From Candidatus Saccharimonadota bacterium (GTDB lineage: Bacteria > Patescibacteriota > Saccharimonadia > Saccharimonadales > Saccharimonadaceae), in assembly GCA_017531585.1 (NCBI GenBank), contig JAFXKT010000005.1, forward strand, positions 1-43,684: a DNA stretch of 43,684 nt, in the 5' to 3' direction. Made by a program: the position numbers and the translations under genes. The notes under the pieces were generated by a model. It was not told the origin of the DNA. It saw nothing but the letters and a program-made list of their open reading frames with translations, and did not search any database. The first letter of the stretch is position 1, and each line of letters opens with the position of its first letter. Below are positions 1 to 43,684 of this stretch, one piece after another.

Positions 1-940
1 CAGCTATCTCCGAGTTCGATTGGCATTTCACCGCTAACCACAAGTCATCCGAGCACTTTACTGCGTACCCCGGTTCGGTCCTCCACTGCATGTTACTGCA
101 GCTTCAACCTGCTCCTGGTTAGGTCACCCGGTTTCGGGTCTAATCCTAATGACTTGACGGGCTATTAACCCTCGCTTTCACTGCGGCTCCATCATCTGAC
201 TTAGCCTCGCCATTAAAATTAACTCGCTGGATCGTTCTACAAAAAGCACGCCGTCACAGCCGAAGCTGCTCCGACACCTTGTAGGCACTGAGTTTCAGGA
301 TCTATTTCACTCCCCTCCCGGGGTTCTTTTCACCTTTCCATCACTGTACTAGTACGCTATCGATCAATTACAATATTTAGTCTTGGCAGGTGGTCCTGCC
401 GGATTCAAACAGGGTTTCTCGTGCCCCGTCCTACTTGTGAAAACACATATAAGTTCAATAGTTGATTTCGCATACTGGGCTTTCACCATCTTTGGCGCGC
501 CATTCAAACGCTTCCGCTATCAACTAGGATACTTATCCACTCAGTTAACGCTGTTGGTTTTTATGCCGAACGGTCAAGCAAGCTTAACTGCTCAGCATAA
601 AAATTGTGTAAACACGCAACACCCTTTATAACTCTGGGCGTTAACCCGTATGGTTATCTTAAGGTTTGGACTCTTCCAATTTCGCTCGCCACTACTTTCG
701 GAATCATTGGTTATTCTCTTTTCCTCAACCTACTAAGATGATTCAGTTCGGCTGGTTCCCGTCTATTTATCCTATGTGTTCAGATAAATGCAATACGACA
801 TGACTCGTATTAGGTTTCCCCATTCGGAAATCTCCGGATCAAAGCTTGTTCTCAGCTACCCGAAGCTTATCGCAGAGTTCTACGTCCTTCATCGGTTGTA
901 ATTGTCAAGGCATCCACTATCAGTGCCCTTATGTACCTTT
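1..940 (-). rRNA. rrl: 23S ribosomal RNA, 5' part (runs off the left edge)
   Basis: On the minus strand this matches domains I-II of bacterial 23S rRNA. It has the TGGATGCC near the 5' end, the GATGAAGGACG block, CCGAATGGGG, CCAGTACCGTGAGGGAAAGG-like and AAAAGAACCCCGG-like segments, and ends in the universally conserved GGAGATAGCTG at base 1. Aligning TGGATGCC to E. coli positions 25-32 places the mature 5' end near base 940. About 940 nt are visible where E. coli has roughly 810. Part of the surplus is a long hairpin expansion around 535-605. No 16S gene lies upstream in this window. Confidence 0.97.
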
Positions 941-1016
941 TTATGCATTGACTTAACTAGTAATTGAAGTTCAATTACAAGTTGTATTAATTCTTTCGAA
1001 TTGATACCGCCAATAT

Positions 1017-1090
1017 TAATTTCCTATGTTGTCATTCAAATTGTTAATAGATAAATTTCAACGCAAGAAATAATAACGTCATAGGAATTA
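1017..1090 (-). other. Leader stem upstream of 23S rRNA
   Basis: The sequences AATTCCTATG (minus strand, near 1089-1080) and CATAGGAAATT (near 1027-1017) are complementary and continue into a partly paired extension, enclosing about 35 nt. The stem lies in the leader between the 23S promoter and the mature 5' end, where precursor processing stems are usual. A processing role is inferred. Confidence 0.4.
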
Positions 1091-1210
1091 CCCCAAGTCG
1101 TCTGTGTGCATCACATATATTTATATGTGAAGATTTCTCGCAATTTATCACACTATATTGAGAGGTTCATATCCGTTTTTGATTGGATTTTTGCTGAACT
1201 TCAATTGAAC

Positions 1211-1246
1211 TGTCCTTATATTATCGCAAAAACGAATGCGATGCAA
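1211..1246 (-). promoter_or_regulatory. Promoter of the 23S rRNA gene
   Basis: Minus strand TTGCAT (1246-1241), a 17-nt spacer and TAATAT (1223-1218) form a good sigma-70-type promoter. It starts a transcript about 270 nt before the mature 23S end. An own promoter and no 16S upstream mean the large rRNA is transcribed separately here. Confidence 0.65.
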
Positions 1247-1417
1247 GTACTTTTTTCAAAAATCTTTCAAAATTACGCACTTTTTTGCGTTTTTAGGGTA
1301 AAAATCAGGTTTTCTATGCTTATTTCGCGCTATTTACCCGGTTTTTGCCTCCTCAAAGTCTTACGATCATCCTTATATATATAACGGTAGCTGGCCCGCT
1401 TATTAATATATTGAGCA

Positions 1418-1476
1418 GAAAAAGCACCGCCAAAGACTTGCTCTAGTTTGAGCTTTAATCTTTTGACGGTGTTATA
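1418..1476 (-). terminator. Long intrinsic terminator or end of a short RNA
   Basis: On the minus strand CACCGTCAAAAGA (1471-1459) pairs with TCTTTGGCGGTG (1436-1425), with an inner GCTC/GAGC hairpin, and is followed by CTTTTTC. This is a classic intrinsic terminator. A weak promoter (TTGAAT, 17 nt, TAATCT) just upstream would give an RNA of about 75 nt. Otherwise it insulates the 23S promoter. Confidence 0.5.
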
Positions 1477-1543
1477 TATATAATTCTGTATCAAACTAAT
1501 TTTAGATTAACACGCTTGTGGTTTTAATTCAAGCTATATTAAT

Positions 1544-1549
1544 TATAAT
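1544..1549 (+). promoter_or_regulatory. -10 box of the PemK-like gene
   Basis: TATAAT ends 11 nt before the ATG at 1561. The expected start of transcription is about 4 nt before the start codon, and no SD is visible. The mRNA is probably leaderless or nearly so. No good -35 is seen. Confidence 0.45.
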
Positions 1550-1560
1550 ATCTAACATCT

Positions 1561-1950
1561 ATGGAGGAAAAGCATTTCGAGGAATGGTTCAACCTAAAAG
1601 AAAAATTACACTTTAATGCCAAAGCCCCAAGGATTTCAGAGGGTGAAATTTGGTGGTGTAGCTTTGGCGAGAATGTTGGCGTAGAGATTAATGGTAAAAG
1701 TGCGCGTTTTACTCGCCCCGTCCTCATAATGCGAAAACTTAGTAAATTCGGTTTCATGGGCATTCCACTCACATCACAAGAAAAAACTGGTAGCTGGTAT
1801 GCCAAATTTGTATTTTTAAATAAAAACGAATACGCTGCCGTTTGCCAAGCAAGAGTCATGAGCGTTTCTAGACTTCACTCAAAGATTGGCCAAATCCCAA
1901 AATCAGACCTAGAAATCGTAAAGAAAGCATTTCACGAATTATATAAGTAA
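1561..1950 (+). CDS. PemK/MazF-type endoribonuclease toxin
   Basis: This 129-residue protein has the PemK/MazF fold signature. GEIWWCSFGENVG (about 28-40) corresponds to the GDIWWVDLG-type first strand. TRPVLIMRK (about 51-59) and GIPLTSQ (about 67-73) are the next conserved strands, and ARVMSVSRLHSKIG (about 97-110) is the conserved C-terminal stretch. Members cut mRNA at short motifs. The roughly 25-residue helical N-terminal extension is additional to classical MazF. No protein antitoxin lies next to it: the neighbours are the 23S leader and a convergent short RNA on the other strand. Toxin activity is inferred from the family. Confidence 0.85.
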   Translation: MEEKHFEEWFNLKEKLHFNAKAPRISEGEIWWCSFGENVGVEINGKSARFTRPVLIMRKLSKFGFMGIPLTSQEKTGSWYAKFVFLNKNEYAAVCQARVMSVSRLHSKIGQIPKSDLEIVKKAFHELYK

Positions 1951-2037
1951 AAAATATGCCCTCAACCTTGCGGATGAGGGGATGGCGGGTATTCCCGAAT
2001 ATGTCTTAATTATATCAAACGTTAACATTTTTGTCAA
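1947..2037 (-). ncRNA. Short RNA convergent with the PemK-like gene
   Basis: On the minus strand a near-perfect promoter (TTGACA 2037-2032, 17 nt, TATAAT 2014-2009) drives about 55 nt. The transcript contains a CGGG/CCCG hairpin and ends in the terminator CCCTCA...TTGAGGG (1980-1959) followed by CATATTTTTT. Its 3' end abuts the toxin stop codon on the opposite strand. No ORF fits. It could be a regulatory RNA for the toxin or an independent sRNA. Confidence 0.55.
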
Positions 2038-2082
2038 GATCACCCAAGAATACAAGCCAAGCTAAGAACCATACACACAAAT

Positions 2083-2110
2083 CCCCTGGCAATTGCCAGG
2101 GGATTATACT
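2083..2110. terminator. Bidirectional terminator
   Basis: CCCCTGGC-AATT-GCCAGGGG is a perfect inverted repeat placed just after the stop of the 127-residue membrane protein gene (minus strand), followed on that strand by ATTTGTGTGT. Confidence 0.7.
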
Positions 2111-2125
2111 TCATTCATTGTTATA

Positions 2126-2509
2126 TTAATCGCCTAAAGCTTCAGCGTAGCCGCCCTTGCCATTCTGAATATTAGCCGGATGCTGGAAGTAAAGCGTATG
2201 ATATTCTTTACTACCAATTGGTTCGTGAGTATCAGTATCATATTTCTGACACCAGAACTTCACAGCAACATCATTATCTTTCGAAAGACTATGACTTTCC
2301 ATTCCGCAAGCATTAGTGCCGTTTTCATACATCATCTGAATATGTCTATTTAGCAAATGATCCTGAAGAGCTAGATATTCTTTATCCTCTGCGCTCTTCA
2401 TATTCGTACAGCAATAGATTAAAGCACCAAGCAGAACCACGGATACGCATCCTAGAATAATACTAAGAATCTTAAAGTTATTATTCTGTGCTTTTGTTTG
2501 CTTTTTCAT
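2126..2509 (-). CDS. Small single-span membrane protein, unrecognised
   Basis: The product has 127 residues. It has a basic, Asn/Gln-rich N-terminus and one hydrophobic segment (about residues 13-34, ILSIILGCVSVVLLGALIY), then a hydrophilic domain of about 90 residues with four scattered cysteines. The topology suggests an anchored extracytoplasmic domain. AAAGGA lies 6 nt before the ATG. The promoter has a G8 run in its spacer (separate entry). I do not recognise the family. Confidence 0.75.
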   Translation of the reverse strand: MKKQTKAQNNNFKILSIILGCVSVVLLGALIYCCTNMKSAEDKEYLALQDHLLNRHIQMMYENGTNACGMESHSLSKDNDVAVKFWCQKYDTDTHEPIGSKEYHTLYFQHPANIQNGKGGYAEALGD

Positions 2510-2538
2510 ATTCCATCCTTTAAATAAGCTTTAGCTTT

Positions 2539-2565
2539 ATTATACCCCCCCCAATTGCGTGTCAA
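2539..2565 (-). promoter_or_regulatory. Promoter with poly-G spacer
   Basis: Minus strand TTGACA (2565-2560) and TATAAT (2544-2539) are consensus boxes but only 15 nt apart. Eight of the 15 spacer bases are an uninterrupted G run (plus-strand C run 2545-2552). Slippage in the run would change the spacer length and so promoter strength. Confidence 0.6.
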
Positions 2566-2581
2566 GCATTCAGCAATATTA

Positions 2582-4960
2582 TTAGTTCAATGCATCGAAT
2601 ACAGTCTGCTGATCCTCGCGGATGAGCTTGAGCTTCGCTTCGATGTCTGCTAGGCCCACTTTGATTTCCCTAGTTATCGCAGCTTCGCCAATCTTTGGCT
2701 CGAAGAACGCCTTGTATCTATCGGCTTCTTCCTGAGTGCGGATAATCGTAGCGATATATCTAGGGTAGTCCGAGATCGTCTTGTCGCCCTCTTCTTTGGC
2801 GAGCCAGTTCCACTTGTCATACATCCAGCCAAGAACTTCGTGTTGCGCAACATAATTTCCAGATAAGCGATAGAAGAAGCTAAACCTATCCTGTGGGCGA
2901 ATCGTGCCATCTTCTAGCTTTGACAGGTAGCCAAGCAAGGTATCTTTATCTCGGCTAGCAACTAGTGCGCCACCCATGTCTCGCCTTAGAGCGGCATCGT
3001 GAGTCGTACAATAGATTTCGAAATACTTCTTAGACAGATCATTATTCTCACGGAGGAGGCTTGCGGACACTATCCAGCGAAGATCTTCATCTACAGTAGT
3101 AATATCTTTATCCGCATAAGTATCATTGATCTGCTTCTTGTATTCTTCATCCTTAGAGAAGCGCATCATACTCATAATAATTCCGCGGAGGCGCTTGTCA
3201 TTATCTGTATCGCCCTCCTTGGCGGCAACACCTAGGCGCTCGAACTGAGCTCTAGCAATCTCGCCAACCTTCGCCTGATATTTGCGCTTTTCTTCCGTAT
3301 ATGGATCAAAGAATACCTTTAGGTCGCCCACGATAACCGAGAGCATATCCCAGATTACAGCATCAGTCTCGTTCTTGAAGGCATCTAGTAGGTTTAGTAA
3401 CGATGCGCTGGAGACCTCGCTAGTCTTAGCAAGATAGCGGCGGTCGATTAGGAGACGAAGCTTCTGCTCTTTGCTTAGGTCAGATAGATGGGCGAGCTTA
3501 TCCTGCAAAGCCTCTTCGCTAAGCTTGATTAGATAATGGCCAGATAGGTCGTCTTTTAGCTCGCGGATTGGATAGTTATAATTCTCACCTTCACCAACAA
3601 GCAAGAAACGGTGCTGCTCGCCAGTGTTCGCGTCGACAACTGGATAACCAGAGTTTACTAGCCATGGCGTCATAAACTCGCGAACGTCAAAGTCTGTATA
3701 TTTACTGAGAGCATTCCAGAGATCGTCAGCTTCAGTATTGCCGTATTTATGTTCTGCGAAGTAATCTGCAAGACCTTGGAAGAATTTATCTTCCCCGATA
3801 GTACTCATAAGCATGCGCATGAGGCGAGCGCCTTTACCATAGACAATGGAGCCGTCGAAGAGATTGGCAATATCTTCTACATTCTTTACGTCAACACGGA
3901 CGGATTGAACACCTGGTAAGCAATCACGGCGAAGCGCTGCGAGAACCGAGGAAGTATTAAAATCATCCCAAGGACAGAGCTCTGGGCGGAGTTTGTCTAC
4001 CGAGTAAGCTTCCATGAGGTTGGCAAAGGATTCGTTGAGCCACAAATCGTTCCACCACTTCATAGTTACAAGATCGCCAAACCACATATGCGAAAGCTCG
4101 TGCGCGACAACCGTACAGACATAGAGTTTCTGTTCAAGGCTAGACTTCTCGTTGGCAAGCATCGCAATCTCACGATAAGTCGTAAGACCCCAGTTTTCCA
4201 TGGCGCCAGCTTCGAAATCTGGAAGTGCCAACAAATCCATCTTCGGAAGCGGGAATGGAGTTTTGAAGGTATCATCGTAAAAATCTAGGACTTGAGCAGC
4301 AAAATCTGCAGAATACTGCAAATCTTCGACTGGCTGGTGAAGACCAGCATAAGAACGAATGCGAACGCCATGAGAAGATTTAGTTTCGACATAATTAAAT
4401 CTACCGACAGCAAAAGCTACCAAGTAGGTAGACATCTTTGGAGTATCTGGGAAATCTGCGGTTACTAGATCATCATTATGCGTTACGAGGTCGCTTGGCA
4501 TATTCGAAAGAATAGTATCCTCTGGATCCTCGCTGGTAATCTTGAGCTTAAAGACAGCTTTCGCAGCTGGCTCATCAACACACGGAAAACATTCGCGAGC
4601 ATAATGACTCTCGAACTGCGTAGCAACAATACGGTATTCCTGATCATCTTTCTTATAGGTCGAAAGATAAGCGCCCTGCATATTGGCGGTAGGAACAAAA
4701 GAATAGTTAACAATGATAGAATGCGTGCCGTTTTCGATATCCGGAATAAAAAGCTCGTCATTATCTGTGCGATAGCGGTCAGTTTCAACATTATCTACAA
4801 GGACGTTCTTGATATCCAAATCTACAGAATGTAGGCGAATCTCACCATGTTTTACCTCGCCGGTAATAGTTGCACGTGCGGCGATTTTTGTTTTGTCTTC
4901 ATTTATTCGAAAATCCAGCTCATAACGTTCTGGCACAAAATAACCCAATAATTTCTCCAT
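2582..4960 (-). CDS. M1-family zinc aminopeptidase
   Basis: This 792-residue protein is a full-length M1 (gluzincin) metallopeptidase. The exopeptidase motif GAMEN is at residues 252-256. The zinc site HELSH-x18-E has H287, H291 and E310, with catalytic E288. An N-terminal beta domain (about 1-200) and a long helical C-terminal domain follow the family plan. It releases N-terminal amino acids from peptides and probably feeds amino-acid salvage in an organism with few biosynthetic pathways. No signal peptide is seen, so it is cytoplasmic. A TAAACT box lies 8 nt before ATG with no SD, so initiation may be leaderless. Confidence 0.95.
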   Translation of the reverse strand: MEKLLGYFVPERYELDFRINEDKTKIAARATITGEVKHGEIRLHSVDLDIKNVLVDNVETDRYRTDNDELFIPDIENGTHSIIVNYSFVPTANMQGAYLSTYKKDDQEYRIVATQFESHYARECFPCVDEPAAKAVFKLKITSEDPEDTILSNMPSDLVTHNDDLVTADFPDTPKMSTYLVAFAVGRFNYVETKSSHGVRIRSYAGLHQPVEDLQYSADFAAQVLDFYDDTFKTPFPLPKMDLLALPDFEAGAMENWGLTTYREIAMLANEKSSLEQKLYVCTVVAHELSHMWFGDLVTMKWWNDLWLNESFANLMEAYSVDKLRPELCPWDDFNTSSVLAALRRDCLPGVQSVRVDVKNVEDIANLFDGSIVYGKGARLMRMLMSTIGEDKFFQGLADYFAEHKYGNTEADDLWNALSKYTDFDVREFMTPWLVNSGYPVVDANTGEQHRFLLVGEGENYNYPIRELKDDLSGHYLIKLSEEALQDKLAHLSDLSKEQKLRLLIDRRYLAKTSEVSSASLLNLLDAFKNETDAVIWDMLSVIVGDLKVFFDPYTEEKRKYQAKVGEIARAQFERLGVAAKEGDTDNDKRLRGIIMSMMRFSKDEEYKKQINDTYADKDITTVDEDLRWIVSASLLRENNDLSKKYFEIYCTTHDAALRRDMGGALVASRDKDTLLGYLSKLEDGTIRPQDRFSFFYRLSGNYVAQHEVLGWMYDKWNWLAKEEGDKTISDYPRYIATIIRTQEEADRYKAFFEPKIGEAAITREIKVGLADIEAKLKLIREDQQTVFDALN

Positions 4961-5005
4961 ATATATCTAGTTTAGCACGGCAAAACACCTTATTTTTAGC
5001 AAACA

Positions 5006-5039
5006 CAAAAAATGCGAGCTTTGGGAACCCGCATTTTTA
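5006..5039 (-). terminator. Terminator after acetate kinase
   Basis: AATGCGGG and a CTCGCATT-type arm form a stem flanked by A and T runs, directly downstream of the ackA stop on the minus strand. Confidence 0.6.
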
Positions 5040-5049
5040 TTTGGAATGA

Positions 5050-6246
5050 TTATTCTTCGTCTTCTTTGAGAAGTTCCTGTGCACGATAGATCATCTGTGC
5101 AGTTTCGTCAGTTTCGACGATATAGATAGGCTTGCTATCTGCTGCAGAGATCAAAGCATGATGGCCAGTGAATTCTGGGTTTTCGTTCTTCTCATCGTCA
5201 AGCTTGAAGCCAAGGTAGCCGAGCTTGTTTGCGATAAAGTGGCGAATTTCAGCAGAGCGCTCGCCGATTGTACCGGCAAAGACGATAGCATCAGCGCCAT
5301 CAAGCATAGCAGCCATCTGACCGATGTAGGCCTGGACGCGGTAAACGAAGATAGAATGCGCAAGCGTCATCTTTGGATCTCCTTCGTCGCGACCCTGGAT
5401 GATATCGCGCATATCGTCAGACTTGCCAGAGATACCAAGGAGGCCACACTTCTTGTTGATGTATAGCAAGAATTCTTCGTCGGAAGTGATCTTTAGAGCC
5501 TTCTTTAGGGCGAGAGCACCAGCAGCGTCGATGGTACCGATACGGGTAGACATTGCAAGACCTTCGGCTGGAGTGTAGCCCATAGAGTTGTCCATTGCTA
5601 GACCGTTGAGAATTGCGGAGACGGAGCTACCAGAACCAAGGTGAGCAGCGATGAGCTTTTCTGGAAGAATGCCCTGTTCTTTCATGTAGCGAGAGATAAA
5701 GGCATAGCTTAGACCATGGTAGCCATAGCGCTTGATTTCGTGTTCGTTAGCAATATCTAGGTCGAAGGAATAATACTTTGCGGTATCTGGCTTTGCCCAG
5801 TGAAAAGCGGAGTCAGAAACGGAAATAATCTTGACGCCTGGGAAGTTTTCGCGGACACCCTTGATTTCGTTCGCAGTAGTTGGAACGTGAACTGGGTTGC
5901 GCTTTTCTGCTTCTTTGAGCTGAGCCATATATTCAGCATCAACAATATGATCCTCGGTGAAATAATCGCCAGGGGCGACGATGCGGACCACGACAGCCTG
6001 AAGCTTGTTCTTGTCGTTTGTAAACTGTTGATCAGCAAGAATCTGAGGAACAGCAGAAATAGCCTCGTTAAGATCTTTGCATTTTACTTCGATCTTAGTC
6101 TTCTTGCCTTCTGGGTCTTTCATCGTGCAGACGACTTTTTTACCCTCGTATTCAAAATGGAAATTGGCGAGAAGTTCTTCGCCATCATAAAGCGCATATT
6201 TGCGGGAGGCGCTACCCGGGTTAGTAATAAGGATTAACTTGCTCAT
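5050..6246 (-). CDS. ackA: Acetate kinase
   Basis: This 398-residue protein has the ASKHA fold of acetate kinases. It has the N-terminal NPGSASRKYALYDG strand-turn, HLGSGSSVSAI (phosphate loop), a TRIGTIDAAGAL segment equivalent to the family's TRxGxxDP region, and FAGTIGE near the C-terminus. It converts acetyl phosphate and ADP to acetate and ATP. The phosphoketolase genes lie directly upstream, so the pair forms an ATP-yielding route from sugar phosphates to acetate. The promoter is leaderless: TAAAAT ends 6 nt before ATG. A three-repeat intergenic region separates it from the phosphoketolase. Confidence 0.93.
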   Translation of the reverse strand: MSKLILITNPGSASRKYALYDGEELLANFHFEYEGKKVVCTMKDPEGKKTKIEVKCKDLNEAISAVPQILADQQFTNDKNKLQAVVVRIVAPGDYFTEDHIVDAEYMAQLKEAEKRNPVHVPTTANEIKGVRENFPGVKIISVSDSAFHWAKPDTAKYYSFDLDIANEHEIKRYGYHGLSYAFISRYMKEQGILPEKLIAAHLGSGSSVSAILNGLAMDNSMGYTPAEGLAMSTRIGTIDAAGALALKKALKITSDEEFLLYINKKCGLLGISGKSDDMRDIIQGRDEGDPKMTLAHSIFVYRVQAYIGQMAAMLDGADAIVFAGTIGERSAEIRHFIANKLGYLGFKLDDEKNENPEFTGHHALISAADSKPIYIVETDETAQMIYRAQELLKEDEE

Positions 6247-6310
6247 ATCTGTATTTTAGCATATAGGGGCATATATCTTATATTTTTCAATAATTTATAT
6301 GGATACCCTA

Positions 6311-6412
6311 TTTGCGATATATGTGATTACTTGCAAAATCCGCAAGCAATGTCAGATAGGCCATTTTCGCTAAGGTGTAATTACTTGCAAGAATTACAAG
6401 TTAATTCCTACG
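6311..6412. repeat. Conserved-core double-hairpin repeat, copy A
   Basis: Two short hairpins with CTTGC/GCAAG-like arms (about 6326-6350 and 6379-6406) flank the core GTCAGAT-n2-GCC-n5-CGCTAAGGTGTAATTA. The same core with different arms recurs at 30412-30520 and 30555-30670. It lies in the gap between the phosphoketolase and acetate kinase genes. Its function is unknown. Confidence 0.6.
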
Positions 6413-6418
6413 TTTTGT

Positions 6419-6481
6419 GCAGGTTGGACAAGTTTGACTAGTTTGACGAGTTTGACAAGTTAACCTGTCAAACCCGCGAAC
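6419..6481. repeat. 9-bp iteron array inside an inverted repeat, copy 1
   Basis: Four tandem units of GTTTGACAA or close variants (6423-6458) are followed by GTTAACC and the inverted arm TGTCAAACCCGC. The outer arms GC-GGTTtGACA and TGTCAAACCCGC can pair. A second copy with three perfect units is at 25873-25929. Confidence 0.65.
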
Positions 6482-6520
6482 ATGCGAACTCACAAGCTAG
6501 TCCAGTCTGCGAACCCGCAA

Positions 6521-6559
6521 AAAAGTGTAAAAATTAACTAGGTTAACTTTTACACTTTT
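6521..6559. terminator. AT-rich palindromic terminator-like repeat, copy 1
   Basis: AAAAGTGTAAAA-TTAACTAGGTTAA-TTTTACACTTTT is a palindrome flanked by A and T runs, just after the phosphoketolase C-part stop on the minus strand. Nearly identical palindromes follow the ABC exporter (25807-25847) and pta (31884-31917). It is probably a bidirectional intrinsic terminator. Confidence 0.6.
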
Positions 6560-6575
6560 CTAAAAAACAATATAT

Positions 6576-7742
6576 CTACTCGTCTACGCCATACATCTTG
6601 GCATATTCGGCATTTTTGACCTTCTTGTCGATCATCTCAGAAGACAAGTCCTGCTTCTCGACAATCTCAAGAATATCTGCTGCAATATCCCAACGTGAGC
6701 AGCGATTGCGAGACAACTCGTCTAGCGGCGAAGTGGTCGAACCTTCATCCTCGTAGCCATGAATATGGAAGCGGCGAGGGTCGGTATAGTTAGAAACAAT
6801 CGCGCGAAGACTGTCTGCGTAGCCATGGAAGTTTACAACAACTGGCCAGTCACCAAAGAGTTCATAGAACTTCTCTTGGCTTAGCTTGTTATCCGTCGTG
6901 CCAATAGCGCCGTAACTCAATACTGCAATATTTACAAATCTAATCTTCAATTCTGGATATTTCTCTTTTGCAAGCTTGACACCTTCGAGAGCTTCCTGAG
7001 TTGGCAAGTCACCGATACCAGCAACAATCACCCATGGAGCATCATCGGAAGCAAACTGGAATACCGAAGCGCCACCGTTTGTAAGCTGGAAGTCGGCATG
7101 ATTGCTATCTATCCAGCGCGGTTGAGGATTCTTGTTAAATGTTGCAAGATTTACAACATTCTTGGAATTATACATATATTTCCAAGCCGCCTCGGCAGCG
7201 TTATCGTCCACTGGGAAGAAACAGTTTGCAAGATTAGAAGGCTTAGATAATAAGCTTGTAATTAGTGCTGGATTCTGATGCGTATAGCCATTATGGTCCT
7301 GCCTCTGCCAGCAAGAGGTCGAAAGAATATTTAGCGCGTTATAATACGGGCGCCAAGAAACCTCTTTGCTCTGTTTCAAGAACTTCAAATGCTGATCTAG
7401 CTGAGAAGAAATAATCGGGAGGAAGGCCTCATAGCTCGTCATTGCACCCTTGCCGCCGCTCAAAATATGGCCAGCCAAGACAGCAAAGAGCGTATTCTCG
7501 GAGAGCATCTCAATAACCTTGCCATCAGGAGCAAGATTCTTATCCCAAGCTTTAACCTCGCGCGTCCAAGCCCTATCCGTTACATCGTAGACCTGTTGCA
7601 TGCGATTCGAGGTTGTCTCGTCAGGAGAAAAGAAATAAAAATCTTGGTCTCTATCTAGAACTTCATTAAGGAAGGTTCCGAAAGTTCCAGCAATGTGGCA
7701 TTTTTCTTCGCCAGGCACAAGATTATTTTGAGATGAATTCAT
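6576..7742 (-). CDS. xfp: Phosphoketolase, C-terminal half (separate polypeptide)
   Basis: This 388-residue protein matches the middle and C-terminal domains of xylulose-5-P/fructose-6-P phosphoketolase. FSPDETTSNRM (about 38-48) corresponds to the family FGPDETASNRL. QRQDHNGYTHQNPA (about 152-165) and FHIHGYEDEGSTTSP (about 324-338) are also family motifs. Full phosphoketolases are about 790-825 residues; the two genes here total 703. Its ATG lies inside the end of the N-part gene (20-nt overlap, other frame) with a perfect AAGGAG 7 nt upstream, so it is translated on its own. The natural cut is at the inter-domain linker. Both halves must assemble for thiamine-diphosphate-dependent cleavage to acetyl phosphate. 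Confidence 0.92.
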   Translation of the reverse strand: MNSSQNNLVPGEEKCHIAGTFGTFLNEVLDRDQDFYFFSPDETTSNRMQQVYDVTDRAWTREVKAWDKNLAPDGKVIEMLSENTLFAVLAGHILSGGKGAMTSYEAFLPIISSQLDQHLKFLKQSKEVSWRPYYNALNILSTSCWQRQDHNGYTHQNPALITSLLSKPSNLANCFFPVDDNAAEAAWKYMYNSKNVVNLATFNKNPQPRWIDSNHADFQLTNGGASVFQFASDDAPWVIVAGIGDLPTQEALEGVKLAKEKYPELKIRFVNIAVLSYGAIGTTDNKLSQEKFYELFGDWPVVVNFHGYADSLRAIVSNYTDPRRFHIHGYEDEGSTTSPLDELSRNRCSRWDIAADILEIVEKQDLSSEMIDKKVKNAEYAKMYGVDE

Positions 7743-8670
7743 CGTAGAGCTCCTTAAAGTTGTAAGATTTTAGCCAATCTTCGAGCATTTGTAGCTGCTT
7801 GCGGTCGGTCTTTGCCTGAGGAAGCGGAACTTGATGCGAAGCACAGTTTCCTTCTAGCTTTAGGCCGTCGAGCTGCATTGGACCAGAATAACCCTTTGGC
7901 GTGCGCATAATAATAAAGCTGTTGCGGTTTAGCTTGTTCAAAGCCTGCTGAAATTCGTCATTATTCGTGCCATCTACAATAATTGGATCAAAACCAAAGC
8001 CACGGAAAAGTTGCAAAAGTTCACGCTCGCTGCTGCGACCATAGATGGTTGGCGCAGAAATCTTGTAGCCGTTTAGATGAAGAATCGGAAGGACGCGGCC
8101 ATTTGCATCGGAGTTGAGCAACTTGTTTAAGTTTAGGCTTGCTAGAGCAGTGGCGGTTTCTAGCTCACCATCGCCAATAAGCACCGCGATAAACTTATCT
8201 GGTTTGCCAAGAGCGGCACCATAGGCGGTAGCCAAAGAATAGCCAAGCTCGCCACCTTCGGCGATTACGCCTGGGGTAATTGGGCTAGCATGAGATGGGA
8301 AGCCATAAGGCCAAGAGAAATTCTTGCAGACATATTCGATACCGCGAAGGTTTTTAGTGGCTTCTGGATAGTATTCTTCTAGGTCACCATCGTAGTAGAG
8401 GTTGGCCTGCAAAGCAGGAAAACCATGGCCAGGACCAAGGATAAATTGCATCTTTGGGAAGCGGGCTTTGAGGTTGGCGTAGGCAATATTAATGCCTGGG
8501 CAAGTGCCCCAGTGACCAAGCAAGCGAGGCTTAATATCCGCTTCGCTTAGTGGTCTGTTTAAAAGAAAATTGTCTTGCAAAAATATCTGTGCGACAGACA
8601 GATAATTACAGAAATCTATGCGGCTTTTGATTGCCTGAAGATTAATATCGAGATAGCCCAACCCGTTCAT
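7723..8670 (-). CDS. xfp: Phosphoketolase, N-terminal thiamine-diphosphate-binding half
   Basis: This 315-residue protein matches the phosphoketolase N-terminal domain. It has LGHWGTCPGINIAYAN (about 51-66), GPGHGFPAL, PSHASPITPGVIAEGGELGYSLATAYGAA, and the thiamine-diphosphate motif IGDGELETATALASLNLNKLLN (family GDGEAETGPL...NK). It ends after LEDWLKSYNFKELYDEF, which is exactly where the single-chain enzyme enters the inter-domain linker. Transcription looks leaderless: TAAAAT ends 6 nt before ATG. It is coupled to the C-terminal half by overlap and feeds acetyl phosphate to the neighbouring acetate kinase. Confidence 0.93.
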   Translation of the reverse strand: MNGLGYLDINLQAIKSRIDFCNYLSVAQIFLQDNFLLNRPLSEADIKPRLLGHWGTCPGINIAYANLKARFPKMQFILGPGHGFPALQANLYYDGDLEEYYPEATKNLRGIEYVCKNFSWPYGFPSHASPITPGVIAEGGELGYSLATAYGAALGKPDKFIAVLIGDGELETATALASLNLNKLLNSDANGRVLPILHLNGYKISAPTIYGRSSERELLQLFRGFGFDPIIVDGTNNDEFQQALNKLNRNSFIIMRTPKGYSGPMQLDGLKLEGNCASHQVPLPQAKTDRKQLQMLEDWLKSYNFKELYDEFISK

Positions 8671-8703
8671 GCTTATATTTTAGCAAACTTTTTAGACTCA
8701 CAC

Positions 8704-8735
8704 AAAAAGACGCCCCGTTTTCGAGGGTGCCTCTT
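8704..8735 (-). terminator. Terminator after the NrnA-like gene
   Basis: On the minus strand GAGGCACCC and GGGGCGTC arms form a GC-rich hairpin followed by TTTTT, directly after the stop at 8736. Confidence 0.55.
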
Positions 8736-9710
8736 TTAATCTGTAATTTCGAGCGCTTTGATAGTGGCGCCGATAATTTCTTTGAGAGTTTCTTCGTAGT
8801 TTTCGTAAATACGGAAACCTGCAGCGTAAGGATGACCACCGCCACCAAAGTATCCGGCGATTTGATCAGCAACTGGTTTCGTGGAGCGGATTTTGCCTGT
8901 TAGTTTGCCGTCAGGATAAGTCTTGATAGAGATTGCAACATCTACACCCTGCACCATGCGAAGCTCTTCGAGAATGAGGACGTTTGGATTGTATTCGTCA
9001 GAGAATTCCTGGATATCTTCGAATGGGATTAAGACAGTCGCAAGGCGGCCGTCAAGGTGGTATTCTACACGCTTAATGAGATCGGCTTTGTAATCTAGGA
9101 TGCGTGGAGATTTCTTTGAAAGCTCACGGCGACGTTCTTCCATGTCTGCAATTTCAAGGCCGCAATCTAGAAGAGCGGCAGCAGTACGAAAATCTTCGGC
9201 TGTCGTAGAGGCGGTAGTTAGACCGAGAGTGTCGGATTGAATACCATAAAGAAGATCTTCGGCACATTGCTTAGAGATGGCAATGTTTTGATCCTTGAGG
9301 ATTTTATAGATAAGACCACAACAGCTAGACATTGGCTCGATAATGGATTCGTACGGGAATTCTAGATCAGGCTCGGTTTCGTGGTGGTCGATAACGAAGA
9401 CTGGGGTGCTAAATAGGCAGTTCTTAATAGCAGGATCGTCAAGAAGTTTGGAAAGAAGGATGTTTGCGGCGGTATCGACAATAATGAAAGCGTCAGCCTT
9501 CCAAGCGAACTCGATATCTACGCGGCTCCAACCCTCGAAGTAGCGCATATATTTTGGGATTTCGACAGGACAATAAAGAGAGGTTTCCTTGCCAACGAGG
9601 GCATCCTCGAGTGCAAGAGCAGAACCCAGCGAATCACCGTCAGGATTCTCGGCCTGAATAATACAGATATGCTGCTTGTCTTTAATAAATTCGCTGAATT
9701 TGTCGTACAT
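8736..9710 (-). CDS. DHH/DHHA1 phosphoesterase, NrnA-like
   Basis: This 324-residue protein has the DHH-family metal motifs. NPDGDSLGSALAL (about 22-34) carries the DxD pair, IVDTA supplies the next aspartate, and VIDHHETEPD (about 127-136) is the DHH box. The C-terminal DHHA1 domain has KIRSTKPVADQIAGYFGGGGHPYAAGF (substrate-binding GGGGH, about 275-300). This layout is typical of NrnA/pAp phosphatases, which degrade nano-RNA or 3'-phosphoadenosine 5'-phosphate with Mn2+. Transcription is leaderless: TATAAT ends exactly 6 nt before ATG. It is divergent from the first DUF3800-type RNA. Confidence 0.9.
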   Translation of the reverse strand: MYDKFSEFIKDKQHICIIQAENPDGDSLGSALALEDALVGKETSLYCPVEIPKYMRYFEGWSRVDIEFAWKADAFIIVDTAANILLSKLLDDPAIKNCLFSTPVFVIDHHETEPDLEFPYESIIEPMSSCCGLIYKILKDQNIAISKQCAEDLLYGIQSDTLGLTTASTTAEDFRTAAALLDCGLEIADMEERRRELSKKSPRILDYKADLIKRVEYHLDGRLATVLIPFEDIQEFSDEYNPNVLILEELRMVQGVDVAISIKTYPDGKLTGKIRSTKPVADQIAGYFGGGGHPYAAGFRIYENYEETLKEIIGATIKALEITD

Positions 9711-9747
9711 GGGTATATTATATCAGATTGAGAATAACAGGGGTGGT

Positions 9748-9776
9748 TTGCGCTCTAATTGGAGCTTTGGTATAAT
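9748..9776 (+). promoter_or_regulatory. Promoter of structured RNA copy 1
   Basis: TTGCGC (9748-9753), 17 nt, then TATAAT (9771-9776) preceded by TGG (extended -10). Expected transcription start is near 9783. Confidence 0.6.
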
Positions 9777-9782
9777 CTAAGC

Positions 9783-9884
9783 AAATCACTAGCTGGGATC
9801 CGCAAGCGTTTACCGATGCGGCGTAATCCTAGAGGTTATGCAGGCTAGCGTAGGAGCTCTCCGAAAGGGGAGCTTCTCTATTTC
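9783..9884 (+). ncRNA. DUF3800-associated structured RNA, copy 1
   Basis: A roughly 100-nt RNA has outer helix P1 CTAGC/GCTAG (9789-9793 with 9844-9848). P2 is CCGCA/TGCGG (9800-9804 with 9817-9821). P3 pairs GCGTAATC (9821-9828) with GGTTATGC (9834-9841). It ends in a GAAA-tetraloop terminator AGCTCTCC-GAAA-GGGGAGCT (9855-9874). Copies at 17475-17577 and 17616-17716 keep the fold while P2 and P3 change compensatorily. The 3' end meets the stop of a DUF3800 gene on the opposite strand. From memory, several 'DUF3800' RNA motifs were described in a 2017 computational survey; whether this belongs to one of them is untested. Confidence 0.75.
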
Positions 9885-9889
9885 TAAGA

Positions 9890-10387
9890 TTAACTGATTT
9901 TAATATTGCTTGAAGCCGCACCGGCAATATAATCTGCAACCTGAATTAATTCATTATTCTTAGATTTTTCTTGAGCCATCTTGGCAATAATCCTGTTTTT
10001 GCGGAGTACATTCTTTAATATCTGGGTTAATTGCGGATTCGTGTCCAAAATAATCCTATATTTTTCTTTGCTAGACAAATACCCAGCTATTTTGTCCGAT
10101 ATATCGGATAGCACATTGCAGCCCGGCTTCTTTTCTGCCCGAAAAACCTTATATTTTTCTATATTCTTAGCAATAAACTTTAGAAACAAGTCACGTTTTC
10201 TTGAAGCGTTACGACTATAATGAAACTCGTAATCTTGAGGGATATTATTCCTTTTCTTTAGTTCTCTTATCTTTCCTTTAATCTCATTGACTTTATCAAG
10301 CGAAGCAAGAATTACCATTGCAACATAGAAAGGCTCGCTATTTTTAGCACTCGGATTTCCAGACTCGTCAATGAAACAGTAAATCAT
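9890..10387 (-). CDS. DUF3800-domain protein, copy 1
   Basis: The product has 165 residues. It begins MIYCFIDESGNPS, the hallmark first strand of DUF3800 with D7, E8 and S9 (RNase H-like fold). It retains FHYSRNAS (about 55-62), IILDTNPQ (about 112-119) and the terminal QVADYIAG with a conserved Asp, so the candidate metal-binding acids are present. The biochemical role is not established; a nuclease is a reasonable guess. It is convergent with structured RNA copy 1, whose terminator lies just past its stop. TATAGT lies 8 nt before ATG, so the mRNA is nearly leaderless. It is homologous to the broken copy at 17716-18198. Confidence 0.8.
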   Translation of the reverse strand: MIYCFIDESGNPSAKNSEPFYVAMVILASLDKVNEIKGKIRELKKRNNIPQDYEFHYSRNASRKRDLFLKFIAKNIEKYKVFRAEKKPGCNVLSDISDKIAGYLSSKEKYRIILDTNPQLTQILKNVLRKNRIIAKMAQEKSKNNELIQVADYIAGAASSNIKIS

Positions 10388-10473
10388 TTTTATAGACTAT
10401 ACGAACCACAGAAGCATAACAAGCGACAGCATAATGTTTTTTGCAAGACATTAGAGACTATTGCGTGACACAT

Positions 10474-10500
10474 AAAAACAGCCCCGAAGGACTGAGTTTT
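10474..10500 (-). terminator. Intrinsic terminator downstream of the R-M operon
   Basis: On the minus strand CAGTCC-TTCG-GGGCTG is followed by TTTTTAT. It closes the transcript that passes through the small ORF at 10561-10698. Confidence 0.75.
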
Positions 10501-10560
10501 ATTCTTTATTTAAAACTGGCTTTAGCTTCTCCTGAAAGGAGTAAGGACGCTTTTGCTCAT

Positions 10561-10698
10561 TTAACTGCCTATTCTAAACAAGACCGGAGTAAAAGATGTA
10601 TAGATGGTCTTGCGCCAGGCTTCTATCGCGAGAAAGGATGCACTAACCAAACAGAATGACACAAGTACAATACGCCCAATGCTAAGCGTAAGGAACAT
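10561..10698 (-). CDS. Possible 45-residue hydrophobic peptide
   Basis: The peptide starts MFLTLSIGRIVLVSFCLVSA and ends in a short basic/aromatic tail. Residues 3-25 could span a membrane. The ATG follows AAAGGTGAG by about 5 nt. It lies between the last R-M operon gene and a strong terminator and could be that operon's last cistron. Nothing else supports it as a gene; small toxin-like or signal-peptide-like peptides have this look. Confidence 0.35.
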   Translation of the reverse strand: MFLTLSIGRIVLVSFCLVSASFLAIEAWRKTIYTSFTPVLFRIGS

Positions 10699-10743
10699 TT
10701 TTCTCACCTTTCTTCAGATCGCACCAGTTTATTAAAAAACTTT

Positions 10744-11247
10744 CTATTTCTCGAAGACATTAATGCCGTCTTCGCGATTTTTTCTTTGTTCCTGAATCAT
10801 CTTTAGCCATTCCGTGTTTGGCATATTTGACCGACTAGCGCTGCTTCTCGTCCCACCAAACGATGTATTATTTGCGGTTTGCCTCTCTAAGGATTCGTAA
10901 TGTACGCTTTTAGCAAAGGAGCTCTCGAATGGTTTTCTAGTCCAGTTTTCTACCGTATTATTAGAGATTTTAACTTTATTTTTACTTGCAATCCTGTTAT
11001 TTCTTTTAAAAATCTCTCTATCTTTCTTTAAGCTTTTTCTAGCATCCGCATAAGATACATTCATCTTGCTCATCATGTTATATACCGTGCCAGGCTTAGC
11101 ATGGCAGCCTCTTTTTCTGTTCTTCTTGAGAGATTTTGGCGTTTTGCTATTTTTAGTCATTTTCTCTTCTTCCCACCACAAATAAATGCCTTTAACTGGG
11201 GCACGTTTTGCACCTTTTCTTCTTATTGGGCGAGCTGCGTAATACAT
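10744..11247 (-). CDS. Small basic protein at the end of the R-M operon, unrecognised
   Basis: The longest reading frame starts at 11424, but I choose M at 11247. It lies 2 nt after the helicase stop with GAGAGGGA 8 nt upstream, and the earlier part merely overlaps the helicase. The resulting 167 residues are strongly basic: a KR-rich first 60, then many Asn/Ser/Lys. No transmembrane segment or known catalytic motif is visible. The charge suggests nucleic-acid binding. It is co-transcribed with the restriction-modification genes, so an accessory role is likely but unproven. Confidence 0.6.
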   Translation of the reverse strand: MYYAARPIRRKGAKRAPVKGIYLWWEEEKMTKNSKTPKSLKKNRKRGCHAKPGTVYNMMSKMNVSYADARKSLKKDREIFKRNNRIASKNKVKISNNTVENWTRKPFESSFAKSVHYESLERQTANNTSFGGTRSSASRSNMPNTEWLKMIQEQRKNREDGINVFEK

Positions 11248-11248
11248 C

Positions 11249-13753
11249 TTATAATTCCCTCTCCACAATCTCGTCCGCCTCTTCACGAGTAACAGTCGTA
11301 TCAAAGAGACCAACCATCTGACCTTCGTTAGCGGCGCGACCGCCAGCATACTCGAGAGAAGCATCCTCAAAGCGGCGGAACTGCGCAATCGCAGCATTAA
11401 GCTCCGTCTGATTGAATGCGCCAACTTCGCACATCATATCGAACTCACGAATCGTCAAACCTGTAACCTTAGTAAATAATTCTGGCTCAATGTTGCGAAT
11501 TACATCCACAAGCGCCTGCTCACGATAATCCGTCAAGTACATAAAGACCGGGATACGCTTAATGAACTGGTAGAGCTTTTCGCGAAGCTGTTTCTTGAAG
11601 CTAGCCTGCTCCTTTTCTTTCTCCTTGATTTCTTTCTTTTCCTCGTCGGTTGCATCGCGGCCTTCCTCGGCAATCTTGCGCTTCGTTTCCTTTAGCGCCT
11701 TCTCGCGCGAGATAGTCTTGCTCAAATCGCCACGAAGATTGCGGAATGCCTCGATCTTTTCAAGAGCCGCCAATAGCTCCGCATTATTCAAAATCTTCTC
11801 TAGAACCACCGTCGTAGTATCGACCAAACGAGGCGATTGCCAGCGTCGAGCCAACATCGTCGACGCGGTGCCATAGGTCGAGATATCCAAAATCTCATTC
11901 GCGTTTAGTTTCTGCATTTGATGGCCGTCATAACAAAGAATCGGCAAGAAATGAATAAATTCATCCAAGCGCTCTTCTGGGCGACGTTTATCACCAACAG
12001 AACCAAGTACATTACTGTAATCTGCAACCAACTTCAGAGCGCGGCTTGGTGCGAAGTCTAGGACATAGCAGGTTTCCTTGAGGACATCTTTCTTCATCGG
12101 ATCCTCGGCGTCGCGCATCGTCCATGGACTTTGCGCACGGAAAGCCGTCTGGAAATACGTTTCAGGAACATCAGTATTGCGCAAGAATAAGACGCCACTC
12201 CATGCTGAGACTGTTACACCGGTCGTAAGCTTACCGCAAGATAAAGTAATTGTATGGGTCGACAAACCATCGCGAATCGCATTTTCTACTGGACCCTTAG
12301 CCTCTTTGCCGCCAGGAGTATCACTGCCGGCCGCGCGAATAATCTTATAGCTACTGAAGAATGAATCATTTTTAAGCATCTTCTCCATTGCGCAGCAAGC
12401 ACCAACTGTCGGCAAATACCAGAAAGTATGCCTCAGTGAAGACAAAAGACGTGCATCTTCAAACGGTAAGGCTGGCGCCTTGTGATCGAAACGATTCTCG
12501 ACTTCAACCTCCAAATCTACGCCATGTAGAATATTTAGGAATTTTTGCACGAAATCTTCGCGTTCAAACTTCCATTCACCATCAACTTTTTTAGCTGAGA
12601 AGAATTTATTAAGATCAAACTCATTAAACTCGCCCTGCATCGCAACTTCGCGCAGTTTTTCTGGCATTTGGTAGGTCAGCATTACGATTTGCGGCAAATC
12701 TCGGTACGGGTTTTCGCCCTCGCCATGCCACTTGGCTTTTTCGCGCTGCTCGTCAGCATAGGTCCAGTCAAAAATCTGGTCTTCCGAGAACTCACCTTCA
12801 GTCAATGCGCGAAATGGCGTACCAGAAAGATAGAGGAAGCTCTTGGCGTGAATTGGAAGAGTCTTTTCAATCTCTTCTGCTTCGTCATAATTGGATGGCA
12901 TGTTATCTACTTTGTCGTCTTCACCAGTCAATTCCTTTGCGGAATCTCGCCAGGCACCAAAGTGATACTCGTCAACATAGATGCTATCCCACTCGATTTC
13001 ATGCATCTTTTGATGGCGTGCCTTGATTTCGCCGTTTAAACCTTTGCCGAGCACATCCTGATAGCTTGCAAACCAAACCACTGGGCGAGAATCGTCGATT
13101 TCGTTCTCGTTCCAAGTATTAAGGCCTTCGATAAATTGCCAACCATCAAAATCTTGATGACCATAAAGATCCTTCATCCATTCTTTTTCGACGCCAGGTT
13201 TATAGGTAAGAACCAAAATGCGAGTCCAGCCCATTCTTTTGGCGAGCTGGTAAGAGGTAAAGGTTTTACCAAAGCGCATCTTGGCGTTCCAGAGAAAGCG
13301 AGGCGGCTCAGCTTCGCCAATATGCTTTTCGAAGTAGGCCGAGGTTTGCTCGACTGCGGCTTGCTGCTCTGGGCGCATCGAGAAGTTAGCCTTGTTATTG
13401 CTAGATTCTGGGCGGCCATTTTTAATGCCAGTAATGACAGATTTTACGGTTTCAATATCCGTATCAAACCATTCGCCAGCAAGGCGCTTAACACCAAGCT
13501 TTTCGAGCCATTTGTGGACTAGATGATCCTTAAAGAATTCACCAGAGTTTGTAATAGCCAGCTCGTAGTGCTCGATTTTATACTGCGGATTAGGCGTATT
13601 TACTAAGCCCTCTTCGATGCGTTCTTTGACAGCATCAAAATCTTGCCCCGTCTTAGAAGCGCGCTCCGTATAGCCAACCTTCAAGCCCGGCTGATTTGGC
13701 GAACTATAGACGTAGATTTGCGGGCGTTTTTGATAAGATAGTAGATTGGACAT
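11249..13753 (-). CDS. GIY-YIG (T5orf172-type) nuclease-SF2 helicase, restriction subunit
   Basis: This 834-residue fusion starts with a T5orf172/GIY-YIG-type domain (about 10-100). It has QIYVYSSPNQPGLKVGYT, then a conserved Glu-His pattern GEFFKDHLVHKWL and GEWFD. A superfamily 2 helicase follows: NAKMRFGKTFTS (156-167, variant Walker A), VDEYH (DEAH-like motif II, about 260) and LSGTPFRAL (motif III). Later parts carry the FRAQSPW-type motif VI region and a charged coiled coil (about 690-730). Nuclease plus ATP-dependent translocase plus the neighbouring methylase looks like a restriction enzyme. The start is 2 nt after the preceding stop, so it is translationally coupled. Confidence 0.85.
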   Translation of the reverse strand: MSNLLSYQKRPQIYVYSSPNQPGLKVGYTERASKTGQDFDAVKERIEEGLVNTPNPQYKIEHYELAITNSGEFFKDHLVHKWLEKLGVKRLAGEWFDTDIETVKSVITGIKNGRPESSNNKANFSMRPEQQAAVEQTSAYFEKHIGEAEPPRFLWNAKMRFGKTFTSYQLAKRMGWTRILVLTYKPGVEKEWMKDLYGHQDFDGWQFIEGLNTWNENEIDDSRPVVWFASYQDVLGKGLNGEIKARHQKMHEIEWDSIYVDEYHFGAWRDSAKELTGEDDKVDNMPSNYDEAEEIEKTLPIHAKSFLYLSGTPFRALTEGEFSEDQIFDWTYADEQREKAKWHGEGENPYRDLPQIVMLTYQMPEKLREVAMQGEFNEFDLNKFFSAKKVDGEWKFEREDFVQKFLNILHGVDLEVEVENRFDHKAPALPFEDARLLSSLRHTFWYLPTVGACCAMEKMLKNDSFFSSYKIIRAAGSDTPGGKEAKGPVENAIRDGLSTHTITLSCGKLTTGVTVSAWSGVLFLRNTDVPETYFQTAFRAQSPWTMRDAEDPMKKDVLKETCYVLDFAPSRALKLVADYSNVLGSVGDKRRPEERLDEFIHFLPILCYDGHQMQKLNANEILDISTYGTASTMLARRWQSPRLVDTTTVVLEKILNNAELLAALEKIEAFRNLRGDLSKTISREKALKETKRKIAEEGRDATDEEKKEIKEKEKEQASFKKQLREKLYQFIKRIPVFMYLTDYREQALVDVIRNIEPELFTKVTGLTIREFDMMCEVGAFNQTELNAAIAQFRRFEDASLEYAGGRAANEGQMVGLFDTTVTREEADEIVEREL

Positions 13754-13755
13754 AA

Positions 13756-14298
13756 TTATTTACTCCAGATTATTTGAAATATCAAAGAAGCGATACTTAT
13801 CGTGAGCGACCCAAACGATATCAAGATCGGCAGCCAACTATATCTTTCTTCTCGAGCTTTTCTGATTCTGTAGTTATCCAGTCTCAGCTTTTGAATATCC
13901 AGCGTACTTATTGCACTGTTTAGTTTTTGCTCGAACTCACGATAGGCATCTTCATAACTTACCTCGCGACTTCTACCGAACCTATCCATATAAACACCAC
14001 AACCAGCATCAATAATATCCAGGCTACTTATCTCTTGTTTTAAGCTATCCTTAATATCGTCAATATGCTTACTGATTCGCAAAACCTGTTTTTTGCTTAG
14101 ATGATAATCTTTAATTATCGATTCTAGTGCTTTTCGTAGTATGCTAGTTGTCCCCTTCAGGATAATCAGCGCATCACGCTCACAAATCATACCAGTCATA
14201 TCGAACTCGTCCGTGTCGTATTTATGTCTAACAATAAGCTGCCTAATCCTGGCTTTTGCGTCGTTCATTTCTGAATCAATTTTTGCAGAAGCTTTCAT
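13756..14298 (-). CDS. Coiled-coil protein with C-terminal membrane anchor
   Basis: The product has 180 residues. Residues 1-150 are mostly charged and helical, and residues about 156-178 (PILISFGSLTISIASLIFQII) form one transmembrane segment with a short tail. AAGGAG lies about 12 nt before ATG. It is sandwiched between the methylase and the helicase-nuclease in a continuous operon, so it is presumably part of the same system. A membrane-tethered subunit is unusual for restriction-modification and could be an effector or sensor. No family recognised. Confidence 0.7.
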   Translation of the reverse strand: MKASAKIDSEMNDAKARIRQLIVRHKYDTDEFDMTGMICERDALIILKGTTSILRKALESIIKDYHLSKKQVLRISKHIDDIKDSLKQEISSLDIIDAGCGVYMDRFGRSREVSYEDAYREFEQKLNSAISTLDIQKLRLDNYRIRKAREERYSWLPILISFGSLTISIASLIFQIIWSK

Positions 14299-14303
14299 GT
14301 TAT

Positions 14304-15830
14304 TTACATCTCCTTAATCATAGACTCGATATAAGCTTGCTCGTCGGGCGTTATATCATAACGGTCATAAAGTTTTTCGTCAGTCCAAGCCTGAGTCATC
14401 GTTAAATCCGGCACAAGCGCGTAAACCTTCGAGGTAGTATCTTGAGTTACTTTGCGAAGTAATACAAGAAACCTAAAGAAACGAGTCGTAATATAAGAAA
14501 CAAAATTCTTCGCTTCTTCTTCCGAGTCAAAGGATTTTACAACAATATAAGTTTCCGTACATACAGAACCAGGTTCAGCTATCGTTGGATAGGTTAGCAC
14601 CCTATTCGGCAGTGTCCCCAAACCTTCATTAGCCTTAGGTAACAATACTTTCCACTTACTGACAAGATTTTCGCCAACCCAAACCCTAGTTTTCAGAACA
14701 TAGCCAGTCTTCTTGTTGGCGTAAATCTTATATTTGTCTGGATTATTAATATCGTCAAAATCCGAAAAATTCGTAGCTAAACCAAACGGCTTACGCGAAG
14801 ATACTACCTTGTCCAAAGTCGACTCATGGCGCGCCTGTACTTTTCTCAAAATAGGGATCGCCTCATTCCAACGGATAAGCGTATCGTATTCGTCCAAGCG
14901 GCGCTTCATAGTCGAGGCCTCTTCGTTTCCTATGATTGTTGTAATTTCGCAGTCGCCATCGTAAGCTCTTTCCCAAATAAAGTAGTTTACGCCACCCTTA
15001 ATCTCAACACCAGGAAAACAGTCGTTAGCATCAGGATAGTCCACTATCTTCTTAATATGCCTATCATGAAGCATCTCATCACGGAATTCGTCGAGCCCCT
15101 TACCGCCAGCAAACCAGCGAGACGGAACAATAAATGCCAGATAGCGAGGATTAAGACTTTTAGCTTGACGAATAAAGAAATGATAAATAGGGGCTGCACT
15201 CGCACCATTTCCGCCATCATTGAGCTGGTAAGGCGGATTTCCAACAATAACATCAAATTTCATAGTTTTTATCTCCTCTGGCGTTAAGTGAATAAAGTTA
15301 TAGGCATGGCGCTCGCGCGTTTCGTCGCGATCAAGCTCGCCGTTTTCTTTGTTACCGCAATAAATACAGCTGCCGCCGCGGTAAGTGTGTGGGCGGTTAT
15401 CGTAAGATATATTGCCGTTCGCATCGTTAAAATGCGCAATAGACTTCTCGCCATTTGCATTTTTGGAAGTATAGACGCTGCGGCGGCTCATAAGCGCCGT
15501 CAAATCCGTCAAAGCAATACCATAAAGCATATTCTTAAAAATATGATCGCGGCGATCGTCTTCATTCGGAAACTCGTCATGAAGCCCAACCATGAGACGC
15601 TTTGCGATTTGGCGCAAGAAAATACCAGTCTTACATGCCGGATCGAGCCACTTTAAACTCGAATCATGCCAGACTTCCTCCGGAAATAGGTCTAGAACCT
15701 TATCTACTAGCTCTGGTGGCGTAAAAACCTCGTCACTAGACAAGTTTGCTATACAATCCAGGATGTCCGGAACGTGTCCACCGTTTACTAGGCGCGTAAA
15801 TAAGTTCACCTTTTGCGGTTTATTCTCCAT
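14304..15830 (-). CDS. Eco57I-like N6-adenine DNA methyltransferase
   Basis: I choose M at 15830 (MENKPQKVN...) because GGGAGG lies about 8 nt upstream; an earlier ATG at 15875 lacks an SD. The 508 residues have the AdoMet-binding motif I LDPACKTGIFLRQI, with FTPPELVDK before it, and catalytic motif IV VIVGNPPYQ, the D/NPPY signature of adenine-N6 methylases. A CxxC pair (CIYCGNKE) sits between them. The C-terminal half is a probable target-recognition region. The start overlaps the zinc-finger gene by 11 nt. It probably protects host DNA from the helicase-nuclease. Confidence 0.88.
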   Translation of the reverse strand: MENKPQKVNLFTRLVNGGHVPDILDCIANLSSDEVFTPPELVDKVLDLFPEEVWHDSSLKWLDPACKTGIFLRQIAKRLMVGLHDEFPNEDDRRDHIFKNMLYGIALTDLTALMSRRSVYTSKNANGEKSIAHFNDANGNISYDNRPHTYRGGSCIYCGNKENGELDRDETRERHAYNFIHLTPEEIKTMKFDVIVGNPPYQLNDGGNGASAAPIYHFFIRQAKSLNPRYLAFIVPSRWFAGGKGLDEFRDEMLHDRHIKKIVDYPDANDCFPGVEIKGGVNYFIWERAYDGDCEITTIIGNEEASTMKRRLDEYDTLIRWNEAIPILRKVQARHESTLDKVVSSRKPFGLATNFSDFDDINNPDKYKIYANKKTGYVLKTRVWVGENLVSKWKVLLPKANEGLGTLPNRVLTYPTIAEPGSVCTETYIVVKSFDSEEEAKNFVSYITTRFFRFLVLLRKVTQDTTSKVYALVPDLTMTQAWTDEKLYDRYDITPDEQAYIESMIKEM

Positions 15831-16323
15831 ATTCAGAGCCTCCCGAAATACTGCCCGATAGTGAATGTGAGCCACTTTTTAATTTAAAATGCCGTTCTAA
15901 GAGAGAGCGTACCTGTCCTGGATCAGATATCTCTGTTAACTGATTTATTAATTCGGAAGTCGTTTTCTCTTTCTCTATAGCGCGTCGGTCGCGAGCATAT
16001 CTAGCATTTTGAGCTTTTCTACGATTACGAAACTCTTCGTCTTCGTGGTAGCGCTTACGAATATATCCATTGTGCAAATCTAGAAAATATCTCTTCCTGC
16101 ACTCTTCAGAACAAAAACCTGGCGCCCTCCCTCTAGTTTTTACCTGGTATGCAAAAGCTTTTCCGCAAACCTTACAGATCGATTGTTTTTCCTTACCAGA
16201 TCGAACACGATGTTCGTTTCTACATTCCTCAGAACAGAACTTTGGCATTCTTCCCACTCCGCCTTTTTCGTAGCTAAAGCTTTTCCCACACCTTTCGCAC
16301 TGGAGTATTACTTTATTCTCCAT
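15820..16323 (-). CDS. Protein with two tandem zinc fingers
   Basis: The product has 167 residues. The N-terminal 75 are two copies of a C-x2-C-GK-x-F-x-Y...FCSEEC module (about 9-35 and 50-77), each with four cysteines that can bind zinc. A basic helical stretch (RKRYHEDEEFRNRRKAQNARYARDRR) and a Ser/Gly-rich tail follow. The design suggests DNA or RNA binding; it could regulate the operon or help target recognition. GGAG lies 9 nt before ATG. Both of its boundaries overlap a neighbour by 11 nt at the same sequence, ATGGAGAATAA, suggesting insertion by duplication of the junction. Confidence 0.75.
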   Translation of the reverse strand: MENKVILQCERCGKSFSYEKGGVGRMPKFCSEECRNEHRVRSGKEKQSICKVCGKAFAYQVKTRGRAPGFCSEECRKRYFLDLHNGYIRKRYHEDEEFRNRRKAQNARYARDRRAIEKEKTTSELINQLTEISDPGQVRSLLERHFKLKSGSHSLSGSISGGSEYGE

Positions 16324-16909
16324 TCCTCATCTCCTTGTAGGATACCGTTGGGTAATCCTTGATTGCTTTATCGATTCCAGCCTCCATATCTGTCAGCGCA
16401 TAAACACGGCGTTTGAACAGACCTTTGGCGGGGGTTGAATATTCAGTGAAAAATACTTTGTCCTTACCGTTTAACATGTCGCCAACAATTAGGTTGGTCT
16501 CCATGATTGCGTTCATAGCTAGCAAGAACTCCTTTGAGGATTTCTTCGGTAAATAATCAAAAATGACGCCTTGGAGGCGTTTCTTACATTCAGAGATGTT
16601 ATCTTCGGCAATATCTACACCATAAATCGTCGACAAAACTTTAAGAACCGAGAATTCGCGATTCTTTTTATGCCACTCGATTTTGTCTTGTTTTAGATGA
16701 TCAAGGCGCTGGCGTAAAATAGCTTCAAGAAAGTTACCATTGCCACAAGCTGGCTCCAAAAAGCGCCAGTAGCGGTTCGAGGTAGCCTGAGTTAAAGCGA
16801 GGATATTATTTACCTCGCGCTCGGCAGTAAAAACCTCACCGCGATCGCGGACGCGGCTTTTGGATTTAACTTGTTTCTGCTTCGCACTAGACGAAGCCTT
16901 GGCTTTCAT
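16313..16909 (-). CDS. Partial N6-adenine methylase-like protein lacking the catalytic motif
   Basis: The product has 198 residues. It contains EVFTAEREVNNIL, motif I FLEPACGNGNFLEAIL (about 50-65), GVDIAEDNI (motif II region) and NLIVGDML (motif III region). It stops before any NPPY motif. It therefore could bind AdoMet but not transfer methyl groups alone. It may be a regulatory partner of the full methylase, or the front half of a split enzyme. It is the first gene of the operon. The ATG is directly preceded by a hairpin arm (16917-16910) and has no clear SD outside that structure. Confidence 0.75.
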   Translation of the reverse strand: MKAKASSSAKQKQVKSKSRVRDRGEVFTAEREVNNILALTQATSNRYWRFLEPACGNGNFLEAILRQRLDHLKQDKIEWHKKNREFSVLKVLSTIYGVDIAEDNISECKKRLQGVIFDYLPKKSSKEFLLAMNAIMETNLIVGDMLNGKDKVFFTEYSTPAKGLFKRRVYALTDMEAGIDKAIKDYPTVSYKEMRNGE

Positions 16910-16949
16910 CTCTGTTGCACTTTCTTACAACAGAGATGGCGTTAGTAAC

Positions 16950-16974
16950 AAAAATAGGACACAACCGTGTCCTA
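16950..16974 (-). terminator. Leader terminator of the R-M operon
   Basis: On the minus strand TAGGACAC-GGTT-GTGTCCTA (16974-16955) is followed by TTTTTG. It lies between the operon promoter and the first long gene, so transcription can stop about 190 nt after initiation. Confidence 0.7.
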
Positions 16975-17028
16975 CACATTCAAGAAAATAAAGTATAGAT
17001 TAGGACGTCCCGGCTGAGTCCTAATCAT
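16972..17028 (-). CDS. Candidate leader peptide 2 of the R-M operon
   Basis: The 18-codon ORF MIRTQPGRPNLYFIFLNV starts at an ATGA overlap with leader peptide 1. It spans complementary segments B and C and stops inside the first arm of the leader terminator. The position is that of an attenuator leader peptide. Translation is not shown. Confidence 0.35.
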   Translation of the reverse strand: MIRTQPGRPNLYFIFLNV

Positions 17029-17048
17029 TTTACAACAGAGACATACAT
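17025..17048 (-). CDS. Candidate leader peptide 1 of the R-M operon
   Basis: The seven-codon ORF MYVSVVK is preceded by AATAAGG and ends in TGA overlapping the ATG of leader peptide 2. It covers leader segment E (17041-17029). Confidence 0.3.
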   Translation of the reverse strand: MYVSVVK

Positions 17049-17224
17049 CCTTATTGTCCGAGACGCCCAAATCTATGTACGTCTCGGCAGAAAGACTACG
17101 CCTCTGCGCTTATTCTGTTGTAAATTTAAATTTTGATTAGGACTCTTTAATTATACCAGAGATTACAAGATATTGCAAAATATTTATGGTATTTGTCAAT
17201 AATGTTTTAGATAGAGGCTAACTT

Positions 17225-17416
17225 TTATCTGCCGACGCACATAAAAATCGCAGCCCCTAAGTTGCCGGCTGGAACCTACAATTTCCGCGTATTAGGCAAA
17301 AACTATAAGACCGACTCCTATAGGAGCTGCGATTCAAAGTTTTTGCGAAACACGAAAAACGCGTTCTCTAAAACGCGGTTAAGAAAATTCAAATTGTAGA
17401 TTCCTCTTATATTATA
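17225..17416 (-). ncRNA. Unclassified structured RNA with pseudoknot potential
   Basis: Extended -10 TGGTATAAT (TATAAT 17416-17411) starts an RNA near 17404. Three long helices are possible: P1 (17399-17391 with 17284-17276, 9 bp), P2 (17346-17338 with 17304-17296, 9 bp) and P3 (17334-17321 with 17259-17246, 14 bp with one G-U). P3 crosses P1 and P2, so they form a pseudoknot or are alternatives. P3's last arm is followed by TTTTTAT. Separate hairpins AACGCG and CTCC-TATA-GGAG also exist. No match to RNase P, tmRNA, SRP or 6S signatures that I know. Confidence 0.6.
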
Positions 17417-17474
17417 CCACTTATTCCCTAGGCGCCGTCTTTTGTTTCTTCTTCAATATTGCTATAATCGATTC

Positions 17475-17577
17475 AGTTAGCCACTAGCTCAGACCCGTAC
17501 GCGTCGACCGCTACGCTTAGCTTCTTCGAATGACTAAGTGCGCTAGTGCAGTAGCTCTCCGAAAGGGGAGTTTCTTT
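17475..17577 (+). ncRNA. DUF3800-associated structured RNA, copy 2
   Basis: Same fold as copy 1. P1 CTAGC/GCTAG (17484-17488 with 17542-17546), P2 CGTA/TACG, P3 CTTAG/CTAAG (17516-17520 with 17534-17538) and terminator GCTCTCC-GAAA-GGGGAGT. The -10 TATAAT (17463-17468) is preceded by TGC. This copy has no DUF3800 gene of its own directly after it. Confidence 0.7.
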
Positions 17578-17615
17578 AATTTGCTATCATTTCCAACCAT
17601 TGGTATAATTATTCT

Positions 17616-17716
17616 CAATAATGACACTAGCTGGGATCCGTACGCGTTGACCGCTACGGCGTAACCTAAAGTGCTACGCAGGCTAGCGCAGTAACCCTCC
17701 GAAAGGAGGGTTTCTC
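17616..17716 (+). ncRNA. DUF3800-associated structured RNA, copy 3
   Basis: Promoter TTGCTA (17581-17586), 17 nt, TATAAT (17604-17609). P1 CTAGC/GCTAG (17627-17631 with 17682-17686), P2 CCGTA/TACGG (17638-17642 with 17655-17659), P3 GCGTA/TACGC (17659-17663 with 17675-17679) and terminator ACCCTCC-GAAA-GGAGGGT. The 3' end meets the stop of the second DUF3800 gene. Confidence 0.75.
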
Positions 17717-18198
17717 TAATTTTCGGACTCTATACCTGCCAAATAATCAGCAACTTGGATTAGGGAATTATTGCTTGATTTTCCTTCGGATATTTTCGCT
17801 TTAATCTTTCGTTCTTTTACTGCCACTTTTAGCGCACGAAATAATTGAGGATTAGAGTCTAACCTTATTACATACTTTTTATTTCTTTCAAAATCGCTAA
17901 CTAATATTCTTGCGGTTTCTAAATATAGGTCATCGCCATTCTTATTTACTCGAAGCACCCTATAATCCTTCACCTCTCTCCTCACAAACCTTACAAACTT
18001 ATCCTTCTTGGTCTTTGCGTTGCGGCTATAATGAAACTCAAAATCCTGCGGGATGTTATTTCGCAGCTTAAATTTCCGAATCTTTTCTATCATCTTATTC
18101 ACTTCATCGAGCGAGCTAAACATCGCCATAGCAACAATAAACGGACGCTTGTCCTTGCGGCTCGCAGTTCCTGATTCGTCGATATAGCAATAGATCGT
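17716..18198 (-). pseudogene. DUF3800-domain protein, copy 2, with ACG in place of ATG
   Basis: The frame reads (ACG)-IYCYIDESGTAS... through FHYSRNAK, IRLDSNPQ and QVADYLAG to a stop at 17716. It matches copy 1 over its length (about 160 residues). Two TAA codons lie 9-14 nt upstream in frame, so no earlier start exists. The first codon, aligned with copy 1's ATG, is ACG (18198-18196). A TAATGT box sits exactly 6 nt before it, the leaderless spacing seen in other genes here. The next ATGs (near 18135 and 18129) would delete the DESG motif. Either the start codon was lost or ACG initiation is used. Confidence 0.65.
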
Positions 18199-18286
18199 TC
18201 CGCCACATTATTAGATATCTACAGAATCGCCAAGCATAATTGCATTATTTTTGCATCTCGTCTCGCAAAGCCCCAAATAGGTATGG

Positions 18287-18292
18287 TATAAT
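18287..18292 (+). promoter_or_regulatory. -10 box for tRNA-Trp
   Basis: TATAAT with an upstream TGG (extended -10) lies about 60 nt before the tRNA. A GGCGG/CCGCC hairpin lies in the leader. Confidence 0.5.
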
Positions 18293-18351
18293 ATACACAT
18301 CTTTGAGGCGGCCAGCCTATAAAAGCACCGCCATTTACAAGGATTTATTCT

Positions 18352-18427
18352 AGGGGTGTAGCTCAGTTGGTAGAGCACTGGTCTCCAAAACCAGGTGTCG
18401 CGAGTTCGAGTCTTGCCGCCCCTGCCA
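18352..18427 (+). tRNA. trnW: tRNA-Trp (CCA)
   Basis: A complete cloverleaf: acceptor AGGGGTG/CGCCCCT, D-arm GCTC...GAGC, anticodon stem CTGGT/ACCAG with loop CTCCAAA (anticodon CCA), T-arm with TTCGAGT, discriminator G and encoded CCA. It marks the right edge of the accessory island. Confidence 0.96.
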
Positions 18428-18434
18428 TTTCTAG

Positions 18435-18460
18435 AATGGCCCGCGAAGGGCATTTTTTAT
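18435..18460 (+). terminator. Terminator of tRNA-Trp
   Basis: ATGGCCC-GCGAA-GGGCAT stem followed by TTTTTT, 8 nt after the tRNA. Confidence 0.75.
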
Positions 18461-18493
18461 TGCCGCAAAACCTCGCCCACCCCCTTGCCTTCA

Positions 18494-18522
18494 TTGACAT
18501 TTTATTGCGTTTATGCTATAAT
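18494..18522 (+). promoter_or_regulatory. Consensus promoter of the 216-residue protein gene
   Basis: TTGACA (18494-18499), 17 nt, TATAAT (18517-18522): both boxes are perfect. The leader of about 55 nt contains a TATGC/GCATA hairpin. Confidence 0.75.
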
Positions 18523-18584
18523 ATAAAAGCCTATCATTATGCCCTTGAGAAGCATAAGATGGAGTACTTATATGAGGTGATACT

Positions 18585-19235
18585 ATGAAAAGGAATACCC
18601 TTCCAGCTGTCCGCCAGCTCCTGAATTTCTATGAAGCACTCCACAGCTACTGCGCCCATCTCCCCAGGGCTAACTACCCCTCCGAGGAAGAAGAGATGTT
18701 TGGCGATCAGGGCTTTATCCCGAGCGATCTTGCTGGCATTCCCTTCGACAAGCTGACTTGGAAAGTCAACGGAACATGGCTTGACGCCAATTTCGAGCTC
18801 AAGCGCGCTTTCCGCGATCTTGTCTGCATTCTCGATAAGGAATGTAAGTCTAGATCCGAGGAAAAGTGCTGCCCCGACTATGTACTGGAATCTATCAAGG
18901 ACAGCGCTGTCGAAGTAGACAAAACCTTCGGTAAAATCAAGGATTACTCTTCCTTCGATTTCGACAGGATGCTTTACGGAATGCTTGGCACAAACCACGA
19001 AATCTGCCTGGGCGACGGCGACAGTGTCGACATAATACTGAGCGCAATCAGGTTTGCAATCGGCGACGCCATGCTCAATCTCTTCGATAGCCACAGCAAG
19101 ATTCTCAAATATGCAGAGTTTATCCAGAAACTTGAATCTTGCCCCAATTCTGCAGGTCTCAACTGCGTCGAATCTATGCTGAAGTTCCTCGAAGCAAGCA
19201 CAGAAGACGAAGAAGACGAAGAAGAAGGCGAATAA
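18585..19235 (+). CDS. Unrecognised acidic-tailed cytoplasmic protein
   Basis: The product has 216 residues. It looks largely helical (repeating leucine and aromatic patterns), has seven or more cysteines, and ends in a tail of about 14 residues almost all Glu/Asp. There is no signal peptide or transmembrane segment. GAGGTG lies 6 nt before ATG. It uses more C-ending codons than the neighbouring Pif1 gene. The perfect promoter, hairpin leader and dedicated terminator suggest strong, individually regulated expression. I do not recognise the family. Confidence 0.75.
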   Translation: MKRNTLPAVRQLLNFYEALHSYCAHLPRANYPSEEEEMFGDQGFIPSDLAGIPFDKLTWKVNGTWLDANFELKRAFRDLVCILDKECKSRSEEKCCPDYVLESIKDSAVEVDKTFGKIKDYSSFDFDRMLYGMLGTNHEICLGDGDSVDIILSAIRFAIGDAMLNLFDSHSKILKYAEFIQKLESCPNSAGLNCVESMLKFLEASTEDEEDEEEGE

Positions 19236-19246
19236 TTTCACCTTAT

Positions 19247-19275
19247 CCCCCGACCCAAAAAGGTCGGGGATTTTT
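19247..19275 (+). terminator. Terminator of the 216-residue protein gene
   Basis: CCCCGACC-caaaaa-GGTCGGGG followed by ATTTTTC. Confidence 0.85.
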
Positions 19276-19306
19276 CTTGGCCGACCCCCATAAGCCAACA
19301 TTGCTC

Positions 19307-19370
19307 TTGTGTTTTCTTTACTTTTAGGTTATACTATACGCACCAGTTCACCGAGTCCGCTCGGTGTTTT
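19307..19370 (+). promoter_or_regulatory. Promoter and leader hairpin of the 340-residue protein gene
   Basis: TTGTGT (19307-19312), 17 nt, TATACT (19330-19335). Starting about 7 nt into the transcript, CACCGAG-TCCG-CTCGGTG (19349-19366) is followed by TTTT. This resembles an intrinsic terminator inside the leader, or an mRNA-stabilising 5' hairpin. Confidence 0.6.
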
Positions 19371-19405
19371 GCGTTCATTACATTATCAAAAGGAGGTCCT
19401 GAAGT

Positions 19406-20428
19406 ATGGACAACATCATCAACAAGGAAGAAATCCGTGTAATTGAGGTGCTGCACAACCTTGTTAGCGCCTTACCTGTAGGCGTAGCAAGTGCGTATCA
19501 TGCCCTTCACGACAGACTCGAAATGGTTGCTCTTCGCCTCTGCGACGAGAATAACCCCACATACATGGACATGCTCATCGATACTCGCAAGACTATCAGT
19601 GAGAAGCTCAATCCTGACTATAAGAATGGTCTCCTCGACTACCGCCTCAACCAGGAGTCTGATTACCTCAGACAGAGAGGCGAAGTTGCATATAGACTTC
19701 TTTCCGGCATCGAACCCTCTCTTCTGACTGATGAAAATATGGTACTCAACGAGGAACTCAAGTGGATTATCCCCTCTCTCGATGAATGCCCTGAGGACGA
19801 AAACGACCCTCGTCGCATTAGCAGATTTATCCCCGAGATTAAGGCTGCACACAAGATCAAGGATAGCCTCAATGGTACTAACAGCGAGACTGAGCTCAGA
19901 TATCTGCAGGTTCAGGCGCTTCTGATTAGCCGTCTGGCAGGTCATGTGCCCGCAAGCATTATCTACGTTTACTGGCAGCAGCTCGAGCCCAAGTCCGCAG
20001 AAAACATGGCTTACTATAACGAGATCATGGACAATATCATTGCCCTTCCTTGCGAAGAGTGGAGTCACGACGAATACGCAAGAGGCGTCCTGGAATTCCT
20101 TCAGGCACTCAGCGAAAACGCTCTCTCTTCCGCAATCGACGTCGACGTAAGAATCATGTCAGCTCCGACAACCAGCTTCATTATCGACTCTTGCAGAACC
20201 ATTTCCAGAGAACTTCACGGAATGGAAAATCGTGCTAGATACGAAGGTCTGATTAATCTTGCCGACATGGTGATTGCAGACCTCAGAGGATACAAGCCCA
20301 TGAGCTGCAAGCATTACGACATCCCCGCCAGCGAGCTCTGCGCTTACAGCGAGGGCTTCAAGGCTAACAAGCGCAAGCCACTGTTTCCGATGCTCGCAGC
20401 CGCTGTCGCTGCAATCGCAACCTCCTAA
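19406..20428 (+). CDS. Unrecognised 340-residue helical protein
   Basis: The sequence is dominated by amphipathic helices (for example VIEVLHNLVSALPVGVASAYHAL near the N-terminus), with a hydrophobic Ala-rich stretch at the extreme C-terminus (about 324-340, LFPMLAAAVAAIATS). That stretch may be a short tail anchor. AAGGAGGT lies 9 nt before ATG. Codon use is richer in CTC, CCC and ATC than in the following Pif1 gene, like the 216-residue neighbour. No known domain is evident. Tandem placement with that neighbour, each with its own promoter and terminator, suggests related lineage-specific roles. Confidence 0.75.
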   Translation: MDNIINKEEIRVIEVLHNLVSALPVGVASAYHALHDRLEMVALRLCDENNPTYMDMLIDTRKTISEKLNPDYKNGLLDYRLNQESDYLRQRGEVAYRLLSGIEPSLLTDENMVLNEELKWIIPSLDECPEDENDPRRISRFIPEIKAAHKIKDSLNGTNSETELRYLQVQALLISRLAGHVPASIIYVYWQQLEPKSAENMAYYNEIMDNIIALPCEEWSHDEYARGVLEFLQALSENALSSAIDVDVRIMSAPTTSFIIDSCRTISRELHGMENRARYEGLINLADMVIADLRGYKPMSCKHYDIPASELCAYSEGFKANKRKPLFPMLAAAVAAIATS

Positions 20429-20439
20429 ACTACAATACC

Positions 20440-20470
20440 CTCGGTCATTTTCGGCCGGGGGTTTCTTTTT
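20440..20470 (+). terminator. Terminator of the 340-residue protein gene
   Basis: CCCTCGGTC-atttt-GGCCGGGGG-type stem followed by TTTCTTTTT. Confidence 0.8.
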
Positions 20471-20494
20471 ACCCAAAACGTATATAATGAATAT

Positions 20495-21817
20495 ATGTCC
20501 AGTTTTCCGAGCCTTCATCTCAAGAATCTGATTTCGAACCTCAGCGACAATGGTCTTACCGAAGGACAGGAACAAGCCCTCGACGCAATGCTTATGGGCG
20601 AAAACGTTTTTCGGACAGGCGATGCGGGAACCGGTAAATCTTATGTGCTAAGCGAATTTTTGAAGAAGATGCGCCGCAAGAAGCATATTATTGCTTGCGC
20701 GCCGACCGGGATTGCCGCGCTCCGACTCCAAAACGGCTGTACGATTCACCGCGCTTTTCGCCTGCCTTTCTTGCAAGCTTACGATTTTCGCAAGCACAAA
20801 CATCCAAACGAAGAGATCCTGAACGCTGACGTCATTATTATTGACGAGATTTCGATGTGTCGCGTTGATCTTTTTGATTATATTTCCGAGATTATTTTTG
20901 AGGCCGAGAAACAAACCCAGCACAAGAAGCAAGTGATTGTGGTTGGTGATTTCTTCCAGCTGCCGCCAGTTTTGCGCCGCGAAGAACGTGAAGTACTGAG
21001 TTACAAATACCCAGAGATTCAGGCTGGCTTTTGTTTTTCCGGCAAGAACTGGGAGCGCTTCCATTTTAAGCCATTCGTTTTAACCGAGATTGTGCGCCAA
21101 GAAGAAGACGAATATGTCGAGATGCTCGAGAAGGCACGCCGTGGCAATGGTAGTTGCTTGCCGTATTTTAACCAGAGAGTAAGCGAAGAGTTCGATGATG
21201 GCGCGATTTGCCTCGTTCCGACCAATGCCAAGGCTAGCGCCATTAACAGCAAGAAGCTTAATGCCCTAGTTGGCGAGCCGAAGATTTTTCATGCCGTCGT
21301 TAAGGGTTCGATCACTGCGAGCGATAAGGCCGCCGAAGACAGCCTAATTCTAAAACCTGGCGCACGCGTGATTGCGCTTTGTAATAACCTTGAATACAAG
21401 AATGGTCAGCTTGGTACCGTTCGCGAGATTGGCGAAGATGCCGTAAAGGTCGCCTGGGATAATGGCCGTAAATCTATTGTCGAGGCTTACGACTGGAACA
21501 TTATGCGCCCAGAATGGGATGGCGAAGTGATTAAACACGAGATCGTGGGCACTTTTAGGCAGCTACCTTTGCGCCTTGCCTATGCGATTACAATCCATAA
21601 AAGCCAAGGCCAGACTTATTCTCGCACCGTCGTCGATCCGGCCTGCTTTGATATTGGCCAGTTATATGTTGCATTATCTCGCTGTGAGAGCATCGAAGGA
21701 CTTAGTCTCATGCGCGCGGCTTATCCTAGAGCACTCAAAAGCTCACCCGAAGTGCTGGATTTTTATAGTAAAATCACGGGCGAGCCGTATTATATCGAAG
21801 AATATAGCGATTTTTAG
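20495..21817 (+). CDS. Pif1-family SF1B DNA helicase
   Basis: The product has 440 residues. It has the Pif1/RecD-like layout. Walker A GDAGTGKS is at 42-49. It also has CAPTGIAALRLQNGCTIHRAF (Pif1 motif Ia region), Walker B IIIDEISM (about 113-120) and GDFFQLPPV (motif III, about 151-159). The C-terminal 2B region ends with AITIHKSQGQTYSR (motif V) and LYVALSRCESIEGL (motif VI). Pif1 helicases unwind DNA 5' to 3', including G-quadruplexes, and support replication and recombination. Transcription is leaderless: TATAAT ends exactly 6 nt before ATG. Confidence 0.92.
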   Translation: MSSFPSLHLKNLISNLSDNGLTEGQEQALDAMLMGENVFRTGDAGTGKSYVLSEFLKKMRRKKHIIACAPTGIAALRLQNGCTIHRAFRLPFLQAYDFRKHKHPNEEILNADVIIIDEISMCRVDLFDYISEIIFEAEKQTQHKKQVIVVGDFFQLPPVLRREEREVLSYKYPEIQAGFCFSGKNWERFHFKPFVLTEIVRQEEDEYVEMLEKARRGNGSCLPYFNQRVSEEFDDGAICLVPTNAKASAINSKKLNALVGEPKIFHAVVKGSITASDKAAEDSLILKPGARVIALCNNLEYKNGQLGTVREIGEDAVKVAWDNGRKSIVEAYDWNIMRPEWDGEVIKHEIVGTFRQLPLRLAYAITIHKSQGQTYSRTVVDPACFDIGQLYVALSRCESIEGLSLMRAAYPRALKSSPEVLDFYSKITGEPYYIEEYSDF

Positions 21818-21857
21818 CCGTTTTTAGCCGTTTTTAGCTATTTTTATGCTAAAATGC

Positions 21858-21886
21858 TTGACATTTGCCATAAATTAATGTATTAT
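21858..21886 (+). promoter_or_regulatory. Promoter of the 280-nt RNA
   Basis: TTGACA (21858-21863), 17 nt, TATTAT (21881-21886). No long ORF with an SD follows. Confidence 0.7.
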
Positions 21887-21892
21887 ATGTTC

Positions 21893-22172
21893 AATTGCCA
21901 TGGCATTGAACTTTATGATCCGCTCCTGTTTGGAGATAGTTCATACCGTGGTAAGCGCGCAATCGGGGCCAAGACCTCCGAAGTAGTAATTATATATGCG
22001 TGGTGTGCCGCTCTCACACCGCAAAATTTAAGTTGTGTGTCCCTGTTTTGCAGGCACGATCGAAAAAATTTGGAATATTTCCAATAAGCCTCTGACAGAA
22101 CCACAACTCGTACCTCCGAGGCCCAGCGCGCGCACCTCACCCAAACCCCCGCCTTCATGACGGGGGTATTTT
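21893..22172 (+). ncRNA. Unclassified structured RNA of about 280 nt
   Basis: The RNA has its own promoter and an intrinsic terminator CCCCCG-ccttcatga-CGGGGG (22146-22166) with a T-rich tail. Nested pairings include GCGCGC (21955-21960) with GCGCGC (near 22126-22131) and GGGCC (21966-21970) with GGCCC (22120-22124). AGTTGTG (22031-22037) pairs with CACAACT (22102-22108), enclosing a GTGTCCCTG/CAGGCAC hairpin and a TTGGAA/TTCCAA hairpin. Hairpins also occur at the 5' end (TTCAAttGCCA/TGGCaTTGAA; GAACT...AGTTC) and at GGTGTG...CACACC. An internal ORF of 77 codons lacks an SD and cuts across the helices. I see no signature of RNase P, tmRNA, SRP or 6S. Confidence 0.65.
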
Positions 22173-22240
22173 AATGCTCCACAACAAGATGATATAATAT
22201 GGTCTTAAGTACTCATTTTGAAGGGATAAATTTTACTTTA

Positions 22241-23998
22241 ATGCTTAGACTATTCAGATATTACAAACCGAAAGATTGGCTACTTTTTGTTGCAGTAGCA
22301 CTCTTGATTTTTGCCTCGGTATGGATCGAGCTTTTGATGCCAGACTATATGGCAAACATTACCAAACTCGTTCAGACGGAAGGCAGCCAGATGTCCGAAA
22401 TCCTACGGAATGGCGGCATGATGCTAGCCTGCGCGGCAGGAAGCCTCATCTTGGCAGTCGTCGTAAGTTATATCCTTTCAAACCTCGCCGCAACCTTCTC
22501 GCTTGTTGTTCGTAAAGCGCTTTTTGATAAGGTCGAAGAACTAGACTTAGATCAGGCCAACAAGTTCTCTACCAGTAGCCTTATTACCCGCACCACAAAC
22601 GATATTACTCAGCTTCAGATGGTTATTGGCATGGGCACCATGATGTTACTTCGCGCGCCAATCACCGTTACGGTCGCAATTACAAAGATTGTTGGCAAGA
22701 GCTGGCAATGGAGCACGACTACCGCGATTGCTGTCGTAATACTTCTTTCCTTTATTGTGACATCCATGACGATTGTTTTGCCGCGCTTCAAGAAAATGCA
22801 AAAGCTTACCGACCGCCTCAATGGCGTTACACGCGAGAACCTTACTGGTATTCGTGTCGTCCACGCTTTTAATGCCGAGAGTTACCAGGAGCAGAAATTC
22901 ACTCAGGCCAACAGTGATTTGACTGAGATTCAGCTCTTTACGCAGCGCGTCATGTCTCTTCTCTCCCCGATGATGTATCTAATTATGCAAGGTGTCTCGC
23001 TTGCAATTTATTTCATTGGCGCATTTCTAGTAGACGGAGCTACGACAGACAAACTGGATATCTTTAGTGATATGATTGTCTTCTCTACTTATGCAATGCA
23101 GATTATTATCTCTTTCTTGGTTTTGTCTGGCATTTTTATCATCTTGCCACGCGCCCAGGTTTCCGCAAAGCGTATTAACGAGGTTCTTGATACCGAGATT
23201 ACAATCAAGAACGGAACTATTAAGGAGCCAGAGACTGGCCTTGTAGGCACAATCGAATTCAAGAACGTTAGCTTCAAATATCCAGATTCGCAGGATTATA
23301 TGCTAAAGAATATCTCCTTCAAGGCCAAGCAAGGCGAGACAGTCGCAATCGTTGGTTCGACCGGTTCAGGCAAGACCACTCTTGTTAACCTGATTGAGCG
23401 TTTTTATGACGCTACTGACGGCGAGGTTATTGTAGATGGCGTAAATGTTAAGGATTACAAACAATCCGCGCTTCGTAACCGCATTGGCTACGTTCCACAA
23501 AAGGCCGTTATGTTTGATGCAAGCGTTTTAGAAAACGTTTCCTACGGAGACAATGGTCGCGAAAAAGCCGACGAGAATGCCGTAAAGAAGGCGCTCGAAG
23601 TAGCTCAGGGTAAAGATTTCGTCGAAAAGATGGCAAAGAAATACAAATCCCATATCGCTCAGGGCGGCACCAACGTCTCTGGCGGCCAAAGACAGCGCCT
23701 CGCAATCGCACGCGCTATTGCTCGCGACCCAGAAATCTACATCTTTGACGATTCTTTCTCTGCACTAGATTTCAAGACAGACGCAAAGCTTCGCCAAGCC
23801 CTCAAAGAATATACTAAAGATTCGACTAGCGTTATCGTCGCACAGCGCATCGGTACCATCATGCACGCAGATCAGATTCTCGTGCTCGATGATGGCAAAT
23901 GCGTCGGCAAAGGCACACACAAAGAGCTCATGAAGAATTGTCCAGTTTACAAACAAATTGCGCTCTCTCAGTTAACTAAGCAGGAATTGGAGGCATAG
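22241..23998 (+). CDS. ABC exporter half-transporter, subunit 1
   Basis: I choose M at 22241 (MLRLFRYYKPKDW); the ATG at 22199 abuts a TATAAT (22192-22197) that should be its promoter. The 585-residue protein has six transmembrane helices (about 1-310) and a nucleotide-binding domain: Walker A GSTGSGKTT, signature VSGGQRQRL and Walker B IYIFDDSFSALD. The catalytic Glu after Walker B is Asp, the usual degeneration in one half of heterodimeric exporters. Partner subunit 2 follows with an adjacent TAG-ATG. Substrate unknown; relatives are multidrug or lipid exporters. Confidence 0.9.
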   Translation: MLRLFRYYKPKDWLLFVAVALLIFASVWIELLMPDYMANITKLVQTEGSQMSEILRNGGMMLACAAGSLILAVVVSYILSNLAATFSLVVRKALFDKVEELDLDQANKFSTSSLITRTTNDITQLQMVIGMGTMMLLRAPITVTVAITKIVGKSWQWSTTTAIAVVILLSFIVTSMTIVLPRFKKMQKLTDRLNGVTRENLTGIRVVHAFNAESYQEQKFTQANSDLTEIQLFTQRVMSLLSPMMYLIMQGVSLAIYFIGAFLVDGATTDKLDIFSDMIVFSTYAMQIIISFLVLSGIFIILPRAQVSAKRINEVLDTEITIKNGTIKEPETGLVGTIEFKNVSFKYPDSQDYMLKNISFKAKQGETVAIVGSTGSGKTTLVNLIERFYDATDGEVIVDGVNVKDYKQSALRNRIGYVPQKAVMFDASVLENVSYGDNGREKADENAVKKALEVAQGKDFVEKMAKKYKSHIAQGGTNVSGGQRQRLAIARAIARDPEIYIFDDSFSALDFKTDAKLRQALKEYTKDSTSVIVAQRIGTIMHADQILVLDDGKCVGKGTHKELMKNCPVYKQIALSQLTKQELEA

Positions 23999-25795
23999 AT
24001 GGGACCAGGCTCACGAGGCATGCATGGCGGCAAGCCAGAAAAAAGCAAGAATTTCTCCGCCACACTCAAGAGGCTCTTTAGAGAGCTAGGCAATCTTCGT
24101 ATTATTGTTTTCCTTGGCGTTTTCTTTGCAGTTGGCGGCTCGGTCCTGATGATTTTTGCGCCAAACATTGTAAAGGATCTTACGGACGAAATCGCAAAAG
24201 GCCTCACGCCTTTAGGAATTGATTTTGGTGCCGTAAAGGCGATTGCGCTTGGCCTTGGCATTATGTATGTCAGCGGCGCATTATTACAGCTTGCTGAGGC
24301 ATGGCTCATGGCAAACGCTTCCAACCGCTTCGCCCAGAGACTTCGCCAGCGCATTTCCAAGAAGATTAATATCTTGCCGCTCAGCTATTTTGATAAGCAT
24401 CAGACAGGCGATACTTTGTCTCGCGTTACGAACGATGTCGACATGATTGCACAGAGTTTAAATCAATCGCTTTCTACCCTGATTAGTGAATCGATTTTGC
24501 TTGTTGGTGCGGCTGCCGCCATGATTATTACAAATATCCAGATGGCAGGCGTTGCAATTGTTGCAAGTATTATCGGTTTTATGTTCATGGGCGCGATTCT
24601 AAAGAATTCTCAGAAGTATTTCGAGATGCGCCAGACCGAGCTTGGCAAACTCAACTCGCATATCGAGCAGATTTATTCCGGCCTTATCGTCGTGAAGGCC
24701 TACAACGGCAAGAACGATAGCGATGTTTTGTTTGATAAATACAACAAGAGCGTTTATGTCGCCAACCAAAAGAGTCGCTTCCTTGGCGGCCTCATGCATC
24801 CAATTATGAACTTTGTTGGTAACCTTGGTTATGTTGCAGTTTGTATCACAGGCGCAATTTTGGCGCAGCGGGATATTATTGGTATTGGCACGATTGTAGC
24901 CTTTATTACCTATGTCCGCCTCTTTACTTCCCCGCTTTCAAACATTGCGCAGTCGTTTACAAGTTTACAATCTGCTGCTGCCGCGAGTGAACGCGTCTTT
25001 GAATTCTTGGATGCCAAAGAAATGATTACGGACAGCGTTTTCAAGGAAAGGCTCGCCAAAGATTCTGTTAAGGGTACGATCGAGTTCAAGAATGTTAAAT
25101 TTAGCTACAACAAAAAGAAGCCAGTCATTAAGGACTTCTCTGCTATCGCAAAGCCTGGACAAAAGATTGCAATTGTCGGTCCAACTGGTGCTGGCAAGAC
25201 AACACTCGTGAATTTGCTCATGAAGTTCTACGATATTGATGATGGCGATATTTTGATTGATGGCCATTCAATCAAAGAGATTCCACGCCATGATGTCCAC
25301 TCATTGTTTACAATGGTTCTTCAGGATACTTGGATGTTTGAGGGGACCCTACGCGATAATATCGCCTACAATCACAAGAATGTTTCGGACAAGACTATTA
25401 TGGAGATTTGCGACACGGTTGGACTCACGCATTTTATTAGCACCTTACCAGATGGCCTAGATTCACAAATTTCCGAAAGCGATTCGATTTCCGCTGGCCA
25501 GAAGCAGCTTATTACGATCGCGCGTGGCATGGTCGAGGATTCTCCACTTTTGATTCTTGACGAGGCGACAAGTAATGTCGATACGCGCACCGAGGAACTC
25601 GTCCAGAAAGCCATGGACAAGCTTATGCAAGGCCGAACCAGCTTCGTGATCGCACATAGATTATCGACGATCAAGAACGCTGACTTGATTCTTGTAATGC
25701 GTGACGGCGATATTATTGAATCCGGTAATCACAAGCAGCTCATGGAGCAAAACGGGTTCTATACAGATCTATATAATTCACAGTTTGCTTTGTAG
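23999..25795 (+). CDS. ABC exporter half-transporter, subunit 2
   Basis: The product has 598 residues. It has a Gly/His-rich cytoplasmic N-terminus (GSRGMHGGKP) typical of second subunits of heterodimeric exporters. The transmembrane domain (about 40-330) is followed by an ATPase domain with GPTGAGKTT and Walker B LLILDEATS with the catalytic Glu intact. The signature is degenerate, ISAGQKQL instead of LSGGQ. With subunit 1 (good signature, weak Glu) this gives one consensus and one degenerate ATP site, as in BmrCD/TM287-288-type pumps. GGAGG lies 6 nt before ATG. A palindromic terminator-like repeat follows. Confidence 0.92.
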   Translation: MGPGSRGMHGGKPEKSKNFSATLKRLFRELGNLRIIVFLGVFFAVGGSVLMIFAPNIVKDLTDEIAKGLTPLGIDFGAVKAIALGLGIMYVSGALLQLAEAWLMANASNRFAQRLRQRISKKINILPLSYFDKHQTGDTLSRVTNDVDMIAQSLNQSLSTLISESILLVGAAAAMIITNIQMAGVAIVASIIGFMFMGAILKNSQKYFEMRQTELGKLNSHIEQIYSGLIVVKAYNGKNDSDVLFDKYNKSVYVANQKSRFLGGLMHPIMNFVGNLGYVAVCITGAILAQRDIIGIGTIVAFITYVRLFTSPLSNIAQSFTSLQSAAAASERVFEFLDAKEMITDSVFKERLAKDSVKGTIEFKNVKFSYNKKKPVIKDFSAIAKPGQKIAIVGPTGAGKTTLVNLLMKFYDIDDGDILIDGHSIKEIPRHDVHSLFTMVLQDTWMFEGTLRDNIAYNHKNVSDKTIMEICDTVGLTHFISTLPDGLDSQISESDSISAGQKQLITIARGMVEDSPLLILDEATSNVDTRTEELVQKAMDKLMQGRTSFVIAHRLSTIKNADLILVMRDGDIIESGNHKQLMEQNGFYTDLYNSQFAL

Positions 25796-25806
25796 GATTC
25801 TTTTCG

Positions 25807-25847
25807 AAAAGTGTAATTGTTAACTAGGTTAACTTTTACACTTTTTT
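25807..25847. terminator. AT-rich palindromic terminator-like repeat, copy 2
   Basis: AAAAGTGTAAttGTTAACTAGGTTAACtTTTACACTTTTTT lies directly after the exporter operon, matching copies at 6521-6559 and 31884-31917. Confidence 0.6.
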
Positions 25848-25872
25848 GCCGAGAGTATATAGTTTTATTTTT

Positions 25873-25929
25873 GCGCAGGTTTGACAAGTTTGACAAGTTT
25901 GACAAGTTAACCTGTCAAACCCGCGAACC
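25873..25929. repeat. 9-bp iteron array inside an inverted repeat, copy 2
   Basis: Three perfect tandem GTTTGACAA units (25879-25905) are followed by GTTAACC and the inverted TGTCAAACCCGCGAAC. Same orientation as copy 1 (6419-6481), but here the palindrome comes before it rather than after it. Confidence 0.65.
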
Positions 25930-25964
25930 AACGAACTAGCCCAACCCAAATCCGCGGAGCTTTT

Positions 25965-25992
25965 AAAAGCCCCTGGAACTCAGGGGCTTTAT
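25965..25992. terminator. Terminator between convergent genes
   Basis: AAGCCCCTG-gaact-CAGGGGCTT followed by TATTTTA on the plus strand. It sits between the exporter operon and the convergent membrane-protein gene. Confidence 0.75.
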
Positions 25993-25993
25993 T

Positions 25994-26506
25994 TTAGATA
26001 CTTAATTGAATTTTAATTCCAGGCTTGCACTCAGCATTTGAATCCAAAACATAAGTTCCATCTTCGCCAAATTCTATCTGGTCGTCTATCCATTCACCGT
26101 CCTGTTTTATCTTGATGCTTGGCTTGCCATCAATACGAACGAGCTCCAAAACCGCCTCGTCGGCATTATATACGCGCTTGATGTCCTTGGAATTTGCCAT
26201 AAACAAATCCCCATCATTGATGCCAAAATAGCGGAAAGAATCCTTAACATCACCTTCTGTGCAGCCATAAGAAATGCGAAGCATGCGACTGCTACCAATT
26301 AGCGAAGGATCATAGCGATGAAGCAGTACCGAGCCAGCAACAACCATCAAAACAGCAACCGCGCCTAATGCTACGAAGTGGTACCAATGGAAGCTAAACT
26401 CCGATTCTTCTGGCTCTTCGGCGGCTCTTACAACATCAATAATTTCAACTTTTTCAGCTTTTTTCTCGGTCTTTTTCTTTGTATTTTTCTGGGATTTTTC
26501 CGACAT
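25994..26506 (-). CDS. Single-span membrane protein, unrecognised
   Basis: The product has 170 residues. It has a Lys-rich cytoplasmic N-terminus (many KK pairs), an acidic stretch, one transmembrane helix (about 45-66, HFVALGAVAVLMVVAGSVLL) and an extracytoplasmic domain of about 100 residues ending KPGIKIQLSI. GGAGGAAGT lies 4-8 nt before ATG. There is no lipobox or enzyme motif. It is convergent with the ABC exporter. Confidence 0.75.
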   Translation of the reverse strand: MSEKSQKNTKKKTEKKAEKVEIIDVVRAAEEPEESEFSFHWYHFVALGAVAVLMVVAGSVLLHRYDPSLIGSSRMLRISYGCTEGDVKDSFRYFGINDGDLFMANSKDIKRVYNADEAVLELVRIDGKPSIKIKQDGEWIDDQIEFGEDGTYVLDSNAECKPGIKIQLSI

Positions 26507-26619
26507 AACTTCCTCCTTTTGTTAAGATTATTATATACCAGATAAGATAAACATTTTCGTGAAAAGTCATGCGCGCTTTTCGCTTGTGCTTTCAAAAATA
26601 GTGTTATACTAATAAGTAG

Positions 26620-27840
26620 ATGAAAATTTTGATGCTCGGATGGGAACTCCCTCCCCATAACAGCGGCGGATTAGGAGTAGCTTGTTTACACCTGTCAGAG
26701 TCGCTCGCCAAATATGGCGCCGACATTGATTTTGTTGTCCCTTATGAAGCCGAGCATCATCTTAAAGGCGTTAATGTGCTTTCTGCATTGCACATTGACC
26801 CACTTTTCCGCTACGGCGGTAGCGCTTACGAAAGCAAGCTTATCGAGGAAAAGCGTTTCAAAAACGTCAAAACGAAGGAATTAATGTCTATCCGTGACGT
26901 TCAGCACACTTATTGTGAATTTGTTGAGCGCTATTTGATGGAGTTCAAGCCGGACCTAGTTCATGCACACGACTGGCTAACCTATGAGGCAGGTATTCTT
27001 GCCAAGAAGAATTTTGGCGTTCCACTTGTTGCTCACGTTCACGCTACAGAGTTCGACCGCGGTGGTGCTAACGGCGGCAACCCACTCATTCACGAGATCG
27101 AGTATCAGGGTCTAATTACCGCAGATAAGATTCTTGCCGTCAGCCAGGCCACGAAGAATATCATCGTCGAAAAGTATCATATTCCAGCAGATAAGATCGA
27201 TGTCGTTTACAACGGTTTTGAAGCACCACAGGATCTTTATAAGTACGACAGCTCTAGCTACCAATACCTTGAATCTCTCAAGAAGAAAGGCTACACAATT
27301 GTTTCTACCGTTGGTCGCTTCACGCTCCAGAAAGGTCTTTTCCACTTCATGCGTGCAGCTGCTCGCGCCATTAAGCTTCACCCAAAGATGATCTTCCTCT
27401 TTGCAGGCGATGGCGAGCAAAAAGAAGATTTGATGCGCATGTCCGCTGATCTTGGTATCTCTAGGAACGTTATCTTTACTGGCTTCATTCGTGGCAAACA
27501 GCTTCGTGATATTTATAGCATTTCCGACGTTTTTGTCATGAGCTCCGTGTCCGAACCATTTGGTCTTACCGCGCTCGAAGCAGCACACCACGGCAACGCT
27601 CTTGTTATTACAAAGCAATCTGGTGTTGGCGAAGTTCTACGTTCGATTGTTCAGTATGATTTCTGGGACGAAGACAAGCTTGCGGGCGCACTCGTAAACA
27701 TCGCTGAAAGCCCTGCGCTAATCAATACTTTGCGTGATGGCATCAAGCGCGAGTACGGCCGTATCTCTTGGGACGACGTTGCGCAAAAATGTATCAGCGT
27801 GTATGATGAAGTTAACAAACATAAAAGAAACAGGTTTTAG
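26620..27840 (+). CDS. GT4/GT5-like glycosyltransferase (glucan synthase type)
   Basis: The product has 406 residues with two Rossmann domains. The N-terminus KILMLGWELPPHNSGGLGVACLHLSESL has the glycine-rich loop of starch/glycogen synthases. HAHDW (about 116-120) and VYNGFEAP (about 193-200) mark the linker. SSVSEPFGLTALEAAHHGNALV (about 307-328) holds the E-x7-E nucleotide-sugar motif. The GH57 gene follows 12 nt later, a pairing common for alpha-glucan synthesis or branching. TATACT lies 9 nt before ATG and no SD is visible. Confidence 0.87.
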   Translation: MKILMLGWELPPHNSGGLGVACLHLSESLAKYGADIDFVVPYEAEHHLKGVNVLSALHIDPLFRYGGSAYESKLIEEKRFKNVKTKELMSIRDVQHTYCEFVERYLMEFKPDLVHAHDWLTYEAGILAKKNFGVPLVAHVHATEFDRGGANGGNPLIHEIEYQGLITADKILAVSQATKNIIVEKYHIPADKIDVVYNGFEAPQDLYKYDSSSYQYLESLKKKGYTIVSTVGRFTLQKGLFHFMRAAARAIKLHPKMIFLFAGDGEQKEDLMRMSADLGISRNVIFTGFIRGKQLRDIYSISDVFVMSSVSEPFGLTALEAAHHGNALVITKQSGVGEVLRSIVQYDFWDEDKLAGALVNIAESPALINTLRDGIKREYGRISWDDVAQKCISVYDEVNKHKRNRF

Positions 27841-27852
27841 AGGTAATACTTA

Positions 27853-29097
27853 ATGCGATCAATCGTACTATATCTACATATGCACCAGCCATACAGGCTA
27901 AAGCATTATAGTATTTTTTCTGTTGGTCATGACCATGATTATTGGACAGAAAAAGATTGGTATGCAGGCACAAATAACGAGCGCATTTTCAAGAAGGTCG
28001 CAGACAAATCCTATCGCCCAATGCTCGCTATCCTTGAGAAATGTTTAAATAATTATCCTGGTTTTAAGGTTTCCCTATCTATTACTGGTACATTTATCGA
28101 ACAGGCTCAATTTTGGGCACCTGACGTAATCGAAACTTTGCAGAGAATCTGTAAAACCGGTCGCGTTGAAATCGTTGCCGAGACTTATTACCACTCTCTC
28201 GCTTTCTTCTTTGATAAGCAAGAGTTTGAAGAACAGGTCGTAAAGCACCAGAAGATTATCAAAGAACTCTTCGGCGTCGATACGCAGGTTTTCCGCAACA
28301 CCGAGCTTTCCTACAACGACGATCTTGCCAAGTGGGCAGATGATTTTGGCATGAAGGGCCTTCTTGCAGAAGGTTGGGACAAGGTTCTAGAATGGCGTAG
28401 TCCAAACTTCGTATACCGCCCAGCTGGTTGCAAGGACACCAGACTCCTTCTCAAGAATTACCGCCTTTCCGACGATATTGCATTCCGCTTCTCAGATAAG
28501 CACTGGAAAGAATGGCCACTAACCGTCGAGAAATACCAGAGCTGGCTTGAAGCCGCAACGCTCAATGGTCCACTCATTAACTTATTCATGGACTTCGAGA
28601 CCTTCGGTGAAAACATTTGGGAAGATACCGGCATCTTTAAGTTCTTCGAACATCTTGTCTATAGCTGGCTAAAGGACGAGAATAATAGTTTCCTAACCGT
28701 TAGCGAAGCTTGCGATAGCGACGAGCCAAAAGCTGAGCTATCTATGCCTTGGACCGTTACTTGGGCAGATACCGAACGCGACCTTTCTGCATGGCTAGGC
28801 AACTCGATGCAACACGAAGCAATGCAGGCCGTTTACGGAATGAAGCAAGACGTTCTAGAATCTGAAGATGCGCATATGCTAGAAGATTGGCGCCGTTTAC
28901 AAACAAGCGATCACCCATACTATATGTGCACGAAGTACTTCAACGATGGCGACGTTCACGCCTACTTCTCGCCATATGATTCGCCTTATGACGCATTCCT
29001 ATACTATATGAACGCGCTTCGCGACATGAGGGAACGCCTAGACGAAATCGCCGAGAAGAAGAAAGCCGCTTCAAAAGAAGTAGAAACAGATAATTAA
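27853..29097 (+). CDS. GH57 alpha-glucan hydrolase/transferase
   Basis: The product has 414 residues. It begins RSIVLYLHMHQPYRL, the GH57 conserved region 1 (HQP). ETYYHSL is region 2. VFRNTELSYND contains the nucleophile Glu (region 3), and LFMDFETFGE carries the acid/base Asp (region 4). GH57 enzymes retain anomeric configuration and act on alpha-1,4-glucans as amylases, glucanotransferases or branching enzymes. With the upstream glycosyltransferase it forms a two-gene glycogen-type operon. GAGGT lies about 7 nt before ATG. There is no signal peptide, so it is cytoplasmic. Confidence 0.9.
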   Translation: MRSIVLYLHMHQPYRLKHYSIFSVGHDHDYWTEKDWYAGTNNERIFKKVADKSYRPMLAILEKCLNNYPGFKVSLSITGTFIEQAQFWAPDVIETLQRICKTGRVEIVAETYYHSLAFFFDKQEFEEQVVKHQKIIKELFGVDTQVFRNTELSYNDDLAKWADDFGMKGLLAEGWDKVLEWRSPNFVYRPAGCKDTRLLLKNYRLSDDIAFRFSDKHWKEWPLTVEKYQSWLEAATLNGPLINLFMDFETFGENIWEDTGIFKFFEHLVYSWLKDENNSFLTVSEACDSDEPKAELSMPWTVTWADTERDLSAWLGNSMQHEAMQAVYGMKQDVLESEDAHMLEDWRRLQTSDHPYYMCTKYFNDGDVHAYFSPYDSPYDAFLYYMNALRDMRERLDEIAEKKKAASKEVETDN

Positions 29098-29103
29098 GTT
29101 GAT

Positions 29104-29134
29104 AAAACAGAGCCATTAAAAGCTCTGTTTTTTG
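29104..29134 (+). terminator. Terminator of the glucan operon
   Basis: AAACAGAGC-cattaaaa-GCTCTGTTTTTTG, 6 nt after the GH57 stop. Confidence 0.85.
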
Positions 29135-29141
29135 CTCATGC

Positions 29142-29170
29142 TTGCATTTTAACCGTATTATCTATATATT
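29142..29170 (+). promoter_or_regulatory. Promoter of the 340-nt RNA
   Basis: TTGCAT (29142-29147), 17 nt, TATATT (29165-29170). Confidence 0.6.
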
Positions 29171-29176
29171 TATATT

Positions 29177-29520
29177 CGTGACGCATAATTCGGTGCGTCT
29201 GGACATTAAGCCTCATGTAGCTATTCGCAACTGTTAACGACCACTTTTGTTCATGGACAGCAAAACACCTCATTATCGAGACTGCTACGACCGCGCCACT
29301 TCTCGCGCTCTAGTCCGAAGTTCAATACCTACGGCACTCGGCCGTAGCCGCCAGCTGCAGTGAATACCACGTGTTTGTTCGTGGATGGAGTTTCTATCCT
29401 GTATTTCGCGCGCCAGTGGCAAATCTCGTCGTAGATCCCGATTCCAATCGTATCCATCGATGATGTCCCCACCCAGAATAGCTACACAATTTATGGCCCC
29501 GGCAATAGTCGGGGCCTTTC
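29177..29520 (+). ncRNA. Unclassified structured RNA of about 340 nt
   Basis: Own promoter, and terminator GGCCCCG-gcaatagt-CGGGGCC (29495-29516). A 10-bp perfect long-range helix joins GTAGCTATTC (29217-29226) to GAATAGCTAC (29476-29485). Inside it CTACGAC (29285-29291) pairs with GTCGTAG (29428-29434) and GCCACT (29295-29300) with AGTGGC (29415-29420). CTACGGC-actcg-GCCGTAG (29329-29347) and CCACG...CGTGG (about 29370-29387) are local hairpins. A GACGCA/TGCGTC hairpin stands at the 5' end. An internal 76-codon ORF lacks an SD and conflicts with these helices. No match to known housekeeping RNAs is evident. Confidence 0.65.
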
Positions 29521-29542
29521 ACTTGGTTTTTGAAATCATGAG

Positions 29543-29573
29543 AAAAGGCGGCCTTTTACAGCCGCCTTTTTTG
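29543..29573. terminator. Bidirectional terminator
   Basis: AAAAGGCGGC-cttttaca-GCCGCCTTTTTT separates the plus-strand RNA from the convergent minus-strand gene ending at 29597. Confidence 0.8.
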
Positions 29574-29596
29574 CTTACCCCTAAGCAATTACCCTA

Positions 29597-30268
29597 TTAT
29601 TCGCCAAGCAGATGAACTTTCAGTTCCTTCAAGCTATCACGCACACGTTCGAGGCGCCTTCCTCCGAAACCCTTGATGTTCAGGAGATAGTCCGCCGTTA
29701 CGCGGGTTAAATCGCCGACCGTATTAATGCCGTGTTCGGCAAGAATCTGACAGCCGCAACTATCCAGACGAGTGTACTTGATCGGATGATTTTCGGTATT
29801 CTCATCCTCAAGCCTGCAATGACCTGCGACATAGTATCCCGAATTTGCCAGAAATACCCCCATTTCCTGACGAACCGAGAACAGAAGCGGAAGCGCACGA
29901 GTATCATCTTTGAGAGAATCAATCTTTGCGACGAGCTTCTTGACCTGTACCCAGCTCATCGCCAGATTATCGAAATCGGCGAGCGAAACCAGACCAAATT
30001 GGCCATTGTAGTATTTATGCGAGAAGGCCGAAATGGTCGCAACGAGACTTTCTTTGTAGCTCTCCTTGGGAGGAGTTGCTTTGTTGCCCGTAAACCATTC
30101 GATTGCTTCTTTCTCGCTTGAGCTACGTTCGCAGCGGTCTTTCAGAAAGACATCTACCTCGTACGCATCGAACTTCGCCAAGCTCCGCTCGTCGAAGGAA
30201 ATCCCCATAGTTTCGAGCGCAAGCGCCACGAAATTAAAAGGATACTGCTTAGATATAGTAAGTTCCAT
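29597..30268 (-). CDS. Protein with C-terminal RNA-polymerase-alpha-CTD-like HhH domain
   Basis: I choose M at 30268 (MELTISKQYPF), with AAGGGGTG about 5 nt upstream; the ATG at 30301 lies in a leader hairpin (TGGACA-gaaa-TGTCCA). Of about 223 residues, the last 60 (LDSCGCQILAEHGINTVGDLTRVTADYLLNIKGFGGRRLERV...) follow the alpha-CTD pattern. That pattern has a helix, a GINTVGDL turn, then the helix-hairpin-helix IKGFGGRRLERV. Such domains bind DNA upstream of promoters or transcription factors. Residues 1-160 are not recognised. It could be a transcription regulator or competitor of RpoA; this is inference. Confidence 0.7.
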   Translation of the reverse strand: MELTISKQYPFNFVALALETMGISFDERSLAKFDAYEVDVFLKDRCERSSSEKEAIEWFTGNKATPPKESYKESLVATISAFSHKYYNGQFGLVSLADFDNLAMSWVQVKKLVAKIDSLKDDTRALPLLFSVRQEMGVFLANSGYYVAGHCRLEDENTENHPIKYTRLDSCGCQILAEHGINTVGDLTRVTADYLLNIKGFGGRRLERVRDSLKELKVHLLGE

Positions 30269-30411
30269 AAGGTGCACCCCTTTTGAAAAAGATTTGGACA
30301 TTTCTGTCCATAGGTGATATCATATCATACTTTTGGCATTTTACAAATTTAAGCATGTTCTGGCGTCGCGCCATTTATTTGTTATATATGTATACTCGGC
30401 CGCCCTGACGT

Positions 30412-30520
30412 TTTTCGTTATATATGCGTTTGCTTGCAAAATCCGCAAGTAATGTCAGATGAGCCTATAACGCTAAGGTGTAATTACTTGCAAAAATCGC
30501 AAGCAAATTCATATGTTTAA
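30412..30520. repeat. Conserved-core double-hairpin repeat, copy B
   Basis: Hairpin CTTGCAAAATCCGCAAG, core GTCAGAT-n2-GCC-n5-CGCTAAGGTGTAATTA, hairpin CTTGCAAAAATCGCAAG, flanked by TATATG/CATATG. Closely related to copy A (6311-6412). Confidence 0.65.
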
Positions 30521-30554
30521 AAAAGCGCGCCATCTCAAAAAACACGCCTACACG

Positions 30555-30670
30555 GTAATCGTATTTGTTATATAGCCATTAGCTTGCCAAAATGGAAAGT
30601 ATTAACAGATATGCCAATACTGCTAAGGTGTATTAGCTTTCCAAAATGGCAAGCTAAAGCATACGTTTTT
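30555..30670. repeat. Conserved-core double-hairpin repeat, copy C
   Basis: Same core (CAGAT-n2-GCC-n5-TGCTAAGGTGTATTA) but the arms are different: GCTTGCCAAAATGGAAAGT and AGCTTTCCAAAATGGCAAGCT. Pairing is kept although the sequence changed. Confidence 0.65.
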
Positions 30671-30694
30671 AGAGGATAGCCAGGTCAACCAAGA

Positions 30695-30724
30695 AAAATC
30701 CGCGCCCCGAAAGACGCGGAATAA
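30695..30724 (-). terminator. Terminator of the YfiH-like gene
   Basis: On the minus strand TCCGCGTC-tttcg-GGGCGCGGA is followed by TTTTTC. Confidence 0.8.
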
Positions 30725-30745
30725 TTCTGTTTGGAAGCATTCGAA

Positions 30746-31672
30746 TCAGAGACGGGCAACATCCTGAGGAACAGCGAAGACGATGTTCTGGCCGTTCGAA
30801 TTGCCAACCTGTGTACCGCTTGCCAGAAGGCTATGCTCGGTGCCGCGAAGGCTCTCGAGTCCACCCCAGGCAGTAGCGTGATCGGATACTGCAATCTGAG
30901 TTACGCCATATCTGCGTGCCAGAGAAATAGCCAGATCCTCGAGCATGAGGCGAGGCTTCTTGTCGGGCTCATAGATAACATAGCGTACAGGAAATGCATC
31001 GGCAAACTCCTGATCAACTTCGTAGATGGAAGGACTAGCACTGGGATAGAATGCAATCTGAATATCCTCAGGTTTGACTCCCCAGAGATTGTCGAAAGCA
31101 CGAACCATAGACAGGATAATATTATCATCCTCATCGCAAAGCTTTCTGGCCATGCTATGGAATACACCGTAAGCGCCGTTAGGAGCGCTCATGACACCAG
31201 TAACACAGTCTGCACTGTAGGTCACTGGCACGATGCCAGAACCAGGCTCGCAGATGATACCGTCAGCATGGAGCTGGTTTTCTCTGGAGAAGCGGTTGTA
31301 GTTTACCTTCTTGTAGGCTGTCTTGCCGGTGCCTGCGCCAAGAATACGGAGACCGTTCTTGTTTACGTAGACAACATCTGATGTGCCGTGGAAGAGCGCA
31401 GTACTAACGAAGCATTCAACATCGTAAGCACTCATGAGATTCAGCAGATTCTGCCTCTGACCAGCGAAACCATCTACGGACTCTTTGTAGAGATTGTAGT
31501 GGATATCCAGCTCGAAGTTGCCTTCGTTAGTCATAAGGCTGCCCTTGCGAGTAGTGCCGACTGCCAAGCAGCTGCTCATAGGCAGAGTCAGAGCGGTAAG
31601 CTTGAGCAAAGTATCCCTTGAAGAAAATACGTTTGTCTCCTGGATTTTCATACCAATTAATGAATTGCTCAT
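30746..31672 (-). CDS. Divergent YfiH/PgeF (DUF152) family protein
   Basis: I choose M at 31672 (MSNSLIGMK) with GGAGG 6 nt upstream. The roughly 308 residues follow the family order. FHGTSDVVYV corresponds to the family's HG-x-V. ADGIICEPGSGIVPVTYSADC corresponds to ADGLVT...TADC. YGVFHSMARKL replaces HAGWRGT, and AFYPSASPSIYEVDQEFADAF replaces GPSIGPCCYEVGEEV. The three zinc ligands (His, Cys, His) remain, but the WRG and PCCYEV motifs are changed. Family members are purine nucleoside phosphorylases/deaminases or peptidoglycan-editing factors. Altered motifs may mean a different substrate. The stop is TGA. Confidence 0.72.
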   Translation of the reverse strand: MSNSLIGMKIQETNVFSSRDTLLKLTALTLPMSSCLAVGTTRKGSLMTNEGNFELDIHYNLYKESVDGFAGQRQNLLNLMSAYDVECFVSTALFHGTSDVVYVNKNGLRILGAGTGKTAYKKVNYNRFSRENQLHADGIICEPGSGIVPVTYSADCVTGVMSAPNGAYGVFHSMARKLCDEDDNIILSMVRAFDNLWGVKPEDIQIAFYPSASPSIYEVDQEFADAFPVRYVIYEPDKKPRLMLEDLAISLARRYGVTQIAVSDHATAWGGLESLRGTEHSLLASGTQVGNSNGQNIVFAVPQDVARL

Positions 31673-31849
31673 AATAGACCTCCTTCGGTTGTAAAAACCG
31701 AGACGAAAAGATTTCCGGCTTGCCCTTTGCATAGCCGAATTTTAAACACTCGAAGGCTCAAGTGCTCAAAATCCGACTATGCGAACTCCCAAAACAGTAA
31801 AGGTGCAAAAATATTGGTTTATTATACCACAAAATAACGTTTTAGTCAA
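31673..31849 (-). promoter_or_regulatory. Promoter and structured leader of the YfiH-like gene
   Basis: TTGACT (31849-31844), 17 nt, TATAAT (31826-31821) with extended TGG. In the leader GCATAGTCGGATTTT (31782-31768) pairs fully with AAAATTCGGCTATGC (31743-31729) over 15 bp with two G-U pairs. It is capped by a CACT...AGTG hairpin. A TCGGTT/AACCGA hairpin ends next to the SD. A regulatory RNA element is likely. Confidence 0.6.
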
Positions 31850-31883
31850 TGTAGCCCCATGCTACGTCATTTCGCGCAAATAT

Positions 31884-31917
31884 GTAAAAGTTAACCTAGT
31901 TAACTTTTACACTTTTT
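31884..31917. terminator. AT-rich palindromic terminator-like repeat, copy 3
   Basis: GTAAAAGTTAAC-CTA-GTTAACTTTTAC with a following T run, directly after the pta stop. Same sequence family as 6521-6559 and 25807-25847; no iteron array is beside this copy. Confidence 0.6.
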
Positions 31918-31921
31918 GATT

Positions 31922-32683
31922 TTAGATAAGTCTTTCCAAACAGCGAGCCGTCAAAACAATATCTTCTGCAGTCGAACCACGAGACAGATCCGAGACCGGC
32001 TTCGTGAAGCCGAGAAGAATTGGGCCAGCAACCTTGGCGCCAGCAAACTGCTCAAGAGACTTATACAAGATATTACCAGCATTAATATCTGGAACGATCA
32101 AGACATTTGCCCTGCCCGCCACGTCGGAGTTTGGAGCTTTCTTGGCGCCGATACGAGGATTAATAGCCGCATCAAGCTGCATTTCGCCATCAATCTTGAT
32201 TTCTGGATGAGTTTCGCGAGTCTTCGCAATTGCTTCCTGCATCAAATCCATCGTGTTGTCTTTTCCGCCAGAACCAAAGGTAGAAAAGCTAAGCATCGCA
32301 AGACGAGGCTCTTCATCTAGGAGTTTTTCGGACGCTTCATAAACCAGCTCAATAATGCGGCACATTTGCTCGAGCGTAGGATGTTTACAAGTGGCACCAT
32401 CAGAAATGATATATTTTCTACCATCTGGAAGCTCAGCATAGAACAAACTTGTAAACAGTTTTACTTCTGGTTTTACGAGGCCAAGCTTGTCTTTCCCTGC
32501 CAAAATAACATCACGAGAAGAATAATCTATGCCAGCAACAATGCCATCAACTTCGCCACTAGCGAGCTTATCAAAAGCTTCTTCTAGGGATTGTTTTTCA
32601 AGGATCGCCTCAATATCAGTTAGTTCTGAAGCCGCCTCTTTTACGAATTCATTGTCTGCTTCTGGAAATAGTATCTTCTTCAT
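31922..32683 (-). CDS. pta: Phosphate acetyltransferase, short form
   Basis: The product has 253 residues. KKILFPEADNEFVKEAA is the family N-terminus. GIDYSSRDVILAG corresponds to the GAxxTTxDVxRAG motif, ISDGATCKHPT to SDxAxNxxP, and MLSFSTFGSGG and PDINAGNILYKSLEQFAGAKVAGPILLGFTKPVSDLSRGS are near-perfect Pta C-terminal motifs. Usual Pta is about 320-330 residues; about 70 are missing from the N-terminal part of the domain. It interconverts acetyl-CoA and acetyl phosphate, linking CoA metabolism to acetate kinase. The start overlaps the preceding stop (TAATG) with GGAG upstream. It is the last gene of a three-gene operon. Confidence 0.88.
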   Translation of the reverse strand: MKKILFPEADNEFVKEAASELTDIEAILEKQSLEEAFDKLASGEVDGIVAGIDYSSRDVILAGKDKLGLVKPEVKLFTSLFYAELPDGRKYIISDGATCKHPTLEQMCRIIELVYEASEKLLDEEPRLAMLSFSTFGSGGKDNTMDLMQEAIAKTRETHPEIKIDGEMQLDAAINPRIGAKKAPNSDVAGRANVLIVPDINAGNILYKSLEQFAGAKVAGPILLGFTKPVSDLSRGSTAEDIVLTARCLERLI

Positions 32684-33321
32684 TATTTCTCCAATTTCTT
32701 TAACTCTTCGATTAGCGAGTTTGTTTGCGTGTCGTTTAGTATATTATTATTCATCTGTTCGACGAGCGCCAGTAAGTTGTCTTTTGCTTCGGCATATTCT
32801 TGCTGAAGTTTGGAAAATTCTCCTGGGCCACAGCGGTCTTTGCAATGACTAGCACTACGCATAGCACTAGAGAGTTTCTTGATTAAGTCTTTTAATTCTT
32901 CGCTTGATTCTAGATTTAGGTTCTCGGCGATATCTGACAAACTCCGGTATTTTTCTTTAAAATCTGTGTCGCTCGTTAGGGTCGGATTTAGATCTTTTAT
33001 GATCTTATTAAACTCTGCAATTTCCATAGCTCTTGCAGACTGAACGAAGTCGTAATACTTTTCAAGTTTTGCAGCCATATCGTTATTGCCGGAATACTTT
33101 TTAAACTTCGCGATTTCGTCTTTTAATTTTGCCTCGGAGGCGAGTGCGTTATCTATATTTCCAGAGCGTATCTCTGCGCTTTGATTCACAATGATACTGT
33201 ATAGATTCTCGGCGGATTCCTGTGTTTTTCTCTTAAAGAAGTTGGCCTTGGCGGCGTTTAGGCCAAGAATTTCTAGGGCGGCGAAGGCAAAGATAAGAAC
33301 TGCGCATATTATCTTTCTCAT
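32683..33321 (-). CDS. Secreted or anchored coiled-coil protein, unrecognised
   Basis: The product has 212 residues. Residues 4-22 (IICAVLIFAFAALEILGLNA) form a signal anchor. The rest is charged helix with heptad-like leucines, three cysteines near the middle (CKDRCGPGEF region), and no enzyme motif. Its start overlaps the acyltransferase stop (ATGA) with GGAGG upstream, so it is coupled to that envelope gene. An envelope-associated role is inferred from context. Confidence 0.72.
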   Translation of the reverse strand: MRKIICAVLIFAFAALEILGLNAAKANFFKRKTQESAENLYSIIVNQSAEIRSGNIDNALASEAKLKDEIAKFKKYSGNNDMAAKLEKYYDFVQSARAMEIAEFNKIIKDLNPTLTSDTDFKEKYRSLSDIAENLNLESSEELKDLIKKLSSAMRSASHCKDRCGPGEFSKLQQEYAEAKDNLLALVEQMNNNILNDTQTNSLIEELKKLEK

Positions 33322-35084
33322 AGTATGCCTCCAGTCTGGTCGATTGAGTTATAGATTAGGTTTGCGTAGGCTTCACGGCCTTCGGGGTTCAGATGGATAT
33401 GATCGTCATAAAGCAAGCTCATGTCACTAATTGCGACTTCCCACCAGTCGGCATAGTAGACGTTATCATGAGAGTTGGCAAAATCCTTGATGGCAGCGTT
33501 TTGAGTTTCGCGCGGTTGTAGTTCGCCAGCATAGCCAGTCACAAAGATTACACGCGAGCCACGGGCAGCATCTACAATCTCTTGCATAATTCCATCCGTA
33601 AAAATGCGCTCATTGGTGGTCAAGCTCACAATAACAATTGGCGGAACATCACCACTGGCGGCCACTGTATCGAGGATAGTATGCGCCTTCTCGATACCGC
33701 GCGATTCTTCAGCGTCAACATAAACATCCATAATCTTGGATTCCAGAGCAGCTTTGGCGCCGAGAGTAACAGAATCACCAATAACCAACACACTTGCATC
33801 ATTTGGACTAACCGAGGCAAGATTAACCGGCTCATCTTGAGCAGCAGACTCTTTGGCGGTCTTTGCGAGAGCTTCCATCTCGGTAGTAATTTTATCTAGT
33901 CTTGGAGTTTGGAGGTAGTTTACGGAAACCGTTACTGACTTGTCGCTTTTTGCCTCCCTAATTTCATCCATAATATTGGAGCTGAGCGGAGTCAAAATGA
34001 GCGCAATCGCACTTAGTAGCGCAGGCATCGGCAGAGCCGCAAGCCTTGTCTTGATATTGCGGTTCAAGATAAAGCCTGTCAAAACAGATAGGACCAGACT
34101 CAAAATTAGAGTTATAACAAAGTTTGTAGCCTGATTAATACCGAAGATTCTCGGGAGTAGTAACATCAGTGGCCAGTGATATAGATAGATACCGAAGGCA
34201 TATTTGCCCAAGAACTCTAGCGGGCGCATGATTTTGAGTGCGCTCGTCCTGGTCTTCTGGAGATACAGAATAGAATCAATTAGACTCAAGCTTAGGATTG
34301 CTGTCAGTTGCAAAAAGCCAGCAGTTGCCCGCTCGTAAGTTACCGAGAACGAGAACAGAATCAGCGCAGCCGAAGAGACGGAAAGAAACAAAAGTGCCGG
34401 TAGGCGGCGATGCCTTTTGGATATAGGGCGGAGCTGGCGCCATGCAGCCAAAGCTACGCCGCCAAAGAAAGCGAAAGCCTGCGTATCTGGAGCAAAGTAC
34501 GCCCTGTCGCGCATTTCAAAAATCGTTCCGTAAGCATACATAAGCCCAGCAGACAAAAGCGAGAGTGCCGTAGAATAGGTCAAACAGAGACGGAGACCGT
34601 TCTTGCGGCTAACTTTGCGCATCGCAAGATAAATAAAGAACGGCAAGATTAGACAGAGCTGGAATTCTAGCGCAAGAAACCAAGTATGCTCGAAGAGGTT
34701 TGGCGAAATAGTTTCTTCATACGAAGCGCCAGAGATTAGCTCAAAGATGTTAGTCGAGAACGTTAGCGCAGCTAGCGTATCTTTTTGAAGGCCGACCAGC
34801 AATTCTTTTGGCGAAAAGAGCGCGAAGCTTAGACTAATCAAAACGCAGGCTAGTAGCGGCGGCCAGAGCTTAAAGAAGCGCTTTTTAACAAAGCTTAGTG
34901 GAGACTTTTGTTTCTCTTGGTAAGATTTGGATAAGAGTTTAGTTCCGAGCAGATATCCAGACAACGCAAAAAAGATCTCAATCGCAAGAAAGCCGCCCGG
35001 CATGAAGCTTCGAAAAAAGTGATAAATCACGATTAGGATAATCGCGAAAAACCGAAGCATGTTTAACCCAACTATCCACTGCAT
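33318..35084 (-). CDS. OatA-type acyltransferase-3/SGNH protein
   Basis: The product has 588 residues. An integral membrane acyltransferase-3 domain (about 1-360, about ten helices) has RFFAIILIVIYHF and EIFFALSGYLL near the N-terminus. An extracytoplasmic SGNH-hydrolase-like domain (about 420-588) has VLVIGDSVTLGAKAAL (block I, GDS) and YDDHIHLNPEGREAY (block V, D-x-x-H). This is the peptidoglycan O-acetyltransferase layout: acetyl groups cross the membrane and are transferred to muramic acid or other glycans. Transcription looks leaderless: TATAAT ends 6 nt before ATG. It starts an operon with a coiled-coil envelope protein and pta. Confidence 0.9.
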   Translation of the reverse strand: MQWIVGLNMLRFFAIILIVIYHFFRSFMPGGFLAIEIFFALSGYLLGTKLLSKSYQEKQKSPLSFVKKRFFKLWPPLLACVLISLSFALFSPKELLVGLQKDTLAALTFSTNIFELISGASYEETISPNLFEHTWFLALEFQLCLILPFFIYLAMRKVSRKNGLRLCLTYSTALSLLSAGLMYAYGTIFEMRDRAYFAPDTQAFAFFGGVALAAWRQLRPISKRHRRLPALLFLSVSSAALILFSFSVTYERATAGFLQLTAILSLSLIDSILYLQKTRTSALKIMRPLEFLGKYAFGIYLYHWPLMLLLPRIFGINQATNFVITLILSLVLSVLTGFILNRNIKTRLAALPMPALLSAIALILTPLSSNIMDEIREAKSDKSVTVSVNYLQTPRLDKITTEMEALAKTAKESAAQDEPVNLASVSPNDASVLVIGDSVTLGAKAALESKIMDVYVDAEESRGIEKAHTILDTVAASGDVPPIVIVSLTTNERIFTDGIMQEIVDAARGSRVIFVTGYAGELQPRETQNAAIKDFANSHDNVYYADWWEVAISDMSLLYDDHIHLNPEGREAYANLIYNSIDQTGGIL

Positions 35085-35127
35085 AGTTTAATTATACGAG
35101 TTTTAATCTGTTTTAAGCTAGAGTTAT

Positions 35128-36483
35128 CTAGTATGGCAGCAAAGACTGATACCAGAGCTGCAATTCTTCAAGCAAGAAGCTGTCTTTCCCCTCTTTGGCA
35201 AGCTGTTGAATCGCCTTGATATAGTCGTTCTGGCGAGCCTTAATGCGAGACATACGGTATTCTTCCCACTTCTTATGCTCGGTTTCATCAAGAATATCTT
35301 CGAAGTTGCGAGCTTTGTAGTGAATAAGAAGTTCCGGCAGGCGCTCGTCGTCAAAATCCGGATGGAAGTTACGGAGGTCGGCTTTAGTAGCGCGACGAGT
35401 CGCAATACAAGTTCGACGGTCACGATCGTTCAGGAATCCATCATAGAGAGCCGATTCGCTATCGATAGCTGGTGGAAATTCTGGACGTTCCTCGTTCTCG
35501 GTGCGCATGCGCTCGATAAAATCTGGGTGCGCAAGGAGACTAGCCTTGTTCTTCTCGATAGTTTCCTGAGTCAGTTTAATCTTGCTCCAGCCATCAGCCT
35601 GAGTTAAGACTCCTAGTGGCGAGACTGCTGGACAGCGATTATATTTCATCTCTTTTACGATAGGATAGAAGCTCTTGCGGTCGGAATCTGCTAGTAACTC
35701 GTCAAGATTGTATCTGAGGTCAAAAACCAAAACACCGCTGTTCTTGGTTGGAGCGATTGGGAATGCGACGGTTGTTTTATTAAACTCGCTAGAATAGCGA
35801 CCGCAGGAATAGACAAAAGGTTGTGGACGCTCAAGGTTTACAAGGTTTTGAACCTCACGCTTGTCTCGCATCTTGAAAAGATACTCGTAGAGCTGAGGCT
35901 GCTTTTCCTTGATAAGGCGAGTTACGTCAATAAGGGCGTTCACATCAGACAAAGCGTCATGGGCGGCTTCGTGCGAGATGCCATTGAGCTTCGTAATAAG
36001 TTCGAGACGGTTGGTCGCCTTACCTTCTGGAGTTACTGGCCAGTTAATACCTTCTGGACGAAGAGCGCGAGTCAGGCGGACAACGTCGAGTAAATCCCAA
36101 CGACTGCGGCCGTCGCGCCACTCAAACTCGTAAGGGTCATAAAAGTTACGCCAGAAAGTCGCGCGCATAAATTCATCATCAAAGCGAACAGAGTTGTAGC
36201 CAGTAGCTATCGTGCCCTCGGTAAAGATTTCTTCACTGACATATTTACAGAATTCTGCCTCGGTTAAGCCATCAAGCTGAGTAGACTGAGGGGTGATCTT
36301 GGTTACCATGATAGCCTGTGGACTTGGTAAGGTATCATTACAGAGCTTTACAAGGAGGTTTACCGGGTCGCCAATTGGCTCGAGGTCCATGTTGGTTCTC
36401 TGGCCGGCAAACTGCATAATTCGGTCTTCTCGAGGATTTAGTCCAGAAGTCTCAAGGTCGTAAAAGAAAAAAGTCTGTTCCAT
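35128..36483 (-). CDS. sbcB: Exodeoxyribonuclease I
   Basis: The product has 451 residues. The DEDDh exonuclease domain has FFYDLETSGLNPREDRIMQFAG (Exo I motif with D and E) and GYNSVRFDDEFMRATFWRNFYDPY (Exo II). HEAAHDALSDVNALIDVTRLI supplies the catalytic H and final D. The RNase-T-like core is followed by the SH3-like and helical domains characteristic of ExoI (about 200-451). It degrades single-stranded DNA 3' to 5' in recombination and mismatch repair. Transcription is leaderless: TATAGT ends 6 nt before ATG. Confidence 0.93.
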   Translation of the reverse strand: MEQTFFFYDLETSGLNPREDRIMQFAGQRTNMDLEPIGDPVNLLVKLCNDTLPSPQAIMVTKITPQSTQLDGLTEAEFCKYVSEEIFTEGTIATGYNSVRFDDEFMRATFWRNFYDPYEFEWRDGRSRWDLLDVVRLTRALRPEGINWPVTPEGKATNRLELITKLNGISHEAAHDALSDVNALIDVTRLIKEKQPQLYEYLFKMRDKREVQNLVNLERPQPFVYSCGRYSSEFNKTTVAFPIAPTKNSGVLVFDLRYNLDELLADSDRKSFYPIVKEMKYNRCPAVSPLGVLTQADGWSKIKLTQETIEKNKASLLAHPDFIERMRTENEERPEFPPAIDSESALYDGFLNDRDRRTCIATRRATKADLRNFHPDFDDERLPELLIHYKARNFEDILDETEHKKWEEYRMSRIKARQNDYIKAIQQLAKEGKDSFLLEELQLWYQSLLPY

Positions 36484-36506
36484 ACCTCTACTATATCACG
36501 AGCAAT

Positions 36507-36536
36507 AAAAAGGGGCCGGCTACTGCCGACCCCACA
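36507..36536 (-). terminator. Terminator of the membrane-protein gene
   Basis: On the minus strand GGGGTCGGC-AGTA-GCCGGCCCC followed by TTTTTATT, after the stop at 36568. Confidence 0.85.
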
Positions 36537-36567
36537 TGGAGAAGTTTGAAGCAAGTGAGACTATTAC

Positions 36568-37317
36568 TTATTTTGCACGACGCATTCTTTCTTTGTTTGT
36601 CGTCATGCTGATTTTTCTGCCGCGGATCTTGTCGATCTTGTCGACTTCGTGCTGAGCAAGCTCCGCCTGCAGAGTTTCGTAACGATAATACCTCTCGGCA
36701 CGCTCGTTACGATCTCTTTCCTGTTTCTGCTGGGCCTTCTGTGCTGCAATAGTGGCGGCGTAACTGCGACCTCTCTTCGTGAGAGAGAATACAATGTCGC
36801 TAATGCCGCAGCGCTGAGACACCTTGAGTTTGTCTGCATGTCTGTCGTTGTAGTGAAGCTTTACGGCAACCACTACTAGCTGAACAAGACGCGTATAAAC
36901 CCACATTACGGTGACACAGGCCATAATTCCGACGATATCAGCAAACAGCACCATGAAGTAGCCAACCCACTCGCCAAAGATGTTAAGCATCAGCTGAGTG
37001 AGGCCGGCATGACAGAAACGATAAAGAAGAAAAGCCTCGAGACCGCCAAAGACAAGAGCCAGAGAATAATCTGCGCTGGCCGAAGGCATCACGAGAGATC
37101 TTCCAGACGGAGTGTAATCTCTGTCGAGCATGTCGCAGAGGGTTCTTGCCTTGCGAGCTCTGACGATCACATTCTTTCTGGATCTCGTGCTACCGATACG
37201 GGTGATTCTTGCGACGATAATGAGAATCGTAGCAAGCAGAATGGCGGTTCCGATGATAACCTCGCTATCCAGCGAGGCCGAAAACTCGTGGTAATAAGGA
37301 TTGGTATTCAATCCCAT
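36568..37317 (-). CDS. Multi-span membrane protein with charged C-terminal helix, unrecognised
   Basis: I choose M at 37317 (MGLNTNPYYHEF) with AAAGGAAG directly upstream; a longer frame to 37446 crosses the promoter. The roughly 249-residue product has a transmembrane helix at about 17-37, two or three more at about 85-165 (including MVLFADIVGIMACVTVMWVYTRLVQLVVVAV), and a basic coiled tail of about 70 residues rich in Gln, Arg and Lys. No known family. Its isolated promoter with perfect boxes and a hairpin leader resembles the other lineage-specific genes here. Confidence 0.7.
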   Translation of the reverse strand: MGLNTNPYYHEFSASLDSEVIIGTAILLATILIIVARITRIGSTRSRKNVIVRARKARTLCDMLDRDYTPSGRSLVMPSASADYSLALVFGGLEAFLLYRFCHAGLTQLMLNIFGEWVGYFMVLFADIVGIMACVTVMWVYTRLVQLVVVAVKLHYNDRHADKLKVSQRCGISDIVFSLTKRGRSYAATIAAQKAQQKQERDRNERAERYYRYETLQAELAQHEVDKIDKIRGRKISMTTNKERMRRAK

Positions 37318-37446
37318 CACTTCCTTTCTTTTGTTTGGAGTCATTGACTCCATTGGGCAAATTAATGAACATTTTGGCTTCGCACTTCTCCCAAAGAAGA
37401 CCAAAAACAGTATATAGATTATACCATAAGGGGTGTAAAATGTCAA
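37318..37446 (-). promoter_or_regulatory. Promoter and leader of the membrane-protein gene
   Basis: TTGACA (37446-37441), 17 nt, TATAAT (37423-37418) with extended TGG: a perfect promoter. The leader of about 95 nt contains the palindrome TGGAGTCA-A-TGACTCCA shortly before the SD. The stretch 37447-37605 beyond it holds nothing I recognise. Confidence 0.7.
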
Positions 37447-37608
37447 TAAAGAGCCTTGGGCGTTAGCGCTTTCTTCGTTTTAGTTAAGGAGATTCTTATT
37501 TGGATTCACGATTGGCTTGCCAAGATTTTTCTCGATATCTATTTTATCCTCCACTTTTTATTTTGGGGCTATTCTATAACATGAAAAGTTTTAGGCAAAG
37601 AAAAATCT

Positions 37609-37635
37609 CCCGCTTTAGCAGGAGATTGATTGAGT
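37609..37635 (-). terminator. Terminator of the HNH-repeat gene
   Basis: On the minus strand AATCTCCTGC-TAAA-GCGGGAGATT followed by TTTCTTT. Confidence 0.85.
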
Positions 37636-37643
37636 TCGCGCCA

Positions 37644-38642
37644 TTACTCGCCATCTAGCAACCCATTCTGTTTCAGTGCCTCCATCCAGGTTTTATACCT
37701 ATAGAGGACCGTACTCAGACTGGGTGAGCCGCCAGGACAAAGTCGCTTATACTCATTTCGCGAGGGTGCATGTCCGACCTTATCGGCCACGGCCACCAGA
37801 GCTTCCCGAATTTCTTCGTCAGAATACTTTTCTTCGAACACTACTCGGTGGTCCTTGGACTTCGCATCGTAATCTTCGAAGCCGGCAGCTTTCAGAGCTA
37901 GCGGCCAAGAACCATACCTTATGCGCAGCGTTTTATCGTTCGGCATATCAGGCTCATGATACTTGACATATTCCTTAAGCGACGGAGTATGACCGAGTTT
38001 TTCTACCATGACGCGCAGACACTTAGCTACTTCTTCGTCCGAGTACCTGTGCCCCGAATGGCTACACTTGCAGGGTTTAAGGCCAGCAGCCTTTAGAGCA
38101 TCAGCCCAAGGGTCGAAGTTGCGCGATATTGCTTTTTCGCTAGGCATGTCTTTTATCCTATTCGCTTTGTACTCGCTTTTGGTTGGAGAGTGGCCAAGTT
38201 TTCTCGCGATTTCTTGCAGAGCTTTTATGATTCGCTCGCATTCAATCTTGTTCGAATTACGCTCAGGTAATCCTGCAGCCTCTATGGCATATTCCCACCT
38301 GCCGCCAAAGCGCTCAGAAACCGTAGTCGAGCAAGCCATATGCGGACGACGCAAAGCATTATATTCTGCAACGCTTGGCGTATGCCCTACGACACGAGCA
38401 ATTTCTCGTAGATGCTCCAATATCTCCCCGTCCGTGAGAAAATTTGGGTTTTGCCCTGGATCTTTCGGGTTGATTCCTGCAGCAATTAAAGCTTCCTTCC
38501 AACCACCAAAACGTCTAGCGATACTATTTGCGATCGGCTCAGAGTCATAGCGATGTTTGTCATATTCTCGCCTAAGCGGACGTCTGCCAAGGATTGCTAC
38601 CACTCTGCGAAGACTCGCAAAAATTTCTTCGTCTGAATGCAT
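37644..38642 (-). CDS. Array of five homing-endonuclease-associated (HNH-associated) repeats
   Basis: The start is uncertain: ATG at 38642 (MHSDEEIF...), or a TTG/GTG up to 24 nt earlier nearer the AGAGAGG. The roughly 332 residues are five repeats of about 60. Each has a helix EEI-x2-L-x5, then LG-HTPS-x2-EY, a P-S/N-x3-T turn and RFG-W-x2-AL-x-AAG. The repeats start near residues 3, 69, 137, 202 and 274. This matches the DNA-binding repeat found beside HNH homing nucleases, but no nuclease domain is present. It is probably a sequence-specific DNA-binding protein; CPR genomes often carry such arrays. A TTGACA-based promoter lies about 80 nt upstream. Confidence 0.8.
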   Translation of the reverse strand: MHSDEEIFASLRRVVAILGRRPLRREYDKHRYDSEPIANSIARRFGGWKEALIAAGINPKDPGQNPNFLTDGEILEHLREIARVVGHTPSVAEYNALRRPHMACSTTVSERFGGRWEYAIEAAGLPERNSNKIECERIIKALQEIARKLGHSPTKSEYKANRIKDMPSEKAISRNFDPWADALKAAGLKPCKCSHSGHRYSDEEVAKCLRVMVEKLGHTPSLKEYVKYHEPDMPNDKTLRIRYGSWPLALKAAGFEDYDAKSKDHRVVFEEKYSDEEIREALVAVADKVGHAPSRNEYKRLCPGGSPSLSTVLYRYKTWMEALKQNGLLDGE

Positions 38643-38740
38643 TTTGCGTATTGGCAATAATAACACCTCTCTTTCTAAAGAACTTTACGGATTGCGTATG
38701 TGTTTATATAGTAACATATTTTGCGGTTTTGTCAATTACA

Positions 38741-38775
38741 CAAAAAGAACCCCACCTTTTCGATGGGATTCTTTC
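38741..38775 (-). terminator. Terminator of the FKBP gene
   Basis: On the minus strand AGAATCCCA-tcgaaaagg-TGGGGTTCT followed by TTTTTG. Confidence 0.8.
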
Positions 38776-38784
38776 TGGAGTTTT

Positions 38785-39507
38785 TTACTCTTCCGAGCTT
38801 TCGCCCTGCTGCGTCATGGTCGTATAAGCATCGCCATAATATAGCTTATAGAATTCTTCTGGATAATCTGGTTCAACCTGCTTTGGAATAAGCATTACGA
38901 TAAACTTTAGTGGGCTGTTTGCGGGAATCGTGCCGTTATCCGTTTCACCATAAGCCAAGACAGATGGAATTGTTAGCTCACGAACGCCGCCAATCTTCAT
39001 GCCAGAGATGCCGTCTAGCCAACCCTGAATCATGCCAGTAGAGCCTTCTAGTGGGAACTTTAGAGATGTTGGGCTAGTCTTACTATCGAAGGAAGAATCA
39101 AAGATAGTACCATCAGACAACCAACCGATATAGTATGCAGAATAATCTGTATCTTCGTTGCCATCTTCGATCGTTGCACCGTCGCCAACCTTCAAATCCT
39201 TAGTACCAAGCGAAGTAACATCAGCAGCATTGAAGCTCTTTACGCGATCTTTGTAACCAACGAAATCGTTAAAGTATTTCTCGGAAAGACCCTGTGCCAA
39301 TTGGTTAACCTCTGCGCTATGCTCCTGCATAAGCTCGGTCAATCTCTGCTGCTTCTCTGTCTGAGTCTGCTGCTTTTTCTCGCCGTTCTGATAGTTCAAG
39401 ACCATGCCAACATAAAGCATAAAAGTTGCCGCAAGCATAAAGACTGCAATCGCGCAGATCGCAATACGCTGTTTTGGCGATGTCTTTTTATCGTCATTCT
39501 TAATCAT
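38785..39507 (-). CDS. Membrane-anchored FKBP-type peptidyl-prolyl isomerase
   Basis: The product has 240 residues. An N-terminal anchor (about 14-35, IAICAIAVFMLAATFMLYVGMVL) precedes a Gln/Lys/Glu-rich helical linker and a C-terminal FKBP domain (about 105-228). That domain has YYIGWLSDGTIFDSSFD, IQGWLDGISGMKIGGVRELTIPSVLAYGE and SPLKFIVMLI, which cover the FKBP hydrophobic pocket, flap and last strand. It would act outside the membrane on folding of exported proteins. GGAGG lies about 7 nt before ATG. It follows pheT on the same strand. Confidence 0.88.
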   Translation of the reverse strand: MIKNDDKKTSPKQRIAICAIAVFMLAATFMLYVGMVLNYQNGEKKQQTQTEKQQRLTELMQEHSAEVNQLAQGLSEKYFNDFVGYKDRVKSFNAADVTSLGTKDLKVGDGATIEDGNEDTDYSAYYIGWLSDGTIFDSSFDSKTSPTSLKFPLEGSTGMIQGWLDGISGMKIGGVRELTIPSVLAYGETDNGTIPANSPLKFIVMLIPKQVEPDYPEEFYKLYYGDAYTTMTQQGESSEE

Positions 39508-39534
39508 GTATTACCTCCGTCGCCCACCGATTAA

Positions 39535-41967
39535 TTAAAATTTTACAGTTTCCAACTCTTTCATTATAGCTTGAATTGCCTCTTTGGCGAGAGTTTTGTT
39601 CGCATCAGCGAAGCTGACACGGAAGCTCAAGTTCTTCGTATCCTGACCTTCGGCCTGGTAAATCGAGACTGGTTTTACGCTATAAATCAAATCCTTAGCC
39701 TCAAGAACATCCTTTAGGGCTTTCTCTACTGCCTGGTAATCCTGCTTGCCAGCAACCGTGAGAGTAATATCTCTTTCTACGAATGGATACTGACTAAAGC
39801 GAGGCCTCTTTGCAGGAGTATCACTCTGGAGTTCAACCAAGCAATCTAGTGCAAGTTCGAAACATGCCGTACCCTGAGGAAGCTTGAAGCCCTGCAAGAT
39901 AGAATTCTTTACTTCGCCAAGATAACCAATTAACTTGTCGCCAGCATAAACGGAAGCGGAGCGCTTTGGTTCATAATATGCGTTAGATTTATCTGCTTCG
40001 GATTCGAACTTGCGGATTTCGAAGTCGATATTTAGATTCTGGAGCAATGCTTCAAGGTAGTGCTTTGCCTGGTAGTATTCACACTTGCTATCGCTATTGA
40101 TAAACAAGATAGATAGCTCATGACGGCCGTTTGGAACTTTCTGTTCGTCAAGACCGAAGCTCTTGCGGTAGACCTGATTAAATTCGAACATTGCGAACTG
40201 CTTGTAGCCAGCACGAATATTCATGTATGCCTTGTTGAGCAAAGATGGAGCGATGCTCTGGCGGATATACTGAAGATCTGGAGAGATAGAGTTTACGATC
40301 TTGTAAGAATTCTTCTCGTCCTGCTTTACCTTGTTTAGAAGCTCACCGTTTACAAATGAATAAGTTAGAGCTTCATTTGCACCACGTGCGCTCAAGAATT
40401 CGCGAATGCGGCTCTTCAAAACAAAGCGTGGACTAGATTCGGATGTCCCGTGAAGTGGCAAAATTGGGTCAATATTATCGAAGCCACTGAGGCGGCCGAT
40501 TTCTTCGTAAATATCCTCTGCGATATGAATATCTGTGCGCCAGTATGGAACCGTACAGTTAATCTTGTCGCCATTGATCGTAACGTCAAAGTTTACATTC
40601 TCGAGGATTGTCTTGGTTTCTTCGGCAGTAAACTTCTTGCCAAGGAGCCCAACCATCTTTTCTAGAGAAATCGTAACGACGATTGGTTCTGGAGCTTTCT
40701 TCTGACTATCAAAGAGAGCGACTGCTTTCAAAGCCTTGGCCTCCTCTGCAAACTTCAAAGCAACAGGAAGAGTCTGGCCAGCTGGCTGACCCTTTGTGAA
40801 CCTCGTAATAGCTTCAGAGAAGATACCGTGGTTCATCTGAGTCTTACGAAGGTTAAATAGGCTGAAAGTTGCAGACTCAAGGATAATACGCTTGGTATTT
40901 TCGTCAATCTCAGTATTCTTGCCACCCATTGCACCAGCGAGCGCAACAGGAATATCGTTGCTCGTAATAACAATATCGTTAGAGTTTAGCTCTACTTCTC
41001 TGTCATCAAGAAGAGTCAACTTTTCGCCATCTTTTGCAGCACGAACAAGAATCTTTGGTGTCTTTGCCTTGCCTACAGCTAGGAACTTATCGTAGTCGAA
41101 AGCATGTGTTGGCTGACCAGATAGAAGCATCAAGTAGTTCGTTAGGTCTACGATTGGGCTGACTGGGCGCATACCGGATTTGCAAAGATAAGTACGTTCC
41201 AAGGTAAGATACTTGTCTTCAAATTCACCATGAGGCATCATAACTAGCGCAGTATAGCGTGGGCAAAGCTTCTTGTCTGCAATCTCGATATCTAGTTCAA
41301 CATCTTCATTCTTGAAGCTTGGCTTGGTTTCGAATAGCCATTCCGGAGTCTTGAATTCTTTGCCAAGAATGCCAGCAACTTCACGCGCAAAACCAATTAC
41401 GCCAAAGGTATCTGGGCGATGGGTCAAAGACTTGTTTTCGATGTCCAGGATAATATCGTTAAGCTCATAAATATCTGCTAGAGGCATACCAGGCTTAGCA
41501 ACCTTTGGATCGAGCTCGGCAATGCCAAGGTGATCGCCGCCAAAATCTAGCTCGTCTGCGCCAGCAAGCATACCATAAGAATCGTACTTCTTTAACATCT
41601 TGCGCATACCGATTACAAATGGCGCGTCATCATGAACACTAGCAGGAACAATAGCGCCTGGAGCGACCCATGCAGCCATCATGCCAGCATGAACGTTTGG
41701 CGCACCGCACATAACCTGAATATTACCATCTTTATCACGGATAATATCTGTTTCGCGGCCACCATCATCGATAGCACATAGAGATAGGTGCGTATCAGGA
41801 ATTTTCTCGGCACTAACAACCTTTACGGCATAGATTTTGTCGTATTTGTGAGTTTCGTCAATAACGCCTTCGACCTCAACCAAGCGAGAGCCAATAAGGC
41901 GAACAAGTTCGTCGTCGGAGACATCGATGTCTACGTATTTTTTGAGCCAGTTCAAAGAAATTAGCAT
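39535..41967 (-). CDS. pheT: Phenylalanine-tRNA ligase beta subunit
   Basis: The product has 810 residues. The N-terminus MLISLNWLKKYVDID is followed by an OB-fold tRNA-binding domain (about 40-160). Then come the B3/B4 editing region (RPVSPIVDLTNYLMLLSGQPTHAFD), the B5 domain, a catalytic-like core with EEIGRLSGFDNI, and a C-terminal FDX-ACB anticodon-binding domain starting near FSQYPFVERDITL. It partners PheS in the alpha2beta2 enzyme that charges tRNA-Phe. The start lies 7 nt inside pheS with GAAGGAG about 6 nt upstream, so the two are translationally coupled. Confidence 0.96.
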   Translation of the reverse strand: MLISLNWLKKYVDIDVSDDELVRLIGSRLVEVEGVIDETHKYDKIYAVKVVSAEKIPDTHLSLCAIDDGGRETDIIRDKDGNIQVMCGAPNVHAGMMAAWVAPGAIVPASVHDDAPFVIGMRKMLKKYDSYGMLAGADELDFGGDHLGIAELDPKVAKPGMPLADIYELNDIILDIENKSLTHRPDTFGVIGFAREVAGILGKEFKTPEWLFETKPSFKNEDVELDIEIADKKLCPRYTALVMMPHGEFEDKYLTLERTYLCKSGMRPVSPIVDLTNYLMLLSGQPTHAFDYDKFLAVGKAKTPKILVRAAKDGEKLTLLDDREVELNSNDIVITSNDIPVALAGAMGGKNTEIDENTKRIILESATFSLFNLRKTQMNHGIFSEAITRFTKGQPAGQTLPVALKFAEEAKALKAVALFDSQKKAPEPIVVTISLEKMVGLLGKKFTAEETKTILENVNFDVTINGDKINCTVPYWRTDIHIAEDIYEEIGRLSGFDNIDPILPLHGTSESSPRFVLKSRIREFLSARGANEALTYSFVNGELLNKVKQDEKNSYKIVNSISPDLQYIRQSIAPSLLNKAYMNIRAGYKQFAMFEFNQVYRKSFGLDEQKVPNGRHELSILFINSDSKCEYYQAKHYLEALLQNLNIDFEIRKFESEADKSNAYYEPKRSASVYAGDKLIGYLGEVKNSILQGFKLPQGTACFELALDCLVELQSDTPAKRPRFSQYPFVERDITLTVAGKQDYQAVEKALKDVLEAKDLIYSVKPVSIYQAEGQDTKNLSFRVSFADANKTLAKEAIQAIMKELETVKF

Positions 41968-42938
41968 GATAACTCCTTCAAGAAATCAAGTTTTGCGGAT
42001 TCAAAATAGCGAACATCGGTTAGCTTGCGCTTTAGCATGACTAGGCGGTCGATACCACCACCCCAAGCAAAGCCACAATATTCGTCTGGATTAATGCCAG
42101 CTTCTTTTAGAACGTTTGGATGAATCATGCCACAACCGAGCATTTCAAGATATTCACCGGATTTACCAACAAGAGAGGCTGGTTTTTCGATCATAAATTC
42201 AAGAGATGGCTCCGTAAATGGGAAGAAGCCAGGCTGTGTGCGGATGTTGAGTTTTTGGTTGTAGTATTTTTCAAAGAATTCACGCAAGATACCAAGCATG
42301 TTGCCAAGTGTACAAGTTTTGGAGACATAAACACCCTCGCACTGATAGAAAGTGTGTTCGTGAGTCGCATCCTGATCCTCGTTACGATAGACACGACCAG
42401 GAACAGCAACAGCGATATTCTTGCCTTCGTCTAGCTTGTATTTATATGCACGCAAAATACGATTCTGCATCGTACTGGTATGTGCAGGCGGAATAAAGCC
42501 TTCTTCGGTGCGGAAAGTATCAAAGTTATCACGAGCTGGATGCTCTTTGGCAAAGTTAAGACTATCGAACATATGATATTCGTCGTCTAGCTGCTGAGAC
42601 TCAACAATATCAAAGCCCATTGACTGATAAATAGAAATAACGCGGTCAAGCTCCGTCATTAGTGGATGCTTGCTACCGTTATCTGCCGTCAAAAACTTTG
42701 GCATTTCGCCGTTGATATCACAAGGCGCTGTAATATCTAGTGGCTCGACAGAAACCTCGAGCGCTTCAGCCTCGGCTGCAGCAATCTCGGCATTAAGCTT
42801 CTGTTTCTTTTCGTTTAGTTTGCGACCAAAATCACCACGCTCTTCAGCGGGAATATCTTTGATTTTGGCATATTCTTGATTTAACGCCTTGAGTTGCGCC
42901 TTCAACTCGGCGATTTTATTCTCCACAACACTTGGCAT
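41961..42938 (-). CDS. pheS: Phenylalanine-tRNA ligase alpha subunit
   Basis: The product has 325 residues. An N-terminal coiled coil (about 1-60) binds tRNA. The class II catalytic core has DEYHMFDSLNFAKEHPARDNFDTF (motif 1/2 region), RVYRNEDQDATHEHTFYQCEGVYV (motif 2), and GFAWGGGIDRLVMLK (motif 3). It binds ATP and phenylalanine. TAAAAT lies 10 nt before ATG with no SD. Overlap with pheT couples their synthesis. Confidence 0.96.
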   Translation of the reverse strand: MPSVVENKIAELKAQLKALNQEYAKIKDIPAEERGDFGRKLNEKKQKLNAEIAAAEAEALEVSVEPLDITAPCDINGEMPKFLTADNGSKHPLMTELDRVISIYQSMGFDIVESQQLDDEYHMFDSLNFAKEHPARDNFDTFRTEEGFIPPAHTSTMQNRILRAYKYKLDEGKNIAVAVPGRVYRNEDQDATHEHTFYQCEGVYVSKTCTLGNMLGILREFFEKYYNQKLNIRTQPGFFPFTEPSLEFMIEKPASLVGKSGEYLEMLGCGMIHPNVLKEAGINPDEYCGFAWGGGIDRLVMLKRKLTDVRYFESAKLDFLKELSC

Positions 42939-42954
42939 AATACCTTAGATTTTA

Positions 42955-43185
42955 CTACTTTAGAGCAAAAATCACAACCAAGGAAAGGCCTGCAAGAACA
43001 ACCAATGTTCCCCAGAAAAGTACAGATTTTGAGGACTTACGTGTACCCTCGACGAAGCTAGAATTTTCTACATAATCGCCATCATCTTCATCATGCGAAT
43101 TCTCGCGATCCTTTCTTCTAAGGTCGCCAGAAATGCGCCTCTGTAACTCACTAGTATCTTCGTCTTTTTGAACTAAAATTCCCAC
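42955..43185 (-). CDS. Small tail-anchored membrane protein, unrecognised
   Basis: The product has 76 residues. A charged N-terminal 50 residues are followed by one transmembrane helix at about 54-75 (VLFWGTLVVLAGLSLVVIFAL) at the C-terminus. The start codon is GTG (43185) with AAAGGAG 5 nt before it. It is upstream of pheST. The family is unknown. Confidence 0.6.
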   Translation of the reverse strand: MGILVQKDEDTSELQRRISGDLRRKDRENSHDEDDGDYVENSSFVEGTRKSSKSVLFWGTLVVLAGLSLVVIFALK

Positions 43186-43272
43186 GGAACTCCTTTTTTG
43201 ATATCTGTTTTATACCATTGTAGCAGATTTGTGTTATATTGAGTTTATATACTAGTTTAAGAGGAGGTACAG

Positions 43273-43684
43273 ATGGCAAAGTCAAAGGCCAAGAATGCTA
43301 AGCGCGCCAAAAATGCCGCTAAGCACAATTCCGTAGAAGCTGAAGAAGCCAAAGCTGTCAAAAAGGGTGAGGAAATTGTAGACGACGAAGAACTCGAGAA
43401 CGTTGTCGAAGACGAAGAAATCGAGGATGAGGAAGTCGACGAAGAAGACGAGTCCGAAGAAGATGAAGACATCGACGCCGAAGAAGACGACGATGACGAA
43501 GAGGATGAGGACTAGGAAGAAGACGAGGACGAATCCGACGAAGACGAAGACGAAGATAATGACGAGTCTGAAGAAGAGGATGACGAATCTGAAGAAGAGG
43601 ATGACGAGTCCGAAGACGAAGACGAGGAATCTGAAGACGAAGACGAATCCGAGGACGATGAGGACGAGGATGAAGATGAGGATG
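43273..43684 (+). CDS. Extremely acidic low-complexity protein with in-frame TAG (runs off the right edge)
   Basis: AGGAGGT lies 7 nt before ATG. The first 20 residues are basic (KSKAKNAKRAKNAAKH); thereafter almost every residue is Glu or Asp with some Ser. A TAG at 43513-43515 ends an 80-residue product. The same frame stays open for all 56 remaining codons to the window end with identical Glu/Asp/Ser composition. A GAG-to-TAG change explains this best; sequencing error or a truncated allele are alternatives. Similar acidic tails can mimic nucleic acid or bind basic proteins; no function is assigned. Confidence 0.6.

Follow-up and report, generated by a model that had tools for sequence, protein, structure and literature searches.

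The leader in front of a restriction-modification (R-M) operon in a Candidatus Saccharimonadota genome probably acts in cis as a transcription attenuator combined with a start-codon lock at R-M genes, as suggested by its sequence. The leader lies in the window, the whole 43,684-nt stretch of DNA analyzed here, and a leader family across Saccharibacteria that is previously uncatalogued follows the same plan. Computational comparison showed that the alternative pairings of the leaders, namely A with B (helix P1), the proposed antiterminator strand (aT) with the terminator 3' arm, and the terminator hairpin itself, are conserved and covary.

Architecture of the window leader

All segments named in the first-pass annotation (A to F, a terminator at 16974-16955 with its U tract, and the start-codon arm) were located on the minus strand (Table 1), and the 5' end of the transcript was predicted at A from the promoter position. 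An intrinsic terminator was present between promoter and gene as annotated, with a canonical hairpin T2 and a further hairpin T1 that has a weak tail. Since aT is complementary to C, the B-C hairpin was recognized as the first terminator-like hairpin (T1) and the terminator of the annotation as the second (T2). The reported repetition of E by F, which pairs with the ATG arm, was also found, with E:G as an additional possibility. The leader RNA folded with a z-score of -7.9 against dinucleotide shuffles, none of the 200 shuffles being equally stable. Its strongest competing pairing, overlooked in the annotation, joined aT to C and the C flank over 19 nt (-27.0 kcal/mol), and the P1 state was 4.6 kcal/mol more stable than B-C as computed at the first terminator.

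Table 1. Features of the R-M locus and its leaders in the window, in order of transcription.
Feature	Position	Strand	Remarks
Orphan leader	17243..17416	-	same plan, geneless; directly upstream of the studied promoter
Orphan leader parts	-10 17416-17411; A 17404-17391; aT 17334-17323; B 17284-17271; terminator 17271-17251 + tail	-	
Predicted promoter	17150..17179	-	-35-like TTTGCA 17179-17174; extended -10 TG..TATAAT 17155-17150
A	17134..17145	-	RNA 5' end (predicted), 5' strand of closing helix P1; A:B -17.7 kcal/mol
D	17114..17124	-	P2 5' strand; copied at the start codon (G)
P2b	17087..17107	-	small hairpin, GCAGA..TCTGC
P3	17058..17087	-	hairpin, CCGAGACG/CGTCTCGG
aT	17058..17077	-	P3 loop + 3' strand; proposed antiterminator strand, complementary to C + flank
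uORFs of the first-pass annotation	17048-17025 and 17028-16972	-	not conserved as a class feature
E	17029..17041	-	P2 3' strand; alternative partner is start-codon arm G
B	17016..17027	-	P1 3' strand, also 5' arm of terminator-like hairpin T1
T1	16982..17026	-	B-C hairpin, then T-rich non-canonical tail TATACTTTATTTTCTT
C	16998..17006 (extended match 17013-16995)	-	T1 3' arm, aT target
T2	16949..16974	-	canonical intrinsic terminator TAGGACAC/GTGTCCTA + TTTTTG
F	16925..16936	-	E copy, hairpin with G
G	16907..16917	-	start-codon arm CAACAGAGATG, last three bases are ATG; partners F or E
First operon gene	16313..16909	-	198-aa N6-MTase-like protein
Second protein	15820..16323	-	167 aa, no assigned family, Cys-rich N-terminus
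Methyltransferase	14304..15875	-	Eco57I-type N6 methyltransferase, 523 aa
Restriction protein	11249..13753	-	834-aa T5orf172 / type IIG-like

Comparison with homologous leaders gave a mixed outcome for the annotated scheme. In the nearest homologue (L009) the aT:C pairing was retained through paired substitutions (-22.2 kcal/mol), P2b was built from other bases (GACAGA/TCTGTC), and the T2 arms were altered on both sides (CAGGACGC/GCGTCCTG). The kept pairings support the annotated idea of a switching, attenuator-type leader, in that complementary segments are retained in relatives despite sequence change. Its particular wiring fared worse, with B:C weakening from -11.6 in the window to -6.5 in L009 and the pairing by which C was to disrupt the terminator arm of T2 shrinking likewise, whereas aT:C persists.

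The annotation had further read the leader as classical leader-peptide attenuation, in which translation or stalling on two uORFs would choose between A-B and B-C. The uORFs in the window are linked by ATGA and cross E, B, and C, and uORF1 is identical in L009, yet uORF2 has shifted frame there and stops outside the terminator arm. Among 35 leaders, ATG uORFs occurred in 22 compared with 21.7 expected from shuffles, those with an SD-like site in 2 compared with 2.4, and uORFs are missing from many leaders that show the full plan. These chance-level counts rule out a leader peptide as a feature of the class and make ribosome stalling unlikely as a general trigger, such that ribosome-mediated attenuation as an explanation of the leaders was considered very improbable.

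The window leader is divergent: covariance model R1 failed to recover it (partial match, E 0.22), its T1 tail is non-canonical, and B:C is weak in L009. Its placement in the family rests on the shared plan and on leader L196. The latter precedes an EcoRI-type MTase and has segments A, D, E, F, and G of the window type next to aT and a canonical terminator, thereby connecting the window type to the main class. The orphan leader (Table 1), a complete copy of the plan, is homologous to the leaders of the N4/N6 MTases L064 and L067. It may have been left behind by an R-M gene since replaced, or it may provide tandem control.

Genes downstream of the leaders

The window belongs to a genome of 1.01 Mb in six contigs. 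Besides the proteins in Table 1, the operon encodes a small protein between the Eco57I-type methylase and the 834-aa restriction protein, and no HTH controller (C) protein family was identified among the operon proteins scanned. The R-M genes behind leaders across the collection included Eco57I-type, EcoRI-type, C5, and N4/N6 MTases and a Tsp45I restriction enzyme. Other leaders preceded a type IV secretion pilin, surface proteins with Fib_succ_major or Listeria-Bacteroides repeats, and DUF4352, DUF4190-like, and NHL proteins. The element is therefore not specific to R-M operons, since the same leaders also precede envelope and secretion genes.

Distribution of the shared plan

The shared plan starts at TATAAT, followed about 6 nt on by A, whose partner in helix P1 is B, located 100-140 nt downstream. 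The interior holds P2, often the small hairpin P2b (predicted in 22 of the 35 leaders), and then P3, whose apical loop bears aT and has a rather constant length of about 25 nt. The plan ends in an intrinsic terminator with a 5' arm that shares 3-5 nt with B in most leaders and 9-11 nt in the window, and with a 3' arm and U tract complementary to aT.

Within the own genome, a DNA search returned a 26-nt promoter-plus-A match at another locus, where a leader of the same design and different sequence (L007:9018-9200) precedes genes for a C5/N4-N6 MTase fusion and, after it, an HNH protein. A detector for the plan run on 444 kb of this genome gave 5 matches with strong aT compared with 0.2 in shuffles. 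These 5 fell at three loci, namely the tandem pair of leaders in the window, the second R-M operon, and C5:42182 (two overlapping matches) in front of a gene without assigned function.

Protein searches identified leaders at graded distances before homologous family MTases (L009, L010, L013, L014, L016, L017, L018, L020, and L021), the leader being absent before the homologous MTases L011, L012, and L019. Searches of the C5 and N4/N6 MTase families added L052, L053, L054, L056, L059, L063, and others. A relaxed pattern representing one sequence class (TATAAT-N6-GTCTTA...TAAGACA) gave 34 matches in 32 of 394 family genomes and 0 with the reversed-pattern control. A tighter pattern searched across 84,980 species returned 27 stretches, nearly all from (Candidatus) Saccharibacteria, of which the matches L127 and L137 have no terminator and are probably due to chance. 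The contigs that carry leaders L122 and L121 bear the labels Acutalibacter sp. 1XD8-33 and Nomurabacteria and are probably contaminant or mislabelled Saccharibacteria DNA.

Covariance-model matches, obtained with a model that did not include the promoter, carried TATAAT or a near match 6 nt before P1 and extended to another family of the same order and to one genome of another class. In this other class of the phylum, leader L190 (G399:C9:7451-7586) stands before a gene resembling a type IIG R-M protein. Viral contigs yielded six pattern matches, none with the plan, and no match to the window's own promoter-plus-A string, ruling out a viral origin. An Rfam scan of the window and 18 loci (E<=1) returned only tRNA, rRNA, LOOT, and two sub-threshold chance matches; a known RNA family was thus rejected, LOOT being merely a neighbour of a leader. 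This LOOT RNA (RF03000, L095:2755-2872) lies about 1 kb downstream of the leader and before a small membrane-protein gene.

Conservation of pairing

Pairing strength was specific to each leader. Across 35 leaders, P1 strands paired at -18.4 kcal/mol with their own partner compared with -7.4 kcal/mol across leaders and the inner helices at -23.7 compared with -12.3 kcal/mol, each with 0 of 10,000 permutations as extreme, although the leaders share ancestry and the permutation counts overstate their independence. With aT not pre-selected, the inner region paired with its own terminator 3' arm at -15.3 kcal/mol and with those of other leaders at -10.1 kcal/mol, and for most of the leaders examined aT outperformed shuffled inner regions, with z between about -3 and -5. 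Chance inverted repeats were ruled out by the fold z-score, the own-genome shuffle counts, and this self-versus-cross pairing.

Compensatory changes were counted at anchored positions because P1-P3 misalign under MAFFT, the same reason why RNAalifold on the MAFFT alignment recovered the aT:terminator pairing alone. Outside the GTCTTA class, P1 was 99% paired compared with 47% for shuffled partners, with changes on both sides in 9 of 9 pairs. The pairing of aT with the terminator 3' arm covaried at positions 7-9, where C-G/G-C and A-U/U-A/G-C alternate, and these positions extend beyond the terminator stem such that the terminator does not explain their covariation. A separate pair count gave a covariation score of 0.372 compared with 0.157 for shuffled pairs and 0.14 or less when slid. 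The predominance of G-U pairs at P1 position 10 (15/23) and aT position 5 (18/23) points to pairing as RNA rather than DNA.

A model in which the two inner arms match in length was not supported, as their lengths were not positively correlated. The fixed letters in A1 mostly correspond to the search pattern, aT, and the terminator. In many leaders (e.g., L093, L094, L102, and L131) the P3 loop contains a recurrent A-rich AAACAGT-like stretch after aT, which could be a binding site or the groove strand of a pseudoknot.

Constant leaders and apparently exchanged genes

A leader of about 280 nt was 89-99% identical in eight genomes with differing flanks. For most genome pairs the homology sets in no more than about 10 nt before the -10 box, and where the downstream MTases are unrelated it ends at the start codon. 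R-M genes appear to have been exchanged behind a constant leader. The loci of this leader are L099, L100, and L105-L110, and L164-L171; the sole in-frame start in the group is apparently ATA, after AGGAGG. At L083, L089, and L090 (L172-L174), a leader that is 99-100% identical over 193 nt stands before dissimilar surface-protein genes, and the upstream flanks are just 80-95% identical.

Such sharp boundaries would also fit a DNA-level element, such as a site of recombination or a small inverted-repeat mobile element that shuttles gene cassettes, and the nested repeats looked MITE-like at first. The conserved block, however, extends from the promoter as far as the start codon and has its terminator at a fixed place, G-U is the prevailing pair at two positions, unrelated sequence classes have the same plan, and viral contigs with the element were not found. 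Mobile-element termini were rejected on the promoter, the terminator, and the G-U pairs, which argue for an RNA. Homologous recombination between regulatory modules would likewise yield constant leaders with swapped genes. A DNA-level function was regarded as highly unlikely.

Proposed start-codon lock at R-M genes

At R-M genes the start site can be sequestered by a leader strand that has alternative partners. In 15 R-M leaders the start region paired with its own B/terminator 5' arm at -13.4 compared with -7.6 for those of other leaders (0 of 5000 permutations), while 13 non-R-M leaders had no such start-region complementarity (-5.5 own compared with -6.1 other). The window uses E and F against ATG arm G for this lock (E:G and F:G), and the same start hairpin occurs in L196.

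Segments of A or of the terminator 3' arm recur in R-M start regions, and leader strands could consequently bind the start region in trans. The terminated leader might then be a trans-acting RNA on the start region of its own mRNA, providing dosage feedback with the attenuator as its source. This was judged improbable, as in the released RNA the complementary strand (B/terminator 5' arm) would already be engaged in P1 or the terminator, pairing in cis is simpler, and the non-R-M leaders do not have the match.

Proposed mechanism

We propose that A, at the RNA 5' end, and B would close a long hairpin domain whose inner hairpin loop carries aT. In the OFF state the terminator hairpin would form and transcription would stop after about 130-190 nt. 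In the ON state P1 would hold the overlapping strand while aT pairs with the terminator 3' arm and U tract, allowing read-through. R-M genes would be locked a second time, because their start region is complementary to this switching strand (B/terminator 5' arm, or E in the window), and the start codon should consequently be masked in a read-through RNA that no longer has P1 or P2. We infer this assignment of ON and OFF states, including start-codon hiding. P1 would be the ON determinant in this scheme, although P1 and most terminators can coexist thermodynamically where their overlap is only 3 nt. Pairing of aT with the terminator arm beside a complete P1-P2-P3 would, in the structural model, need a folded-back junction. 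The arrangement would presumably serve low basal expression of accessory genes.

The leader may alternatively be a sensor in which P1-P2-P3 and the loop-tail pairing form a receptor that, once stabilized by a ligand or an RNA-binding protein, switches the terminator, as in a riboswitch. The layout of aptamer plus expression platform, the recurrence of P2b, and the near-constant P3 loop are compatible with a receptor, and the service of unrelated genes by one leader is what a shared signal would predict. On the other hand, no conserved unpaired core was seen among the leaders, in which sequence varies freely throughout the helices and at most loop bases, and no Rfam riboswitch matched; a receptor was considered possible but less likely. 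Control of the proposed attenuator would most likely be by an intrinsic or kinetic set point rather than by a dedicated ligand.

In a broader and more tentative reading, to which we give somewhat less than even weight, the leaders would form a new class of RNA switch that preserves base pairing and hardly any sequence and that acts as a general governor of accessory genes, a landing module for R-M genes, and an R-M-specific start-codon lock. The class would span Saccharibacteria and at least one other class and cover R-M, surface, and secretion genes, with R-M genes swapped at the start codon.

Significance and comparison with known systems

R-M genes are toxic when mis-expressed and, to our knowledge, the mechanisms described for tuning them once transferred are chiefly C proteins, MTase feedback, and antisense RNA. 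A leader that gates transcription and start-codon access would add another route of R-M control. Saccharibacteria have very small genomes and we know of little work on their gene regulation; a recurrent RNA element before R-M, pilin, and surface-protein genes provides a concrete and testable handle on it. The family seems to have been missed because pairing is kept rather than sequence, suggesting that similar families may exist elsewhere in the phylum.

Terminator/antiterminator attenuators such as trp/his leaders, T-boxes, and riboswitch platforms resemble the leaders in their mutually exclusive hairpins, intrinsic terminator, and 5' position. The present leaders differ in having no leader peptide, tRNA-binding or known aptamer signature, or Rfam match, and in that the RNA 5' end makes the closing helix and a hairpin loop carries the antiterminator strand. 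Repeated complementary segments, one of which hides a methyltransferase start site, are shared with the erm translational attenuators. The latter depend on a drug-stalled ribosome at a leader ORF, whereas the present leaders have a terminator and no conserved uORFs, and their genes encode DNA methyltransferases or envelope proteins. The LOOT RNA (RF03000) is a structured RNA from the same kind of genome that differs from the leaders in fold and sequence.

Known R-M control includes C proteins, MTase self-repression, and the antisense RNA of EcoRI/Eco29kI (PMC3874152), and reviews of R-M regulation cover C proteins, MTase repression, and antisense RNA (PMC3874152, PMC12707154). The relevant passages of these two reviews make no mention of an attenuator leader, in line with the first-pass remark that such attenuation was not known to be described for R-M operons. 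Searches of open-access literature for attenuator leaders in R-M operons or Saccharibacteria returned nothing relevant, with an earlier description elsewhere being possible. The leader resembles the known systems in that it would limit and time the expression of toxic R-M genes and differs from them in that, with no controller-protein family found in the operon, control would be exerted by a cis-acting folded leader.
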